This document shows positions 1 through 64,000 of a DNA stretch of 64,000 bases, in pieces (the stretch's first letter is position 1; every line of letters starts with the position of its first letter). Where the stretch lies: contig WJMA01000036.1 in NCBI GenBank assembly GCA_014728175.1, forward strand, positions 1-64,000, read 5' to 3'. The notes beneath the pieces are model-generated. The model searched no databases and was not told the origin of the DNA. It saw only the letters and a list, made by a program, of their open reading frames with translations. The DNA comes from Candidatus Fermentibacterota bacterium. GTDB taxonomy: Bacteria > Fermentibacterota > Fermentibacteria > Fermentibacterales > JCC-6. Position numbers and translations under genes: made by a program.

Positions 1-672
1 CAGATCACGGAGGCCCGGCCGCATGATGTCAACGTCCTCGACTCGCTTATCCTCGAGCCGGGAGCCTATTACGTGATGGACCGGGGATACATGGACTTCG
101 CCAGGCTGTACCGGATAGCCAGGAGTGGGGCTTTCTTCGCCACCCGGCTCAAGCGCAACGTAAAGCTGCGCCGAAGATACTCGCATTCCAGGGATGCATC
201 CCTCGGCATCCTGTCGGACCAGACCGTCGTAGCGGCCGAGGAGAAGAGCTACAACCATTACCCGGCACCCCTGCGCAGGGTAAGGTACCGAGACGAGGAA
301 GAGGGCAGATCGTTCGCCTTCCTGACAAACAACTTCGATCTGGCCGCCCGGACTGTAGCCGACCTTTTCAAGTCCCGCTGGCAGATAGAGTTGTTCTTCA
401 AGTGGATCAAGCAGCATCTGCAGATCAAGTCGTTTATCGGTCATACCATGAACGCGGTAAAGACGCAGATCTGGATAGCCGTATCCACCTATGTCCTGGT
501 GGCAATCATCCGGAAGGAGCTTGGACTGGACCATATCAGCCTCTACAATATTCTACAGGTTTTGAGCGTTTCTCTGTTTTGTTATGTTGATCTACCCCAA
601 TTACTTAGAGAAACCGACTTCGAGCCTGGTGATTATAATAATCCTAACCAGTTGCAGCTCTTCAACTTATGA
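1..672 (+). CDS. IS4-type DDE transposase, 3' part (5' end outside window)
   Basis: The reading frame is open from the first base, so this is the C-terminal ~223 residues of a transposase. A YVMDRGYMDF stretch carries a likely catalytic Asp. Further on, FKSRWQIELFFKWIK matches the IS4-family YREK signature (F/Y-x2-R-x3-E-x6-K) with the catalytic Glu. The C-terminus ends in the short hydrophobic Leu/Phe tail usual for this group. The frame is undamaged within the window, so the element may be intact. Whether it is active cannot be judged without the 5' part and the left inverted repeat. Confidence 0.9.
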   Translation, partial: QITEARPHDVNVLDSLILEPGAYYVMDRGYMDFARLYRIARSGAFFATRLKRNVKLRRRYSHSRDASLGILSDQTVVAAEEKSYNHYPAPLRRVRYRDEEEGRSFAFLTNNFDLAARTVADLFKSRWQIELFFKWIKQHLQIKSFIGHTMNAVKTQIWIAVSTYVLVAIIRKELGLDHISLYNILQVLSVSLFCYVDLPQLLRETDFEPGDYNNPNQLQLFNL

Positions 673-690
673 TGGGACACTAGTGGAGGG
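670..690. repeat. candidate right terminal inverted repeat of the IS element
   Basis: Just after the transposase stop lies TGATGGGACACTAGTGGA. A short end of this kind directly behind the stop codon is usual for IS4-type elements. The matching left end is outside the window, so this rests on position only. Confidence 0.3.
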
Positions 691-788
691 AAAGGGACAA
701 TTCGACCGAGGAAGACCCGGGATTGCCAATTACTTCTTTTCGCAGGCCCGCCTCGAGTGTAGATTGTAAAGGTAAAATTATCATTCCC

Positions 789-862
789 GGGGAGGAAACG
801 ATGATCATCACCATCCGGTAAATGCCACCCGGCAGTCGCAGTCGCAACCGGAAGGATGATCG
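789..862 (+). promoter_or_regulatory. leader ORF and possible attenuator ahead of the ABC-F gene
   Basis: A strong ribosome binding site (GGGGAGG, 789-795) precedes a six-codon ORF, Met-Ile-Ile-Thr-Ile-Arg-stop (801-821). Its codons at 804-809 (ATCATC) are complementary to 855-860 (GATGAT), and CCGG at 815-818 can pair with CCGG at 848-851. The paired partner covers the downstream SD (GAAGG, 851-855) and the ABC-F start. A smaller hairpin, TGCC/GGCA at 823-834, could compete. This resembles ribosome-stalling control of antibiotic-resistance genes; that reading is inference. A weak -10 (TAGATT) lies near 760-770. Confidence 0.5.
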
Positions 863-2355
863 TGTCGTCGTTTCTTAGGTTCGAATCCGTAACGTTTAGG
901 TATACTGGAAGCCCCAGGGCCGCGGTTAGAGATGTTTCTTTCACCACAGAACCAGGCTGGATCGTGCTGGCCGGGGCCAACGGCTCCGGGAAGACAACCC
1001 TGCTGAAACTGGCCACGGGATTTCTTCGGCCGGACACCGGAGTGGTGGAAGCCTCCGGAGACGCCCTTTACTGCCCTCAGCGCACCGACCGGCCACCGAA
1101 AGGATTCAGACAGCTGGTCCGACAGGGTCTGTTCGCGGAGCTGCTGGCCAAGCTGGAGATCGATTGGGACTGGCCGGACAGGTGGCAGACACTTTCCCAC
1201 GGGGAGCGTAAGAGATCCCAGCTTGCCGTGGCGCTGGCCCGGAACCCGGACATCCTTGCGGTGGACGAGCCGGTCAACCATTTGGACTCCCGGGGAAGGG
1301 AGATGATTCACGGGGCGCTGCAATCCTACTCCGGAATCGGGTTGCTGGTAAGCCACGACAGGATCCTGATGGACTCCCTGGCCTCCAGATGCGGGATAAT
1401 GCACTCCGACGGCCTGGTCGTGCGCAGGGGCGGCTACACCGTTGCCAAACGGGAGGACGACCGGGAACTAAAAGCCAAGAGAGCCGCCAGGAGCCGGGCC
1501 GCAGCGAAGCTGGATCAGCTGAGACGCGACGCCCGTCACAAGGAGCTTACCGCCAGAACCCTTCAGGCCAGAAGCAGCGGACGAAGGCTTACCTACAAAG
1601 AGATATGCACCTACAACGTCGACGGCCCGTCGAGGGTGGACTCGTCGGTTCAGAAGGCCGGTAAGCTCTCCAGAACCGCCCGGGCCAGGGTAGCCCGGGC
1701 CAGGGAGGAAATGGAATCGATTACCTACAGGAGGGTCCATCGAACCGGGATCGTGATGGAGGGTGAGCGCTGCCAGCGGAACTTGCTTCTCGAACTTCCC
1801 GGGGACAATATCCGGGTGGGAAGCACGCCGCTTGAGTATCCCCGACTCACCGTACTGCCCGGAGACAGGATAGCTTTGACCGGCCCCAACGGATCGGGCA
1901 AGAGCACCCTGATAGAGTTCATCGTCGGCGAGTTGCACCTGCCGGAGGGAAGGCTGCTGTACATCCCCCAGGAACTGACGGCCGATCAATCGTGTCGTGC
2001 GTTATCACAAGTCATAGAGCTGGACAACGAGATGCTGGGACAGGCAATGATCTGCGTGCGAAGGTTGGGGTCCGATCCCCGGGCTCTATTGGACAGCCAC
2101 AGTCCCAGCCCGGGCGAAACCCGTAAGCTTCTTCTGTGCCTGGGAATTCTGGACAGGCCCTGGCTGGTTATCATGGACGAGCCCACCAACCATCTGGACC
2201 TTCCGGGCATCGAGTGTCTGGAGGAGGCTCTGAAAGGTCTTTGCTGCGCTCTTCTCCTGGTCAGTCATGACCGGCGTTTCCTGGGCAACACGACCGATAT
2301 CCGGTGGAAGCTGGAAACGGAGCCTGCCGGCACGAAGTTAGTGGTAAGAGCCTGA
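856..2355 (+). CDS. ABC-F family ATPase (possible ribosome-protection protein)
   Basis: Soluble protein of about 499 residues with two ABC ATPase domains and no membrane segments, the ABC-F layout. Domain 1 has Walker A GANGSGKTT, signature LSHGE and Walker B ILAVDEPVNHLD. Domain 2 has GPNGSGKST, a degenerate signature SPSPGE and VIMDEPTNHLD. A basic helical linker of about 110 residues joins them. ABC-F proteins act on the ribosome, either as translation factors or as antibiotic-resistance proteins. The leader ORF upstream favours an inducible resistance role, but this is not proven. The ATG at 856 touches the GAAGG SD; the in-frame GTG at 862, six bases after the SD, may be the real start. 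Confidence 0.88.
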   Translation: MIVSSFLRFESVTFRYTGSPRAAVRDVSFTTEPGWIVLAGANGSGKTTLLKLATGFLRPDTGVVEASGDALYCPQRTDRPPKGFRQLVRQGLFAELLAKLEIDWDWPDRWQTLSHGERKRSQLAVALARNPDILAVDEPVNHLDSRGREMIHGALQSYSGIGLLVSHDRILMDSLASRCGIMHSDGLVVRRGGYTVAKREDDRELKAKRAARSRAAAKLDQLRRDARHKELTARTLQARSSGRRLTYKEICTYNVDGPSRVDSSVQKAGKLSRTARARVARAREEMESITYRRVHRTGIVMEGERCQRNLLLELPGDNIRVGSTPLEYPRLTVLPGDRIALTGPNGSGKSTLIEFIVGELHLPEGRLLYIPQELTADQSCRALSQVIELDNEMLGQAMICVRRLGSDPRALLDSHSPSPGETRKLLLCLGILDRPWLVIMDEPTNHLDLPGIECLEEALKGLCCALLLVSHDRRFLGNTTDIRWKLETEPAGTKLVVRA

Positions 2356-2359
2356 CGGA

Positions 2360-3916
2360 TCAGGAGGCCTTCGACGGCGGGCCTTCGCTGTGCTTCGCAA
2401 GCTTCAGAATCCGGGAGTAGCTGGTCGCGAAGACCCTGCGGCTAAGGCTGCGCAACAGCCGGTTGTAGAGCGGAGAGAACAGCCCGAAGAGCCATCTGAA
2501 CGGACGTGACTCCATCAGGTGGACCAGCGGTGTCCACGCCAGCCATCTCACCAGCCGGTCCGGCACTCCCTTGTTGACCAGAGTGAAGAGAAGGTTGATG
2601 TACCTCAGCTGCCGCTCGTGATTCTCCTTGAGGTAGTGGATGCGGGGATCGTCAATCATCCCCCTTTGCAGGGCCAAATCCCTCAGCGGGGTACCCGGAT
2701 AAAGGGTTAGCGAGTACAGCTGGAGCTGCTTGGGGCGGGGCAGGTCGATTACCAGCCTTAGGGTCTGAAGCATCGAGTCCACGTCCTCGAAGGGGCTGTC
2801 CAGCATGATGTCGTAGATGATAAGGCTGGTGTGATCGGAGTACTCCTGCAGCTTCCGGGCCCTTTCCAGAAGCTTGCGCGGAGAGAAGTACTCCCTGTCG
2901 TACAGACGGTTGGTTCTGTCGCTGGCCGACTGCAGGCCAACCTGTATCTTCTGCAGCCCCGCCTCGATGAGGGGTTTCATACGCGCCTCGTCCATGGTGG
3001 TTGAGCTCAGGAGGAAGAACAGGGGCAGCCCCACCCTGTCCGTGTACAGCCTCTCGAACTCCCGCAGCTCCTCGGGGGAGGCCGCGGTGAAACAGTCGTC
3101 ATGCAACACCAGGCCGTTGAACCACTCGAACCTTTCCAGAACGGTCTCGAACTCCCTTACCACGTTCTCCATGCTCCTCCGTCTGAAGAACGCCTTCTGC
3201 CCGTAAAGCTCCAGATATCTGCTGTTAATGCAGAACGCGCAGTGGTGGGGGCAGCCTCTGGAGGCGATGGATTGGTAGATGGTCTCGTGCCGGCTGTCGA
3301 AGTAGCCGGTCGAGGTGCTGAAAGCCCTGAGGATATCCTCGCTCATCCCCACGATCCGATCGCCCAGGAGAATGTAATGCTCTTCCAGGTGGTAGTCGGG
3401 AAACGGAAGGGCGTCCAGGTCCTGCACCGGGGGGTAGTACGACTCGGGTGAGGGCCGGTCCGAACCTTTCACCCACATGTTGGGGATGCCCTCCAGGCCT
3501 TGCTCCCGCCTCAGCCTTTCCAGAACGTCCAGCATGGACCTCTCCCCCTCCCCTACGCAGACCAGATCCGCGAAGTCCAGGCACTCTTCGGGAGCAGCGG
3601 TGGGATGAGATCCGCCCCATACGATGGGCACGGAAAGCCTCGCTCTCAGCCTCCTGGAGAGATCGGCCACCTTGTAGAAGTAGTTGGTCATCAGAGTTAT
3701 GCCGATCAGGTCCGAGTCCGAGCAGAGCTCCACCAGCTGGTCGAATGCCCTATCGCTGTAGGTGCCGTGGAAATCCGCTCCGGTCTCGGCCATTGAGCCC
3801 ACGTCGGAGAGGAAGACGATCCTGGTGCTGTGCCCCTCCGCCTTGAGGTAAGAGCTCAGGAATCGCAAACCCAGAGCGGCGATGTTTATGTAAGGGGAGA
3901 TAAGGGTGACCTTCAT
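2360..3916 (-). CDS. B12-binding-domain radical SAM protein
   Basis: 518 residues. The N-terminal ~150 residues form a cobalamin-binding-like Rossmann domain (MKVTLISPYINIAALGL start, then GITLMTNYFY and WGGSHPTAAPEECL). A radical SAM domain follows with the [4Fe-4S] motif CPHHCAFC near residue 230. The C-terminal ~100 residues are basic and amphipathic. Family members catalyse methylations, ring contractions and other radical reactions on lipids, hopanoids or natural products; the substrate is not evident here. It is a single-gene unit, convergent with the ABC-F gene four bases away, and has a good promoter upstream. Confidence 0.88.
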   Translation of the reverse strand: MKVTLISPYINIAALGLRFLSSYLKAEGHSTRIVFLSDVGSMAETGADFHGTYSDRAFDQLVELCSDSDLIGITLMTNYFYKVADLSRRLRARLSVPIVWGGSHPTAAPEECLDFADLVCVGEGERSMLDVLERLRREQGLEGIPNMWVKGSDRPSPESYYPPVQDLDALPFPDYHLEEHYILLGDRIVGMSEDILRAFSTSTGYFDSRHETIYQSIASRGCPHHCAFCINSRYLELYGQKAFFRRRSMENVVREFETVLERFEWFNGLVLHDDCFTAASPEELREFERLYTDRVGLPLFFLLSSTTMDEARMKPLIEAGLQKIQVGLQSASDRTNRLYDREYFSPRKLLERARKLQEYSDHTSLIIYDIMLDSPFEDVDSMLQTLRLVIDLPRPKQLQLYSLTLYPGTPLRDLALQRGMIDDPRIHYLKENHERQLRYINLLFTLVNKGVPDRLVRWLAWTPLVHLMESRPFRWLFGLFSPLYNRLLRSLSRRVFATSYSRILKLAKHSEGPPSKAS

Positions 3917-3986
3917 GGCAGAGTCCTCGCAGTTCGCCGGGGAAACGGTCAGTCGCTATATGGTGGATAGCGTGTACAATCAACGA

Positions 3987-4016
3987 TTTATAAGAACCGC
4001 GACCTAAAGCCGTCAA
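3987..4016 (-). promoter_or_regulatory. sigma-70-type promoter for the B12 radical SAM gene
   Basis: On the minus strand, TTGACG (4011-4016) is followed after 17-18 nt by TTATAA/TATAAA (3987-3993). The start codon lies about 70 nt downstream at 3916. Confidence 0.5.
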
Positions 4017-4068
4017 AGCCCTACCGGAGACGTAGGATCGCTAATCAGCAATCAACCGGGCCTTCCGA

Positions 4069-5799
4069 TTACCTGAGAAGAGTCAGCTTTCGTATCCGGC
4101 TTGCGTGGGGAGTATCCATACGCACCAGGTATATCCCCGGTCGGATGGCTTCGTCGGCTCTCCACAAAACGCTGACCGGATTAGAAGGCAGGGTCGAATC
4201 GAAAAGGATATCGACGCTTCTGCCGCAAAGATCGAAAATCTCCACCCGGGCGGAAGCGCCCTCCACCCCACCGAATCTGATGGTAAGTGCCCCCGAAGAC
4301 GGATTGGGTGCGCACCCCAGCGTGGGTCGACTACGCGGGAGCCGCCCCGATTCACCGGTTACCCCGGTGTACAGGCTGTCACCTTCCACGGCGGTGAGGT
4401 AGCGGTCGGCGCCTACGGACTCATAGGTCTCCACCAGGCCGCTGGGCCAGGAGATCTCCAAAGATTGGATGGATGTACGGTCGTACAGGCCCAGCTCCAC
4501 AGGAAAGCTGTGGAAGTCGTGCGCCCCCTCCCCCGCTCCCACGAATCGGGTGAGCACCATCGATCCGATATCGGCCGACACCCTGGCTCCGATGGCGTCT
4601 TTGTTGGACTGCGTACCCACCAGCTCCACCACCGCGTAGTGGGCGGGCATGGTATCTCCCATATCGTTGCGCATCAGGTTGTACTTGTCGATGTGGCCCA
4701 CGGAGAACAGGTCTGCGTCACCGTCCAGGTCGAAATCGCCCCACGCGGTGCCGAAGTAGTCCCCTATCATCTCCCCGGACAGGCCCAGGGGCTCACCCAC
4801 GTCCGTGAAGGTTCCGTCGCCGTTGTTGCGGTACATCTGATTGCTGTAGGTATAGAAGTCGTGGTTAGACACGAATATGTCCAGCCAGCCGTCGTTGTTG
4901 TAGTCGACGAACGAAGGGGTACGGGTATCGGTATGGCCGGTCACCCCGGCGGCCGAGGTCACGTCGTCGAACGTGCCGTCTCCCTGGTTCTCGAACAGCT
5001 TGCATCCGGGGGAAGATGTGTTGCCCAGGTAGAGATCTGGATAACCATCGTTGTTGTAGTCTCCGGAGGTTATTCCCGAGGTGCCCCCGTTCCACTCCAC
5101 TCCGGCGCTGGCGGTGACGTCCTGGAAGGAGCTTCCGTCGTTCCTGAGCAGAACGTTGGGATCACTACCGTAGGTACCCAGGTAGATGTCCTGGTCACCG
5201 TCCAGATCGTAGTCCAGGCAGACCCCGCACCAGTAGCTTCCGGTCGTGGCCTGGCTGGCGCTGAACTTTCCGGTTCCATCGTTGTACAGTACCGAGCAGC
5301 CGCTTCCGGTAAGAGTCAGAAGATCGGCGTTGCCGTCGTTATCGAAGTCTGCCGAGCAGATCACCGAGCCGGTTATTCCGCTTCCCGCGGTGATGTCTGT
5401 GAAGCTGCAGTCGCCGTCGTTCTCGTAGAGCGACTGGCCGCTTCCGGTATCCAGGGCCAGATCGGTGTAATCGTCTCCGGTGAGCTCGGCCCAGATTATG
5501 CGGCTGCCGGATACCCCGGCCAGCCCGGAGGAAGACGTGATGTCGACGAACACATCCCGGTCGTTTCGGTAAAGCCAGAACCCGGATCCGTCCTGGTTGG
5601 AGAAGGCGACGTCCAGGTCTCCGTCCTCCTCCAGGTCGCACCATCCCACCGAGTGGCCCAGTCCGAACTGCCCGGTTATCCCCATCTGCTCGGTAACCTC
5701 GGTGAAGACCTGGGGGGCAGCGGGCGAAGAGACGGACACCAGAAAGGGCAGGAGTATTACAATGCCCCTGAAGAGATTCCAGCTTGTATTATCGCTCAC
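4069..5799 (-). CDS. secreted FG-GAP/VCBS repeat protein with ASPIC/UnbV domain
   Basis: 576 residues with an N-terminal signal peptide (hydrophobic segment ending near SSPAAPQVF). The body has repeated FG-GAP/VCBS blades with calcium-loop motifs such as DLEEDGDLD, DYDLDGDQD, DYNNDGYPD and DFDLDGDAD, predicting a beta-propeller. An ASPIC/UnbV domain follows (IGARVSADIG through SLEISWPSGLVETY). The last ~85 residues (NPSSGALTIRF ... GIYLVRM ... RKLTLLR) look like the C-terminal beta-sandwich sorting or FlgD-Ig-like domains of FCB-group secreted proteins. The role is probably extracellular adhesion or binding. It follows the PPC lipoprotein gene by 65 bp and may be cotranscribed with it. Confidence 0.85.
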   Translation of the reverse strand: MSDNTSWNLFRGIVILLPFLVSVSSPAAPQVFTEVTEQMGITGQFGLGHSVGWCDLEEDGDLDVAFSNQDGSGFWLYRNDRDVFVDITSSSGLAGVSGSRIIWAELTGDDYTDLALDTGSGQSLYENDGDCSFTDITAGSGITGSVICSADFDNDGNADLLTLTGSGCSVLYNDGTGKFSASQATTGSYWCGVCLDYDLDGDQDIYLGTYGSDPNVLLRNDGSSFQDVTASAGVEWNGGTSGITSGDYNNDGYPDLYLGNTSSPGCKLFENQGDGTFDDVTSAAGVTGHTDTRTPSFVDYNNDGWLDIFVSNHDFYTYSNQMYRNNGDGTFTDVGEPLGLSGEMIGDYFGTAWGDFDLDGDADLFSVGHIDKYNLMRNDMGDTMPAHYAVVELVGTQSNKDAIGARVSADIGSMVLTRFVGAGEGAHDFHSFPVELGLYDRTSIQSLEISWPSGLVETYESVGADRYLTAVEGDSLYTGVTGESGRLPRSRPTLGCAPNPSSGALTIRFGGVEGASARVEIFDLCGRSVDILFDSTLPSNPVSVLWRADEAIRPGIYLVRMDTPHASRIRKLTLLR

Positions 5800-5864
5800 C
5801 GTTTTCTCCCTTCTTGCCTATCTCCAGCGAGCTCGCGGTAGTAAGGGAAGCGTTGTGTCGCTTA

Positions 5865-7079
5865 CTAGATTTCCTCCCCCTGGAAGGAGTATCCGCCCTT
5901 CTCACCCAGCCATACGTGCAGGTAGTAGGTGCCGGCCGGAACGTCTTGGGGAAGGGTAAGTTCTGTGGTTACCCCCGACGCTACGTCGAACTCGGTCTGC
6001 ATCTCCCTCTGGTCCGGATCGCAGACCTGGACGTTCATCCTATCGCAATCCTCACCGGGGGTGAAGCTGAAGGACAGGTTTTCTCCCTCGGCAAGCTCCA
6101 CCGAGTACCAGTCATCCTCGTCGAAATCGCCCAGGAAGCCGCTCAGCTCTTCCCCTGGCTGCACGGCGGCTGCGTCCACTGCCCGGTCACCGGCATCGGT
6201 ACCGACGCCGGCGTCATCCTGGGCGGATGCGGACACCTCCAGGGCGTACGAGCCCTTCGAGCCCTGCCAGGCCTGAACGTAGTACGGTCCACCCGAAGAG
6301 CAGCTCATGGCAAAGGTCTCGGTTTTGGTCACTCCGGGAGCGACGTCCCATTCGGTCCACAGTTCCCTCTGCTCCGGGTCGAGGACCTGGACGTTGATGT
6401 TCTCCGCGTCGTTGCCCGGAGTGAACTCCACCTCCAGGAGGTCTCCGGAAGGTACCTCGAACACGTACCAATCGGACTCGTCGATGTCGCCTACCGCTCC
6501 CTGTATGGTATCACCAAGCGCTACCTCGGCCGCTTCCGGAGCCCGTCCACCGGCATCGGCGCCGGTGCCACCGTCGTCCTGCATCCGTTTGGAAAGCTCG
6601 ATCGAATAGCTACCGGGGCTTCCCGGCCAGACATGAAGGTAGAAGTCGCCTCCGGAGTCGCTGGAGGTCATGTAATTGAGCTCTTCCGTCACCGTGGGCG
6701 GAACGTCCCATTCGGTCCATAGCTCCCGCTGCTCGGCGTTGAGAACCTGCACGTTGATATTCTCGGTGTCTCCACCCGGGGTGAAAGCGATGTCGAACGT
6801 CTCCCCGCCTTCCACGTCGAATACGTACCAGTTCTCGTCCTCCGAGTCCTCTATCTCTCCCTCGATCGTGCCCGGCGATACCTGGATGGCGTTGGTAACG
6901 GAATCGCCCTCGCCGGGCGAAGCTTCCTCGGAAGGCTCCTCCGTCTCGACGGCTCCTTCCTCCTGCTCGGCCGGCCCTTCCTCGGGCTGCTCGGACGGTT
7001 CCTCACCGCCGCCGCAAGAAGCAAACGCAAGCATCAAAGCCGCCACAAAAACGAACCAAACGCTCGATCTAAGTGCCAT
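5865..7079 (-). CDS. lipoprotein with three PPC-type repeats
   Basis: 404 residues. The lipobox LAFASC places the lipidated Cys at residue 22. A Glu/Pro/Ser-rich linker to about residue 60 precedes three tandem ~110-residue repeats. Each contains WYVF/WYSVE strands, an FTPG element, a QVLxxEQRELWTEWDV or similar segment, and a closing YxLHVWxGxxGxYS strand. This is the pattern of bacterial pre-peptidase C-terminal (PPC) domains, here without any peptidase. It is probably anchored in the envelope with an extracytoplasmic binding or structural role. The repeats are similar enough to suggest internal duplication. Confidence 0.85.
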   Translation of the reverse strand: MALRSSVWFVFVAALMLAFASCGGGEEPSEQPEEGPAEQEEGAVETEEPSEEASPGEGDSVTNAIQVSPGTIEGEIEDSEDENWYVFDVEGGETFDIAFTPGGDTENINVQVLNAEQRELWTEWDVPPTVTEELNYMTSSDSGGDFYLHVWPGSPGSYSIELSKRMQDDGGTGADAGGRAPEAAEVALGDTIQGAVGDIDESDWYVFEVPSGDLLEVEFTPGNDAENINVQVLDPEQRELWTEWDVAPGVTKTETFAMSCSSGGPYYVQAWQGSKGSYALEVSASAQDDAGVGTDAGDRAVDAAAVQPGEELSGFLGDFDEDDWYSVELAEGENLSFSFTPGEDCDRMNVQVCDPDQREMQTEFDVASGVTTELTLPQDVPAGTYYLHVWLGEKGGYSFQGEEI

Positions 7080-7427
7080 TTCCTACCTCTCTCGAATCCA
7101 ACGGAACAGCAAATCCAATCCTATCGCATCGCCTACTCGATATTCCGGGCAGGCATCCTTGCCCAAGGGCACCGAGTATCATCGTGGGAGTTGGGTAAAG
7201 TGGGAAGATGGAAAGAAAACGGCCCCTCCGAGCAAACGGACGAATTAGGAATACCAAGACCTCCATTGCCTGTCCAGGGGAGAGTTGCATCGAGCCTCGA
7301 TTCACTCGTTGACGCCCTCGAAACGGCAGGATTATCATGGGTGATCGGTTCGGTCGGAAGCTGGAGTTCATCGCCTTTTCCGACCGGACGCTGACTACCC
7401 CCCAACAAACAAGAGGAGCGAAGGCAG
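7080..7427. other. intergenic region between divergent genes
   Basis: 348 bp between the lipoprotein start (minus) and pta (plus). No convincing small gene was found. It holds the candidate pta promoter at 7309-7338 and the pta ribosome binding site (AAGAGGAG) about 10 nt before the ATG. Confidence 0.6.
7309..7338 (+). promoter_or_regulatory. candidate sigma-70 promoter for pta
   Basis: TTGACG (7309-7314), an 18-nt spacer, then TATCAT (7333-7338). Predicted transcription start near 7345, giving a leader of about 80 nt. Confidence 0.45.
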
Positions 7428-8423
7428 ATGGGTTTCGCCAATCGAATGCAGCAGAAAGCCAGGAGGGCAGAAAAAAGGCTTGTTCTCCCGGAGGGAACCG
7501 AGCCCCGTACGATCAAAGCATCGAGGATAATTCTTGACCAGGGGCTGGCCTCCAGCGTTACCCTGGTGGGAAGCGCGGAGCAGATTCGGGACAGGGCATC
7601 ACAGGAAGCAGTGGATCTTACCGGTGTAAGCATTTCCGATCCCGCCGATTCCGAGCTGAGGGACCGGTTCGCCTCCGAGTACCATCAGCTGAGAAAACAC
7701 AAGGGTATGTCCGAGGAGGCCGCGTACGATGGAATCACGGACAACCTGAGATGGGGAGCGATGATGGTGCGAACTGGAGAGGCCGACGGAATGGTGGCCG
7801 GGGCCGATAATCCATCCGGCAACGTTCTCCGAGCGGCCCTGACCATCATCGGAACCCGTCCGGGAACCAAATACGCTTCCTCCTGCTTCGTGATGAGCTT
7901 CTCCAACCATCGATGGGGAGTGGACGGAGACATGATATTCGCCGACTGCGCGATCATCCCCGAACCCGACCCCGAGCAGCTGGCGGAGATCACCATAGCC
8001 TCCTCCCAGTCCTGCAAGGCCTTTTTGGAGGCGGACCCGATAACTGCGATGCTGTCGTTCTCCACCAAAGGCTCGGCGCCACACCCCGCTGCAGACAAAG
8101 TCGTCCAGGCCTTGGAGATAGTTAGAGAGCGAAGGCCAGACCTGGAGGTGGACGGAGAGCTCCAGGCCGATACGGCCATAGTGCCCGAGGTCGCGGAGAA
8201 AAAGGCCCCGGGATCGTCGGTCGCCGGCAGGGCCAACGTACTGGTCTTCCCGGACCTTTCCTCGGGAAACATAGGCTACAAACTGGTTCAGAGGTTGGCC
8301 GAAGCAGAGGCTTACGGCCCATTCCTGCAGGGTTTTGCAAATCCGGTAAGCGACCTGTCCAGGGGCTGCTCCATCGATGATATCGTGAATACGTCGGCCG
8401 TTACCCTGGTCCAGGCGGAGTAG
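7428..8423 (+). CDS. pta: phosphate acetyltransferase
   Basis: 331 residues, the length of the short, single-domain Pta class. It interconverts acetyl-CoA plus phosphate and acetyl phosphate plus CoA, the first step of acetate formation with ATP yield. Typical segments are [13 protein letters not shown] near the N-terminus, [18 protein letters not shown] mid-protein, and the C-terminal [23 protein letters not shown] and [18 protein letters not shown] blocks. No acetate kinase gene is next to it. A phosphate butyryltransferase is the alternative, but these motifs fit Pta better. Confidence 0.95.
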
Positions 8424-8436
8424 GAAACGGCCCGGA

Positions 8437-8781
8437 TTAAACGAAGTCGTCCTCTTCGGTGGGTTCGGTGGAGCTCTCTCTCCTTATGTAGGCGATCATG
8501 GTTCCCACGATACCCATCACCACGCCGGCCACTATGCTGAAGACGAATACGTTCTCCACCATGTTGGTGTAGGCGTCCCCTCCTCCGAAACCGAAAACGG
8601 CGTCCGCCAAGGAAAACAGAATCATGAAAACGCCTCCGAAAAGGGTTCCTCCCATGCAGCCCATCAGGCCGCAGCCGGGATAATCCTTATCCTCGTTTTC
8701 CGAATCCACGGATGGCTCTTGCCGACCGGTTTCTTCCGGGGGGCGATCGTCGGGTTGTGGTGATGGTTGTTGCCTATCCAC
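8437..8781 (-). CDS. small membrane protein, function unknown
   Basis: About 114 residues. The start is placed at GTG 8781 because GGAGG sits five bases upstream and the residues before it look non-coding. A polar, Pro/Glu/Asp-rich N-terminal ~40 residues precedes a CGLMGCMGG stretch and two membrane helices, then an acidic C-terminus. It is convergent with pta, 13 bp apart. No family recognised. Confidence 0.65.
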   Translation of the reverse strand: MDRQQPSPQPDDRPPEETGRQEPSVDSENEDKDYPGCGLMGCMGGTLFGGVFMILFSLADAVFGFGGGDAYTNMVENVFVFSIVAGVVMGIVGTMIAYIRRESSTEPTEEDDFV

Positions 8782-9103
8782 TTGCGCCTCCAAAAGGAAC
8801 AGCCTATACGAGGGATAACCTTGGCAAGCCCAATGCCGGAAACTACCTAACAAGCAGGAACGAAATACGTTCCCTCGGTGTACCCATCCGTACGGAAAGC
8901 AAGGTTTCCGATACGAGTTCAAAACCACCGGGAGACCGGCTCGAACAACCGGACGAAAACCAAGCCAACCAGCAAAGAAATAACATTCGAAAGCAATTGT
9001 CAAACCATACCGCACGCTGGCATCGGGTGGCCTACGCCGGTGGGAATTGCATTATGTTCTGGTTAGCATACATCTAGCGGTGGCACATTCGAAGGGAAGG
9101 ACT
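8782..9103. other. intergenic region between divergent genes
   Basis: 322 bp between two divergent small genes. AT content rises near 8970-9060. A perfect minus-strand TTGACA (8998-9003) is seen but has only a poor -10 at short spacing. On the plus strand, TTGCAT (9047-9052) with TACATC (9069-9074) is a weak promoter candidate for the DUF4342 gene. No gene was found here. Confidence 0.5.
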
Positions 9104-9373
9104 ATGACGGAGCAGAAAACCCGCAAGGAGGAGTTCAAGCTCGACGGAAGCGAGCTGGTGGACAAGGTGAAGGAGTACGTTCACAAGGGAAGCATCAGAC
9201 GCATCGTGATCAAGAATCCCGGCGGCAAGGTACTGATCGACATTCCCCTGACCGTAGGCGTGCTCGGGACGGTAATCGCTCCCCAACTTGCGGCTCTAAG
9301 CGCTTTCGCCGCCCTGGTGACCAGATGCACCGTGGTGCTGGAAAAGATAGAGGAAGAGCCTCCCTCGGATTAG
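9104..9373 (+). CDS. DUF4342 domain protein
   Basis: 89 residues; the ATG at 9104 is preceded by GGAAGG. The N-terminal half is charged and helical (SELVDKVKEYVHKGSIRRIVIKN), followed by KVLIDIPLTVGVLG and a hydrophobic AAL-rich segment, then an acidic tail. This matches the DUF4342 layout, a family of unknown function common in anaerobes. The hydrophobic stretch could be a membrane helix or a buried strand. Confidence 0.75.
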   Translation: MTEQKTRKEEFKLDGSELVDKVKEYVHKGSIRRIVIKNPGGKVLIDIPLTVGVLGTVIAPQLAALSAFAALVTRCTVVLEKIEEEPPSD

Positions 9374-9473
9374 GAATAGTATTATCACCTACCTGCCCTC
9401 GATGCCAGTCTGATGGTGCGTATCGTGCAGCATTCACGCTCAGAACAGGCGAATTAAAACTTGGAAAAGGGTC

Positions 9474-9929
9474 TTAACCCAGCAATACGTCATCGGGGTC
9501 CTCTGGGTTGACCTTTACCCCGATGGTTTTTCCCTGTCGGAACTGCGACAGCATGGTCAGGGGAACGACCTGTTTGTGCACCACGTCTCGGGGGGGATGA
9601 ATAGGAGAGTCCACGTGCAGCACGAACCTGATCCTGGGCTGGTTGTTTATGTAGGTCCCGGTTTCCCCCATCTCCAGAATGGTGGCCTTCGCATCCGGCC
9701 ATTCCCTCTCTATCCTCTCCCGCCTTCTATTCGAAAGCCGGGCCCAGAGGACGACGCCGGTTATGGACACCAGGAACATCCCACCCATGCCCCACAGAAA
9801 GTAGTTCAGGGGAAATCCGTCGTCCGTCTCCGAGCCTTCGGGTACCAGAAATCCGGCCACGAAGAAGGCCAGGATTATCACCCCGAACATTCCGAAGACG
9901 TTCCAGTTAATGCTGGTTCTCATACCCAT
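9474..9929 (-). CDS. membrane-anchored DUF3592-like protein
   Basis: About 151 residues from ATG 9929; ATG 9923 and TTG 9947 are alternatives, and none has a strong SD. Two N-terminal membrane helices are followed by RLSNRRRERIEREWP and a soluble beta-rich domain (AKATILEMGETGTYINNQPRIRF ... GKTIGVKVNPEDPDDVLL). That resembles small DUF3592/SHOCT-type envelope proteins. Function unknown; it stands alone and divergent from the glycosyltransferase. Confidence 0.65.
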   Translation of the reverse strand: MGMRTSINWNVFGMFGVIILAFFVAGFLVPEGSETDDGFPLNYFLWGMGGMFLVSITGVVLWARLSNRRRERIEREWPDAKATILEMGETGTYINNQPRIRFVLHVDSPIHPPRDVVHKQVVPLTMLSQFRQGKTIGVKVNPEDPDDVLLG

Positions 9930-10038
9930 GGGCAAAAGATAGCTCAACTCTTTTCACCCGAACAGCTCTTGACGAAGGCTGGGAGATGAGCCCTCTTTTC
10001 GCCAACACGTTCCACTCCATGCTAGGAACTGGAGCTGC

Positions 10039-11301
10039 ATGAGGATCGGCATGATTACCTGGGGCAGCCAGGGCGATGTACGCCCATTTCTGGCGCTGTC
10101 CGACGTCTTGTCGAGGCGAGACCATCGAGTAGACCTGGTCGTATGCTCCATAGACGAGTCGGAATACTCCGATCTTCGCTGCGGCGAAGGTGTAGACCTC
10201 CATTTCACCTCCCCCATACCCATCGACAGGGAGACGCTGGACAGAAAGAGCTGGGAAGCGATATCCGACCGCAATCCAGTCAACCATTACAGGTTTCTCA
10301 TGGAGAAGTTCTTCTTTCCTCTGGAGGAAGAGCTGGTTGAGTACAGCGAAAGGCTCTGCACCAACTGCGACGTTGTGGTCAAGCACCTGGCGGTCTATCC
10401 GCTCTCGGTTCTCAGCGAGCGCTACCGGGTACCATTGGTCGATATCAGTCCCACCCCGATCGCCATCCCCTCCGCCGGCCTCCCCCTGCCCGGGGTTCCG
10501 TGGGCGGGTCGAGCGGCCAACGTGCTCCTGTGGAGGCTCGCCTCCTGGCTGTTCAGTCGTCTCATGCGGCCGAGCGTGAACGGCCTAAGGGGCCGGTTCG
10601 GCATGGATCCGGTCCGTAACGTCCACCACTGGCTGTTGGAAGCCAACGATCTGACGCTTCTTACCTGCAGTCCCGCACTGCTCCCGGAGGAGCCGGGCTG
10701 GATGGTGCCAACCCATCCGTGCGGCAAGTTCGAAGCTCCACTTCTCGAGCCGGAGCTGCCCGAGCGTCTGGAGCGCTTCCTTTCCTCCGGTCCTCCCCCG
10801 GTGTACGCGACGACGGGAAGCATGATGTACTTCGAACCCCAACCTCAAAAACTTCTTGAACTTATCGCCGACGCCATTCGGGCTGCCGGCTACCGGGGGG
10901 TTATCCAGTATGACCAGCGGTCCCCGGAGCCGGCTACAAACGGCGACGACATCCTGGTGGTGGGGAGAACTCCACACTGCAGTATCTTCCCTCGCTGCCG
11001 GGCGGCGATCCATCACGCGGGAGCCGGCACCACCCACACCGCCGTGGAAAACGGCCTTCCCTCAGTGGTAGTAATGTACGGGGTCGACCAGCTCTTCTGG
11101 GGCCCCCAGCTGCATCGGTTGGGCCTGGCCCCGAAACCTCTTCTCAGGCGAAAGCTGACCATGAACGATCTTGCCGCTGCCATAGATACGGCATGCGGGT
11201 CGGAGAAGATCGGATCCAGGGTTCGGAGAGCGGCTGCCGCGATGTCCGCCGACAAGGGTGCGACGGCCGCAGCGGAGCTAATCGAAACGTTAAGGCCTTA
11301 G
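10039..11301 (+). CDS. UGT/MGT-type glycosyltransferase (GT1 family)
   Basis: 420 residues with the two-lobed GT-B layout. The N-terminal MRIGMITWGSQGDVRPFLAL is the acceptor-side Rossmann start typical of sterol and macrolide glucosyltransferases. The C-terminal IHHAGAGTTHTAVENGLPSVV is the GT1 nucleotide-sugar donor signature. It probably transfers a sugar from a UDP or similar donor to a lipid or small hydrophobic acceptor; the acceptor is unknown. The gene is convergent with the ABC-2 exporter, nine bases apart. Confidence 0.9.
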   Translation: MRIGMITWGSQGDVRPFLALSDVLSRRDHRVDLVVCSIDESEYSDLRCGEGVDLHFTSPIPIDRETLDRKSWEAISDRNPVNHYRFLMEKFFFPLEEELVEYSERLCTNCDVVVKHLAVYPLSVLSERYRVPLVDISPTPIAIPSAGLPLPGVPWAGRAANVLLWRLASWLFSRLMRPSVNGLRGRFGMDPVRNVHHWLLEANDLTLLTCSPALLPEEPGWMVPTHPCGKFEAPLLEPELPERLERFLSSGPPPVYATTGSMMYFEPQPQKLLELIADAIRAAGYRGVIQYDQRSPEPATNGDDILVVGRTPHCSIFPRCRAAIHHAGAGTTHTAVENGLPSVVVMYGVDQLFWGPQLHRLGLAPKPLLRRKLTMNDLAAAIDTACGSEKIGSRVRRAAAAMSADKGATAAAELIETLRP

Positions 11302-11310
11302 CTTGCTCCC

Positions 11311-12081
11311 CTACAGACCCTTGACCCGCCACCTGCGGTGGAACCGACAGGCTCCTAAGAAAAGCACTACCGTGAACAGAACCAACAGGATCAGGCTCAA
11401 CCGAACGGAGAAGTAGCCCGGCCGCCCAAAGGCCGCACGGATGAGCGAGCTGGCATAGGACAAGGGCGAGATCGGGGCGATCCACCGCGCCCAGACGGGC
11501 ATCTCCGCTATGGGAATGAATATCCCGCTGACGAACAGCAAAGGAAGCCTTACCAGATTGGAGAGCAACATGATGTTGGAGGGACTGCTGGCCGGGGGCG
11601 CGGCCAGAAGAACGCCCAGCGACGCGAAGGTGAGAGCACCCAGCACGATCCCGGCCAGCAGAAGCGGTAGGCTGGCCACCGAGGCATCCGTTAGCAGAAG
11701 CCCCAGCAGAACTGGCACGACCGAGAAGCAAACCCCGAAGACCAATCCGCTCATCACGTCCCCGGCCAGTATCGCATGCAGAGACACCGGCGAGGATATC
11801 AGCCTCTCGTACGTCTTGGCTCGCCTTTCCCAGGGAGTGACCAGGGGCCCCACGGCGGTGGCGGTGAACCAGAGAGCCATGGCCACCATACCTGGTACGA
11901 TGTTGTCTGCCGATACCGGCCGGCCCATCTTGAACGAAAGGAAGAAGAACAGCGGGAACAACACGCCGAAGATGAGAACGGGAGGCTTCAGGTAGTAGAG
12001 GTAGGCGTTCTTCTTAAGTATCACCAGCGAGCCGTGAAGCTGGCGGGCCCAGGTCTGCGCGGACTCCTTCTCGGAGGTCAC
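11311..12081 (-). CDS. ABC-2 type transporter permease
   Basis: 256 residues with about six hydrophobic segments and the ABC-2 fold hallmarks: cytosolic N-terminus, then a FGVLFPLFFFL helix, a TPWERRAKTYERLISSP loop, and FVSGIFIPIAEMPVWARWIAPISPLSY near the end. It partners the upstream ATPase, overlapping its stop by four bases (ATGA), so translation is coupled. Substrate unknown; family members export drugs, lipids or polysaccharides. Confidence 0.9.
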   Translation of the reverse strand: MTSEKESAQTWARQLHGSLVILKKNAYLYYLKPPVLIFGVLFPLFFFLSFKMGRPVSADNIVPGMVAMALWFTATAVGPLVTPWERRAKTYERLISSPVSLHAILAGDVMSGLVFGVCFSVVPVLLGLLLTDASVASLPLLLAGIVLGALTFASLGVLLAAPPASSPSNIMLLSNLVRLPLLFVSGIFIPIAEMPVWARWIAPISPLSYASSLIRAAFGRPGYFSVRLSLILLVLFTVVLFLGACRFHRRWRVKGL

Positions 12082-13022
12082 TGGCCGCCCTCCTTCCTGC
12101 CGCCGGTTATGTGGAGGAAGACATCCTCCAGGCTGGGTTTCCTGCTTCCCAGGTCCGATATCTTAAGGCCGTCCTTCCGGTCCGTAAGACGAACCACTTC
12201 CGCAAGAACGCCGCCCGGCTCCTTGGTGTACAGCCTAAACGCCCGACCCCGCATCTCGGCTTGGGAGACGCCGGGCAGGCACTCCAGCTCTTCCATTTCC
12301 GGAGAGCCCTGCGCGAACTCCACTTCTACGTACTGCCGGGATATCATGGTGGAGCGCAGCTTCTCGGGGGTGTCGATCGCCACTATCCGACCGTGATCTA
12401 TGATGGCCACCCGCGAGCACATCTCACTGGCCTCGGCCATGTTGTGAGTGGTAAGAAAAACAGTGAGACCGTTTTCGTTGAGATCGGCCACTATGCTCCG
12501 TATGAGCTTGGCACTCTGAACGTCCAACCCGCTTGTGGGCTCGTCCAGAAACAGGGCCTCCGGGTTGGTCACCAGGGCGGCGCAGAGCATCAGTCTCTGC
12601 CGCAATCCTTTGGAGAGCGCTCGTGCCTTCTGCCTGGTTCTGTCGGCCAGTCCCAGCCGCTGCAGAAGCTCCTTGCCGCGCCGCAGGCGCTTCTCCCGCC
12701 GCACCCCATGCAACTCGGCCATCAGCATTATGTTCTGCCAAACCGATAGATCCAGATATACGTTGGCCTCCTCCGGAACAACGGCCATGTGCGCCCGGGC
12801 CAGAAGAGCCTCCCGGCGTACGTCGTGCTCTTCCACGGTAGCCGAGCCCTCCGTGGAATCCAGGACCCCGGTAAGCATGCGTACCGTGGTGGTCTTTCCG
12901 GCCCCGTTCGGGCCCAGAAAACCGAATATCTCGCCCTTCCGCACGGAGAAGCTAACGTGGTCTACGGCCACCAGGTCGCCAAACCTCTTAGTCAACCCGC
13001 TCGCTTCTATGATGGTCTGCAT
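12078..13022 (-). CDS. ABC transporter ATP-binding protein (ABC-2 exporter)
   Basis: About 314 residues from ATG 13022, which has GGGGAGG eight bases upstream; the longer upstream frame is not protein-like. Walker A GPNGAGKTT, signature LSKGLRQRL, Walker B ALFLDEPTSGLD and the H-loop TTHNMAE are all present. A C-terminal ~90-residue accessory domain is typical of CcmA/NatA-type exporters. It powers the permease encoded next. Confidence 0.93.
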   Translation of the reverse strand: MQTIIEASGLTKRFGDLVAVDHVSFSVRKGEIFGFLGPNGAGKTTTVRMLTGVLDSTEGSATVEEHDVRREALLARAHMAVVPEEANVYLDLSVWQNIMLMAELHGVRREKRLRRGKELLQRLGLADRTRQKARALSKGLRQRLMLCAALVTNPEALFLDEPTSGLDVQSAKLIRSIVADLNENGLTVFLTTHNMAEASEMCSRVAIIDHGRIVAIDTPEKLRSTMISRQYVEVEFAQGSPEMEELECLPGVSQAEMRGRAFRLYTKEPGGVLAEVVRLTDRKDGLKISDLGSRKPSLEDVFLHITGGRKEGGQ

Positions 13023-13198
13023 GCGCAACGCCTCCCCATTCCCGTAGGGCTCGTTCGCCTCGCGCCCTGACGAAAGCCCCAACGAGACGACAGTCGGGCA
13101 TATCCTATCCCAAAGGTGTTCGAACCGCAAAACCCGAGTATCTTTTCGGTTTAATTGGCTTTTACAATTCCCCCGTCCCCGATGGGTCCCCGATGGTG

Positions 13199-13212
13199 TT
13201 GCAATAATGCAA
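13199..13212. promoter_or_regulatory. palindrome TTGCA-N4-TGCAA upstream of the sigma-54 promoter
   Basis: A perfect 5-bp inverted repeat around ATAA. It is the first of two palindromes about 110-150 bp upstream of the predicted start, where enhancer-binding activators bind. Confidence 0.4.
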
Positions 13213-13228
13213 TGGTAATTCACGTTTT

Positions 13229-13246
13229 TGTCGCATATTAGCGACA
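13229..13246. promoter_or_regulatory. palindrome TGTCGC-N6-GCGACA, candidate activator site
   Basis: A perfect 6-bp inverted repeat with an ATATTA spacer. Its centre is about 110 bp upstream of the predicted sigma-54 start, the usual enhancer distance. Confidence 0.5.
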
Positions 13247-13321
13247 TTTGCTGGAGGCGTATCGGTTCCTTCATGTTCTTATTTACTTATCGAATAACGT
13301 CTTACGCTGATTCATGGATTC

Positions 13322-13337
13322 TGGCACGTTTTGTGCA
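13322..13337 (+). promoter_or_regulatory. sigma-54 (RpoN) -24/-12 promoter
   Basis: TGGCACGTTTTGTGCA: GG at 13323-13324 and GC at 13335-13336 are separated by exactly ten bases, and TGGCAC matches the -24 consensus. The expected start is near 13348, giving a ~55-nt leader to the ATG at 13403. Confidence 0.65.
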
Positions 13338-13402
13338 ACTACGTAAGGTGAGACGGATGAAAAGCAGAAATCGAACCGAGCCAGACGAAGGAGGTAGTGG
13401 AG

Positions 13403-13765
13403 ATGCCAGGTGGAGACAGAACCGGACCCGACGGAATGGGTCCCATGACCGGCAGAGCCGCCGGATACTGCGCAGGATACGACGGACCGGGGTACATGAA
13501 TCCCGTTCCCGGCCGTGGCATGGCTCGTGGATGGGGCCGCGGCGTTGGTCGCGGACTCGCACGCGGATTCCGAGGCGGACGGGGCCGGGGCGGCTACTAC
13601 GGCGCACCGGCCTACGGATATCCCCCCTCGGGGTACGGATATGCGGCCCCCACCACCGAGCAGCAGGCCGATATGTTGCGCAGTCAGGCCGAGTACTTCG
13701 AAAACGCTCTGAAAGACATAAAGAAGCGTCTGGAGGAGCTCGAGGCCGACCAGAAGGACGATTAG
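13403..13765 (+). CDS. DUF5320-like glycine-rich small protein
   Basis: 120 residues; the ATG at 13403 has AAGGAGG eight bases upstream. It starts with the MPGGDRTGPDGMGPMTGR motif, followed by AAGYCAGYDGPGYM, a Gly/Arg-rich region to about residue 65, Tyr/Pro-rich residues, and a C-terminal coiled coil (~85-115). This matches DUF5320 proteins, which in anaerobes sit beside MinD/ferredoxin ATPases and NifX-like proteins. A scaffold or metal-cluster assembly role is inferred from context. It is the first gene behind the sigma-54 promoter. Confidence 0.8.
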   Translation: MPGGDRTGPDGMGPMTGRAAGYCAGYDGPGYMNPVPGRGMARGWGRGVGRGLARGFRGGRGRGGYYGAPAYGYPPSGYGYAAPTTEQQADMLRSQAEYFENALKDIKKRLEELEADQKDD

Positions 13766-13853
13766 GTCCAAGGGTTGGGGCCGGACGCGAGGCTCATCGT
13801 TCACCCCCGAGAGCGATGTCTCGGATGACACAGCGCCCGGCCCCACTTGGTCC
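13765..13853 (+). other. long intercistronic stem-loop
   Basis: Nested complementary blocks: CCAAG (13768-13772) with CTTGG (13846-13850); TGGGGCCGG (13776-13784) with CCGGCCCCA (13837-13845); CGC (13786-13788) with GCG (13833-13835); TCATC (13794-13798) with GATGA (13824-13828); CGAGA (13808-13812) with TCTCG (13819-13823). No T-run follows, so it is not a standard terminator. It may limit or process the transcript between the first and second genes. Confidence 0.55.
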
Positions 13854-13900
13854 GAGGTAGAGGATCACCGTATAAAACGGCCAGGATTCGGAGGTGAGTG

Positions 13901-14125
13901 ATGCCCGGAAGAGATGGAACCGGACCGGACGGGGCAGGACCCGGAACCGGTCGGGGTAGAGGATCCGGAGGTCGGGGACGCGACAAAATGGGCGGATCGG
14001 GCCTGGGAACCGGGGGGAGCTGCGTATGTCCGAAATGCGGGGCGACCGTACCGCACCAGCGCGGCGTTCCCTGCTACCAGAAGACCTGCCCCAACTGCGG
14101 CACGACCATGACCAGACGCGGCTAG
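13901..14125 (+). CDS. small glycine-rich zinc-ribbon protein
   Basis: 74 residues; the ATG at 13901 follows GGAGGTGAGTG. The N-terminus MPGRDGTGPDGAGPGTGRGRG repeats the motif of the previous protein. The C-terminal half carries two CxxC knuckles, CPKCG and CPNCG, 21 residues apart, with another Cys before each, so it probably binds zinc or an Fe-S cluster. The shared N-terminal motif suggests both small proteins contact the same partner. The ATPase gene begins 60 bp downstream. Confidence 0.78.
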   Translation: MPGRDGTGPDGAGPGTGRGRGSGGRGRDKMGGSGLGTGGSCVCPKCGATVPHQRGVPCYQKTCPNCGTTMTRRG

Positions 14126-14185
14126 AAGGCAAATTCCCGGCGAAGCTCGGGGAGCAACGTCTACACCGGTAAGGGAAGTCCATCC

Positions 14186-16012
14186 ATGCGAATCACCGTA
14201 GCCAGCGGCAAGGGGGGTACCGGAAAGACCACATTCGCAGTGAATCTCGCCTATGCGCTGGGTATCCGGGGAGACCACGTCCGCCTTCTGGACTGCGATG
14301 TGGAAGAACCCAACGACCATCTGTTCGTACGCCCCGAGTTCACCTCGGAGCAGGTCGTCACGGTGCCCAAACCGGTATGGGACGAAGAGAGATGCACCGG
14401 ATGCGGTGAGTGTGCCAAGGCATGCAACTACAATGCCATAGCCGTTGTTAAAGGGAATGTACTAATCTTCAACGAGCTATGTCATTCCTGTGGGGTCTGC
14501 AGCCACGTTTGTCCCGAAGAGGCGCTGAGGGAGAGAGACACGCCGGCGGGAAAGGTTCTTATCGCCGGGAACAACCGGCCCTTCTTCTTCGCTCACGGCC
14601 TTTTGAACATCGGAGAGGCTCTGGCCCCCAACGTGGTTCGAGCGGTGAAGGAACACATCGACCCGCGCTCCATAAACATCCTGGATGCGGCTCCGGGTAC
14701 GGCGTGTCCGGTAGTGGAGGCCCTGGAGGGCGCAGACGCAGCGGTACTTCTAACCGAACCCACCCCGTTCGGGCTCAACGACCTGCGTCTGGCGGTATCC
14801 ATGGCCCTGCAGATCGGCGTTCCCACCGGTATCGTCATAAACCGCTCCGCGGGAGCCGATGAGTTGATAACCGATTACGCAGACCTGGTGGGGGTACCGG
14901 TGATCGGCACCATACCCTTCCAGAGGAAGTACGCCGAAGGGTACTCCCGGGGGGAGATTCTGGCCGACCATCATCCTGAGCTCAGGGACATTCTACTGGG
15001 CGTCTACGACCGGATCCTCGCCCTGAGGGATTCCGAGGTCCCCCCCGTTCCGTCCCTATCGGAGATGGCGGTCGACCCCGGTCCCGACGACGAGCCGGTG
15101 GTGGGTAATGCGGAAAGCTACGGGGAGATGACTGTGATAAGCGGCAAGGGGGGGACCGGGAAGACCACCGTCGTGGCTTCCTTCGCCGCGCTATCAAGTA
15201 GTAACGTATTGGCCGACAACGACGTGGATGCCGCAGACCTGCATCTTCTCATTCGGCCCAGAGTTAGGGAGGCTCATCCTTTCGTCGGCGGGCAGAAGGC
15301 CGTTATCGACCCTTCGAAATGCACGGCATGCGGAGCGTGCGCCGAGGCCTGTCATTTCGACGCCATTCGCTTCGACGGACCGGGAAACGACGAGCTGGTA
15401 AAGACCTATCGCGTCGAGCCCCTGGCCTGCGAAGGTTGTGGCCTGTGTCCCCTGGTATGTCCGGAGGACGCCATCGGCACCCAGAGAAGCGTGACCGGTA
15501 CCTGGTACGTATCGACCACGGAGTGCGGTCCCATGGTCCACGCCAGGCTGGGAATCGCGGAGGAGAACTCCGGGCGCCTGGTGACCCGGGTTCGAGGCAA
15601 GGCCGCGTCACTGGCCGAAGGGCTGCGGATGCGCGGTATACTGGGTGACGGCCCCCCGGGAACGGGCTGTCCGGTGATCGCTTCGGTGTCCGGCTCGGAC
15701 CTGCTGGCAATAGTTACCGAGCCCACGGTGTCCGGAGTCCACGACATGGAGAGAGTGCTGGATTTGGCAGAGCACTTCGGGGTGCCCGCGGTGGTTATAA
15801 TCAACAAGGCCGACCTGAACGAGGAACAGGCTGATCGCATCGAACGAATGGCCCTGGCCAAACAATCCAGGGTGGTGGGGAGGATCCCCTTCGACAAGAC
15901 TGTGAACGATGCCCTGATGCTGGGAAAGAGGATAGTAGATTACGATGCCGACTCCCCGGCGGCAAAGGCCGTACGGGAGGCCTGGAGAGCGGTTCAATCG
16001 TTCCTGGGCTGA
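14186..16012 (+). CDS. fused double MinD/Mrp-type ATPase with ferredoxin domains
   Basis: 608 residues made of two similar ~300-residue halves. Each half has a deviant Walker A (SGKGGTGKTT, residues ~7-16 and ~319-328) and an inserted ferredoxin with two CxxCxxCxxxC motifs. The first half has CTGCGECAKAC and CHSCGVCSHVC; the second has CTACGACAEAC and CEGCGLCPLVC, so four [4Fe-4S] clusters are predicted. Each half also has a PGTxCPV switch-like segment. In many anaerobes the halves are two adjacent genes; here the frame is continuous across the junction at Met315. Probably an Fe-S or metal-cluster loading ATPase acting with the NifX-like protein next to it. Confidence 0.9.
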   Translation: MRITVASGKGGTGKTTFAVNLAYALGIRGDHVRLLDCDVEEPNDHLFVRPEFTSEQVVTVPKPVWDEERCTGCGECAKACNYNAIAVVKGNVLIFNELCHSCGVCSHVCPEEALRERDTPAGKVLIAGNNRPFFFAHGLLNIGEALAPNVVRAVKEHIDPRSINILDAAPGTACPVVEALEGADAAVLLTEPTPFGLNDLRLAVSMALQIGVPTGIVINRSAGADELITDYADLVGVPVIGTIPFQRKYAEGYSRGEILADHHPELRDILLGVYDRILALRDSEVPPVPSLSEMAVDPGPDDEPVVGNAESYGEMTVISGKGGTGKTTVVASFAALSSSNVLADNDVDAADLHLLIRPRVREAHPFVGGQKAVIDPSKCTACGACAEACHFDAIRFDGPGNDELVKTYRVEPLACEGCGLCPLVCPEDAIGTQRSVTGTWYVSTTECGPMVHARLGIAEENSGRLVTRVRGKAASLAEGLRMRGILGDGPPGTGCPVIASVSGSDLLAIVTEPTVSGVHDMERVLDLAEHFGVPAVVIINKADLNEEQADRIERMALAKQSRVVGRIPFDKTVNDALMLGKRIVDYDADSPAAKAVREAWRAVQSFLG

Positions 16013-16060
16013 ACCCGGCCGTTTTCGAACAATGAACTTCGTGCAAGCGAGAGGAAACAG

Positions 16061-16591
16061 ATGAAGGTAGCAGTGACTTCGACCGGAAGAACACTCGACG
16101 ATAAGGTAGACCCCAGATTCGGACGCAGCCCTTACTTCCTGTTGGTCGATACCGACAACATGAAGGCCGAAGCTCTGCAGAATCCCAACGCCGCCCTGGG
16201 CGGAGGAGCGGGCATCCAGGCTGCCCAGTTGATGTCCGAGCAGGAGGTCAAGGTCGTTCTCACGGGCAACTGCGGACCCAACGCCTTCCGGACCCTGCAG
16301 GCTGCGGGTATAGAGGTGGTTTCGGGGGTAAGCGGAACCGTAAGACGGGCCGTCGAGGACTACGTCTCAGGAGAGTACTCCAGCTCGAACGCTCCCAACG
16401 TCGCAGACCATTTCGGAGCAGGTGGCGGCCGCGGCGGAATGGGTATGGGCAGGGGGGCTCCACCTCCACCACCCAGGGCCGAGGAGAGCCATATCGACGC
16501 TCTTAAGGCGGAGGTTTCGAAACTGGAGCAAACTCTTCAGAAATTAGAGGAGCGCCTCAGCAAGCTGGAGGGCGGCGACTCCTCTACCTAG
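16061..16591 (+). CDS. NifX/NifB-like cofactor-binding protein (ORP-like)
   Basis: 176 residues. The first ~115 match the dinitrogenase iron-molybdenum cofactor-binding fold: MKVAVTSTGRTLDDKVDPRFGRSPYF, then VVLTGNCGPNAFRTLQAAGIEV. A GRGGMGMGRG linker and a Pro run lead to a C-terminal coiled coil (LKAEVSKLEQTLQKLEERL). No nitrogenase genes are nearby, so a nitrogen-fixation role is unlikely. It resembles the orange protein that works with MinD-type ATPases. It is the last gene of the sigma-54-linked cluster, 48 bp after the ATPase. Confidence 0.85.
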   Translation: MKVAVTSTGRTLDDKVDPRFGRSPYFLLVDTDNMKAEALQNPNAALGGGAGIQAAQLMSEQEVKVVLTGNCGPNAFRTLQAAGIEVVSGVSGTVRRAVEDYVSGEYSSSNAPNVADHFGAGGGRGGMGMGRGAPPPPPRAEESHIDALKAEVSKLEQTLQKLEERLSKLEGGDSST

Positions 16592-16608
16592 CAATCAGGG
16601 TAGAAGGC

Positions 16609-17469
16609 TCAGCGGATTAGGGAACCGGCATCCCTTCGCTGCTTGGGCTGGGGGCTCTCGGCCGGGAAGCCCACCGGAGTGACGGTAGCCACGTGGTGTT
16701 CCAATGGGATTCCCAGGCAATCCTTTACCTCTGCCCGGTCCATACCCGCCATCCAGCAGGTCCCCAAGCCATGGACCGTTGCCGCCAGGATGAAGTGGTA
16801 GGCCGCTATGCACGCGTCCTGCACGTAACCACCAGATTTGGAAGGGTCGCTGCATGCAGCCACCGCCATGGGCGCCTCGCCGATGGGAGCCGAGCTGGAC
16901 CCTCGCAGGCCGGCCAGAAACTCCAGGTTTTCCCGGTTGCTGGTGGCCACGAAGTAGTACGACTCGCTGTGCCGGGAGGTCGGACTGTACCGGCAGAGTT
17001 CCAGTACCTGTTGAAGCTTCTCCTCGGGTATTTTAGTGTCAAGGAAACGCCTTACGCTCCTTCTCGATACTAAAAGGTCGCAACCACTTACTATCGGCTC
17101 TGTTGGATGCAGAAAAGCCTGGAACTCCAACCGCCTGCCTTCGGGATCGCTGGCGAAGAATTGATAGATCCCGTACTTCTCGCTCTCCTCGGGGGCGCTC
17201 TCCGCCCTGTCGGTCAGCCTTTGGTACATCCGGTCTACTCCGGCCCTGTCCGGGTACACGAAGGTCAGCAGGCCGTCGAAGCTGTCCGTTCCCCGGTCGC
17301 AAAATCCCAGAACCATGTTGCCGTGCCGTAAGAGCAGGCAATCGGCCTGTCTCAGCCATACGGTCATGCCCAGCTGGTCCTGGTAGAAGTTTCTTACGCC
17401 TTCCAGGTCGGTGGCCTTCAGAAAGACTATCCCCGAAGCTGCCCGGGGGTATCCGACGGTATCGCCCAT
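16609..17469 (-). CDS. VOC (glyoxalase-like) domain fused to nitroreductase
   Basis: 286 residues. Residues ~10-118 form a vicinal-oxygen-chelate domain (FLKATDLEGVRNFYQDQLGM, FFASDPEGRRLEFQAF). Residues ~125-280 form a small nitroreductase domain (SRRSVRRFLDTKIPEEKLQQ with the FMN-binding Arg/Ser region; AAVHGLGTCWM-like block, ending EHHVATVTPVGFP). It probably reduces a quinone or nitro compound, or modifies a bound ligand sensed by the VOC domain. It lies eight bases after the anti-sigma gene, so it is part of the ECF operon. Confidence 0.85.
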   Translation of the reverse strand: MGDTVGYPRAASGIVFLKATDLEGVRNFYQDQLGMTVWLRQADCLLLRHGNMVLGFCDRGTDSFDGLLTFVYPDRAGVDRMYQRLTDRAESAPEESEKYGIYQFFASDPEGRRLEFQAFLHPTEPIVSGCDLLVSRRSVRRFLDTKIPEEKLQQVLELCRYSPTSRHSESYYFVATSNRENLEFLAGLRGSSSAPIGEAPMAVAACSDPSKSGGYVQDACIAAYHFILAATVHGLGTCWMAGMDRAEVKDCLGIPLEHHVATVTPVGFPAESPQPKQRRDAGSLIR

Positions 17470-17477
17470 ATCCTCTC

Positions 17478-17942
17478 CTAATCCTCGGGTATGACTCGTG
17501 CTATCAGGGTAGCCAGGCCGGCCAGAGCTATACCGACCAGCAGCCAGGATCCCAGTATCCCGGTGGAGGCAAGGGAGGCGAAGTTGCGTTGTACTATCCT
17601 GAGCATGGCCTCCAGCTGACGATCGGTGCTGGGGGGCAGCAGACGGGCCAGGGAAGTAACCAGAAGGGCAACGGCGGCCACCATGCCGGCAATACCGGCC
17701 AGAGACTTCCAGGGGAAGGTGGGCTTGTAGGCCAGAAGGAGTCTCTTGCGCACCTGCAGACGCAATCGGGCCGGGGCCTCCGCCCCGTCGGCCAGCCGGC
17801 CGCTAATCGCCCTCTCCAGCTCCAGCTCTCTTTGGCAAAGACGGCAGCCGGCCAGATGCTCTTCGAAATCCGCCCGCTCTTCCGGCTTCAGCATACCGGT
17901 CAGGTATGCCAGAACCTTATCCGATCTGCTGCAAGAGGTCAT
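17478..17942 (-). CDS. zinc-finger anti-sigma factor (zf-HC2 type)
   Basis: 154 residues. The cytosolic N-terminus carries FEEHLAGCRLC, the H-x3-C-x2-C zinc-binding anti-sigma motif, and another Cys precedes it. Membrane helices lie at ~78-100 and ~128-150. It is expected to hold the preceding ECF sigma at the membrane until a signal arrives. Its start overlaps the sigma gene by 26 bp, consistent with 1:1 coupled synthesis. Confidence 0.88.
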   Translation of the reverse strand: MTSCSRSDKVLAYLTGMLKPEERADFEEHLAGCRLCQRELELERAISGRLADGAEAPARLRLQVRKRLLLAYKPTFPWKSLAGIAGMVAAVALLVTSLARLLPPSTDRQLEAMLRIVQRNFASLASTGILGSWLLVGIALAGLATLIARVIPED

Positions 17943-18480
17943 CCTCGAACCCTTTCAGTTTCTTGCGCAGCCTCTGCCGGGCTCTGTACAGGTAAACCCT
18001 GACGTTGCCCTCGGGTATATCCAGTATCTTGCCCACCTCCGCAAGGCTCAGCTCCTCGTAGTAGGCAAGGGTGAGTAGCTCTCTGTCCCTCTCTCCGAGC
18101 TTCATCAGAGCGTTCTCTATTATCTTCGAACCGGTCAGGTGGGCCGGAGGATCGTCCTCGGTGGCGGTCTCGATCTCCAGGGTCCGGTCCAAACCGGTAA
18201 GCTCCCTCTTGCCCTTCCTCACATGGTCCAGGGCAGTTCTTCTGGCGATGGAGCACAGCCAGGATACGAAAGACTCCGGTTTGCGCAGCGTATGCAGCTT
18301 ACTGAAAGCCTTTACGAACGTCTCCTGGCTGAGGTCTTCCGCCATGTCCGTATCCCTGGCTATCCTCAGGCTGAGGCCATACACCAGATCTCCATATCTC
18401 TCGGCCAGCCTGCCGAACGCCTCCCTGCTGCCGCTCTTTGCCCTCTCGACCAGCTCGGAGACCGCAGGCTCCGCCGTCAA
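17917..18480 (-). CDS. ECF-type RNA polymerase sigma factor
   Basis: 187 residues. Region 2 spans ~10-85 (FGRLAERYGDLVYGLSLRI, MAEDLSQETFVKAF) and region 4 ~125-180 (LTLAYYEELSLAEVGKILDIPEGNVRVYLYRAR). No other sigma regions are present. It probably drives its own operon and others in response to an envelope or redox signal sensed through the anti-sigma factor. Its start overlaps the stop of the upstream membrane gene by four bases. Confidence 0.93.
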   Translation of the reverse strand: MTAEPAVSELVERAKSGSREAFGRLAERYGDLVYGLSLRIARDTDMAEDLSQETFVKAFSKLHTLRKPESFVSWLCSIARRTALDHVRKGKRELTGLDRTLEIETATEDDPPAHLTGSKIIENALMKLGERDRELLTLAYYEELSLAEVGKILDIPEGNVRVYLYRARQRLRKKLKGFEDDLLQQIG

Positions 18481-18845
18481 CTCACACTACGCCTTCTACC
18501 AAGCAGCAACCATGTCAGAATGAAGGCGGCTCCCAGAACCACCAGGAATATCCCTCCGGCAGAGGTCTCCAATACTCCCAGGAGCAACCCTATCAGTATC
18601 GTGCCTATCCCGATGCCGGCAACGATTATTCCCGCAATGAGGAAGCCGTTGCTGCTCTTCTGGTTTTCCATCATGGAGATGACTTCCTCTATCTCCTGTA
18701 TGCTTCTGCCCGCTTCGGTGGCCTTGATTGCCGTATCGTACCTCTTCATGCGCTTTCGGTGGTTGTGAACCAGCACCAGCACCACGATGGCGATCGGACC
18801 GCCCAGCGACAACAGCACCGCCAGTACTCCGGGGACGTCGGTCAT
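18477..18845 (-). CDS. DUF6249-like membrane protein, first gene of the ECF operon
   Basis: 122 residues; the ATG at 18845 has AAGGAGG upstream. An N-terminal helix (residues ~8-27) is followed by a basic linker (HNHRKRMKRYDTAIKATEAG) and two C-terminal membrane helices. It resembles DUF6249 proteins, which often accompany ECF sigma/anti-sigma pairs. A role in sensing is possible but not shown by the sequence. Confidence 0.75.
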   Translation of the reverse strand: MTDVPGVLAVLLSLGGPIAIVVLVLVHNHRKRMKRYDTAIKATEAGRSIQEIEEVISMMENQKSSNGFLIAGIIVAGIGIGTILIGLLLGVLETSAGGIFLVVLGAAFILTWLLLGRRRSVS

Positions 18846-18916
18846 GATTCTCCTCCTTGGATCCGGGTTACAGAGACTTCCTCCGCTACCTACAAGACGC
18901 CTCGGAGGACGATTCG

Positions 18917-20515
18917 TTACATGCGGACGGGCCGGTCAGGTGCCATCAGAGGCATCAGGGACTCTTCGAGGTTCAGCTCCAGCCGGGCCGACCATATCCT
19001 GCTACGATCGAAACTCCGCAGGAAGCTTCCTACGATGAGCTCTCCGCTCTGTTCCACCCTTCCCCTGTACACCTCCCTGCCGTTGCAGAGCACAACGACG
19101 TCTTCATCCAGGTCCACCATTCCGGGATGGAGCAGAAGTCCGAGCCTGCACAGCCTGTTCACGTCCAGCTCGAAGGTGTTGCCTCTTCTTACGGCCTCCA
19201 CCCTGACCGCGGGGGCGGACCTGGACAAGAGCCAGTAGTACTCCGGAGGGTTGAAACGGTCCTCTATGTCCAGCCTGTCCCCGTTCCTGAGGATGCTCAG
19301 GGAGAACGGATCTCCGGCCCTCAGGCCCTCCTCCAGCTCGTACAGCTCCTCGAGATCGGAGACCTCGCTACCCTGGAAGCTGACTATCACGTCGCCGGAC
19401 TGAAACCCCATTCGAGTGGCGGGAAGGTCGCCATCCACCACGGCGGATATTCTGACTCCCTCTCCCTCGTACTCGTAGTCAGGGTAGAAGCCGAACATCA
19501 GGCGGTCGGACACCAGCACCGTGTTGTACTCGAAGTCCTCTCCCACCAGGGGCCAGGGGATTATGGAGTCCACGCACAGCCAGTCGCAGCGCGAGGGCTC
19601 TCCCGCTTTCCAGACTACGGAATCCGGAAAGCGTTCCCGTTGTGTAGTGTCTAGGAAACATATTACGTCATCCACGAATTCCCTCAAATAGGCCGGATCG
19701 TGCTCGTAGCCGTAAAACGTTGAGTACTCCAGGTCGGCGCCGGCGGCGAGGGCTAGATCTACGGTCGGTTCCATCCTGGAGATCGGATAGAGACCGTCCA
19801 TGTCGCTATGGGTTGCCAGCCCGGGGCGGTTGGAAAGGCTGGGAAGGTAGGTCTCCCGGGAGCCGTCCAGCGACGCCACTCCCAGGTGGCCGGAAAAGGC
19901 CATGTAACCGGCGAAGGGCGAAGGGTAAAGCATCATCAGGGCCCAGCTTCCCGAGGCCCCGTCGGAGAAGCCTCCCACGAACACCCTGGAATCGTCTACG
20001 TTCAGCCTGCCTTTCATCTCCCGCACTATTTCCAATACGCCTAGCTGACCGTTCTCGTCCCACCAGGTTGCGCCCAGCTGCGCGCAGGGGAGAACGATGA
20101 CGTACCCCGCATCCAGCATATCGGGGATCAGGGGCCAGTCCTCCAGTACCGTCTCATCGTAACTGGCGAGCTCCTCAGTGCTCACCCCCCCGTGGAGCCA
20201 CACCACCATGGGATTGGGCCGGGAGTGGTCGTAGGAGCCGGGGAGTACGTAGTAGTAGTGACGCCAAACGCTGTCCGGATAGAGCAGGGAGTCCTCCATC
20301 AAGGCTCCAGTTGCCGGGACCTCTTCCTCCAGCGGAAGCGACCCTTCCAGAGTGCCTAAAAGATTGGAAGGCCGGGAAAGCGTTCCGGAAGAATCGATTA
20401 TGGTCTGTACCCTTATCTGCGAGGAGGAGAGACCCGGCTCATCCGCCCATGCCTGCAGAAGACCAACGAAAACCAGAGCAAGGAACACGCTTCTCATCTC
20501 ATACCCCATTCGCAT
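18917..20515 (-). CDS. secreted alpha/beta-hydrolase (esterase) with C-terminal PDZ domain
   Basis: 532 residues with an N-terminal signal peptide ending near QAWADE. Residues ~75-330 form an alpha/beta-hydrolase of the feruloyl esterase/prolyl-oligopeptidase-like type: PNPMVVWLHGGV (oxyanion side), VGGFSDGASGSW (nucleophile Ser in GxSxG) and a downstream His (YEHDPAYLREF). Residues ~375-450 match a PDZ domain (GDLPATRMGFQSGDVIVSFQG). A final ~80-residue beta-rich region is unassigned. Probably a periplasmic or surface esterase or peptidase. The ATG at 20497 is an alternative start. Confidence 0.82.
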   Translation of the reverse strand: MRMGYEMRSVFLALVFVGLLQAWADEPGLSSSQIRVQTIIDSSGTLSRPSNLLGTLEGSLPLEEEVPATGALMEDSLLYPDSVWRHYYYVLPGSYDHSRPNPMVVWLHGGVSTEELASYDETVLEDWPLIPDMLDAGYVIVLPCAQLGATWWDENGQLGVLEIVREMKGRLNVDDSRVFVGGFSDGASGSWALMMLYPSPFAGYMAFSGHLGVASLDGSRETYLPSLSNRPGLATHSDMDGLYPISRMEPTVDLALAAGADLEYSTFYGYEHDPAYLREFVDDVICFLDTTQRERFPDSVVWKAGEPSRCDWLCVDSIIPWPLVGEDFEYNTVLVSDRLMFGFYPDYEYEGEGVRISAVVDGDLPATRMGFQSGDVIVSFQGSEVSDLEELYELEEGLRAGDPFSLSILRNGDRLDIEDRFNPPEYYWLLSRSAPAVRVEAVRRGNTFELDVNRLCRLGLLLHPGMVDLDEDVVVLCNGREVYRGRVEQSGELIVGSFLRSFDRSRIWSARLELNLEESLMPLMAPDRPVRM

Positions 20516-20556
20516 GAAGCCACCTTAACGTTCCTCGAAGATAACCCGCCCTCCCC

Positions 20557-21429
20557 CTAGCCGAACAGCTTTAGCTGCCTGGCCTCGAAAGGCTCGTAGA
20601 ACCGCATGTAGGGGGCTACGTCGTACTCGTTGCACAGCCCCTCGAAGACCTCGTGCAGCCGCTCGTGCCTTCTCGCCGAGCAGTGGTAGCTGTCGCCGTA
20701 GGCCTTCTCGTACTTATCCCTAGCGCCGGGATACAGCCTGTCCAGCTGGCGGTAGTAATACTCGCGCTGACCGTCGCGCAAGGTCATCCCGAACCAGGGA
20801 AGAACGAACCGGGCCCCGGCATCGACCGCCCTCCTGAAAACCGCCACCACGTTCTCCTCGCTGTCGGTCAGGAAGGGCAGTACCGGCATAAGGGCCACTC
20901 CGGCGTATATCCCTTTGGCCCGTAGCGTTCTCAGGGCCCTCATCCTTGCGGTTACCGAAGGGGCGCCCGGCTCCAGCCTGGCGGCCGTCTCGTCTTCCGC
21001 CGCCGTCACCGAGAAGCTGACCGCACTGTACACCCTGCCCATGCTCTGCAGAAGGTCGATGTCGCGCATGACCAGGTCGCTCTTTGTCATCACGTGTACC
21101 GGAAAGCCGTTCTCCTCCAGGGCCTCCAGGGCCCGCCTGGTTAGCTTCAGCCTTTTCTCCAGCGGCTGGTAGGGGTCGCTCATGGCTCCCGTCCCCACGG
21201 TTCCCTTGCGGCGTATCCGGGGCAACCTTTCCCGCAGCAGGTGTATGGCGTTGGCCTTCACCGCCACCCTCTCGAAGCTCCGGATTCCGTAGCGGTCGCT
21301 GCGGGAGTCGCAGTAGATGCAGCCGTGCCTGCACCCCCGATAGAGATTCATGGTGTAGCTCAGGCCGAACCAGGTGTCGGGCTGTTTCACTCTGTTCAGT
21401 ATGGTCTTGCACTCTATCTGCATAGTCAT
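20557..21429 (-). CDS. SPL-family radical SAM protein
   Basis: 290 residues. YRGCRHGCIYCDSRSDRYG carries the CxxxCxxC [4Fe-4S] motif. GAMSDPYQPLEKRLKLTR and VMTKSDLVMRDIDLL follow, the typical blocks of the spore-photoproduct-lyase-like (Rv2578c-type) family. Most members have no known substrate; they may act in nucleic-acid repair. It is a single gene with a 184-bp upstream gap. Confidence 0.85.
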   Translation of the reverse strand: MTMQIECKTILNRVKQPDTWFGLSYTMNLYRGCRHGCIYCDSRSDRYGIRSFERVAVKANAIHLLRERLPRIRRKGTVGTGAMSDPYQPLEKRLKLTRRALEALEENGFPVHVMTKSDLVMRDIDLLQSMGRVYSAVSFSVTAAEDETAARLEPGAPSVTARMRALRTLRAKGIYAGVALMPVLPFLTDSEENVVAVFRRAVDAGARFVLPWFGMTLRDGQREYYYRQLDRLYPGARDKYEKAYGDSYHCSARRHERLHEVFEGLCNEYDVAPYMRFYEPFEARQLKLFG

Positions 21430-21613
21430 ACCAACCGTCCGCCCCTTAGTATTATTCCATCCTCACAGTGAACTACACATATGTTTACCTCTAAGATTAA
21501 CCTCCGTCAACCCCGGGGATATTCCTATCCTTTTGAGCTTTTAGCATGAAATTACCAAGCAATAGGAAAATGCTGAATTCTTGTTTTCTTGTATAAGGCT
21601 TCTATGCCATTTT

Positions 21614-22381
21614 TTAGGGGGTTTTTTGAGTTTTTTGAAAAACGTCCCGGAAGTAGTTTTTGACGACGGCGGGTTCGGTACCGGTGATGTCGAAGAAGAT
21701 GTCCTGGAGATCTTCCCTGGGTACGTCGGAGGTGAGCATAACCCTTCTGAGGCGGCCTTCGTGGATTATTCCCAGCCGGTCGCAGAACCTGTGGGCCACC
21801 GGAAGCGTATGGGTGGAGAGGACCATAGCCGCGCCATTGTCCACAGCCGACCGGGCCATCCGGTAAAAGGTCTCCGCGGTGGCCGGATCCAGACCCACCA
21901 GGGGCTCGTCTATGGCGTAAAGCCTGGGAACCGCGATGAAGGCGGAGCTGAGGACCACCCTCTGGACCATGCCGTGGGAGTAGGACTCCGCCCGGGTGTC
22001 CAGCCAGCCTTTCATGTCAAACAGCCTCTCGTGGAACTCTATCCTTCTCTCCAGCTCCTCGGGGTCGATCCGCCGCAGCCTTCCGGTGAACCTGAGGAAC
22101 TCCCTGCCGGTAAGCTTGGGGTAAACGGTGGGCTCGTCGGGTACGTAGGCGGTGACCCTGCGGGCGTCATCCTGGTTCTGCAGGGCGTCGATGGAGTCTA
22201 TCTCCACACTTCCACTGTCCGGGTAGACCAGGCCGGCGACTATGCGCAGGGTGGTGGTCTTGCCGGCCCCGTTGGGGCCCAGCAGGCCGAAGATCTCGCC
22301 CTCCCGAACCTCCAGGCTCAGGTCGTCCAGGGCCACGCTGTCGTCGTAGCTCTTGCGCAGCGACCGCAGGCTCAGGATCAA
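21614..22381 (-). CDS. ABC transporter ATP-binding protein without adjacent permease
   Basis: 255 residues. Walker A GPNGAGKTT, signature SYSHGMVQRV, Walker B RLYAIDEPLVGLDP and H-loop STHTLPV. It is the CcmA/NatA-type ATPase of ABC-2 exporters, but no permease gene lies on either side. Its start overlaps the ftsY stop by four bases (ATGA). The signature is SHG rather than SGG. It may work with a permease encoded elsewhere. Confidence 0.9.
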   Translation of the reverse strand: MILSLRSLRKSYDDSVALDDLSLEVREGEIFGLLGPNGAGKTTTLRIVAGLVYPDSGSVEIDSIDALQNQDDARRVTAYVPDEPTVYPKLTGREFLRFTGRLRRIDPEELERRIEFHERLFDMKGWLDTRAESYSHGMVQRVVLSSAFIAVPRLYAIDEPLVGLDPATAETFYRMARSAVDNGAAMVLSTHTLPVAHRFCDRLGIIHEGRLRRVMLTSDVPREDLQDIFFDITGTEPAVVKNYFRDVFQKTQKTP

Positions 22382-23271
22382 GCCGACAGCTCCTCCAATC
22401 CCAGAAGGGCCCTGACGTAAGCGGATGGTTCGAACTCCACCAAATCGTCCAGCCCCTCCCCCACTCCCACGTAGGCTACGGGGATGTCCAGCCGGCTGGC
22501 CATGGCCAGCACGGCTCCGCCTTTGGCCGTGCCGTCCAGCTTGGTCACCACTATGCCGGTCACGGGAAGGGCCTCACCGAAGCTCTGCGCCTGGGAGATG
22601 GCGTTCTGCCCCACCGTTCCGTCCAGCACCAGCAGGGTTCTGTGAGGAGCTCCCTGCAGGGCCTTGCCGCATACCCGGTGGATCTTGGAGAGCTCGGCCA
22701 TCAGATCGTCCCTGGTTTGAATCCGACCCGCGGTATCTACGAGCAGCCTGTCGTAATCCCCGGCCAGGGACTTCTTGATGGCGTCGAAGGCCACCGCTCC
22801 GGGATCCGAGCCGTGCTGCTGGGTGAGGACCTCGGCGCCCAGGCGGTCTCCCCAGATCTGCAGCTGCTCGGCCGCCGCCGCCCTGTAGGTATCGGCGCAG
22901 GCCAGCAGCACTCTCTCCCCCCGGACCTGGTACCTGGCGGCCAGGCGAGCGATAACGGTGGTTTTCCCCGAGCCGTTCACCCCCACCACCAGAACCACCT
23001 CCGGTCGGGCAGAGGTTTCCTCGGCCTTCCTGGTGGGCAGGCGCTCGGCCAGCATCGAGGCCAGCTTCTCCCTGTAGTCTTCCTCGCCGCCGGCCATGCG
23101 GGGAAGCTCTTCCATCACCATCTCGGTCAGCTCCCAGCCCAGGTCGCTTCCCAGGAGGAGCTCCTCGGCCTCCTCCATCGTCTCCTCGTCCAACCTGGGT
23201 CCGCCCAGCACTTTGGACAGTCCCTTGCCCAGAGCGTCTCGGCTCTTCCTCAAACCCTCGAAAAGCCCCAT
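22378..23271 (-). CDS. ftsY: signal recognition particle receptor FtsY
   Basis: 297 residues: a short N domain (~1-90) and a G domain (~95-295) with no long acidic A domain. SRP-GTPase motifs are GVNGSGKTT (G1), [11 protein letters not shown] (G2), DTAGR (G3) and [10 protein letters not shown] (G4), with the closing [14 protein letters not shown]. It docks the SRP-ribosome complex at the membrane for cotranslational insertion. It sits directly behind smc, a common bacterial order. Confidence 0.96.
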
Positions 23272-23272
23272 T

Positions 23273-26200
23273 CTAGGCCTCGACCTCCTCCAGCCTTACC
23301 GTGGTGGCGGTGGATACCCCGCTCTCCTGCATGGTTATTCCGTACAGGATGTCGGCCGCCTCCATGGTCCTCTTATTATGGGTTATCACGATGAACTGGG
23401 TCTTTTCCATGAAGCTCCTCAGAAGGTCCACGAAGCGGTCTATGTTGGAGTCGTCCAGCGGAGCGTCCAGCTCGTCCAGGAGGCAGAACGGCGATGGCTT
23501 GACCAGGTACAGAGCGAACAGAAGGGCGACCGCGGTGAGGGCACGCTCGCCGTCGGACAGCGCGGACACGTTCTTCAGGGTCTTGCCCCTGGGGCTGGCC
23601 AGGATGCGGACCCCGCTCTCCAACGGGTCCTCGGCGTCCACCGCCACTATGTCCGCCTGGCCTCCCCCGAACAGACGCATGAACAGCTCCCTGAAATTGC
23701 CCCTGACGTCCTCGAAGGTTCTCTCGAAGCGGAGGGTGGCAGTCCGGTTGATCTCGTCGATGGCCTGCAGCAGCGAAGCCCTGGCCCCCAGCAGGTCCTC
23801 GCGCTGCTCGGTCAGGAACTGCAGCCGCTTCTTCGCCTCCTCGTACTCCTCCACGGCCAGCATGTTCACCGGGCCCAGCCTTTCCCTGTAACCCGTCTGC
23901 CGTTCCAACTCCTTCCGCAACTTCTCGTCGGAAAACTCGTAGTACTTGCTTCCGGCCTTTGGTAGCACCAGCTCGGCCTCGTCCAGCTCCTCCAGCCTGC
24001 TTTGAAGCAGAGCGGCCTCCCCTGACAGCTCGGTGCGCCTTTCCCTGGTGGACGATAATTCCTCGCTGACGCCGGAGTGGCGGTTCTCCAGCTCCGCCAT
24101 ACCCTGCAGAACCTCTCCCCTGGCCTTGCTAAGGTCTATTCGTTTTCGCTCGGCCTCCTGTCTTTTCCCGTCCAGCCTATCGGACTGCTCCTCCAGCTCC
24201 TCCGCTCTCTTCCGCAGGTTCTCCAGTTCCTTCCGGTTCTCCTCTATCCTCTTCCCGGCGGCCTCGGCGCTCCGACGAGCCTGCTCGGAATCCCTCTCCA
24301 GCCTGGCCACCGTCTCGTCCAGTCTTTCCAGGTCGGCCTCCAGCCTGCCGACCACCAGATCGGCCTCGCTCTTCTTCCGGGAGAGCTCCTCCAGGGCCAC
24401 GGTCACCTCTTCCAGCTTTTCCCTGGTCCGCTCCACTTCACCGGCCGCCCTCACCTGACTCTTCCCGGACTCGGTGATCTCCGCCTCCAGGCTCTCGATG
24501 TCCACCTGCTCTTCGGGCTCGGTCTCCCGGGCGGCCGCCCGTAGCTCCTCCATCCGGGCCTTTAGCTGGCGGCGTCTGTTTCGCAGCCCTTCCAGAATGG
24601 CGTCCAGGGCGGCCAGCTTCTTCTCCGCCTCCCTCGATTCGGCCTGCGCCTGCTCCATTCGGGATTCCTCATCGGCGAGCTCTTTGCGCGCTTCGTCGCA
24701 GCGCCCGCGGGCGTCCTCCGTTTCGTCCTCCAGCTCCCGCAGCTCCTCCCGGGCCTCCGAGAGCAGCCCCTCGCGCTCTATGGTTCCGGCCGACTCGTCC
24801 GGGACGCCCAGCCTGACCAGGCCGTCGGCCCGGAAAAGGTCGCCCTCCGGGGTCACGATGTCCAGGTCGGTACGGTTCAAAAACCAATCCAGAGCGGTCT
24901 TCCTGTCCGGGGCCAACACCCCCCTGGCAAGCACGAGGGAAGCTCCGGGCAGAACGGCCTCCACACAGTCGGGCAGCCATCTGGCTCCCCGGGGAAGGTC
25001 CGGTCGAGCCGGCTCTCCTTTCCGGGCCACCGCTACTCTAAGGCCCCCGCTATCGGTCCGATCCGGGCCCAGGTCATCCGTAAGAACCGCGTCCTGGAAG
25101 GCGTCCAGGTAGGCTCCCACCGCCTTGGCCAAATCGGGCCCCACCTCCATGGCCTCCGAGAGCGCCGAGCTCTTCCTGCCGACCTCCGACCGCTCCAGCG
25201 AGGAGATCCTGCTTTCGAGGACCTCCCGCCGGGCTTCCAGGGCCCGGACCTCGGCCTCCTTAGACTCGACGTCTTCCAGCTTCCGCTCCCTCCGGGCCCG
25301 TGCCCGGTCGACCGCTTCCTCTAGCCCGTCCAACTCCTTCCGCAGCTTATTGCGCTTCTCTTCGGTGCCCTCGATCCGGGGCTCGAGCTCCTCCATATCC
25401 TTCTGCGTGGAGTCCCTCTCCAGAGCCAGCCGTACCGCCTCCTCGGACCGCTCCTGCTTTCGGACCAGCTCCTCCCGGTAGGTGCTCTGCAGCTCTTCGG
25501 TGCGCGCCTGGAAATCCTCCATTTTCTTCCGGGCCTTCTCCAACTCTCTCCTGAGGCCGTGCCGGCTCGACCTCCGATCCTCGATCTCGGCACCCAGGTC
25601 GGCGGCTACGATGCGGGAATTCTCCAGCTCTTCGACCTTTCGCTCCCGGGACGCCCCGAGCTCAGCGGCTTCGGCATCGAGCTCCTCCGACCTGCTCCGG
25701 GAATCCCGACCAGCCTGAGCCAACTCGGAAAGCCGGGCTTCGGTGGTGGACATCCTCTCCCTGTATACCGCCAGCTCTCGCTGGGCATCCGCCGACTCCC
25801 TTTCCAGACGGGAGCACTCCGAATGCGACCGGTCCAGGTCGGCCTGCACGTTCTCCAGCCTTGTTCTCTCCGCGCTCAAGCTGCTCTTGGTCGAGGCCTG
25901 GGCCGCCCTAAGGTCCTCCTCCTTCTTCTCCATCTCTTCCAGGGAAGAACCGAGCTCTTCCAGCCTTTCCGACAGGCCCTCCATGCGACGTGATTTCAGA
26001 ACGCCGCGCACCTCCTCGATCTTCCGGGCGGCTTTCTCGTACCGCCGGAAGGCGTTGACCTGTTTCTTCAGGGAGGAGACGGCCGATTCCACCTCCTGCA
26101 CGATGTCCTCTATCCTCTCCAGGTCCCTTCCGGTCGCATCCAGCTTGAGTTCCGCCCTGTGGCGCTGGATCTTGTACCGGGTGATCCCGGCGGCCTGATC

Positions 26201-26683
26201 GAAGAGGAACCTTCTGTCCTCCGGACGGTTGGACAGTATGGTTTCCACCATGGCCCGCTCCAGGATCCAGTAGCCGTTGCTTCCCAGGCCCTCGTCCACC
26301 AACAGGTCCGTTACGTCCATAAGACGGCACTTGTTGCCGTTGATCAGGTACTCGCTCTCTCCCGCCCGGAACAGGCGGCGGGTTATGCTTACCTCATCGA
26401 AGTCTACGGGGAGGGTTCGGTCCCGGTTGTCCAGCTCCAAAGTTACCTCCGCCATTCCCAGGGATTTCCTCTCCTCGCTGCCGGCGAAGATGACCTCCTC
26501 CATCCGATCCACCCGCAACTCGTTGGGGCTCTGGGTGCCCAGAACCCAGCGCACGGCCTCCGCGACGTTGCTCTTGCCGCAACCGTTGGGGCCCACGATG
26601 GCGGTTATGCCTTCCTGGAAATTGAGCTCGAAGGCATCGGCAAAGGACTTGAAGCCGATCATCTGTAGTCTTTTAAGTCGCAA
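23273..26683 (-). CDS. smc: chromosome segregation ATPase SMC
   Basis: 1136 residues. The N-terminal head has Walker A GPNGCGKSN and QSPNELR. Long coiled coils (~165-500 and ~650-990) flank a hinge (~505-650). The C-terminal head has signature LSDGERALTAVALLFAL and Walker B FCLLDELDAPLDDSN. The LSDGE signature departs from the usual LSGGE. The start is TTG at 26683, right after the pgsA stop. It condenses and organises the chromosome with ScpA/ScpB, which are not in this window. Confidence 0.96.
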   Translation of the reverse strand: MRLKRLQMIGFKSFADAFELNFQEGITAIVGPNGCGKSNVAEAVRWVLGTQSPNELRVDRMEEVIFAGSEERKSLGMAEVTLELDNRDRTLPVDFDEVSITRRLFRAGESEYLINGNKCRLMDVTDLLVDEGLGSNGYWILERAMVETILSNRPEDRRFLFDQAAGITRYKIQRHRAELKLDATGRDLERIEDIVQEVESAVSSLKKQVNAFRRYEKAARKIEEVRGVLKSRRMEGLSERLEELGSSLEEMEKKEEDLRAAQASTKSSLSAERTRLENVQADLDRSHSECSRLERESADAQRELAVYRERMSTTEARLSELAQAGRDSRSRSEELDAEAAELGASRERKVEELENSRIVAADLGAEIEDRRSSRHGLRRELEKARKKMEDFQARTEELQSTYREELVRKQERSEEAVRLALERDSTQKDMEELEPRIEGTEEKRNKLRKELDGLEEAVDRARARRERKLEDVESKEAEVRALEARREVLESRISSLERSEVGRKSSALSEAMEVGPDLAKAVGAYLDAFQDAVLTDDLGPDRTDSGGLRVAVARKGEPARPDLPRGARWLPDCVEAVLPGASLVLARGVLAPDRKTALDWFLNRTDLDIVTPEGDLFRADGLVRLGVPDESAGTIEREGLLSEAREELRELEDETEDARGRCDEARKELADEESRMEQAQAESREAEKKLAALDAILEGLRNRRRQLKARMEELRAAARETEPEEQVDIESLEAEITESGKSQVRAAGEVERTREKLEEVTVALEELSRKKSEADLVVGRLEADLERLDETVARLERDSEQARRSAEAAGKRIEENRKELENLRKRAEELEEQSDRLDGKRQEAERKRIDLSKARGEVLQGMAELENRHSGVSEELSSTRERRTELSGEAALLQSRLEELDEAELVLPKAGSKYYEFSDEKLRKELERQTGYRERLGPVNMLAVEEYEEAKKRLQFLTEQREDLLGARASLLQAIDEINRTATLRFERTFEDVRGNFRELFMRLFGGGQADIVAVDAEDPLESGVRILASPRGKTLKNVSALSDGERALTAVALLFALYLVKPSPFCLLDELDAPLDDSNIDRFVDLLRSFMEKTQFIVITHNKRTMEAADILYGITMQESGVSTATTVRLEEVEA

Positions 26684-27268
26684 TCAGCGATTCCCTCCGG
26701 ATAGGGGAGGCTCCGGTGTCCCGGAATCCCTCAAAAGCAGTTTCGAAGAAGAGGTAATGTACACAACAAGGCTGGTCAGAACGAGGGCCAGGGCGACCAG
26801 GCCCAGGGGGCCCACTCCCAGCAGAACGCCCCCGGTGGGCAGCAGGACCTGCCTTATCAGATAAAGCGAAAGGATCACCGTGGAGGCTTTGCCCCACAGG
26901 TTGGACGAGGGAGGGTATCGCAACCTGCGAGCCACCAGAAGGCCTCCCCCGGCCAGAATGGCATCCCTGCCCACCACGACCAGCAGAAACCACACAGGAA
27001 GCCTCCCCATCAGGGTGAGGGTCAGGATGAAGATGGCGAAGCCCACCTTGTCGGCCAGTGGATCCAGGATCTTTCCCCAGTCGGTCACCGAGGAGGTCTT
27101 CCTGGCTATCCATCCGTCCACGGCGTCGGAGAGGATGGCCAGAACAATGAGCGCCGCGGTTGCATATACCTTCTCCCGCCAGAGCATGTAGCTGGCCAGG
27201 CAGCTCAACGGAATGCGTGAGATGCTCACCATGTTGGGAACGTTGAAGAACGGCCCGGAAAGCCGCAC
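26684..27268 (-). CDS. pgsA: CDP-diacylglycerol-glycerol-3-phosphate phosphatidyltransferase
   Basis: 194 residues, several membrane helices, GTG start. The CDP-alcohol phosphotransferase motif D-x2-DG-x2-AR-x8-G-x3-D-x3-D is complete: SDAVDGWIAR, then GKILDPLADK. It makes phosphatidylglycerol phosphate, the precursor of phosphatidylglycerol and cardiolipin. It is packed between recN and smc with almost no spacing. Confidence 0.92.
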   Translation of the reverse strand: MRLSGPFFNVPNMVSISRIPLSCLASYMLWREKVYATAALIVLAILSDAVDGWIARKTSSVTDWGKILDPLADKVGFAIFILTLTLMGRLPVWFLLVVVGRDAILAGGGLLVARRLRYPPSSNLWGKASTVILSLYLIRQVLLPTGGVLLGVGPLGLVALALVLTSLVVYITSSSKLLLRDSGTPEPPLSGGNR

Positions 27269-27270
27269 GA

Positions 27271-28911
27271 TCAGCCTTTCCTGCTGGAGAGCATCTTTCT
27301 GGCATGCTCCCTGGCCGCGTCACCCCCGCCAAGGATCCTGGCTATCTCCTCGACCCGGTCGTCGGGGCCCAGCTCCTTTACCGTGGTGACCGGCATGCCC
27401 TTCCTGGTCCGCTTGGAGACCGCCAGATGGGTATCCGCCAGGGACGCTATCTGGGCCAGATGGGTTATCACGATCACCTGCCGTTCCGGCCCGGAGGCTC
27501 TTCTCAGGGAATCGGCCAGCAGGTGAGCGGTCTTCCCGCCCACCCCGCTGTCAATCTCGTCGAAAACCAGGGTGGGATGGCGCCTCAGCTCGGCCAGGGC
27601 CAGCCTCAGGGACAGACTGAACCTGGACAGCTCGCCGCCGCTGGCCACGGTGGAAAGGGGCCCCAGCGATACCCCCGGATTGGCGCTGAACAGGAACCGG
27701 GGCACCTCGGCACCGTCGGAGCATACCCTTCCGCCGTCTATCTCCACGGACCTGTCATCCGGCGGCGGGGACATCTCCACCTCGAACCGGGCGTCGGTCA
27801 TCCCCAGCATGCGCAGCTCGCCCTCGGTAAGCTCCTCCAGCCGGGCCGCTCCCTCCCGGCGCAGCGAAGAAAGCTCCCCGGCGGTCCGAGCCAGCTCGGA
27901 TTCGGCCCCGGTTATCCGCTCCTCGACCAGGTCCTCCAGCTCGGCCTCCAGGGAATCCATCTCTTCCAGCCTGCCCGCCAGTTTCCGCCTTCTGCCCATC
28001 AGATGCCCAATGTCTCCGCCGCATCTGGCCAGAAGCCGGGAGTATGCGTCCAGCCGCCGGTCTATCTCCTCCATCCGCCAGGGAGCCTCCTCCATGTCGT
28101 CCAAATGCCTCTCACACCAGCCGGCGGCCTCGTCCACGGCCACCAGGGCCTGCTGCAGGAGCTCGGACAGTCCTTCGGAATCGTCCTCCATCCGCGACGC
28201 CTCTCCCAACAGCTCCCTCAACCTTCCGGAGACGCTCTCCGGCTCGCCGGAGAGCTCCGAGGACATCCTGCGGTGAAGCTCGGCCCGGTCGGCGGAGCTC
28301 TCCAGGTACTTCCTCTCGGCCAGGAGCGACCTGTACTCGTCCTCCGAGGGCCTTACCTCGTCGATCTGACGAAGCTCCTCGGAGAGCAGATCCCTCTCCT
28401 CCCTCAGCTTCTCTACGGTTGGAGTAAGCTCGTCCCGTCTGCGGATCATCTCCCGATAAGCCTGGAAGCTTTCCCTCACCCATCGGGCATGCTCGGAGGC
28501 TCCACTGAATCCGTCCAGGTATCCCTGTTGGGTCCGGCGCGAGAGCAGGGCGGGGGTGGTTCTCTGGGAATGCAGGTCGATCATGGGCCCCACCACCTCC
28601 CGCACCTCTTCCAGATTGGTCAGCCTGTCGTCCAGGAATATCCTGCTGCGTCCGGCGGAATAGACCTCCCGCCTGACTATTATCTCGTCCCCGCTTTCCT
28701 CGGGCCTGAAGTAGGCCTCGGCGCTGGCCACTCTCTGACCGGGCCTGACCAGCGAGGTGTCCGCTCTCCTGCCCAGGGCGAGCAGGAGCCCGTCTATCAG
28801 GATGGACTTGCCGGCCCCCGTCTCGCCGCTGAGAACGTTGAGACCGCGGCCCAGCTCCAGGGAGGTGTCACTGATGGTGGCCAGATTCTGCAGGCAGAGG
28901 CGTACGAGCAT
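27271..28911 (-). CDS. recN: DNA repair protein RecN
   Basis: 546 residues, the usual RecN length. Head halves have Walker A GETGAGKSIL (residues ~30) and Walker B LVFDEIDSGVGG (~450), with the signature ASGGELSRFSLSLRLA. A central coiled coil (~150-370) separates them. It is an SMC-like protein recruited to double-strand breaks. It follows nadK, as in many bacteria. Confidence 0.95.
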   Translation of the reverse strand: MLVRLCLQNLATISDTSLELGRGLNVLSGETGAGKSILIDGLLLALGRRADTSLVRPGQRVASAEAYFRPEESGDEIIVRREVYSAGRSRIFLDDRLTNLEEVREVVGPMIDLHSQRTTPALLSRRTQQGYLDGFSGASEHARWVRESFQAYREMIRRRDELTPTVEKLREERDLLSEELRQIDEVRPSEDEYRSLLAERKYLESSADRAELHRRMSSELSGEPESVSGRLRELLGEASRMEDDSEGLSELLQQALVAVDEAAGWCERHLDDMEEAPWRMEEIDRRLDAYSRLLARCGGDIGHLMGRRRKLAGRLEEMDSLEAELEDLVEERITGAESELARTAGELSSLRREGAARLEELTEGELRMLGMTDARFEVEMSPPPDDRSVEIDGGRVCSDGAEVPRFLFSANPGVSLGPLSTVASGGELSRFSLSLRLALAELRRHPTLVFDEIDSGVGGKTAHLLADSLRRASGPERQVIVITHLAQIASLADTHLAVSKRTRKGMPVTTVKELGPDDRVEEIARILGGGDAAREHARKMLSSRKG

Positions 28912-28917
28912 TCTACG

Positions 28918-29769
28918 TCAGCCCCTCGCTCCCCAACCCAGCTTCTGACCCAGCCTTCCGTAGTAACCGCCCCAGTTATCCAGCCTTACCACCTTGCAGT
29001 AGTCCGACGTGGTGGTTACGGCCAGCTCCTCCCCGGCCTTCAGGCTGCCCACCGGGGTGCCGTCGGCGGAGACGAACGGCCCGCTTCCCCTGATCTTGCC
29101 AATCTTGAGCCTTACCCTGACGCTGTGGGGAAGGACTACCGGTCTGAGGGACAGCTGGTGGGGAGCTATGGGAACCACCAGCATGGCCGGAAGGTCGGGG
29201 TCCAGTATGGGCCCTCCGGCGGAGAGGGCGTAGGCGGTGGAGCCGGTGGGGGTGGCCACCACCACCCCATCGCCCGCCACCCGGGCAATAAGCTCCTCCT
29301 CCACCATCATCTCCAGGTGGAGGATGCCCCCCATCATGGACCTGTTTATGCAAAGATCGTTAACTGCCGTGAGTTTCTGCCCGCTGGGCATGGTTCCGCT
29401 GAGCAGGGTCATGTCGTGCTCCGTGTACTCCCCCTTCGAAAGCTTGCGCAGGGCGGGAAGCGTTTCCTCGGACTCCACAGAGGCCAGAAAGCCCAGGTGG
29501 CCGGTGTTGACCCCCAGAACGGGGACCCCGAGCCTCCTGAAATGGTCTATCCCTCTGAGAATGGTGCCGTCACCACCCACCACCAGAGCCACGTCACACT
29601 CGTCTCCCTCCTCCAGGTCCCGGTCCTCGAACGCCGACGCCGAGGCGGTGGAGACGGTCAGGTCGAGGCCGCAGTCGGCGCAGGTCCTTAACAGGCTCTG
29701 CACCAGTCCCCCGTAGGGTGGAGAGAATGGGTCCACGTATAGACTTACCCGCTCAACTCTTTTCATCAT
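28918..29769 (-). CDS. nadK: NAD kinase
   Basis: 283 residues. The nucleotide-binding motif GGDGTILRG lies at ~64-72 and the NAD-binding core TPTGSTAYALSAGGPI at ~165-180. It phosphorylates NAD to NADP. The start codon overlaps the end of dxs by 17 bp, implying coupled translation. Confidence 0.95.
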   Translation of the reverse strand: MMKRVERVSLYVDPFSPPYGGLVQSLLRTCADCGLDLTVSTASASAFEDRDLEEGDECDVALVVGGDGTILRGIDHFRRLGVPVLGVNTGHLGFLASVESEETLPALRKLSKGEYTEHDMTLLSGTMPSGQKLTAVNDLCINRSMMGGILHLEMMVEEELIARVAGDGVVVATPTGSTAYALSAGGPILDPDLPAMLVVPIAPHQLSLRPVVLPHSVRVRLKIGKIRGSGPFVSADGTPVGSLKAGEELAVTTTSDYCKVVRLDNWGGYYGRLGQKLGWGARG

Positions 29770-31597
29770 GAAGCCCTTTGATCGTTTCCCTTACGCCCTC
29801 GGCGTCCAGGTCGATGGAGCGCAGGAGGCCGGCTCTGGACCCGTGGGGCTGGAAATCGTCCGGAATGGCCAAAATCCGCATCTTGCCCCGGACAACGGAG
29901 CTCAACCGCTGGCCAACCCCACCCTCCAGCGAGCCTTCCTCCACGCTCACCATGGCCGAGCGGGACGCGGAGAGCCTGACTATCTCTTCCGTGGGCAACG
30001 GCTTAATCCAGACCGGGTCGTACACGGCCACCGAGATCCCCTCCCTATCCAGGTCCTCGGCTGCCTGCAGGGCGGCCTCGCACATGGTGCCCACCGCCAC
30101 CACCAGGACGTCCTCACCCTCCCGGAGAAGCTGACCCTTGCCCGGCTCCACCTCGGAAGGAGCCGCTACGTCCACCGACGGGACCTTCCCCTTAGGGTAT
30201 CGAAGCAGGGTAGGACCGTTCTCGAAGCCGACCGCCTTCCGCAGCAGAAGCCGCAGCATCTCTCCGTTCCGGGGAGCGCAGATTCGAAGCCTCGGCACTG
30301 CAGCGAACAGCGACATGTCGAACACCCCGTGATGGGTGGGACCGTCCGCGCCCACCACCCCCGCCCTGTCCATGGACAGCACCACGGGAGCATCCTGCAG
30401 GGCGGCGTCATGGATCAGCTGGTCGACCGCCCTCTGCATGAACGTGCTGTAAATGGCGGCCACGGGCTTCATGCCCCCGAAAGCCAACCCGCAGGCGAAG
30501 GTAAGGGCGTGCTGCTCGGCTATTCCCACGTCGAAGAACCTGTCCGGGTACTCGGAGGCAAAGGCCGAAAGCCCCGTACCGTCGGGCATGGCCGCGGTTA
30601 TGGCGCAGACCTCGGGGTCGCTCTCGGCCAACTTCAGCATCTCGCCGGAGAACACCGAGGTGAAGGTCTCCCGCTCCCGGTCGCAGGGCGGTTCAGCCGA
30701 AACCCCATGGTATCCGGTGGCGTCGGACTCGGCCGGGGGATAGCCCTTGCCCTTGCGGGTGACCACGTGCACCAGGAACTGGCCATGCAGGCGGCCCACC
30801 CGGTGAAGAACTCCGGTCAGTAGGGGAAGGTCGTGCCCCGGTACCGGGCCTATGTACCTCACGCCGAACTCGTCGAATAGGGTACCCGGCGCCACCAATG
30901 TGCCTTTAAGCCCCGTTCCCACCATGTGGGCGGCTTTCCTCATTCTCTCTCCCAGAGAGGGAATCTTGCCCATCAGGTTCCACACCTCGTTGCGAAAGCG
31001 ATTGTAGGTGGGATCGGTAAGTATCCGGTTCAGGTAACGGGATATGGCTCCGACGTTTCTGGATATGGACATCTCGTTGTCGTTGAGCACCACCGTCATG
31101 TCGGTTCCTGAGTTGCCCAGGTTGTTCAGACCCTCCAGAGCCATGCCACCGGTCATCGCCCCGTCACCGACCACCGCCAGCACCTTGTACCTCTCGCCCC
31201 TGAGGTCCCGGGCCCTGGCGAAGCCCAGGGCGGCGGATATGGCGGTCGAGCTGTGGCCGGTGCCGAATACGTCGTACTCGCTCTCATCCCTCCTGGGGAA
31301 GCCGCTCAGCCCTCCGGTCTGCCTTATGGAGTCGAACCTGTCAGCCCGGCCGGTGAGCAGCTTGTAGGGATAGGATTGGTGCCCTACGTCCCAGATCAGC
31401 TTGTCCCGGGGAAGGTCGTATACGGAGAGCAGGGCTATGGTCAACTCCACTACTCCCAGGCTGGACGCCAGGTGCCCCCCGGTGCTGCTGACCACCTCCA
31501 CTATCCGCCGTCTTATCTCCTCGGCCAGACGGACCCGATCCTCCATGGAGAGGTCCTTTACGTCCCGGGGGCCGGATATGCTCTCCAGTATAGCCAA
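29753..31597 (-). CDS. dxs: 1-deoxy-D-xylulose-5-phosphate synthase
   Basis: 614 residues, slightly short for Dxs. The thiamine-diphosphate motif is GDGAMTGGMALEGLNN (~150); the transketolase pyrimidine domain starts near residue 310 (DVGIAEQHALTFACGLAFGG) and the C-terminal domain near 490. It makes DXP from pyruvate and glyceraldehyde-3-phosphate, the first step of the MEP isoprenoid pathway. The start is TTG at 31597, immediately after the ispA stop, with GGAGG six bases away. Confidence 0.95.
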   Translation of the reverse strand: MAILESISGPRDVKDLSMEDRVRLAEEIRRRIVEVVSSTGGHLASSLGVVELTIALLSVYDLPRDKLIWDVGHQSYPYKLLTGRADRFDSIRQTGGLSGFPRRDESEYDVFGTGHSSTAISAALGFARARDLRGERYKVLAVVGDGAMTGGMALEGLNNLGNSGTDMTVVLNDNEMSISRNVGAISRYLNRILTDPTYNRFRNEVWNLMGKIPSLGERMRKAAHMVGTGLKGTLVAPGTLFDEFGVRYIGPVPGHDLPLLTGVLHRVGRLHGQFLVHVVTRKGKGYPPAESDATGYHGVSAEPPCDRERETFTSVFSGEMLKLAESDPEVCAITAAMPDGTGLSAFASEYPDRFFDVGIAEQHALTFACGLAFGGMKPVAAIYSTFMQRAVDQLIHDAALQDAPVVLSMDRAGVVGADGPTHHGVFDMSLFAAVPRLRICAPRNGEMLRLLLRKAVGFENGPTLLRYPKGKVPSVDVAAPSEVEPGKGQLLREGEDVLVVAVGTMCEAALQAAEDLDREGISVAVYDPVWIKPLPTEEIVRLSASRSAMVSVEEGSLEGGVGQRLSSVVRGKMRILAIPDDFQPHGSRAGLLRSIDLDAEGVRETIKGLHDEKS

Positions 31598-32488
31598 CTA
31601 CTTCCTCCTGTGCGGAAGGTACCGGGCCAGTAGCGCCACGGCGCTCCAGTCGCCTTCGAATCGTGCAAGCTCGGACGATATCTCGTCGGACAGCCGCAAC
31701 GCCAGGGCCTTCGCCTCCGCAAGACCGATGGTGGATACGGTGTTGGCCTTGCCGTGATCGGCGTCCTTGCCTACTCTCTTTCCCATCTCGTCGGTATTTC
31801 CGCTTCGGTCTAGAATATCATCGGTCAGCTGGAACAGGTACCCCAGCCTGTCGCCGACCCCCTGCATCCCATCTACCAGATCGCTTTCCGCCCCCCCCGC
31901 CAGGGCCCCCAACTCCAGGGACACCCTGATCATCGCAGCGGTCTTGCCCAGTATCATGCGCTCCACCCAGGGGCGGTCGGCATCCCGGGGAGGATTCATA
32001 TCCATGTACTGCCCTCCCACCAGGAAAACCGGGCCGGCCGCAGCGCTCAGACGGCCCAGCATCTCCGAGACCCTTCCCGCTCCCAGCGGGGTTCTGGCCA
32101 GCTCCCCGAAGGCCTCCACCATCAGAAGATCCCCACCCAACACGGCCTGGGGAACTCCCGCCTTCACGTGGAGGGTGGGCAATCCACGTCTGAGGTCGTC
32201 GTCGTCCATCTGGGGCAGGTCGTCGTGAATCAGGGAATACGTATGCACCATCTCCACGGCACAGGCGGCATGAATCGACCTTCCCGGGCCCCCGCCCACG
32301 GCCTCGCATGAACTCCTGACCAGGAACGGCCTGACCCTCTTGCCCCCCGAGGTGAGCGAGTACCTGCAGAGCGAAGGAAGCCTGGACAGGCCCCCGCTGG
32401 ATTCCGGGAGCTCGCCCAGTCGGGGCTCCACCCACCCCGAGGCCTTCTTCAAGAGCGCCTGAAGCCTACTCTTCTCCGATTCTTTCAT
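31598..32488 (-). CDS. ispA: polyprenyl (farnesyl/geranylgeranyl) diphosphate synthase
   Basis: 296 residues. Both Asp-rich motifs are present: DDLPQMDDDDLRRG (first) and TDDILDRSGNTDEMGKRVGKD (second). The GKRVRPFLVR segment is the IPP-binding site. It condenses isopentenyl and allylic diphosphates. The insert in the first Asp motif (DDxxxxD) marks bacterial FPP/GGPP synthases. Adjacent dxs supplies precursors. It overlaps the upstream phosphodiesterase gene by 23 bp. Confidence 0.92.
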   Translation of the reverse strand: MKESEKSRLQALLKKASGWVEPRLGELPESSGGLSRLPSLCRYSLTSGGKRVRPFLVRSSCEAVGGGPGRSIHAACAVEMVHTYSLIHDDLPQMDDDDLRRGLPTLHVKAGVPQAVLGGDLLMVEAFGELARTPLGAGRVSEMLGRLSAAAGPVFLVGGQYMDMNPPRDADRPWVERMILGKTAAMIRVSLELGALAGGAESDLVDGMQGVGDRLGYLFQLTDDILDRSGNTDEMGKRVGKDADHGKANTVSTIGLAEAKALALRLSDEISSELARFEGDWSAVALLARYLPHRRK

Positions 32489-33236
32489 CTACAGCCTTCA
32501 CCGAGGAAACATTCAGGTCGCCGTCCAGCTCGACCTCCATGCCTCGGACCACCATCCGGCCGTGGTCCACCTTCAGTCTCACCGGAACGGCGGAAAGGAA
32601 GCGGCTTACGACCGCCTCCCCGGACATGCCTATAATCCCGTCCGAGGATCCGCACATGCCCAGGTCGGTTACGTAGGCCGTTCCTCCGGGGAGCACCTGG
32701 CAGTCGGCGGTCTGCACGTGGGTGTGGGTTCCGGCCAGCACGGTGACCCTTCCATCGAGGTACATCCCCAGGGCCTCCTTCTCGCTGGTGGCCTCCGCGT
32801 GAAAATCCACTATCACCACGTCGGCCCCGCAGCTCTCCAGGACGTCATCGGCCGTCCGGAAGGGACAGCCAACCAGATCGGGCATGAACACCCGCCCCTG
32901 GAGGTTTGCCACAGCCACGCGGGTGCCGTTCCTCTCCAGGAACATGGTTCCTCTGCCGGGACTGTCCTCGGGGTAGTTGGCGGGCCTGACCACCGGACAG
33001 TCCTCGGTGTCCAGGAAGTCCCATGAATCCCGCCGGGCCCAGACATGGTTGCCCGTGGTTATAACGTCCACCCCGGCTTCCCTGAGCTCCGCGGCGGTCT
33101 TTGCGGTGATGCCGAATCCTCCGGCGGCGTTCTCGCCGTTTCCCACCACCAGATCGTAGCTCCGCTCCTTCAGAAAAAGGCCCACCGCGTTTCTGCCGGG
33201 ACGGCCGACTACATCGCCTAGCAGCAGGATCCGCAT
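32466..33236 (-). CDS. YmdB-type metallophosphodiesterase (TIGR00282 family)
   Basis: 256 residues. Metal-binding motifs run in order: GDVVGRPGR, NGENAAGGFG, TGNHVWAR, DFHAEATSEK and GTHTHVQTAD. These match YmdB, a cyclic nucleotide phosphodiesterase that in Bacillus affects biofilm formation and acts with RNase Y. The adjacency to rny, two bases upstream, is conserved in many bacteria. Confidence 0.92.
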   Translation of the reverse strand: MRILLLGDVVGRPGRNAVGLFLKERSYDLVVGNGENAAGGFGITAKTAAELREAGVDVITTGNHVWARRDSWDFLDTEDCPVVRPANYPEDSPGRGTMFLERNGTRVAVANLQGRVFMPDLVGCPFRTADDVLESCGADVVIVDFHAEATSEKEALGMYLDGRVTVLAGTHTHVQTADCQVLPGGTAYVTDLGMCGSSDGIIGMSGEAVVSRFLSAVPVRLKVDHGRMVVRGMEVELDGDLNVSSVKAVDERIGEE

Positions 33237-33238
33237 GG

Positions 33239-34789
33239 CTACCGCGCCGTCTCGGCAGCCCGAATCTCGCGGATGACCGTAACCTTGATCTGGCCGGGGT
33301 ACTCCATCTCCTTCTCTATCCTTCTCGCCACCATTCGAGCCAGGTCCGCGGCGCCGGCGTCATCCACGGTTTCCGGTTTGACGGCTATTCTCAGCTCCCT
33401 GCCCGCCTGTATGGCGTAGGACTTGCCCACCCCCTCGAAGGCGTCCGCGATGGATTCCAGCTTGCGAAGCCGCCTTATGTAGTGCTCCAGGGTCTCTCTC
33501 CTGGCGCCCGGGCGGGCCCCGCTGACCGCGTCGGCGGCCTGAACAATTACCGCGTACAGGGAAGAGGGCTCTATCTCCTCGTGATGCGCGCCTATGGCGT
33601 TGCAAACCTCGGCCGACTCGTCGAACCTCTGGGCCAGCTCCATTCCTACCACGGCGTGGGAGCCCTCGATCTCGTGATCGGTTGCTTTTCCTATATCGTG
33701 CAGGACGCCGCATCTGCGGGCCAGCACCGGATCCAGCCTGAGCTCGGAGGCCAGCAACCCGGAGATGTGGGCCACCTCCAGGGAATGCTGGTACATGTTC
33801 TGGCCGTAGCTGGTCCGGTACCGGAGTCTGCCCAGATGCCTGACCAGTTGGGAGTTGATCCCCGACACGTTCACCTCCATGCACAGGTCGTTGCCCAATT
33901 TCTTCACCTTTTTTTCCATCTCGTCGGTGGCCCCGTTGACCGTGGACTCTATCCGACCGGGATGGATCCTGCCATCGGCTATGAGTTTCTCCATGGACTG
34001 CCGGGCCACCTCCCGCCTGACCGGGTCGAAGCAGGAAAGGACGACGGCCTCCGGGGTGTCGTCTATGATCACGTCCACCCCGGTCGCGTTCTCGAAAGCC
34101 CTTATGTTGCGGCCCTCCCTGCCTATTATCCTGCCCTTCATGTCGTCGTCGGGGAGGTTGACCACGGATACGCAGCTCTCCATGACGTGCTCCGCCGAGC
34201 AGCGCTGGACCGTGGTGGCCAGTATCCAGTTGGCCTTCTCCTCGGCCTTCCTCTCGGCCTGCTCCAGAATCCTCCTGGTAAGCCGACCGGCCTCCAGCTG
34301 GGCCTCCTCCTCCAGGTTGGACATCAGGACCTTCCGGGCCTCCTCCCTGGTCAGCCCGGCCTGCTGCTCCAGAAGGCGGTTCTGCTCCTCCATCAACTTC
34401 TTGACCTTCTGTTGCTTGGCCGCCAGAGAACGCTCCTTGTCCGATATCTCCGACTCCAGGGCGGACAGCGCGGACTCCCTGCTCCTGGCTATGCTCTCCT
34501 GCCTGCTAAGGTCCTCTTCCATCCTCTTCAGCCTGGATTCCTTCTCCTCCTGCTCCATCCGCCGCTTCTGCAGCTCCTCCAGAGCATCGGCCCGTTCCCT
34601 GGAGATCTGGTCCCTGCCCTCGACGAGGGCCTCTTTCTTCATGGTCTCCACCTCACGGCGGGCCTCGGCGAGGATGCGCTCCGACTCGCTCCTGGCCCCT
34701 CCGAGCTCCTTCATCACCAGCAGTTTATGCAGGAAAAACCCTAACACGAATCCTGCGACGCACAGGGCGATAACCATGTAAGGGCTCAT
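33239..34789 (-). CDS. rny: ribonuclease Y
   Basis: About 516 residues from ATG 34789, which has GGAG seven bases upstream. N-terminal membrane helix (~3-22), long coiled coil (~28-200), KH domain (GRIIGREGRNIRAFENATGV, ~215-270) and HD domain (HSLEVAHISGLLA, LHDIGKATDHEIEGSHAVVG, ~340-430). Membrane-bound endonuclease that initiates mRNA decay. Confidence 0.95.
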   Translation of the reverse strand: MSPYMVIALCVAGFVLGFFLHKLLVMKELGGARSESERILAEARREVETMKKEALVEGRDQISRERADALEELQKRRMEQEEKESRLKRMEEDLSRQESIARSRESALSALESEISDKERSLAAKQQKVKKLMEEQNRLLEQQAGLTREEARKVLMSNLEEEAQLEAGRLTRRILEQAERKAEEKANWILATTVQRCSAEHVMESCVSVVNLPDDDMKGRIIGREGRNIRAFENATGVDVIIDDTPEAVVLSCFDPVRREVARQSMEKLIADGRIHPGRIESTVNGATDEMEKKVKKLGNDLCMEVNVSGINSQLVRHLGRLRYRTSYGQNMYQHSLEVAHISGLLASELRLDPVLARRCGVLHDIGKATDHEIEGSHAVVGMELAQRFDESAEVCNAIGAHHEEIEPSSLYAVIVQAADAVSGARPGARRETLEHYIRRLRKLESIADAFEGVGKSYAIQAGRELRIAVKPETVDDAGAADLARMVARRIEKEMEYPGQIKVTVIREIRAAETAR

Positions 34790-34913
34790 TTTCGGGCTCC
34801 ATTCCAAGCGCAGATGTTTATATCGAACGGGAATGGGCAACAATCGAGTATGGTACTAAGGCGAGCTTAAGGCCCTGCGCACGGCTGCCCGCACACCCGT
34901 CCCCGTGTCCGCT

Positions 34914-35324
34914 CTACTCTTCCTCGTTTCGGCCGGAAGGCACGGATGTGCTGGATTCCGTAAGCTCCTCCGCCTCCCGCAGGGTGGCGGTCGTAAGGTC
35001 GGAGACGGTTTCGGTAGGTAGGTCCGTGGAGGACCGTGATAGGACGTCCTCTATGCGATCTGCCAGCCTGCCCAATTCCTTGCCGTGGTCCTCCTCCATC
35101 TTCTCGAGGTCTTTCTGGCTCTGGAAGAGTTCGTCGGTGATGTTGAGCGAGGCGAGAATCGCCACCTTGGCCGTGGAGGCCATGGCGACGTTGTTGGTCA
35201 TCTGTCTCATCTTCATGTCGACGTAATGGGCGATCTCGGAAACGTAGGAAGGCTCGCCCTCCCCGCGAATGGAATACTCACGACCGAATATGTTAACTCT
35301 GATGCTTTCCGGTCGCTCTGCCAC
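34914..35324 (-). CDS. zapA: cell division protein ZapA
   Basis: 136 residues. The N-terminal head (VNIFGREYSIRGEG ... YVSEIAHYVDMKMRQMT) and the helix AILASLNITDELFQSQKDLEKM match ZapA, which crosslinks FtsZ filaments. A Ser/Thr/Glu-rich tail of ~40 residues is longer than usual. It is downstream of a ZapB-like coiled-coil gene. Confidence 0.88.
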   Translation of the reverse strand: MAERPESIRVNIFGREYSIRGEGEPSYVSEIAHYVDMKMRQMTNNVAMASTAKVAILASLNITDELFQSQKDLEKMEEDHGKELGRLADRIEDVLSRSSTDLPTETVSDLTTATLREAEELTESSTSVPSGRNEEE

Positions 35325-35329
35325 TTTTC

Positions 35330-35605
35330 CTACCTAAGCTTACGCTGTAGCTTCTCCAGTCTCTCCAACACCTTGCCGAGACGTTTTCCCAGTTCCTGGC
35401 GCTCTCGCAGAAGCCTGGCGCTGTGAATCCTCAGCAGATTGTAACCTTCCGAGTCGACCGAGCCGGAACCGCTCTGCGAACCCTGCTCGATCTCGGCCAA
35501 CTTCGCGGCCAGCTTGTCACGCTGCGCCTGCAAAGTCTCAACCCTTATAATCAGGCGATCAACCGCCTCGGTCAACCTCTCCAGCTGGCTCTCACCAGTT
35601 TTCAT
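35330..35605 (-). CDS. small coiled-coil protein, ZapB-like by position
   Basis: 91 residues, nearly all heptad-patterned: QLERLTEAVDRLIIRVETLQ and LERLEKLQRKLR, broken by a short GSQSGSGS stretch. It lies five bases upstream of zapA, where a short coiled-coil division protein is often found. The call rests on position and composition only. Confidence 0.6.
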   Translation of the reverse strand: MKTGESQLERLTEAVDRLIIRVETLQAQRDKLAAKLAEIEQGSQSGSGSVDSEGYNLLRIHSARLLRERQELGKRLGKVLERLEKLQRKLR

Positions 35606-35617
35606 CTAGCTCCGAAG

Positions 35618-35974
35618 TCAGGCAAGGGCGGACTCCGCTACCTCGACGATGCGGGAGAAGGCTTCCGGATCCCCGACCGCGATGTCGGCCAGGTTCTTCC
35701 TGTCCAGGGTTACGCCGGCCTTCTTCAGCCCGTTCATCAGGGTGCTGTAGTTCATACCTTCCCGCCTGGCCGCAGCGTTGATCCGGGTGATCCAGAGCCT
35801 TCTGAAGTTGCGCTTCCGGGCCCTTCTGTCGCGGTACTGGTACTCCAGGGCTTTCTTCGTGCTCTCCGTCGCCACCGTGTACAGACGGTGCCGGCCTCCC
35901 ACGTATCCCCTGGCCTCTTTCAGCCGCTTCTTGTGTCGCTTCTTCCTGGCGACGGCGCTCTTTGCTCTACTCAT
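35618..35974 (-). CDS. rplT: 50S ribosomal protein L20
   Basis: 118 residues, the family length. Basic N-terminus ([23 protein letters not shown] begins the rRNA-binding helix) and a conserved [18 protein letters not shown] block. Third in the infC-rpmI-rplT order. In other bacteria L20 represses its own operon by binding the leader. Confidence 0.98.
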
Positions 35975-35986
35975 CGTGATCCTCCG

Positions 35987-36178
35987 TCAGGGTAGAAGCT
36001 TCCGCAATCGCTTGGCATCCGGGGGAGACGCCAAACCGCTCTTCCTGAGCTTTCTCTTGCGTTTGCCGCTCTTTTTGGACTTGAGGTGCTGGGCGTGAGA
36101 ATGGTAGATCTTGATCTTGCCGGTCCCGGTCTTCTTCATCCTCTTCGCCGCACCCTTGTGCGTTTTCATTTTGGGCAT
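35987..36178 (-). CDS. rpmI: 50S ribosomal protein L35
   Basis: 63 residues, very basic. It starts [20 protein letters not shown] and contains a Lys/Arg/Ser-rich middle, the normal L35 sequence. It is 12 bp from infC and 12 bp from rplT. Confidence 0.98.
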
Positions 36179-36190
36179 CGGTTTTTCCCT

Positions 36191-36709
36191 CTACTGGTTC
36201 TCCTTCAGTGGTGACACAATCATGGTTAAAAGCTTTCCCTCCAGCACCGGTTTTTTCTCTATCTTGCCGTAGCCCTCCAGATCCGATGCCAGTCTCTCCA
36301 GCAAATCGTATCCCTGGCCCTTGTAAACCAGCTGCCTTCCCCTGAAGACAACGGTTGCCTTCACCTTGTGGCGGTCCTGCAGGAACTCGCGGGCATGCCT
36401 CATCTTGAAATCGTAATCGTGATCTTCCGTATTGGGCCTGAACTTGATCTCCTTCAGACTGCCCCGGTGCTGCTTCTTCCTGGCCTTCCTCGCTTTTCGG
36501 CTCTGTCTGTACTGGTACTTCCCGTAGTCCATGACCCTGACCACGGGGGGATCGGCCCCGGGAGAGATCTCTACCAGGTCCTGACTCGCGTCGGAGGCAC
36601 GATCCAACGCCTTGCCGAGCTCGACTATCCCTACGTGTTCTCCGTTCTCATCGATAAGACGCACCTTCCTGGCTCGGATCGCACCGTTTACTCGCGGCTG
36701 TTTCGTGAT
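36191..36709 (-). CDS. infC: translation initiation factor IF-3, probable ATC start
   Basis: About 172 residues. N domain (PRVNGAIRARKVRLIDENGEHVG), linker with YGKYQYRQSRKARKARKKQ, C domain (EIKFRPNTEDHDYDFKMRHAREFL). IF-3 proofreads start-codon choice. No ATG fits. GGAGG at 36719-36723 is nine bases from ATC at 36709, three from ATA at 36715 and none from TTG at 36718, so ATC is the best start. Rare infC start codons are known to let IF-3 repress its own synthesis. The TTG/ATA overlaps the thrS stop. Confidence 0.92.
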   Translation of the reverse strand: MTKQPRVNGAIRARKVRLIDENGEHVGIVELGKALDRASDASQDLVEISPGADPPVVRVMDYGKYQYRQSRKARKARKKQHRGSLKEIKFRPNTEDHDYDFKMRHAREFLQDRHKVKATVVFRGRQLVYKGQGYDLLERLASDLEGYGKIEKKPVLEGKLLTMIVSPLKENQ

Positions 36710-36714
36710 GGCTA

Positions 36715-38652
36715 TCAACCTCCGTTCGGCAGTGCCGGCCTTCTACAGGCTTCTCTGACGGTCTCGACCGCCTCGTCCACGGGGATGGATCCCCGGTCTC
36801 CCTCGCCATGTACCCGCAGAGCGGCCATATCGGAGCGCACCTCGCGCTCCCCTATTACCAGCATGAAAGGCACCTTGGAGGTCTCGGCCTGCCTTATTCG
36901 GTAGCCTACGGTCTCGCTGCTGTCGTCGACGGCACAACGCAGACCTACATCCTCGAGGCGGCGGAATACCTCCAATGCCTTCTCCCGCTGCTCGCTCGTA
37001 ATCGGTAAGATAATGCACTGCATGGGCGCCAGCCAACCCGGAAGGTTACCTGCGTAGTGCTCTATGAGACAGCCTACGAATCTCTCCATCGACCCGTACA
37101 GCGCCCTGTGAATGGTCAGGACCCTGTGGGCGGCTCCGTCCGAGCCGACGTAGGTCAGGTCGAACCTTTCAGGCAGATTGAAATCGAACTGTATCGTGGG
37201 CCCCTGCCAGAGCCTTCCCAGGGCGTCCCTGAGATCTATGTCTATCTTGGGGCCGTAGAACGCCGCCTCTCCGGTCACCGGCGCGTAGTCTTCCTCCATC
37301 TCTTCTAGAGCTTGGGCCAGAACCGGTTCCACGGTCCTCCAGCTCTCCTCGTTGCCGGCGTAGTGATCGGCCTCGGCTGCATCCATCAGGGAAAGGCGTA
37401 TCTTGTAGCCGAAATCGAATATCTTCAGGAAGTAAAGCGCCAGCCTGACCACACCCTTTATCTCGTCCGTTATCTGGTTCTGGCTGCAGAATATGTGCGC
37501 GTCGTCCTGGGTGAATCCCCTGACCCTCATCAAGCCGTGCAGGACTCCGCTCTTCTCGTATCTGTAGACGGTACCCAGCTCGGCCAGCCTCATCGGAAGC
37601 TCCCGGTAGGACCGCTTCCTGCCGCGGTAGATCAGCATGTGGCCGGGGCAGTTCATGGGCTTGAGCGCGTACTCCGCTCCCTCTACGTCCAGGAAGTACA
37701 TGTTGTCGCGATAGTAATCGTAGTGCCCGGAGGTCTGCCACAGCTCGGCCGGGGCGATGTGAGGGGTTCGGATCAGCTGGTAGCCGGCGGCTCTGTGGGC
37801 TTCCTTCCAGTGTCGCTCCAGCTCCTCCAGCACCACGGTTCCGTTGGGGTACCAGTAGGCCAGGCCGGGGCCGCCTTCGCCTCCCACCGTGAACATCTCC
37901 AGCTCTTTGCCCAGCTTCCTGTGATCCCTCTTCCTGGCCTCCTCCAGCAATTGTAGGTGCCGCTTGAGGCCCTGGGCCGAATCGAAGACCGTTCCGTAGA
38001 TCCTGGTGAGCATTTGTCTACGCTCGTCACCCCGCCAGTACGCGCCGGCAACCCCGAGCAGATTGAAGTGTCTCAACAGGCCCGTAGACGGCACGTGAGG
38101 ACCGCGGCAGAGGTCCACGAAATCGCCGTGTCTGTAAACGCTCACCCTGGTCTCGCCCTTGTGCTGCAGCTCCCGCAACAGCTCCAGCTTCAAGGTCTCG
38201 CCGAGCTCCTCGAAAAGCTGTAGCGCCTCGGACAGGTCCATCTCCTGCCTCTTGAAGGGAACGTCCTCCTCCACCTGTCTCCGCATTTCCGCCTCTACGC
38301 CCTCCAGAGCGGAGCTTCCGGGGAAGTCGGGTATGTCCATATCGTAGTAGAACCCGTCCTCGATCGCTGGCCCTATGCCCAGCCGGGTGCCCGGAAACAG
38401 GGACTTGACCGCGGAGGCCATCAGATGGGCCGCGCTGTGCCTGAGAACCTCCTTGCCCCGGTCGTCGGCGAAGGTGAGTATCCTTATCGAGCCGTCGGCC
38501 GGCAGGGGGACGGTCAGGTCCAGAAGCCTTTCGTCCAGGGTGCAGGCCAGGGCCTTTTTAGCCAGGCCCCTGGATATCGACTCGGCCACGTCCATGCCGG
38601 TGGTACCCGGCTCGAACACCTCCACGTCGCCGTCGGGAAACTCGATGCGCAC
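36715..38652 (-). CDS. thrS: threonyl-tRNA synthetase
   Basis: About 645 residues from GTG 38652, with AAGG six bases upstream; the longer frame from TTG 38685 has no SD. N-terminal TGS domain, editing domain (~70-240), class II catalytic core (MNCPGHMLIYRGRKRSYRELP with the zinc-ligand Cys, QDDAHIFC, HRALYGSMERFVG) and C-terminal anticodon-binding domain. It charges tRNA-Thr. It is immediately followed by infC, the E. coli order. Confidence 0.95.
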   Translation of the reverse strand: MRIEFPDGDVEVFEPGTTGMDVAESISRGLAKKALACTLDERLLDLTVPLPADGSIRILTFADDRGKEVLRHSAAHLMASAVKSLFPGTRLGIGPAIEDGFYYDMDIPDFPGSSALEGVEAEMRRQVEEDVPFKRQEMDLSEALQLFEELGETLKLELLRELQHKGETRVSVYRHGDFVDLCRGPHVPSTGLLRHFNLLGVAGAYWRGDERRQMLTRIYGTVFDSAQGLKRHLQLLEEARKRDHRKLGKELEMFTVGGEGGPGLAYWYPNGTVVLEELERHWKEAHRAAGYQLIRTPHIAPAELWQTSGHYDYYRDNMYFLDVEGAEYALKPMNCPGHMLIYRGRKRSYRELPMRLAELGTVYRYEKSGVLHGLMRVRGFTQDDAHIFCSQNQITDEIKGVVRLALYFLKIFDFGYKIRLSLMDAAEADHYAGNEESWRTVEPVLAQALEEMEEDYAPVTGEAAFYGPKIDIDLRDALGRLWQGPTIQFDFNLPERFDLTYVGSDGAAHRVLTIHRALYGSMERFVGCLIEHYAGNLPGWLAPMQCIILPITSEQREKALEVFRRLEDVGLRCAVDDSSETVGYRIRQAETSKVPFMLVIGEREVRSDMAALRVHGEGDRGSIPVDEAVETVREACRRPALPNGG

Positions 38653-38698
38653 TTGCAGCCTTTCCAGCCCTGATCCAAGGGACAAAAAAAGAGAGATG

Positions 38699-38775
38699 TG
38701 GTGGGCGATACTGGATTTGAACCAGTGACCTCTTGCATGTCAAGCAAGCACTCTAGCCAACTGAGCTAATCGCCC
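38699..38775 (-). tRNA. tRNA-Val(GAC)
   Basis: 77 nt including an encoded CCA. On the minus strand: acceptor GGGCGAT/ATCGCCC, D-arm AGCTCAGTTGGCTAGAG, anticodon stem CTTGC/GCAAG with loop TTGACAT (anticodon GAC, reading GUC), T-arm ACTGGTTCAAATCCAGT. All stems are intact. It lies between arcC and thrS on the same strand. Confidence 0.97.
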
Positions 38776-38831
38776 ACATCTCAAGCAGGGGCAAGGATAA
38801 GCAGGGTCCTCTGGGACGTCAAGAATCCAGG

Positions 38832-39785
38832 CTAGCCGTTACCGGGAACCACCGTGGTGCCGGCCCTGCCCTCCATCGCGTCCAATATTTTGCCCGGGCA
38901 GGTGATGACCACCCTTCCTCCGCCGCCCTCCAGAAAGTTCTCCACCGCTCTTATCTTGGGCAGCATCGAGCCCGGGGCGAAATGGCCCTCCCGTTCCAGC
39001 TTCCTCAACTCTTCCAGGGTCACCCTGTCCAGGCCCTCCTGGTCAGGGCGGCCGTAGTTCTTGAACACCCTGCACACGGAGGTGGAGATGACGAAGGAGT
39101 CGGCCTTCAGGCCCACCGCCAGCAGGGAGCTGGCGTGATCCTTGTCTATCACCGCCGCCACTCCCCTGATCTTGAATCCCTCCCGGATTACGGGCACCCC
39201 GCCGCCCCCGGTACAGATGACTATCTGCCCGGAGTCGACCAGAGCCTTTATGGCCTCCATCTCCACTATCTTCCGGGGAATGGGCGATGGAACCACCCTC
39301 CGCCAGCCCCTTCCGGCATCCTCCTTCATCACCCAGCCCCGGTCCCTGCTCATCCTCTCGGCCTCCCGGCTGCCGTAGAAGGGACCGACCGGCTTGCTGG
39401 GATCGTCGAAGCGGGGATCGTCCGGGTCCACGACTACCTGGGTCACCATGCTGGTCACGGGTATGTCCTCGCCCCGCTCCTCCAAAACGTCCCCCAGCAC
39501 CTGCTGGAGGTAATAGCCTATGTAGCCCTGGGTGGCGGCCACGTTGACGTCCATGCCGTCCGGAGGCACCATCTCCGAGGCCATCTCGTTGCGCAGAAGC
39601 TCGAAGCCCACCTGGGGGCCGTTGCCGTGAGTGACCACCACGCTGCCGTGCTGCTGGGCTATAGTGGCTATCTCCTCGCATACCTCCCTGGCCAGCTCGT
39701 GGGTGTCCAGGTTGCCCCTGGAGGGAGGGCTGTAGTCTACCAGGGAGTTGCCCCCTATGGCCACCACGGTCCTGTGTGCAGCCAT
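38832..39785 (-). CDS. arcC: carbamate kinase
   Basis: 317 residues, family length. N-terminal AIGGNSLV, then VTHGNGPQVGFELLRNE, ICTGGGGVPVI and AAVIDKDHASSLLA are all carbamate kinase motifs of the amino-acid-kinase fold. It makes ATP from carbamoyl phosphate, usually at the end of arginine, citrulline or purine fermentation. No arginine deiminase genes are nearby. It is nine bases from lspA. Confidence 0.94.
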   Translation of the reverse strand: MAAHRTVVAIGGNSLVDYSPPSRGNLDTHELAREVCEEIATIAQQHGSVVVTHGNGPQVGFELLRNEMASEMVPPDGMDVNVAATQGYIGYYLQQVLGDVLEERGEDIPVTSMVTQVVVDPDDPRFDDPSKPVGPFYGSREAERMSRDRGWVMKEDAGRGWRRVVPSPIPRKIVEMEAIKALVDSGQIVICTGGGGVPVIREGFKIRGVAAVIDKDHASSLLAVGLKADSFVISTSVCRVFKNYGRPDQEGLDRVTLEELRKLEREGHFAPGSMLPKIRAVENFLEGGGGRVVITCPGKILDAMEGRAGTTVVPGNG

Positions 39786-39794
39786 CCTCCCTCC

Positions 39795-40277
39795 CTAAGC
39801 CGTCTCGTCCACCGGGGCCCGGGGCCGTCTGTAGAACAGGATCAGCGTCAGCCCACCCACAGTTATACCGATGTCGGCAACGTTGAAGGTGGGCCATCGG
39901 AACCCGAACGCGCCTACATCTATGAAATCGACCACCGCTCCGTAGAGCAGGCGGTCCAGTACGTTTCCCACCGCGCCTCCCAGTATCGCTCCCAGGGCCA
40001 GGCCGGTCAGGGGGGTGCATCTGCCGCATCTGGCGAGCAGAACGCACACCAGCGCTGCGGCCGCCACGTTGAAGACCAAAAGGAAGGTGGGACCGCCCCA
40101 GGACAGGCTGAAGGCGGCCCCGGCGTTCATCCTCAGGCAGAGCCTGACCACGTTCCCCAGGACCTCGACCGGCCGGGAATGGGCCAGCTCGGACAGGGCT
40201 ACCCTCTTGGTCAGCTGGTCGACCAGCAGCACCAGAAGAGCCAGCAGCCAGGACCGGGTCTTCTCCGGCCCGGTCAT
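39795..40277 (-). CDS. lspA: signal peptidase II
   Basis: 160 residues, four membrane helices. Catalytic aspartates sit in GNVLDRLLYGAVVDFIDV and FNVADIGI; RLCLRMNAGAAFS is the conserved NxGAAFS loop. It cleaves the signal peptides of prolipoproteins. It overlaps the ileS stop by four bases (ATGA), the widespread ileS-lspA pair. Confidence 0.95.
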   Translation of the reverse strand: MTGPEKTRSWLLALLVLLVDQLTKRVALSELAHSRPVEVLGNVVRLCLRMNAGAAFSLSWGGPTFLLVFNVAAAALVCVLLARCGRCTPLTGLALGAILGGAVGNVLDRLLYGAVVDFIDVGAFGFRWPTFNVADIGITVGGLTLILFYRRPRAPVDETA

Positions 40278-43054
40278 TCCCCGCCGCCCCCCATCCTCTT
40301 CAGGACCTCAGAGCATCTGTGGCAGAGGTCAGAGGCGTGCTCAAGGGAGCCGACTTCCGGCAGCCATTTCCAGCACCGGGCGCACTTGGCTCCCCCCGCC
40401 CGGGAGACGCTGGCCGATACCTCGTCGCCCGCGGAAGTTTCCACCTTCGACACGATCAGCAGGTCTTCCCAAGGCTCGCCCAGGGCCGAATCGGCCATGT
40501 CCGAAGGCAGGGTCAGGCGGACCCAGGCCTCCAGACCACCTCCGATCGTGCTCTCCGCTCTGGCCACCTCCAGCCTCTTCAGGGCAGCCTTCCGAACCTG
40601 AAGGTAGGGCTCCCAGCGAGAGAGCTCCTCCCCCTCCTCCGGCCGCATATCGACTTCCTCCAGGTGCGTCAGGTGGACGCTGGGCACCTCCCCGGTCAGG
40701 CAATCGGGCATGCAGCTCCAGGCCTCCTCCGTGGTGTAGGGAAGTACCGGAGAGAGCAGCTTGACCAGCTCGCGGAGCATGTGGGCTATCACCGCCCTGG
40801 TGGCCCGCCTGGCAGGATCATCCGGATGATCGCAGTAGAGCCGGTCCTTCCTGCCGTCCAGGTACAGCCCGGAGAGCTCGACCACGCAGAAGTTCCGCAG
40901 ATCCCGGAACACTTTGTGGAACTGGAAGGACCTGTAATTCTCCACGCAGGCCTGCTGCAGCTGTCGGAACCGGAGATAGATGTACCTGTCCAGCCCCGAG
41001 AGCTCCTCCGGATCCAGGCTGTGGCTCTCGTACTCCCGGAGGTTGCCCAGCATGAACCGCAGGGTGTTCCTCAGCTTCCGGTAGGCCTCCAGGGCGTCGT
41101 CCAGCTGTCCCAGATCCGCCCGCATGTCCTGGGTGTAGTCCATGCTGGCGAACCACAGCCGCAGCACGTCCGCGCCGTACCTGTCGACCACCTCCATGGG
41201 AGATATCACGTTGCCCAGGGACTTGGACATCTTGCGTCCCCGGCTGTCCTGTATCAGGCCGTGGGTTATTATGTGGTCCGCCGGCCGGCTCAGATCCAGG
41301 GCGCAGCTGGTTATCAGGCTTACCCCGAACCAGCCCCGATGCTGGTCGGTGGCCTCTATGTAGACAGACGCCGGTCTGGATAGGCCGTAACAATCGTTGA
41401 GCACGTTGTAGTGGCTGAGCGAGCTGTCGAACCAGACGTCCAGTATGTCGTCGCCCCTCTGGAGAGAGCTTTTGCCACAGGAGGGGCACTCGGGGCTGGC
41501 CGAGACCAGGGAGAAGATCTCCTCGGGGTCCATCTCGAACCACACGTCCGACCCTTCCCGGCTCACCAGGTCGGCCACCGCCTTTATCAACCGGGGATCC
41601 ATCACCGGCCGCCCGCACTCGGAGCATACCAGTACCGGCAGGGCGACTCCCCATGCCCTCTGCCTGGAAAGGCACCAGTCAGGTCGGGCCGTCATGGTGT
41701 TGGTCATGCGGTCCTCTCCCCATGCCGGATGCCATTGGACGGTCCGGACCATGTCCAGCACCCGGTCCTTCAGGTCCCGGTGGGACAGGTCGAGGAAGAA
41801 CTGGCTGGTGGCCCGGAATATCAGGGGGCTGTTGCACCTCCAACAGTGGGGGTAGCTGTGCTCCACCCATCGGGAGGCGATCAGCCTGCCGGCCTCCTCC
41901 AGGTCGTCCACTATCCTCGAGTTGGCGTCGAACACGTGCATCCCCGCGTAGGGCCCGGCCTCCGCGGTGAACTCGCCGTTCTCGTCCACGGGGCTGAATA
42001 CTTCCAGCTCCCACCGCGGAGCCACCAGGAAATCCTCCAGCCCGTGACCCGGAGCGGTGTGCACGCAGCCGGTCCCGTCGGCCATGGTTACGTGGTCGGC
42101 GGTTATCACCTTGGAAAGGGCCCCCTCCATGAGGGGATGGCGCAATCTCAGGCCGGCCAGGTCCGATCCGGTGAACACCGGCTCTTGCAGAACCCTCGCC
42201 TCCAGGCCGGCGTCCTTTAGCAGATGCTCCACCCTTCTCTGTGCCACCAGGAGCAGACGGTCGCCGTCGCTCACCTCCAGCAGCACGTAGCGTTCGTCCG
42301 GATGCAGGGCAACCGCCCTGTTGGCCGGAAGGGTCCAGGGGGTGGTGGTCCAGATGACCACCTCGGCGCCCTCTGGCACTCCCACCCGGCTCCACTCGTC
42401 CGGCTCCAGGGGTTGAAAGGCCACGTATATGGAGGGCGACCTGTGGGTCCCGTACTCCACCTCCGCGTCGGCCAGGGCGGTAGAGCAGGAGGTACACCAG
42501 TGTATGGGGCGCAGGCCGAGGTAGACGTAACCATTCTCCACCAGCTCGCCGAAGGCCCTGATTATGCCCGCCTCGTAGTTGTAATCCATGGTCAGGTAGG
42601 GATGCTCCCAACTGCCGAAGACCCCCAGCCTGGCGAACTCCTCCCGCTGCACCTCCACGAATCTGGCGGCGTACTCCCTGCAGCGCTGCCTTATCTCCTC
42701 CCGGGGCAGGCTTTCCCCGTTTTCCGCGGCCTCGCCTACCACCTTGTGCTCTATGGGCATCCCGTGGCAGTCCCAACCGGGCAGGTAGGGCGAATCGTAC
42801 CCCATTATGGTGTGCGATTTCACTATGAAATCCTTGAGGACCTTGTTGAGGGCGGTCCCCAGATGCACGTGCCCGTTGGCGTAGGGAGGGCCGTCGTGAA
42901 GGATGAACGAGGGGCCTCCGCTCCTGGCCTCCCTTATCCGCTTCCGCAGCTCGATCTCGCTCCACCACTCGCGGGTCTTGGGCTCTCTCCGTATGAGATT
43001 GCCCTTCATGGAGAAGCTGGTCTTGGGTAGCAGTATCGTTTCCTTGTAGCTCAT
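40274..43054 (-). CDS. ileS: isoleucyl-tRNA synthetase
   Basis: 926 residues. HIGH motif variant GHVHLGTALNK (~58-68), editing domain inserted (~180-400), KMSKS motif RKMSKSLGN (~600), and a C-terminal zinc finger CARCWKWLPEVGS ... CHRC. It charges tRNA-Ile and edits valine. The bacterial-type C-terminal zinc finger is present. Confidence 0.96.
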   Translation of the reverse strand: MSYKETILLPKTSFSMKGNLIRREPKTREWWSEIELRKRIREARSGGPSFILHDGPPYANGHVHLGTALNKVLKDFIVKSHTIMGYDSPYLPGWDCHGMPIEHKVVGEAAENGESLPREEIRQRCREYAARFVEVQREEFARLGVFGSWEHPYLTMDYNYEAGIIRAFGELVENGYVYLGLRPIHWCTSCSTALADAEVEYGTHRSPSIYVAFQPLEPDEWSRVGVPEGAEVVIWTTTPWTLPANRAVALHPDERYVLLEVSDGDRLLLVAQRRVEHLLKDAGLEARVLQEPVFTGSDLAGLRLRHPLMEGALSKVITADHVTMADGTGCVHTAPGHGLEDFLVAPRWELEVFSPVDENGEFTAEAGPYAGMHVFDANSRIVDDLEEAGRLIASRWVEHSYPHCWRCNSPLIFRATSQFFLDLSHRDLKDRVLDMVRTVQWHPAWGEDRMTNTMTARPDWCLSRQRAWGVALPVLVCSECGRPVMDPRLIKAVADLVSREGSDVWFEMDPEEIFSLVSASPECPSCGKSSLQRGDDILDVWFDSSLSHYNVLNDCYGLSRPASVYIEATDQHRGWFGVSLITSCALDLSRPADHIITHGLIQDSRGRKMSKSLGNVISPMEVVDRYGADVLRLWFASMDYTQDMRADLGQLDDALEAYRKLRNTLRFMLGNLREYESHSLDPEELSGLDRYIYLRFRQLQQACVENYRSFQFHKVFRDLRNFCVVELSGLYLDGRKDRLYCDHPDDPARRATRAVIAHMLRELVKLLSPVLPYTTEEAWSCMPDCLTGEVPSVHLTHLEEVDMRPEEGEELSRWEPYLQVRKAALKRLEVARAESTIGGGLEAWVRLTLPSDMADSALGEPWEDLLIVSKVETSAGDEVSASVSRAGGAKCARCWKWLPEVGSLEHASDLCHRCSEVLKRMGGGGE

Positions 43055-43097
43055 TCGCCCCTCACCTCCTTCGGTTCCGCTCCGATCGACGAGGCGG

Positions 43098-43628
43098 TTA
43101 TCTGGGGTTGTTCATGGATCGACCCAGGGCCCCGAGCACCTCGCCCAGGGGCGGTCGATCCTCGTTGGTATGCCCCCATCCGTGGCAGCGTACCATCATC
43201 GCCACCCTTCCTCCGCCGTGGCCCGCCACGATGGCCTCGTCCACTCCGTCGGAGACCAGAGCGTCGGACCGGGTGGCCATAAGCTCGGCCGGGGTTCCCA
43301 GCCGCCAGTCCGGAACCCTGCACACCACCCCGATCTTCCAGCTCCCCTCCGGTACCAGGTACAGCCGGTCCAGGGAAGGGAAGCGGGGACCGAGACAGTC
43401 GGCGTTGGGCCCCACCAGGGGGCTGTCACCGAAAAGACTGAGATGGTCCCTCGCCAGGAGGAAACAGCTCTCGAAGGCGGCTCCCTCCGCGCCTATCAGA
43501 AAGGTCCTCTCGCCTTCTCCAAGCGCCCGACGGACCCGGTCCAGCGCCGGTTCTCTCCCTCTAAGGCACCACTCCAGGTCGGCGTCCAGGTCGTCGCGCG
43601 CCCAGCGTTGCGGAAGTATCGCAAGCAT
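43098..43628 (-). CDS. hypothetical protein upstream of ileS
   Basis: 176 residues, soluble, no signal peptide. Notable segments are FLIGAEGAAFESCFLLARDHLSLF, RLYLVPEGSWKIGVVCRVPDW, and AIVAGHGGGRVAMMVRCHGWGH near the C-terminus with a Gly/His-rich patch. No family recognised. It has its own promoter and is followed by ileS after 43 bp, so it leads the ileS-lspA-arcC unit. Confidence 0.7.
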   Translation of the reverse strand: MLAILPQRWARDDLDADLEWCLRGREPALDRVRRALGEGERTFLIGAEGAAFESCFLLARDHLSLFGDSPLVGPNADCLGPRFPSLDRLYLVPEGSWKIGVVCRVPDWRLGTPAELMATRSDALVSDGVDEAIVAGHGGGRVAMMVRCHGWGHTNEDRPPLGEVLGALGRSMNNPR

Positions 43629-43656
43629 AGTAACCTACCAAGCTGCAAGAAACGCG

Positions 43657-43685
43657 ATTATGCACTCTGCGTGAATCGACGGCAA
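43657..43685 (-). promoter_or_regulatory. sigma-70-type promoter for the ileS unit
   Basis: On the minus strand: TTGCCG (43680-43685), a 17-nt spacer ending in TG, and CATAAT (43657-43662). The transcription start is expected near 43650, about 20 nt before the ATG at 43628. Confidence 0.5.
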
Positions 43686-43708
43686 CCTGGAGCGGTAGAA
43701 GGGAGCGC

Positions 43709-43981
43709 TCAGAGCCAGGCGGGAATCCGGTCCGGCGCCTCGATCAGAACCACCTTAATTCGGCCGGAGACACCGGACAGCAGGCGCACCGACCGCCGGT
43801 CGCAGCCGAACTCCGTGGAGAAGAACCTCAGAAGCTCCTTGTTGGCCTTGCCTTTTACGGGCTCGGCGCCCACGTCTATCTTGTACGACCCATCGGACAT
43901 CCTGGAGACGAAGCGGGTTTTGGCCGCCCCGGGCCTTACCCTCACCCGGACCCTGCGGGCACCTCCGGCGCCGCTCAGCAT
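43709..43981 (-). CDS. DUF167 (YggU) family protein
   Basis: 90 residues from ATG 43981, which overlaps the Trm112 stop by seven bases. RVRVRVRPGAAKTRFV, then the DUF167 core VKGKANKELLRFFSTEFG and SGVSGRIKVVLIE. A conserved small protein of unknown function. The longer upstream frame is a shadow of the neighbours. Confidence 0.88.
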   Translation of the reverse strand: MLSGAGGARRVRVRVRPGAAKTRFVSRMSDGSYKIDVGAEPVKGKANKELLRFFSTEFGCDRRSVRLLSGVSGRIKVVLIEAPDRIPAWL

Positions 43982-44157
43982 TCGTCCGATTCGAGCTTCC
44001 TGGCTTCGTCTATGAGCATGATGGGGATGTCGTCCTCGACGGCGTAGGCAAGGCAGCAGGAATGGCAGATGAGCTCTTCCCGGGGCTCGGTTCTGTACTC
44101 CAGCTCTCCCTTGCACTTGGGGCACGCCAGAATCTCCAGCAGTTTGTCGTCGAGCAT
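43975..44157 (-). CDS. Trm112 family zinc-binding protein
   Basis: 60 residues. ILACPKCKGELEY and ICHSCCLAYAVEDDIPIML form the Trm112 zinc-ribbon pattern with four cysteines. Bacterial homologs are thought to activate or stabilise methyltransferases; the partner is unknown here. GGAGGAGG lies just upstream of the ATG. Confidence 0.9.
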   Translation of the reverse strand: MLDDKLLEILACPKCKGELEYRTEPREELICHSCCLAYAVEDDIPIMLIDEARKLESDEC

Positions 44158-44166
44158 CTCCTCCTC

Positions 44167-45393
44167 CTAGATAACGAAACGGCCGTCTACGATAACCGGT
44201 TGCTCCGAACCGCTCTCGCTCACCCCATGAACCGAGACCTCTTCCGACCCCAGCATGAAGTCCGTATGGACCAGAGAGACGTTGCAGCCGGCCTCCAGCA
44301 GCTCCTCGCTGCTCATGGAAGCGCCACCCTCCAGGCAATCGGAGTAGCCGTTGCCCAGGGCCACGTGGCAGGCGGCGTTCTCGTCGAACAGAATGTTATA
44401 GAAAATCTTTCCGCTCTTGTATATGGGCGACTCGATGTCCACCAGGGCCACCTCGCCCAGGTAACCTGCGTTGTCGTCGATCTCCAGGTACTTTTCCAGG
44501 ACCTCGGGATTCCGGTCGGCACCGAAGGACGAGACCATGCCCTCCTCGAGCTCGAACCAGGCGCCCTCCACCAGTTTGCCCAGAACCTCCACCGGTCTGG
44601 TGCACCGGAATCTTCCTTCGGTTCTGGAGAGGTCGGGGGTACTGAATATCTCCTCGGTGGGAATGTTGGGGAAAAACTCGATGCCCGATCTGGAGACGCT
44701 CCTGCCGCCCCTGAACCTTCTGTCCGGGCGCATACCCACGTACAAATCGGTTCCCGGGCCCCGGAAATGGATCCTGTCGAACAGTCGGGAGTTCATGAAG
44801 CCGGCCCTTCTCTTGAGCTCGGCGTCCTGTTCCAGCCAGGCCCGGGAGGGATCCTCCCGGTCCAGACGAAGGATGGGGGCGAGCACTTCCCATATCTTCT
44901 CCTCCCAACTCTCGGTTTCGCCCAGAACCTTTGCCGCCCACTTCTCGGTTGGATGCAGACATACGTTCCAGGCTACCCGGTTGGAGGAGATGCCGGCCAA
45001 GAAGCTTCTCCTGGCTCTGCCGACCGCCCTTCGCACCTTTCCCAGACGGGTCGGATCACAATCGTCCAGAAGGTCCGGGTCTTCCGATCCCCTGAGGCTG
45101 ATGCTGGCCCAGTCATCCTCCAGGATCTTCTCGTACCTGCCCTCGGTGAAGCTGGGCACGTACTCCAGGTACTCGCTCTCGGCGGTCTTCTCCACCCGAG
45201 TCTTCAGAAGAAAGGGATCATCGAACCTGACGTCCACGAATACCGCGCCGGCCTCGTACGCCCTTTCGGCCAGCATACGGGCGAACCTCCGATTTGCCAC
45301 CTCGGCCCTTACCAGGACCGGCTGGCCCTCCCGGACGCTCAGGCCGATGGTCACTATCAGGTCCGCATAGCTCTCGAGCAGCCGTTGTCTCAT
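44167..45393 (-). CDS. aminopeptidase, M29 family
   Basis: 408 residues, the length of AmpS/aminopeptidase T. The metal-binding C-terminal half carries conserved acidic and His residues: ELEEGMVSSFGADRNPE, LGEVALVDIESPIY, ACHVALGNGYSDCL and LVHTDFMLGSEE (the HxD pair). It trims N-terminal residues from peptides in the cytosol. It lies nine bases from the Trm112 gene. Confidence 0.92.
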   Translation of the reverse strand: MRQRLLESYADLIVTIGLSVREGQPVLVRAEVANRRFARMLAERAYEAGAVFVDVRFDDPFLLKTRVEKTAESEYLEYVPSFTEGRYEKILEDDWASISLRGSEDPDLLDDCDPTRLGKVRRAVGRARRSFLAGISSNRVAWNVCLHPTEKWAAKVLGETESWEEKIWEVLAPILRLDREDPSRAWLEQDAELKRRAGFMNSRLFDRIHFRGPGTDLYVGMRPDRRFRGGRSVSRSGIEFFPNIPTEEIFSTPDLSRTEGRFRCTRPVEVLGKLVEGAWFELEEGMVSSFGADRNPEVLEKYLEIDDNAGYLGEVALVDIESPIYKSGKIFYNILFDENAACHVALGNGYSDCLEGGASMSSEELLEAGCNVSLVHTDFMLGSEEVSVHGVSESGSEQPVIVDGRFVI

Positions 45394-45411
45394 GGTTGAT
45401 CGTCCCTTCCG

Positions 45412-46122
45412 CTAGAAAACGCCCAGGAAATCCACGGACAGGGACCTGTAGGTGCTCCCGCCGGATTCCAGGAGATCGAGGAACTGAATCGATATCCGAA
45501 CCTGACCGTAGCTCTCCCAGAAGACCTCGGCCTGCAGGAAGCCTCCGCTCTTATCGAACCTGACCCTTCGGCTCTCGGAGGTGGCCGCATCGTAGTCTAC
45601 GGCCAGTCCGAATCCGGCCGGAAGGGATGCGTCCGCCCCCACCCAGCATCCGGCGTGGTCCGGATGCTCCGGGGAGAGGCTGGCCCCGGCGTGGAACGCG
45701 AGGTCGCCGACCGTGGTCCGGAAGTTCTTGCTGCCCACCATGTAGAAGCCCCGCTGGTGTCTATCGTAAATGCCTCCGGCCCGGTACTGCTCCTCCTCGG
45801 CGTCGTAGCCCAGGGCCAGGGCGGGGAAGTTGAGGGACTCGTCCAGGAAGCGGAACCGGGCCTTGAAGAAGGCATGGTCGAACCACTCCGCGTCGTCGGT
45901 CCCGGTGACGTCCCATCCGCCGTAACCGACTCCCACCATGAGGTCGGACACCAGGCCGGCAGTCAGGGCGAACCTCAGACCGTCGTGGGGGAAGGTGCTC
46001 ATGAATACGTAGTACGTGCGGGGTGCGACCACTCCGGCCGTCGGTTCCCTGACTATCCGCATAAGCTCTCCCGAGCCGGCGGTGAAGGCGGCCAGTAGAG
46101 CGAGCCCCAGCCCCAACCTCAC
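45412..46122 (-). CDS. putative outer-membrane beta-barrel protein (YjbH-like)
   Basis: 236 residues, with a short signal peptide (MRLGLGLALLAAFTAGSG). The rest is alternating aromatic/polar strands such as LRFALTAGLVSDLMVGVGYGGWDV, AFFKARFRF, GFYMVGSKNFR and VRISIQFLDLL, ending in an aromatic residue (LGVF), as barrels do. It resembles YjbH/GfcD-type barrels, weakly. It overlaps the dnaE stop by four bases, an unexpected coupling. Confidence 0.6.
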   Translation of the reverse strand: MRLGLGLALLAAFTAGSGELMRIVREPTAGVVAPRTYYVFMSTFPHDGLRFALTAGLVSDLMVGVGYGGWDVTGTDDAEWFDHAFFKARFRFLDESLNFPALALGYDAEEEQYRAGGIYDRHQRGFYMVGSKNFRTTVGDLAFHAGASLSPEHPDHAGCWVGADASLPAGFGLAVDYDAATSESRRVRFDKSGGFLQAEVFWESYGQVRISIQFLDLLESGGSTYRSLSVDFLGVF

Positions 46123-49100
46123 GACGCGACCCCGTTGCCCCTGGTCAGCCTGACGGCGTCGTCGCCCAGGAGCTTTCTCAGCTCGGCGGTGAGCTCGCGG
46201 TCGGCGTTAACCCTGTACGACCGGGAGACCCCGGTGACCTTCCACCCCGAGGGATGCTCCACCCGAACCAGCACCCGGCCCCTTCCGGGATGGTCTTCTA
46301 GCAACTTTACCGCCCGTTCCATGCGCCCGAAGTCCACCTTTCCCCCGTCGACCAGTATCATGATCCCGGCGTTGAGAACCTTGCGGGCCTTCTCCAGTGG
46401 AAAGGCCCTGGTGAGCTTCAGTTTCCGGTCCCCGTTACGCTCGCTTATCTCACCCTCCACCATCAACGCGGCCATCGGCTGCAAAAAGTCTTTATAACGC
46501 TGCAGCTCCTCGTTGAAAACCAGCACGTCGGAGGAACCCTTCCTCCCCTGCAGGGTGAGGAAGGCCATCTCTCCCTTCCTGGTGGGGACCACCCTCCTCC
46601 CCTTGACCAGACCGCCCACCGCGGCGAACCTGGCCTTAGTGCTCCGAAGGTCCTCCACCTCGTGGGTGGCCAGGCTCTGCAGCTCCTCCAGATACAGGTC
46701 GAGGGGATGCCCAGTAAGGTAGAACCCCAGAAGTGATTTCTCCAGGTTGAGCTTCTCCTCCAGAGAGAAGTCCGGGCAGCTCTCCATGGCTGGAGACTCC
46801 GGAGACTCCGAATCCGACCCGTCCCCTCCGAAGAGAGACATCTGGCCGGCCCGCAGCAGCTTCTGGTACTTGCTGCCGTAGTCCAGTGCCCTGTCCATGC
46901 TGGCCAGCTGGGAGGCGCGGTTGCCGGGAGCGGAGTCCAGGGCCCCGGCGCCTATGAGCGACTCCAGCGACCTCCTGTTGATGCTGCCCTGCTCGACCCG
47001 GGCGCACAGGTCATAGATGTCCCGGAACGGCCCGTTTTGGTCCCGCTCGGACACGATCGCCGCCGCCGGTCCCTCGCCCACGTTTTTGACGGCCGCCAGG
47101 GCGTAAACGATTCGGTCCTCTTCGTCCACGTCGAAGTTCACGTAACTGGTGTTTATGGAGGGAGGAACAATCTCGATGCCCAGCCTCCGGCATTCCCGCA
47201 CCAGGGAGGCCAGCTTGTCTATGTTGCCTATCTCGCTGGCCATGTATGCGGCCATGAACTCCGCCGGGTAGTGGACCTTCAGGTAGGCCGTCTGGTAGGC
47301 CAGCACCGCGTAGCTGACCGCGTGGGACTTGTTGAAGCCGTAACCGGCGAAGCGCTCGATCTGGTCGAACACCCGGACGGCCGCGGCCCGGTCCACGCCC
47401 CTCTGCTCCGCGCCCTCCAGGAAGCGTCGGCGCATCCCGGACATCACGTCCGGATCCTTGGAGGACATGGCCCGACGGAGGATGTCTGCCTCGGCCATGG
47501 ACATTCCGGCCAGCCGGTTGGCGATCTCCATCACCTGCTCCTGGTATATGATCACCCCGTAGGTCGCGGACAGAACCCTCTCCAGCTTAGGATGGAGGTG
47601 GTCAATGCTGAACGACGGGTCACCGCTTTCCACCCCGGCCTTGTTCTTGGCATACATGTCGATCATGTGCATCGAGCCCGGTCTGTATATGGCCACCGCG
47701 GCGGTGATGTCGTCGAACTTATCTACGTCCATCTTCCGCAGGGCCTCCCTCATCCCGCTGCTCTCCAGCTGGAACACGCCGGTGGTCTCCCCGGACCCGA
47801 TGAGCTCGAAGGTGGCCAGATCGTCGTAACTCATGTCGTAGAGCTTCAGGCCGGGGGCCTTTCTCCGGGCCATGTCCCGGGCGTGCCGGATGACGGTTAT
47901 GGTCCGCAGCCCCAGCACGTCCAGCTTGGGCAGGCCTATCCTCTCGGCGGCCTTTTTCTCGTACTGGGTGGTTATCTCCCCTTCCTTGGTCCGGTAAAGG
48001 GGAGCGTAGTCGGTGAGGTCCCCGGGGGCGATTATCACCCCGGCGGCGTGCACCGAAGAGTTGCGGGCGATGTTCTCCAGGGTACCGGAGTACTCGATCA
48101 GCTTCCCCACCCGGTCATCGATCTTGGCCAGCTCCGCCAGCTCCGGGACGTCGCTGGCTATGTCCTCCACCGGTTGGTCCGGGTCGGGGGCGGTCGCCAC
48201 CAACTTGGCCAGCCTGTCCCCCTCGTCGAAGCTCATGCCCAGGGTCCGGGCTACGTCCCTCACCACCAGCCGGGCCTTCATCCGATTGAAGGTTATCATC
48301 TGGCACACGCTCTCCCGGCCGTACTTCTCGATGATGTGCTCTATTATCCGGCCCCGCTTCTCGTAGCAAACGTCCAGGTCTATGTCGGGCATCTGCTTAC
48401 GTGCGGGGTTTAGGAAACGCTCGAAGCTCAGGCCGTAATCGAGAGGATTTATGTCCGTGATCCTGGCCGCATAGCTTATCAGACTGCCCGCGGCCGAGCC
48501 CCTTCCCGGTCCCACCGGTATGTTCTGCGAGAAGGCCCACTTTCGTATCTCCGAGACTATCAGGAAGTATCCCGGGAATCCCATCTCGGAGACGATGGCC
48601 AGCTCGTGGTCCAGCCTTTCGGTCTCGGTCGGGGCAAGATCCCGGTCCAGCCTCTCCCTCAGACCCTGGTAGCAGAGGTCCCGCAGGTAATCGTCCGGGC
48701 TACGCTCGGCCGAAGGGATCTCGAACTCGGGAAGGAGCACCCGGTCCTCTTCCAGCTCCAGCTCGCATTTCTCGGCCAGCATGACGGTATTGGTTATGCT
48801 CCGGGGAACCCAACTGAAGAGACGCTTCATCTCCATCGGCGACTTCACGTAGAACTCGTCGGACCCGAACCGCATCCGGCCGGGCTCGTCCAGCGTCTTG
48901 CCGGTCTGGATGCAGAGAAGCACCTCGTGGGCCCTGGCTTCCTCCTTGCGCAGGTAGTGGGCGTCGTTGGTCGCCGCCAGGATGGCCTCCGTGCTCTCGC
49001 CCAGCTCCACCAGGTCCTTCAGAATCCTTTTCTCGTCTTCCAGGCCATGGTCCATCAGCTCCAGGAAGTAGTTCTCCCTTCCCACCAGGTCCTGGTAGTA

Positions 49101-49595
49101 ACGGACCGTCTTCCGGGCGGCCCGATCATCGCCGGCCAGAAGATGCTGGGCCACCTCTCCCTGCAGGCAGGCCGAGCCTACGAGCAGCCCCTCCGAATGC
49201 TCCTCCAGCATTCGTCTGTCTATCCTCGGTTTGTAGTAGAATCCTTCCAGGTAGCCCAGGGAGGAAAGTTTGACCAGATTGCGGTATCCCCGCTCGTTCC
49301 TGGCCAGCAGCGTTATGTGAAAGTACGGCTTTCGGTGGGTCTCGGGGCCCACCTCGACGCCTCCGGGGGAGATGTAGGCCTCGGTTCCAACTATGGGCTT
49401 GATGCCTCTGGCCTTCATCAGATCGTAGAACTCGACCGCTCCGAACAGGCATCCGTGGTCGGTCAGGGCGACCGCGCCCATGCCGTTCTCCTCCAGCAGC
49501 TCGGCCAGAGGGTCGAAACGTATGGCCCCGTCCAGAAGGCTGTACTCGGAGTGCAGATGTAGGTGTACGAAATCGGTTCGCTCAGAGCCCGACAT
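46119..49595 (-). CDS. dnaE: DNA polymerase III alpha subunit
   Basis: 1158 residues, DnaE1-type. N-terminal PHP domain (HLHLHSEYSLLDGAIRF), polymerase core with GPGRGSAAGSL and the catalytic aspartates in PDIDLDVCY, helix-hairpin-helix region, and a C-terminal OB domain with LTRAFPLEKARKVL. Main replicative polymerase. The PHP metal ligands look intact, so it may proofread. Confidence 0.96.
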   Translation of the reverse strand: MSGSERTDFVHLHLHSEYSLLDGAIRFDPLAELLEENGMGAVALTDHGCLFGAVEFYDLMKARGIKPIVGTEAYISPGGVEVGPETHRKPYFHITLLARNERGYRNLVKLSSLGYLEGFYYKPRIDRRMLEEHSEGLLVGSACLQGEVAQHLLAGDDRAARKTVRYYQDLVGRENYFLELMDHGLEDEKRILKDLVELGESTEAILAATNDAHYLRKEEARAHEVLLCIQTGKTLDEPGRMRFGSDEFYVKSPMEMKRLFSWVPRSITNTVMLAEKCELELEEDRVLLPEFEIPSAERSPDDYLRDLCYQGLRERLDRDLAPTETERLDHELAIVSEMGFPGYFLIVSEIRKWAFSQNIPVGPGRGSAAGSLISYAARITDINPLDYGLSFERFLNPARKQMPDIDLDVCYEKRGRIIEHIIEKYGRESVCQMITFNRMKARLVVRDVARTLGMSFDEGDRLAKLVATAPDPDQPVEDIASDVPELAELAKIDDRVGKLIEYSGTLENIARNSSVHAAGVIIAPGDLTDYAPLYRTKEGEITTQYEKKAAERIGLPKLDVLGLRTITVIRHARDMARRKAPGLKLYDMSYDDLATFELIGSGETTGVFQLESSGMREALRKMDVDKFDDITAAVAIYRPGSMHMIDMYAKNKAGVESGDPSFSIDHLHPKLERVLSATYGVIIYQEQVMEIANRLAGMSMAEADILRRAMSSKDPDVMSGMRRRFLEGAEQRGVDRAAAVRVFDQIERFAGYGFNKSHAVSYAVLAYQTAYLKVHYPAEFMAAYMASEIGNIDKLASLVRECRRLGIEIVPPSINTSYVNFDVDEEDRIVYALAAVKNVGEGPAAAIVSERDQNGPFRDIYDLCARVEQGSINRRSLESLIGAGALDSAPGNRASQLASMDRALDYGSKYQKLLRAGQMSLFGGDGSDSESPESPAMESCPDFSLEEKLNLEKSLLGFYLTGHPLDLYLEELQSLATHEVEDLRSTKARFAAVGGLVKGRRVVPTRKGEMAFLTLQGRKGSSDVLVFNEELQRYKDFLQPMAALMVEGEISERNGDRKLKLTRAFPLEKARKVLNAGIMILVDGGKVDFGRMERAVKLLEDHPGRGRVLVRVEHPSGWKVTGVSRSYRVNADRELTAELRKLLGDDAVRLTRGNGVAS

Positions 49596-49657
49596 TTTAC
49601 GAATGGATGAATCGAGCCGGACCGGCCGAATAAAGGCTCAGCCGACCCGATCCACCA

Positions 49658-50836
49658 CTAGTCCTCCTCGTCTTCCTCGGTTTCGTCGTCTTCGTCGATC
49701 TCCGGTCGTCGCTGGGCGGGCTCGCCGGTTTCCTCTTTCCTTTCCTCCCCGACGCCGTACTGCTCCTCGAACTCCCGATACTCCTCGTCGTCGGCCCTCT
49801 GAAGAAGATCCTCGCCGTCCTTCTTGTACCTGAGAGCCAGATAGATCAGGGTCGACCCGGAGCAGGCGGAAGACAGCCAGTAGGAGAGCAGCACCAGGAG
49901 TATCGCCGCAGCGGATAGCGCACACAGCGCTCCCGCCACTCCTCCCCAGGGTTCCCCGTAGGCTCCGGGACCCACCGGGTAGACCAAACTGGAGAAGGCC
50001 CCCACCGCCTCGGGGGCCAGGGTCTGCAGACCCGCGGAGACGGATGCCCCGTAGGCATTCCCGGCCACCAGGGAAACGCTACCGAACAGGAAGGCCAGGG
50101 CGGCGACGGAGAAGACCGCGAAAACGATCAGCCCCAGCGTTCTGCATACGAAGGCCACCAGGTAGTAGACGAAAAGCCTCCAGGACTGGCTGGTAACGGT
50201 GGAGAACAGCTCGAACAGACTCTCGAACGTATCTCCCTTGGTGGTGGCCACTATGGCGGGCACCATGAGGAAGGACAACACGAACGCCACCCCTCCCAGA
50301 ACTATGAGCAGGGACTTTCCCCAGGCGAAGACGACGGCCAGACCGCCTACGATCGGCCCGACTGCGGGAATGCTTACCACCAGGCCGAAGACCAGGGCGC
50401 CGCCGAAGGCCAGGGCCAGCCCGACCAGCAGAATTAGAGGCGTGGCTATTACCGGCTTGTGATGGGCGCGGCAGAACCGGGAGGCATCCTTGCCGCTGAA
50501 GAAGTCGTCTCCCCGTATCTGCTCGAACGTAACCTTGCACGTCTTCAGCTGGGCGAACAGTATCGCAACCACCGCCAGCACCAGGCCCAGGACGAGAAGC
50601 ACTACGGACGGCCAGCTCTCCCAGAAGATCCCGGCCGGAAGTGGCACCAGCCTGCCGGAGCTCCAGCGGGCCGCCAGGCTCTCCCCCGCAGCCAGGTAAC
50701 CGAGGTACACGAAGACGATCCAACTCGCCCAGGCGAACAGCATGGCCTTTAAGAATATCCACATCTTTCTGGCGCTCATGCCATAGCGGGCGCAGGCGGG
50801 AACGTCTCGGACATCGAAACTCAGTTTGTGAACCAT
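49658..50836 (-). CDS. multi-pass membrane protein, function unknown
   Basis: 392 residues with about six hydrophobic helices, beginning near residue 30. GYLAAGESLAARW and the GLALAFGGALVFG region alternate with long hydrophobic stretches. A highly acidic C-terminal tail (many Glu/Asp, ending EDDETEEDEED) is cytosolic or disordered. No family recognised. GGAGGG precedes its ATG. It follows comF in the same direction and precedes dnaE by 62 bp. Confidence 0.75.
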   Translation of the reverse strand: MVHKLSFDVRDVPACARYGMSARKMWIFLKAMLFAWASWIVFVYLGYLAAGESLAARWSSGRLVPLPAGIFWESWPSVVLLVLGLVLAVVAILFAQLKTCKVTFEQIRGDDFFSGKDASRFCRAHHKPVIATPLILLVGLALAFGGALVFGLVVSIPAVGPIVGGLAVVFAWGKSLLIVLGGVAFVLSFLMVPAIVATTKGDTFESLFELFSTVTSQSWRLFVYYLVAFVCRTLGLIVFAVFSVAALAFLFGSVSLVAGNAYGASVSAGLQTLAPEAVGAFSSLVYPVGPGAYGEPWGGVAGALCALSAAAILLVLLSYWLSSACSGSTLIYLALRYKKDGEDLLQRADDEEYREFEEQYGVGEERKEETGEPAQRRPEIDEDDETEEDEED

Positions 50837-50894
50837 CTATCCACCCTCCTCGGCTTACCCCAGATCGGATGACAATGAAACGGGAATGCATGCC

Positions 50895-51500
50895 CTAGAT
50901 CATACTAACACCACTGAAACCTCGGTAGGTCACGGTCACCGCTCTCACCCTCTCCATATCCACCTCCCCGAGGGCCTCGGAAGCGGCTTCTATGGAGCTG
51001 CCGGTGGTTACCACGTCGTCTACCAGACAGACGGTCGAGCCCTCTCCTCCCGGCCTCTTCCTCGGGTAGTAACAGCCGGCCACGTTCCGAAGCCGATCCT
51101 TCCTTCCCAGACCGGTCTGGGGAGGCCTGTGCTTCCTGCCCAGGAGTCTGGCCACGGGTACCTTCCAGTCCCTGGAAAGCCATCTGGCTATCTCCAGCGA
51201 CTGGTTGAAACCCCGCTCCCTGCGCCTGCGGGCCGAAATGGGCATCGGCACCAGCAGGTCGACGTCGTCCCTCCAGTCCCCCAGCCTGGTGGATATCAGC
51301 CAGGCCGCGGTTCTGGCCAGATGCTTCTCCCCGCCGAACTTGAGCCTGGTGATTATCTCCCTGGGCACCCCGTCGTGCAACACCGCGCTCCGGACGGGGG
51401 TGGACGCTCCTACCGCGGTGGGCACGCTCACCCTCGACCGACCGTGGGGATAGACGCGGAGAGCGCACCAGGAACAAAGAAGGCCGCCCTCGAGCGGCAT
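50895..51500 (-). CDS. ComF-like phosphoribosyltransferase-domain protein
   Basis: 201 residues from the first ATG. The PRPP-binding motif VCLVDDVVTTGSS and ARRRRERGFNQSLEIAR are typical ComF blocks. The frame continues upstream of the ATG as RLILRRECAGCGRP, giving the CxxC half of a zinc finger paired with LCSWC. The real start is therefore probably a CTG or ATT near 51531-51539, overlapping the lgt stop. ComF assists DNA uptake in competent bacteria. Confidence 0.85.
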   Translation of the reverse strand: MPLEGGLLCSWCALRVYPHGRSRVSVPTAVGASTPVRSAVLHDGVPREIITRLKFGGEKHLARTAAWLISTRLGDWRDDVDLLVPMPISARRRRERGFNQSLEIARWLSRDWKVPVARLLGRKHRPPQTGLGRKDRLRNVAGCYYPRKRPGGEGSTVCLVDDVVTTGSSIEAASEALGEVDMERVRAVTVTYRGFSGVSMI

Positions 51501-51535
51501 GGGCCGGCCGCAGCCCGCGCACTCCCTTCTCAGAA

Positions 51536-52354
51536 TCAGGCGGAGCAGGTTTCGGACGATCTCCGGTATAGTATCGCTCCCAGAATTATGCCTCCCAAGA
51601 ACATGGCCAGGCTTATCAGCTGGTTGTCGGTTATGCCGGGCCTGCCGGCCAGGTGGCTATATCCCAGCAGCAGGTCCGGCTGGTGGTCGAAGAACCTGAA
51701 CTCCTCCAGACCGAACCTGGTGGCCCCGTACAGGGCCATGAACAGCGAGAACAAAAAACCGGGGTAGGACCTTCGCCGGTCGGCGAGAAGCAGCACCGCC
51801 AGAATGAACAACCCGGCCAGCGAGCTGTACAGCTGGGTGGGATGGATGTTGTGCGGCCAGCCCAGGGCCTGGCTGGGAAGCGACTCCAGGGGAAACTGAA
51901 CTCCCAGCCAGCCGGTGGTCGGTATTCCGAAGCAGCAGCCGTTCAGAAAGCAGCCTATGCGGGTAATGAATATCCCCAGCGCGAAGGAGGGAATGGATAC
52001 GTCGGCCAGCCTCCATACCGGCCAGCGGTGTCTGTAGATGCTGTAGAAACCCACCAGCAGGGCCAGCAGTACCCCGCCCAGCATGCTGAGCCCGTACAGC
52101 CCCTTCCAGAATGCGAACGCGTCCAGCCAGTTGTCCCTGTACTGTTCCAGATGGGTAAACACGTAGAAGGCCCGGGAACCCACTATGGCGGCTATCATCA
52201 CCTGAACGGCCAGGTCGGGGATGCCGGAGGCGTTCAAACCCCGCCTTCTGGCCCTCACCATTGCCAGCCTTATGCCCAGAACAAAGGATACGGCCAGCAT
52301 CAGGCCATAGCTGTTTATGGGGAAGGAACCTATCCTGAACAGTACGGGATACAT
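51536..52354 (-). CDS. lgt: prolipoprotein diacylglyceryl transferase
   Basis: 272 residues, seven membrane segments. The Lgt signature region GCFLNGCCFGIPT, YSLAGLFILA, PTQLY and RFGLEEFRFF is present. It adds diacylglycerol to the lipobox cysteine of prolipoproteins such as the two lipoproteins in this window. Confidence 0.95.
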   Translation of the reverse strand: MYPVLFRIGSFPINSYGLMLAVSFVLGIRLAMVRARRRGLNASGIPDLAVQVMIAAIVGSRAFYVFTHLEQYRDNWLDAFAFWKGLYGLSMLGGVLLALLVGFYSIYRHRWPVWRLADVSIPSFALGIFITRIGCFLNGCCFGIPTTGWLGVQFPLESLPSQALGWPHNIHPTQLYSSLAGLFILAVLLLADRRRSYPGFLFSLFMALYGATRFGLEEFRFFDHQPDLLLGYSHLAGRPGITDNQLISLAMFLGGIILGAILYRRSSETCSA

Positions 52355-52443
52355 CGATTCCTTTCCTTCTCCGGTTCATCACCCGGGGCCTGGGTGGCAT
52401 TCTACGCTTCCTGTGGGGGGCACGTCATCCCCGGTGTCGCCTT

Positions 52444-53643
52444 CTACATCACCCTCCAGGACATCCCGGCCCTTAGGGCTATCCCCAGAAGGAACAGCGT
52501 GGTGACCAGATGGCTGCCCCCGTAGCTGACCAGAAGCAGGGGCAGGCCGGTAACCGGCATTATGCCCAGGCTCATTCCCACGTTGACGAATACGTGGACC
52601 GCGAAGCTGGCGGCCACTCCGGCCACCAGGAACGAGGAGAAGGGGTTCACGGTCTTCCTGGCGGTAACCGTTATCCGCCAGACGATCACCCAGAACAGCA
52701 GCAGCAACAGTACCCCTCCAACGAAACCCATCTCCTCGGCCCAGACGGAGAACACGAAATCGGTATGCCTTGACGGCAGAAAGGCCAGCTCCTTCTGCGC
52801 CCCGTGCAGGAAGCCCTGGCCGAACATCCCTCCCGATCCCACGGCCACCTCGGACTGGATGATGTTCCAACCGGCACCGTGGGGATCAACCGCCGGATTG
52901 AGGAAGGTGGTTATCCTCGCCTGTTGGTAAGGCTTCAGCAGGTTCCAGGCCAGGGGAGTGAGCGCGGCCACCAGCGTGTTTCCCCCCAGAAGAATAACCC
53001 ATCTGCTGAACGCCAGCCTCTTCCGCAGCAGGACCAGAACCAGCACTACGGTGAACGCTATCCACAGTATCAGGCTGGAGGACGAAATCGCCGCCAGCAG
53101 CGGGCTGACCAGCAAGAAGATCCATCCGGGGCCGTACCCGGCCCACAGGAACATGGCCAGGACGACCAGGCACAGGGCGGCGGCGGTTCCCAGGTCCGGC
53201 TGCAACCAGGTGAGCAGAACGGCGGGAGTGGCGATGAGAAGAACGTATATCTCTCCTCCCCGCCTCGGTTTGCGGCGCAGGTCGGCCAGGGCCTTCGCCA
53301 CCACTATGATCAGGGTGGCCTTGGTCAACTCGGCCGGTTGGAACCTAAAGGGGTCCAGAACGATCCAACGTCCGGCCGGGCCACTTCCCAAAAACACTGT
53401 GAACAGAAGAAGCAGACAACTGAATCCGTAGAGGTACGGAGCCAATTCGTCCAGCATCCGCATGGAGATCCTTATGCCCACCACCATGGCCAGCAGACCA
53501 AACACGCACCACAGGAGCTGCCTCTCGAAGATCGCCGTTCCCGCCATGGCCTCCGCGGTGGAGTAGATGGTCAAAAGACCAATGCACAGCGCCGCCGCTA
53601 TGGATAGGATCAACAACAGGTCCGGGCGGTCACCCGTCCTCAT
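52444..53643 (-). CDS. rodA: rod-shape peptidoglycan polymerase RodA
   Basis: 399 residues, about ten membrane helices, SEDS family. Key blocks: LLWCVFGLLAMVVGI, WLQPDLGTAAALCLV with the catalytic-region Asp, and FVFSVWAEEMGFVGG near the C-terminal loop. Glycosyltransferase partner of PBP2 in elongation. It overlaps mrdA by 14 bp. Confidence 0.94.
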   Translation of the reverse strand: MRTGDRPDLLLILSIAAALCIGLLTIYSTAEAMAGTAIFERQLLWCVFGLLAMVVGIRISMRMLDELAPYLYGFSCLLLLFTVFLGSGPAGRWIVLDPFRFQPAELTKATLIIVVAKALADLRRKPRRGGEIYVLLIATPAVLLTWLQPDLGTAAALCLVVLAMFLWAGYGPGWIFLLVSPLLAAISSSSLILWIAFTVVLVLVLLRKRLAFSRWVILLGGNTLVAALTPLAWNLLKPYQQARITTFLNPAVDPHGAGWNIIQSEVAVGSGGMFGQGFLHGAQKELAFLPSRHTDFVFSVWAEEMGFVGGVLLLLLFWVIVWRITVTARKTVNPFSSFLVAGVAASFAVHVFVNVGMSLGIMPVTGLPLLLVSYGGSHLVTTLFLLGIALRAGMSWRVM

Positions 53644-55378
53644 GCACCTCTCCCTCCAGGTACTCCGTCAGGATGCGCTCCGCCACCGGGGCCCCCGCGG
53701 TCCCTCCGCCTCCGCCGTGTTCCAGGATCAAGGCCACGGCTATGGTCCGGGGCTTCTTCAGGTAACCCACCACCCAGGCGTGGGCCTCACCGGGAACCTC
53801 CGCGGTCCCGGTCTTGCCGTAGAACTTCCACGCGAAGTCGGAGAAGGCGTCGCTCAGCGTACCTTCCGGGTCCTCCACGGCCAGCCTCATGCCTTCCTCC
53901 ACCACCTCCACCGTCCGGTCGGACAGCTGGGCGGGGGGGCGGTCGACCTCCAGCCGCAGACTGTCCTCCAGCTCCCGGGGACGGTACACGATCCGAAGGG
54001 GCGGCATACCTCCCCTGGAGGCGAAAAGACCGGTGACCATGGCCATCTGAATGGGAGTGGTCAGCAGTTCACCCTCCCCTACCGAGACGTTGAGCAGGTT
54101 TCCCAGGCCCCATCCGTCCCGTCCGTAGAGCCGGTCCAGCTCCTTGGAGTCCGGAACCAGCCCTTCTCGCTCTCCGGGAAGAACGGACGTTGTGTGGGAG
54201 CCCAGACCGAGGGTACGGCAGTAGGCGGCCAGGTCGTCCAGGCTGCCCAGCTGGATCGTCTGGTAGAAGAAGATGTTGCACGAGTAGGAGAGAGCATCCA
54301 CCACGGCGAGCCTTCCGTGCGCCTTCCAGCAGCCGAAGTCCGTGCCCCCCAGATGGTAGGTGCCGTAGCAGGGATCCGGCTTGTAATCGCGATCTATAAG
54401 GCCCCTTTCCAGAAGGTAGGCCGCCGTCACCACCTTGAAGGTTGAAGCGGGGGGATAGGAGGCGGCCCATGCTCTTCCCAGCAGTGGATTGGCCCGGTCA
54501 TCCACGATGGCCTGCCACTCGGACTGGCTCAGCCCGGAAACGATCCTGTTCGGGTTGTATCCGGGCAAGGAGGCCAGGCAGAGAACCTCGCCGGTCGCGT
54601 AATCCAACACCACCACTGCCCCGGGGCATCCGGTCGCCCGGACGGCACTCTCCGCTATCCGCTGCAGCCGGGCGTCTATGGTCAGCATCAGGTCGGAGCC
54701 GGGGCTGGGCTGCACGGTCTGGGTACCGCCGAACTCCTCCACCACCCTGCCCAGAGCGTCCACCACCTCTTTTCGGTAACCGGGCTCACCGCTCAGATGG
54801 TCCTCCAGCACCATCTCCAGGCCGGCCCTTCCCACCAGGCCGCCGTGACCGGTCGATTCCAGCTCCGAGTACCCGACGTAGCCTATGAGGTGACACAGAA
54901 GCTCGCCCTGCGGATACCTCCTCTTGGGGACGACGTCCAGCAGCACGCCTCCCATCCGGTGCAGGTTGTCGGCTACCCCGCTCACTTCCTCCACGCTCAG
55001 GCCATCCTCCAGCAGATACGGTTGGAACGGCTTGACCGAGGCCATTTCCAGCAGGCTGTCCAGCTCGGTCTCCTCCATGCCCAACAGCCCGGCCAGCAGG
55101 GGGGCCCTGGTCGAGTCGAACTCCGAGTAGACCGCCGATAGCATGAAGGCGGCCTCGTTGTCCGCCAGAACCACTCCGTTGCGGTCGGTGATGACCCCTC
55201 TGGGGGCGGGGCGGGGTACTATCCTCAGATGGTTGCGATCCGAGAGGGCGTGGTAGTACTCGCCCCTCACGACCTGCAGGTAGAAGAGCCGACCGGCCAG
55301 GACCGCGAACAGCAGGGTGAACAGGGCGATGTAGACCTTCCAGGGCCAGCTCGCGCCCACGAAGCTCTCGGTTCTCAT
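53630..55378 (-). CDS. mrdA: penicillin-binding protein 2 (transpeptidase)
   Basis: 582 residues: N-terminal membrane anchor, dimerisation domain, then transpeptidase domain. Active-site Ser in SxxK is PASTFKVVTA (~290), SxN is YSCNIFF, and KTG is YGKTGTAEV. It crosslinks peptidoglycan with RodA. It overlaps mreD by four bases. Confidence 0.95.
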   Translation of the reverse strand: MRTESFVGASWPWKVYIALFTLLFAVLAGRLFYLQVVRGEYYHALSDRNHLRIVPRPAPRGVITDRNGVVLADNEAAFMLSAVYSEFDSTRAPLLAGLLGMEETELDSLLEMASVKPFQPYLLEDGLSVEEVSGVADNLHRMGGVLLDVVPKRRYPQGELLCHLIGYVGYSELESTGHGGLVGRAGLEMVLEDHLSGEPGYRKEVVDALGRVVEEFGGTQTVQPSPGSDLMLTIDARLQRIAESAVRATGCPGAVVVLDYATGEVLCLASLPGYNPNRIVSGLSQSEWQAIVDDRANPLLGRAWAASYPPASTFKVVTAAYLLERGLIDRDYKPDPCYGTYHLGGTDFGCWKAHGRLAVVDALSYSCNIFFYQTIQLGSLDDLAAYCRTLGLGSHTTSVLPGEREGLVPDSKELDRLYGRDGWGLGNLLNVSVGEGELLTTPIQMAMVTGLFASRGGMPPLRIVYRPRELEDSLRLEVDRPPAQLSDRTVEVVEEGMRLAVEDPEGTLSDAFSDFAWKFYGKTGTAEVPGEAHAWVVGYLKKPRTIAVALILEHGGGGGTAGAPVAERILTEYLEGEVHEDG

Positions 55379-55866
55379 GCCCCGCTTTCGGTTCTGGCTA
55401 TGCTCATCACGGATCTAAGCCCGGCCATGGCCAGTCCCAAAAGGCCGGTGAGGATCGCTCCCAGGGCTATACCGGGGAAGTAGGACGGAAGAAGCTTCAC
55501 CTGGGAAATGGAAAGGCCCACCACCACCAGATCCCTGATGACCGATGCCGCCATGGCCATCAGAACCAGGACCGTACCGGTCTCCCTGGCCGCCGACCGC
55601 CGGAGCAGAACCGCGGCCCGCATACCCAGAAGTAGGCCCAGGACCGAGGCCCCGGGGGGCAGATGGAGCAACATGTCCAGGCCCAGTCCCGCCCAGAAGG
55701 CTCCCGCTATGGCCCAGTGGGAATCGTGCTGGGTGGCTAGGTAGACCAGGGTCAGAACCACCACGTCCGGCGCGACCAATATCCTGCCCAGAGTTACCTC
55801 CAGAAGCAACTGGACCAGCACCGTCACCACCAGGGCCAGCGAACCCCGGGACAGGAGCACGGACAT
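55375..55866 (-). CDS. mreD: rod-shape determining protein MreD
   Basis: 163 residues with about five membrane helices, typical small MreD. The N-terminal LLLEVTLGRILVAPDVVVL segment and a C-terminal Arg-rich end fit the family. It overlaps mreC by one base (TGATG) and mrdA by four. Confidence 0.88.
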   Translation of the reverse strand: MSVLLSRGSLALVVTVLVQLLLEVTLGRILVAPDVVVLTLVYLATQHDSHWAIAGAFWAGLGLDMLLHLPPGASVLGLLLGMRAAVLLRRSAARETGTVLVLMAMAASVIRDLVVVGLSISQVKLLPSYFPGIALGAILTGLLGLAMAGLRSVMSIARTESGA

Positions 55867-56642
55867 CAGGGAGTCGTCTCCTCCGGAAGCAGCAGCAGAA
55901 CCTCGTTTAGGAGGTCGAAGTTCACGGCGGTCTTCAGCGAAAGCTGCCGGCCGGTGCCCGGATCGGCGGGCCCGACGGCCTCTACGGACCCCACGAGCAG
56001 GCCGTCGGGATAAACTCCTCCGCTGCTGCTGGTGTAGACGCGATCGCCCACGGAAACCTCCGCGGAAATGTCTATGTGCTGCATCTCCACCTCGCCCTGC
56101 GCCGAGGAGCGGATTATCCCCATCGCCCCGGACGGATGCACGGTTCCGGTCAGGAATACGGCCGGGTTCTTCAGGGTTATGACGTCACAGCTGCTCTCCC
56201 TCACCTCCGAGACTATTCCCACCAACCCGTGCGGCGATAGGCAAACCGTGTTCACCGTAACTCCGTCGCGGTGGCCCCTGTCCACGACTATGGTCCCGGA
56301 GACCAGGCCCTCCCTCCTGAAAAGGACCCTTCCGGCCAGGGTTCTTCTCACCGAGGTCTTGGTTATTCCCAGCAGGTAGCGGTAGCGCTCGCACTTCATG
56401 GCCGCCTCGCGCAACCTGGCGTTCTCCAGCATCAACTCTGTGACGGCGGCCCGCAGCTCGGCCAGCTCGGGCTGTCGCGTCCTTTCGAAGAACAGCCCGG
56501 CGAATCTGGCTCCCAGCCAGCTTCCCAACCCGCTTATCGCGGTCGAGCCCAGAAGGAGAACCAGAACGGCTGCGACCAGGTAGGAGTAGAAACTCTTCCT
56601 GTCACCCCGGCCGCGTCTGTCGGTTTGCCTGGCGTGCCTCAT
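55866..56642 (-). CDS. mreC: rod-shape determining protein MreC
   Basis: About 258 residues from ATG 56642, with GGAG five bases upstream; the longer frame runs into mreB. Basic N-terminus, one membrane helix, a coiled coil (ELRAAVTELMLENARLREAAMK), and two beta-barrel domains with DRGHRDGVTVNTVCLSPHGLVG. It scaffolds the elongasome in the periplasm. Confidence 0.92.
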   Translation of the reverse strand: MRHARQTDRRGRGDRKSFYSYLVAAVLVLLLGSTAISGLGSWLGARFAGLFFERTRQPELAELRAAVTELMLENARLREAAMKCERYRYLLGITKTSVRRTLAGRVLFRREGLVSGTIVVDRGHRDGVTVNTVCLSPHGLVGIVSEVRESSCDVITLKNPAVFLTGTVHPSGAMGIIRSSAQGEVEMQHIDISAEVSVGDRVYTSSSGGVYPDGLLVGSVEAVGPADPGTGRQLSLKTAVNFDLLNEVLLLLPEETTP

Positions 56643-56653
56643 CAGAACTCCGG

Positions 56654-57691
56654 TCAGGAAAGTAGCAGCTTGCGGTACCGGTAGAGGTCCTCGAGTATGA
56701 TACCCGCTCCCAGAACGGTGCACGATAGGGGATTGTCCGATATGCGTATGGGCAAGCCGGTCTCGCTCATCAAGAGCCGGTCGATACCTCTCAGCGCGGA
56801 CCCTCCTCCGGTAAGGACTATACCTCTCTCCACTATATCGCTGGCCAGCTCCGGAGGGGTGCGCTCCAACCCGTGCCTTATGGCCTCTGTCACCGCGGCC
56901 ACGGTCTCCTTGAGGGCCAGCCTGATGTCCGTGGATCTGATGGGATAAGTCTTGGGAATCCCGTTTACGAAATCCAGGCCGCTGACGTCCATCACCTCGT
57001 CATCTTCCTCCAGTACGGTCCCCAGGGCGATCTTCACCTTCTCCGCCGTTCTCTCTCCGACCAGCAGGCTGTAGTGCTTCTTGAGGTAACCGGCTATGGC
57101 ATCGTCCATCTCGTCTCCGCCTACCCTTATGGAGTTGTTGGCCGCGATCGAGGACAGGCTTATTACCGCTACCTCGGTGGTCCCGCCTCCGATGTCCACG
57201 ATCATGTTGCCGCTGGCGGCGGCCACCGGCAGGCCGACCCCCACCGCGGCCGCGAGCGGCTCGGGTATCAGGAACACGTCCCGGGCCCCGGCCCTTTCCA
57301 GGGCGTTCCTGACCGCGGTTATCTCCACCTCGGTGATTCCGCTGGGAACGCACACCAGTATTCTGGGCCGCATCGCGAAACGGGTGGGCTGCGCTTTCTC
57401 GAAGAAGGTCCTCAACATGGCCATGGTTGCAGTGGCATTGGTTATGACGCCATCCTGGAGAGGCTGTACGGCATCGACGCGGGCGCCCGTCCTTCCCAGC
57501 ATCATCTTGGCCTTCCGGCCCACCGCGACCACGTCGTTGGTCTCCTTTTCCACCGTCACCACGCTGGGCTCCTCCAGGACTATTCCCCTGCCTTCCGCGT
57601 AAACAAGGGTGTTGGCGGTTCCCAGATCGATGGCCATAGAGGTGGAGAAAAAGGGCTTACGCTTCCCCCTGAGGAGACTGAGTATCCCCAT
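56654..57691 (-). CDS. mreB: rod-shape actin-like protein MreB
   Basis: 345 residues from ATG 57691. Actin-fold phosphate loops MAIDLGTANTLVY and MIVDIGGGTTEVAV, adenosine motif GIVLTGGGSALRGIDRLL. It forms membrane-associated filaments guiding wall synthesis. First gene of mreBCD-mrdA-rodA-lgt, directly behind a promoter. Confidence 0.97.
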   Translation of the reverse strand: MGILSLLRGKRKPFFSTSMAIDLGTANTLVYAEGRGIVLEEPSVVTVEKETNDVVAVGRKAKMMLGRTGARVDAVQPLQDGVITNATATMAMLRTFFEKAQPTRFAMRPRILVCVPSGITEVEITAVRNALERAGARDVFLIPEPLAAAVGVGLPVAAASGNMIVDIGGGTTEVAVISLSSIAANNSIRVGGDEMDDAIAGYLKKHYSLLVGERTAEKVKIALGTVLEEDDEVMDVSGLDFVNGIPKTYPIRSTDIRLALKETVAAVTEAIRHGLERTPPELASDIVERGIVLTGGGSALRGIDRLLMSETGLPIRISDNPLSCTVLGAGIILEDLYRYRKLLLS

Positions 57692-57726
57692 GCTATTCTG
57701 ACCCCCAATAAAAATGGTGCCCGGGT

Positions 57727-57755
57727 TGCATAGCAAAGTGGGTTCGCTGCGTCAA
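57727..57755 (-). promoter_or_regulatory. candidate sigma-70 promoter for the mre operon
   Basis: On the minus strand: TTGACG (57750-57755), a 17-nt spacer, and TATGCA (57727-57732). The start is near 57720, about 30 nt before the mreB ATG. Confidence 0.4.
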
Positions 57756-57813
57756 CTACCTCTTCTGGCTAAGGGGCATAGGTTTAGGAAGGGAGGAAGT
57801 AGATGTTAACTGG

Positions 57814-58617
57814 TCATTCGGTACCGGCAGGCCAACCGGGCTCCCAGAACGGCCCTCCGCTCAGGGTATCGATCTCTACCGGTACCCGCAGGGTCCACAG
57901 CTCATCCCAGGACTCCGTCGGAGACCTTATCTCGCGAATCTCGACCACCCATCTACCGTCCGGGGTCTCCATGGCCCATCCCGAGGGCCAGGCCTCGTAC
58001 TCGTCGCCGGGGCTTGCCGATAGTACCTGCAGCCTTCCTCCCTCCCAGAAAACGGCCTCCGGGAAAAGGTCGGCCGGGCCCATACCCACCCGGAGTCGCC
58101 CGACGGTGCTCGAACCGGCTGCGGCCAGCTCCCACTGAATGGGATGGATGCTGTCCGGGTAGGCCCCGTTAACAATTTCCTCCGGTTCGGTGCGCAGAGG
58201 GAAGCCGGTTCGAAGCAGGAAAACCGCGTCCCGGGCCTTTATCCTTCCCGGGCCCAGGGGAACCCCGTCCGCGACGAAGATGGCCTCCTCCCGTCCGGGA
58301 TAGTAAACGAGGGTGCCCGACGAATCACAACTAAGCGACAGGAAGGGCTTTCCGGCCGGATCGTACACGTCGGCCCTCAGCTTACCCCGCGACCGCGAGC
58401 CCCACAGGACGAAAGGGCCCTCCGCGACCAGGTTGGCTCCGTCGGATACCAGCCTGCCGGTTATCTGGAATTCCGTGGTCCGTCCCCAGTGGGCTCGGGT
58501 CCGAGCGGAGTACATGGTGGCCAGATGCACAACTCTCTCCGGCCTAAGGGTAGGCCTTCCACAACAGCACAGCAGAAGAAGCGGCAGCGGCCATGCACGG
58601 CGGCGTATCCGGTTCAT
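57814..58617 (-). CDS. putative lipoprotein, function unknown
   Basis: 267 residues. An Arg-rich N-terminus and a short hydrophobic stretch end in LLLLCCCG, so one of Cys17-19 is probably lipidated. The rest is beta-rich (KLRADVYDPAGKPFLSLSCD, TLVYYPGREEAIFVADG), reminiscent of LolB- or DUF4292-like lipoproteins. It sits four bases after a small helical gene. Confidence 0.65.
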   Translation of the reverse strand: MNRIRRRAWPLPLLLLCCCGRPTLRPERVVHLATMYSARTRAHWGRTTEFQITGRLVSDGANLVAEGPFVLWGSRSRGKLRADVYDPAGKPFLSLSCDSSGTLVYYPGREEAIFVADGVPLGPGRIKARDAVFLLRTGFPLRTEPEEIVNGAYPDSIHPIQWELAAAGSSTVGRLRVGMGPADLFPEAVFWEGGRLQVLSASPGDEYEAWPSGWAMETPDGRWVVEIREIRSPTESWDELWTLRVPVEIDTLSGGPFWEPGWPAGTE

Positions 58618-58621
58618 CCGA

Positions 58622-58834
58622 TCAGGATCCGGATTCCACCTCGTACTTCTCCTCCAGGTCTACCAGGCGGCGCTCTATCCGCAGCTCCTTGAGGTATTTG
58701 TCTTTCCGGGCTTCCAAGGCCTTGTTACCGGGGACCTTCTCCAACAGGGAGTCTATCATCTTCAGGGCCCTCTCCCTGTTTCCGTCCTTCGCTGTCTTGT
58801 CTATCTTCCTTATCAGCTCGCTCAGCTTGGCCAT
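58622..58834 (-). CDS. small helical (TPR-like) protein
   Basis: 70 residues, all helical: MAKLSELIRKIDKTAKDGN, RALKMIDSLLEKVPGNKALEAR, then a charged coil. The middle resembles one tetratricopeptide hairpin. No firm family. It is four bases from the PHP gene and from the lipoprotein gene. Confidence 0.65.
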   Translation of the reverse strand: MAKLSELIRKIDKTAKDGNRERALKMIDSLLEKVPGNKALEARKDKYLKELRIERRLVDLEEKYEVESGS

Positions 58835-58838
58835 TTAC

Positions 58839-59723
58839 CTATCCTTTCCCGGGCAATGTCAGCCCGCAGGCTGCCAGAAACCTTTCCACATCTTTCGCGT
58901 CAACATGAAAACCACTCTCTTCTCCACCAAGGGGCACGCTGCTCATTCTATTTCCATGGTAATCGGTTCCCCCGGTCACCATAAGGTCCAACTCTTCGCA
59001 CATCGTCAACAGGAAATCCCGGAGTTCGGCCGAATGGGTTGGATAGTACACCTCAAGCCCGGCCAGACCGTCGTCCACCAGGGATTCCACCAGGGCTCTA
59101 AGCTCTCTGTGAGACTTGCCCAGAAGCCCGGGATGAGCGAGCACCGGAAGGCCGTTCTGGCTCCTTATCACCCCTATCGACCGGTCAACCGAAAGGCGCT
59201 TCCTCTCGAAATACGCGGGCCTCTCCCGGGCCAGGTACCTCTCGAACGCCTCCTTCTCGCTGCTCACCAACCCCTCCCTGAGCATGGCTTTCGCTATGTG
59301 TGGACGGCCGAGCACCGGCTTGCTCTCTATGCGCTCTATGCTGCCGGGGCTCAGGCCCACTCCCAGGCTGGAGAGCCTGACCAGTATCTTGCGATTCCTC
59401 TCCCGCCTGCCATCCTGAACCATTGCCAGGGCTTTCTGCAACTCATTCTGCGGGTCTACGAGCTCCCGGGGGGAGGAGTGGGGGAAGTATCCCAGAAGGT
59501 GTGACGTGCCGCCGTCACGCAGGTCGATGCTCAGCTCTATTCCCAGTACCAGGCGGACGCCCAGGGGCCCGGCTGCCTTCGCTGCCCCGGGAAGCCCGCC
59601 CATGGTGTCATGATCGCACATTCCCAGCACGGAAAGGCCTTTTCTGTTCGATATCTCGACCAGCTCCGCCGGGGTGTGCTCACCGTCCGACGCGGTGCTG
59701 TGCACATGCAGATCAACGAGCAT
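58839..59723 (-). CDS. PHP-domain metal-dependent phosphoesterase
   Basis: About 294 residues from ATG 59723, with GGAGG six bases upstream. PHP motifs LVDLHVHSTASDGEHTP, GMCDHDTMGG, LGIELSID, LAHPGLL and TGGTDYHG carry the metal ligands. It resembles the PHP phosphoesterases of the YciV (3',5'-nucleoside bisphosphate phosphatase) type. The substrate is not shown. Confidence 0.9.
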   Translation of the reverse strand: MLVDLHVHSTASDGEHTPAELVEISNRKGLSVLGMCDHDTMGGLPGAAKAAGPLGVRLVLGIELSIDLRDGGTSHLLGYFPHSSPRELVDPQNELQKALAMVQDGRRERNRKILVRLSSLGVGLSPGSIERIESKPVLGRPHIAKAMLREGLVSSEKEAFERYLARERPAYFERKRLSVDRSIGVIRSQNGLPVLAHPGLLGKSHRELRALVESLVDDGLAGLEVYYPTHSAELRDFLLTMCEELDLMVTGGTDYHGNRMSSVPLGGEESGFHVDAKDVERFLAACGLTLPGKG

Positions 59724-59829
59724 ACGATCCTCCCGATCCAGCGGAATATTATCCGCCCCCGGTGGCTGCGCAAACCATTCGGGAAACGGCCCCTGGACAA
59801 GGGACGCCCGTAAGGAGAGTTTTAAAGCC

Positions 59830-60792
59830 ATGGAACGCCTCATTCCCGACCAGGTAACGGCTGCGGCCTGCAGATGGCTGCTCGACGGTGCGGCGGAGGG
59901 GCGGTACCGGGGTCCGCGGCCACCCCTGGACCATGAGCTTGCGCCACTGCTCTCCACCGAGACCGGGAGGCCCAGGCTCGGCCTGTCCAGCGCCGCCGCC
60001 TGGACCAGGATCCATCAGACCATGGCCCCCGCTCTGAGAAGACTGGACAGGGCGGGAGTACACGTATGGGCCATAAAGGGCTACGACCTCGCCCTGAGCG
60101 TTTATCCCCGTCCCGGATCCCGCCCCATGCGGGACGCCGACCTAATGGTACGAACCGAGGATCTGCCGGTGGTCAGGAACGTGCTCAAGACCCTGGGGTG
60201 GAGCGAAGCGAGCCCCGGTGACGGGTTGCTCTACTCCGGCATCGTGGCCGAGTGCAAGTACCAAAAGGGCTCGGTACTGGTGGAGACCCATACCCATCCC
60301 TTCTACTACCCGGCGCTCTACCCGGGAAGACTTCCCCCGGACCTTCTGGAGGACGGCAGAAGTTTGGGACCGGGCCTGAGGGGCCTCAATTGGCGGTACG
60401 CCATGCTGATCGTTGCCGTTCACGCCCTGACCAGCCCACCCCTCAGAGCCGTATGGTGGACCGATCTGGCCCTTCTAAGCGCGACGGTCGACGAGAGTGT
60501 AGGCTGGGCCGGCTTCTCGTTCTGGGCCTGCAACAGCGGCTTGGGCCCCGGCGTAGGCCGGCTTCTGCAAACCCTTCGCCGTCGGACCGGCGCCCCCGTC
60601 CCCCGGCGGGTGATCGACGTTCTGCTGGCAGCCCCGGACAGGTCCGTCGTGTTGAGCAGCATCAGAAAGGGAGGCGGCAGGCCCACCCTGAGAAACGTCC
60701 TCGCCCTACGGGGTTGGCGAAAGCTCTCGTTTGCAGTATGCACAATCTTTCGGGTATTTGGCTCCAGGCCACCATTGACCGGGAGCCGCTGA
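59830..60792 (+). CDS. nucleotidyltransferase-family protein (PF14907-like)
   Basis: 320 residues from ATG 59830; AAGGAG is 12 bases upstream, longer than usual. The motif IKGYDLALSVYPRPGSRPMRDADLMV matches the uncharacterised nucleotidyltransferase family, with the DxD in MRDADLMV as the metal site. The substrate is unknown. It is divergent from the PHP gene and followed by the HD gene 18 bp downstream. Confidence 0.8.
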   Translation: MERLIPDQVTAAACRWLLDGAAEGRYRGPRPPLDHELAPLLSTETGRPRLGLSSAAAWTRIHQTMAPALRRLDRAGVHVWAIKGYDLALSVYPRPGSRPMRDADLMVRTEDLPVVRNVLKTLGWSEASPGDGLLYSGIVAECKYQKGSVLVETHTHPFYYPALYPGRLPPDLLEDGRSLGPGLRGLNWRYAMLIVAVHALTSPPLRAVWWTDLALLSATVDESVGWAGFSFWACNSGLGPGVGRLLQTLRRRTGAPVPRRVIDVLLAAPDRSVVLSSIRKGGGRPTLRNVLALRGWRKLSFAVCTIFRVFGSRPPLTGSR

Positions 60793-60810
60793 CTGAAAGG
60801 CTTTAGGTCC

Positions 60811-62136
60811 ATGTCCAGGAAGGTGATGTACGTCAGGGACCCGGTGTTGGGAAGCGTCAAGCTCTCCCCCCTCCAGGAAGAGCTTCTCAAGACGGTCGAG
60901 GTCCAGCGTCTGAGCTTCATCCATCAGCTGGGCACCACCTTCCAGTGCTATCCGGGGGCCCACGGCATGCGTCTGTCCCACGCCATCGGGGTTTCTCACC
61001 TGGCGGGGAGAATAGCCCGTAAGACCCTTCCGGAGTTGGAGGGAATAGACGAGCAAAGGCTTAAGCGTTGGATAGACCTCCTGGAGTCGGCGGGCATGCT
61101 TCACGACATCGGTCACATGCCCTGGTCACACACCCTGGAGCCCCTCTACACGGAGCTGACCGGCCGCAACCACATGGACCTGGTAGCCGGCCTGGTAACG
61201 GGCGAGGAAAGCCTGGGCATACAGGGCTGCGGGAGGATACCGACGATTCTCTCCGATCACGGCATCGATCCCCGGGAGGTGGCCGACCTCATCTGCAGCC
61301 GCTTCGACGGCCCTCCCTTCCTGCAGCAGATGATCTTCGGCGAGGTGGACGCGGACATGCTCGATTACCTCCAGCGCGACTTCCACTTCACCGGAGTAGC
61401 CTTCGGCCACATCGAGGTGGACAGAATCGTAAGCACCATGACCGTGAGAGACGACCGGCTGGTATTCCTGGAAAAGGCCCTGGACGCGGTCCGTGATTTC
61501 CTGCACGCCAGGATGCAGATGTACTCCAGCGTCTACCTGCACAAGAAGACCAGGATAGTGGACCAGATGCTCCTCAGAGCCTCCAGAAGGAGCGCTGCCG
61601 AGCTGGGCGAGCTGGAAGGTTTTCACAGGATGACCGACGACGAGCTGTTGAGCTTCCTGGTGAACGAGTCCTCCGACCCCTGGGTGAGGGAGATGGGCTG
61701 GCGGATAAAGTACCGTCAGGGGCTCTTCTCCCGGGTATTCAGGATCGACGCCCCCACCCTGACAGAGACGGAGAAGAGATTCCTGGGCAGCATCACCGGA
61801 GGAGGAAACCTCCCGGAGGTGGTAGACGACCTGGAGAGGCAGGTCTCCGAGGCGGCGGGTATCGACCCCCGATACCTGATCGTCGACCTCCCGCTGGAGG
61901 CGGTGAGGGCCTCGGAGGAGCGCTTTGAAAGGATAGACATACGCTTCGTCGATTCCAAGGGCAAAATGGTCGGGCTGGAGAAGATCGATCCGGTTTTCGC
62001 CGATTACCTCGGCGCCGCGGCCCCCAACCGGAGCCTGATGACGCTCAGCTGCGCGCCAGAGCATAAACCCGCGGTCAGGAATGCCTGCGCCAAAGTGTTC
62101 AGCGACGTCGCCCTACCACTGTTTACGAAGGACTAG
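60811..62136 (+). CDS. HD-domain phosphohydrolase (SAMHD1/YwfO-like)
   Basis: 441 residues. HD ligands: HGMRLSHAIGVSHLAG, LHDIGHMPWSHTLEPL and EVDADMLDYLQRD. This is the SAMHD1/dGTPase-like order seen in YwfO-type dNTP triphosphohydrolases. The C-terminal half is helical with a beta-rich end. It probably hydrolyses a nucleotide; dNTP is the likely class but not proven. Confidence 0.85.
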   Translation: MSRKVMYVRDPVLGSVKLSPLQEELLKTVEVQRLSFIHQLGTTFQCYPGAHGMRLSHAIGVSHLAGRIARKTLPELEGIDEQRLKRWIDLLESAGMLHDIGHMPWSHTLEPLYTELTGRNHMDLVAGLVTGEESLGIQGCGRIPTILSDHGIDPREVADLICSRFDGPPFLQQMIFGEVDADMLDYLQRDFHFTGVAFGHIEVDRIVSTMTVRDDRLVFLEKALDAVRDFLHARMQMYSSVYLHKKTRIVDQMLLRASRRSAAELGELEGFHRMTDDELLSFLVNESSDPWVREMGWRIKYRQGLFSRVFRIDAPTLTETEKRFLGSITGGGNLPEVVDDLERQVSEAAGIDPRYLIVDLPLEAVRASEERFERIDIRFVDSKGKMVGLEKIDPVFADYLGAAAPNRSLMTLSCAPEHKPAVRNACAKVFSDVALPLFTKD

Positions 62137-62945
62137 CGCTCTCCGTCCAGCTCCAGCGCTCCGGTGACCTTCCCGCAGTTCCCGCAGGTGAAGCCCAGGT
62201 GCTCCCACATTCCAATGGACACGTACCATCTGACCTTGTCGTGGCCGGGACGGCTCATGGGGCTTCCGCACTCCGGGCACTCCCAGTCGACGTCTCTAAG
62301 GCCGCGGTGTTCCTCCAGAGCAGCCTCCAGCTTCCATACGTAGCCCTTGAACCCCTTCTTGGCGGCTATGTCTCTGGAAGTCTGGGAGGCGGCGTTTCTG
62401 GCGTAGACTATGGCCCCGTTCTTGATGAGGAGATCGATAAGTGAGCTGCGACCGGGTTCCATCGCGGCGTAGTGCAGGGGCGTGTTCCCGGTCTCGTCCT
62501 CGGCGTTAACGTCGGCACCGCTCTCTATGAGCAACTTGGATACCGCCACCGTTCCGTTGTCCACTGCCATGTGGAGGGCGGTGACTCCGCCGCTGGAGGA
62601 GGAGTCGGGCGAGGCCCCGGCCTCCAGCAAAGCTTCCACCAGCTGGGGACAGTCGGACTTGGCCGCCAATTGCAGCGCGGTCTCGTCCTTGGGACCGATG
62701 GCCACGTTAACGTCTCCCCCGGAGGCGATTACGTTCTGTACTATCCTGGACAGCTTCTCGCGGGGTATCTGCTGCAAGTCTATCACCCTCTCCACGAGAA
62801 GCTCCAGTATGCTCTTCCCGGTATCCTTGTCCACCGAGGAGGATTTGACGCCGTGCTTGGAGAGCGATACCAGAGAGCTCCAGTCGGGCGGCGAATCCTT
62901 CAACCGGGATATGAACTTCTTAGTAGAGCTGGAGAAGAGGGCCAA
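62133..62945 (-). CDS. ankyrin-repeat protein with C-terminal zinc ribbon
   Basis: About 270 residues from TTG 62945, which has GGAGG five bases upstream; residues before it look non-coding. Residues ~80-210 hold four or so ankyrin repeats (DETALQLAAKSDCPQLVEALLEAGA, GVTALHMAVDNGTVAV, GNTPLHYAAMEPG). The C-terminus has CPECG and CGNCG knuckles, a zinc ribbon. A protein-binding adaptor of unknown partner. It overlaps the HD gene stop by four bases on the opposite strand. Confidence 0.82.
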   Translation of the reverse strand: MALFSSSTKKFISRLKDSPPDWSSLVSLSKHGVKSSSVDKDTGKSILELLVERVIDLQQIPREKLSRIVQNVIASGGDVNVAIGPKDETALQLAAKSDCPQLVEALLEAGASPDSSSSGGVTALHMAVDNGTVAVSKLLIESGADVNAEDETGNTPLHYAAMEPGRSSLIDLLIKNGAIVYARNAASQTSRDIAAKKGFKGYVWKLEAALEEHRGLRDVDWECPECGSPMSRPGHDKVRWYVSIGMWEHLGFTCGNCGKVTGALELDGER

Positions 62946-63082
62946 TCGAGCCTCCGTCCAATGTGTGCGCGTCCGCCCCGATCCGGTGCAACCTGGAGTG
63001 CTAGGTAGCGGACGTCCGCAGATCACGGACAGCGGAAATATATGAAGGCCCCCGGCGCTTTACCATACCCGCCGGGCAATCC

Positions 63083-63775
63083 TTACAACTCTTCCATCAT
63101 CCGCTGCCACGTAACCTCTTTGATGCCTTCTATCTGAACAATTTTCTCCACGAAAGACACCGTGCTCCTTCGACCCCTCATGCGAAGATGGAGAAGAAGC
63201 TTGCTCTCCGAGTCGCAGATCGATACCTCCGTCTCGATCTCGGTTATGGATATCCGTTCCTTGTCGGCGATGGCTTCACATCGGTCCAGGACCACGGCGG
63301 GGTCGGTACCCTCCAGGGTTATCAGGATGTCTCGGTGCACCAGGGCCGGGATCCATCGCTCGGCGAAATCCAGGAGGGTGAGCACCACGACAGTCAGGAC
63401 CACGGCGACCGCACCCACCGCGTACATGCCGAGGGCGGCGACGATTCCCAAAACCGCGACCAACCATATGCAGGCGGCCGTGGTAAGCCCTCTGACCAGA
63501 TTGCTGGTCTTCATTATGGCTCCGGCTCCCAGGAAGCCTATACCGGTTACCACTCCGGCTATCACCCTGGTAACGTCCATCCATCGCGGATCTATGCTTT
63601 CCGAGCAGCCTCTGACCAGCATGATCCCGGAGATGGTAACCACGCAGGCGGCGATGCTGACCAGCATGTGTGTTCTCAGCCCCGCGGGGCGTCCGTGCAT
63701 CTGACGTTCCATGCCCACCAGGCCGCCCAGCAGGGCGGAGAACAGCAAGCGGGCGATCCAGGCTTCCACGCTCAT
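63083..63775 (-). CDS. MgtC/SapB-family membrane protein
   Basis: 230 residues from ATG 63775, with AAGGAG upstream. Five membrane helices match MgtC: LFSALLGGLVGMERQMHGRPAGLRT, then GIGFLGAGAIMKTSN and VRGLTTAACIWL. A C-terminal ~80-residue ACT-like cytosolic domain follows. MgtC proteins affect magnesium homeostasis and growth under low magnesium; the exact activity is unsettled. Confidence 0.9.
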   Translation of the reverse strand: MSVEAWIARLLFSALLGGLVGMERQMHGRPAGLRTHMLVSIAACVVTISGIMLVRGCSESIDPRWMDVTRVIAGVVTGIGFLGAGAIMKTSNLVRGLTTAACIWLVAVLGIVAALGMYAVGAVAVVLTVVVLTLLDFAERWIPALVHRDILITLEGTDPAVVLDRCEAIADKERISITEIETEVSICDSESKLLLHLRMRGRRSTVSFVEKIVQIEGIKEVTWQRMMEEL

Positions 63776-63777
63776 AT

Positions 63778-64000
63778 CTACTCCTTGGCTCTCGATGCCA
63801 GCAGCTCCAGGACCTTTCTGGCCAGGGTCTCGGGAAGGTAGGGCTTTCTGAGGAATCCCGAGCCCAGGACCTCGATCTCGGAGTCCGAAAGGATCGGTGA
63901 CTCGTAGCCGCTGGTCAGAAGTATCGACATGCTCGGCCACCTCTGGTGACAGATTCGTGCCACCTCTGGGGAAGGGGTGCCGGACATGTTCATGTCCAGA
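63778..64000 (-). CDS. response-regulator receiver domain, 3' part (5' end outside window)
   Basis: The last ~73 residues. LDMNMSGTPSPEVAR holds the phosphoacceptor Asp, followed by ILLTSGY (Thr/Ser switch) and LRKPYLPETLARKV with the conserved Lys. No output domain follows, so it is either a stand-alone receiver or the C-terminal receiver of a hybrid kinase. It lies two bases ahead of the mgtC-like gene. Confidence 0.88.
   Translation of the reverse strand, partial: LDMNMSGTPSPEVARICHQRWPSMSILLTSGYESPILSDSEIEVLGSGFLRKPYLPETLARKVLELLASRAKE

Follow-up and report, generated by a model that had tools for sequence, protein, structure and literature searches.

The question raised by this locus is whether a six-codon ORF lying shortly ahead of an ABC-F gene controls translation of that gene by masking its ribosome binding site. 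The locus belongs to a genome of 2.6 Mb and lies in the window, i.e. the whole 64-kb stretch of DNA that was analysed (G000:C23:1-64000). We characterized the ORF and the gene within the window, compared them with the corresponding loci of the same phylum and of more distant relatives, and modelled how a ribosome positioned on the ORF would change the accessibility of the ABC-F start.

Leader ORF, hairpin and ABC-F gene in the window

Direct reading of the plus strand provided the leader ORF MIITIR* at 801-821 (ATGATCATCACCATCCGGTAA; ATG ATC ATC ACC ATC CGG TAA) and, 4 nt 5' of its ATG, the Shine-Dalgarno (SD) sequence GGGGAGGA at 789-796. The stop codon of the leader is separated by 34 nt from ATG 856, such that the SD-led six-codon ORF was found as the original prediction had described it. 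The same prediction took ATG 856 as the start of the ABC-F gene. The reading frame does open there, but GTG 862 is probably the more likely start, because the SD of the ABC-F gene, GGAAGG (850-855, plus strand), abuts ATG 856 with zero spacing, while its spacing of 6 nt to GTG 862 matches the 5-6 nt found in 23 relatives. In the free RNA this SD had a mean unpaired probability of only 0.15 and is thus predicted to be masked by the leader.

The RNA folds placed the SD in a hairpin that spans positions 801-863 of the plus strand. Within this hairpin UCCGGU (814-819) pairs with ACCGGA (847-852), which includes the 5' half of the SD. In the short fold AUGAUCAUC (801-809) furthermore pairs with 855-863, which includes the end of the SD and both candidate start codons. 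For the RNA from 774 to 880 a folding energy of -36.8 kcal/mol was obtained compared to -27.7 ± 3.3 kcal/mol for dinucleotide shuffles (z = -2.8), and none of 200 shuffles was as low. The Ile codons of the leader had been proposed to be complementary to the region around the ABC-F start. In the folds the leader indeed paired with the ABC-F ribosome binding site, but a specific involvement of the Ile codons was not seen: The pairing that is common to all relatives joins leader codons 3 to stop with the SD, and start codon with start codon. The energy model additionally predicted a local hairpin of -11.0 kcal/mol over the ABC-F SD and start (846-881, plus strand), which may persist when the leader is occupied. 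We also asked how many of 50 long ORFs of the 64-kb window are preceded by an SD-led mini-ORF of which the 3' part can form a duplex of -12 kcal/mol or lower with the SD arm that follows; MIITIR was the only case (1/50).

The ABC-F coding sequence, read from GTG 862 (862-2355, plus strand), encodes an ATPase that matches Pfam ABC_tran. Sequence and AlphaFold model (pLDDT 88.7) both agree with the architecture of ARE ABC-F proteins, i.e. tandem ABC domains, a helical linker between them (helices 192-238 and 261-286) and no Arm. The best NCBIfam model was NF000355 (ribosomal protection-like ABC-F) with 252.6 bits, which is under its cut-off of 380, and the scores for all named ARE family models of NCBIfam were far below cut-off. 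Foldseek returned ARE-ABCFs as the nearest structures, with VmlR2, PoxtA, VgaA and VgaL leading by E-value and Lsa(A) reaching a TM-score of 0.74/0.75. Since the housekeeping ABC-Fs EttA, Uup and YbiT were good structural matches as well, a role of the protein in resistance is likely rather than proven. The subfamily to which it belongs is distinguished by a CPQRTDxPP motif in ABC1. Its members are scattered over Fermentibacterota, Hydrogenedentota, Coprothermobacterota, Treponema, Coriobacteriia and bifidobacteria, which suggests horizontal spread.

Conservation of the leader and of its pairing

Orthologs of the ABC-F gene, defined by E below 1e-60, were found in 24 of the 42 genomes of the phylum. 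For the set of 24 upstream regions the minus-strand loci were reoriented and two further upstream regions were included. Upstream of every ortholog (24/24) we found an SD-led leader of 5 or 6 codons at a distance of 34-40 nt before the start, and in nearly all loci an equivalent of the leader SD was present (GGxGGTGA/GGGAGG). The original prediction had regarded absence of the leader from close relatives as the outcome that would speak against it; the relatives have all kept it. The leaders fall into two classes: class A with MIITIR in the window, MFISIR in G013 and MILSIR in G005, and class B with MNTSF, MIITF, MIISF, MTISF, MNISF, MGISF, MGITF, MTNSF, MNILS and MIILS at 21 loci. In a protein tree, which included 17 of the 21 class B proteins, both classes formed sister clades with 100% support each.

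No other stretch of the locus is as well conserved as the leader. Between two class B genera the leader region was 83% identical, compared to 50% for the 74 nt upstream and 45% for third codon positions. Start codon, SD and in-frame stop were retained at all 24 loci, and the reading frame was kept despite T residues that are shifted between genera (MxISF vs MxILS). The peptide itself varied: After the Met none of the residues was invariant (I/N/T/G/F at position 2, I/T/N/L at 3, S/T/L at 4 and I/F/S at 5), and a conserved run of codons for one amino acid, as in attenuators of the trp/his/ilv type, was not seen among the 24 leaders. Codon 2 (804-806 in the window) ends in C throughout (24/24; ATC, AAC, ACC, GGC or TTC), a bias that falls outside the stem common to the relatives.

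All 24 minimum-energy folds were alike, with codons 3 to stop of the leader facing the ABC-F SD, and the leader start facing the ABC-F start or lying close to it. The arms of the stem are UCCGGU/ACCGGA in class A (UCCGG with CCGGA in G005) and CUUUCUGAAA/UUUCAGAAAG in class B. The originally predicted pairing between leader and ABC-F ribosome binding site is conserved across two clades with differing bases. Read in the register of the stem, several pairs were changed on both sides between the classes, and at locus L113 a stop codon changed from UGA to UAG was accompanied by a matching change in its pairing partner. The pairing changes between A and B could partly reflect that a fixed SD constrains its partner. 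The duplex energy of a locus' own arms was -12.5 kcal/mol on average, compared to -4.5 kcal/mol for a class A left arm with a class B right arm and -8.1 kcal/mol for the reverse combination. At each of the 24 loci no more than 0.4% of 500 shuffled leader arms paired as well as the native one.

For the 21 class B sequences the hairpin was recovered in the RNAalifold consensus. When applied to all 24 sequences in the MAFFT register, RNAalifold returned no common structure and no pairs, because the stem of the six-codon class A leaders sits one column off that of class B. The classes were therefore analysed separately and compared through the cross-arm duplex energies given above. Within class B, counts of covarying pairs were uninformative (48 of 500 shuffles reached the observed value), because the arms hardly vary; support by covariation thus comes from the comparison of A with B and from L113.

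A covariance model built from class B was applied to the genomes of the phylum. In 21 of them it gave a single site on the sense strand, which in each case lay directly at the ABC-F gene; no convincing match was obtained at other positions, and none in the genomes that lack the gene. At these sites the opposite strand gave weaker matches, as is to be expected of a hairpin. The model failed to recognise the leaders of class A or those of Coriobacteriia described below, whose likeness to class B lies in position, ORF and pairing rather than in sequence. A search of Rfam gave no real match to the element. We consider it almost certain that both the element and its pairing are genuine and have been conserved.

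Predicted unmasking and level of control

The effect of a ribosome on the leader was modelled by opening free energies, which were used in place of an earlier model based on per-position unpaired probabilities. In this energy model the average cost to open the region from SD to start was 17.2 kcal/mol for the free RNA and decreased to 3.4 kcal/mol once codon 1 of the leader was covered by a ribosome footprint. For shuffled leader codons an opening cost of 6.4 ± 2.8 kcal/mol was obtained. Folding with the leader occupied, which had been proposed as a check, would hence free the SD on average, but for the window's own RNA the cost only decreased from 15.0 to about 11 kcal/mol. This small modelled release is due to the hairpin at 846-881, which stays when the leader is occupied. 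Either this particular copy calls for caution, or the thermodynamic model reaches its limits here. Across the loci the modelled release was strong for L084 and for class B except L113, moderate for L083 and L113 and weak for the window.

Scanning the coding strand of four loci (window, L100, L084 and L097) revealed no terminator-like site, and thus also no intrinsic terminator between uORF and gene of the kind known from vmlR, msrD and vgaA. The predicted control is therefore translational and acts at the SD. A standard promoter scan of the window gave no hit on either strand. A weak promoter candidate is present at 739-765 of the plus strand (TTCGCA, 15 nt, TAGATT; 8/12 matches), with the -10 element beginning 41 nt before the leader ATG. 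Most class B leaders have promoter-like elements ~41-59 nt upstream, with stronger ones than this candidate among them, and at L084 one was found about 70 nt upstream. Because of these upstream elements the leader should be part of the transcript in most relatives. For the window itself, with its weak candidate, a transcription start downstream of 801 may apply.

The 3' part of an IS4-family insertion sequence occupies positions 1-685 (plus strand) of the window, with the C-terminus of the transposase at 1-672. Its right end near 685, GGGACACTAGTG, lies about 115 nt ahead of the leader ATG, and a copy of the element with 94% identity is found at G000:C3:474-1158. The insertion sequence is outside the switch and may have taken the place of the promoter region that originally lay upstream.

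Outside the phylum SD-led leaders of three codons (MGD, MRF, MRV, MRA, MRG) were found in the Coriobacteriia relatives L011, L014, L016, L017 and L018. They resemble the leaders of Fermentibacterota in that an SD-led mini-ORF has surroundings that pair with the ABC-F SD and start, and in their modelled release: Upon occupancy the opening cost of the ABC-F SD decreased from 16.7-22.4 to 3.5-10.4 kcal/mol. They differ, however, in sequence, length and spacing (55-85 nt) and are not universal in the class. The Coriobacteriia loci L155 and L156 have TTG-start ORFs (LRL-like), the flanks of which pair with the ABC-F SD and start. No clear SD-masking leader was seen at the examined loci of Hydrogenedentota, Coprothermobacterota, Syntrophaceae and Phycisphaerae and at most of those of Treponema and Coriobacteriia, such that the device is not common to the whole ABC-F subfamily. 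Other ABC-F genes of Coriobacteriia (L134-L150) lacked such a uORF. Several of these carry an upstream motif GGGTGCAGCATCG followed later by GCCCTGCTGCCCCGC; the two might pair, perhaps as part of another regulatory RNA.

A putative translational attenuator and its alternatives

The best reading of the locus, to which we assign a probability of about 0.75, is a ribosome-mediated translational attenuator of an ABC-F gene of the ribosome-protection type, with induction by drugs being likely. In absence of stress, ribosomes would complete the 5-6 leader codons and depart. Leader codons 3 to stop would then base-pair with the ABC-F SD while the two start regions pair with each other, such that ABC-F would barely be translated. 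A drug acting on the peptidyl transferase centre (PTC) would hold a ribosome on the first leader codons. The footprint of the stalled ribosome, reaching to about +15/16, would cover the 5' arm, prevent the hairpin and leave the ABC-F SD free. The ABC-F protein produced would then protect ribosomes. Leader translation, drug stalling, induction and the resistance function are what we infer here, the drug trigger by analogy with vmlR, msrD, cplR and cat/erm. Since no residue after the Met is invariant while length and stem are kept, the drift of the peptide would be explained more readily by stalling on the first codons than by an arrest that is specific for the peptide.

A single-hairpin attenuator design is known from cat-86. 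Attenuators that mask the SD are classic for cat, cmlA and ermC (PMC8876359, review). As in the present case, they consist of a short SD-led leader and a hairpin over the downstream SD and start; unmasking of these by a ribosome stalled on the leader is predicted here as well. The same features, i.e. a short upstream leader with its own SD and a leader hairpin that sequesters the downstream SD, were found at all 24 loci. The regulated genes encode an acetyltransferase, an exporter or an rRNA methylase in the classic systems but an ABC-F factor here, and the leader has 9 codons in cmlA compared to 5-6 here.

ARE-ABCF genes are commonly preceded by uORFs of 3-9 codons and varied sequence, which act mostly by transcription attenuation and on which lincosamides, streptogramins A and pleuromutilins arrest ribosomes close to the start codon (PMC9226507, PMC10201436, PMC12421871). 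For LSAP drugs stalling occurs at the start codons of the uORFs (PMC12421871). Very short and varied uORFs similar to those described here precede vmlR (MIN; PMC9226507), cplR (MR[I/M]; PMC10201436), lsaA (MAGN), msrD (MYLIFM; PMC10314930), vgaA, lmo0919/vgaL and lmrC (PMC9226507, PMC10201436, PMC10314930, PMC12421871). Like the class A leaders, the msrD leader, msrDL, has six codons and is hydrophobic; macrolides stall ribosomes at its stop codon (PMC10314930). While the uORF-controlled ARE-ABCFs mainly use an intrinsic terminator/antiterminator, control at the SD is predicted here, with no terminator-like site in four loci. The cited cases are furthermore Gram-positive, whereas the present one comes from an uncultured phylum of the FCB group.

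An alternative that we consider unlikely is constitutive translational coupling, in which routine translation of the leader melts the hairpin and promotes initiation or re-initiation at ABC-F without any sensing of drugs. The strong leader SD and an ABC-F start only 34-40 nt beyond the leader stop would be in agreement with coupling. However, an ORF of 5-6 codons is occupied only briefly, such that the hairpin can refold, and those ABC-F leaders of 3-6 codons that are known respond to drugs (PMC9226507, PMC10314930, PMC10201436). In addition, pairing between the two starts hides that of the leader as well, which would be expected for a switch that is held off. Less probable still is an attenuator that senses amino-acid shortage or generally slow translation, where pausing at particular leader codons frees the SD. 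Its mechanics would be identical and the leaders are rich in Ile, Thr and Ser codons, but with no invariant residue after the Met they have no sensed amino acid in common, and the controlled gene encodes an ABC-F factor rather than a biosynthetic protein.

The hairpin masks the SD by itself and could thus represent an RNA thermosensor or the binding site of a repressor protein with an incidental leader ORF. This we regard as quite improbable, given the start codon, SD and in-frame stop at 24 of 24 loci and a frame that is kept across the T shifts between MxISF and MxILS. Purine-rich SDs easily pair with pyrimidine-rich ORFs, but a short ORF that complements the SD by chance is hardly credible in view of the 24/24 conservation, an identity sharply above that of the flanks, the single case among 50 window genes and the arm-specific pairing.

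A translational attenuator of this kind would be a compact sensor, consisting of one hairpin and 5-6 codons with no terminator found in four loci. At slightly less than even odds it constitutes a phylum-wide, purely translational uORF switch, found in uncultured anaerobes, of an ABC-F subfamily that had not been characterised before. In this reading the leader ORF doubles as the anti-SD arm, each start codon is paired with the other one and the peptide drifts freely. If so, the switch would presumably respond to stalling in early elongation (at the start codon), whichever PTC drug causes it, and not to a stall that depends on the peptide. The finding also makes a role in resistance likely for an ABC-F subfamily that has received little study. 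In the papers cited, inducible ribosome protection via short leader ORFs is documented for Firmicutes and Actinomycetota. The same logic across an uncultured phylum of the FCB group suggests that anaerobes of sediments and digesters encounter antibiotics against the PTC so frequently that a dedicated sensor is retained.
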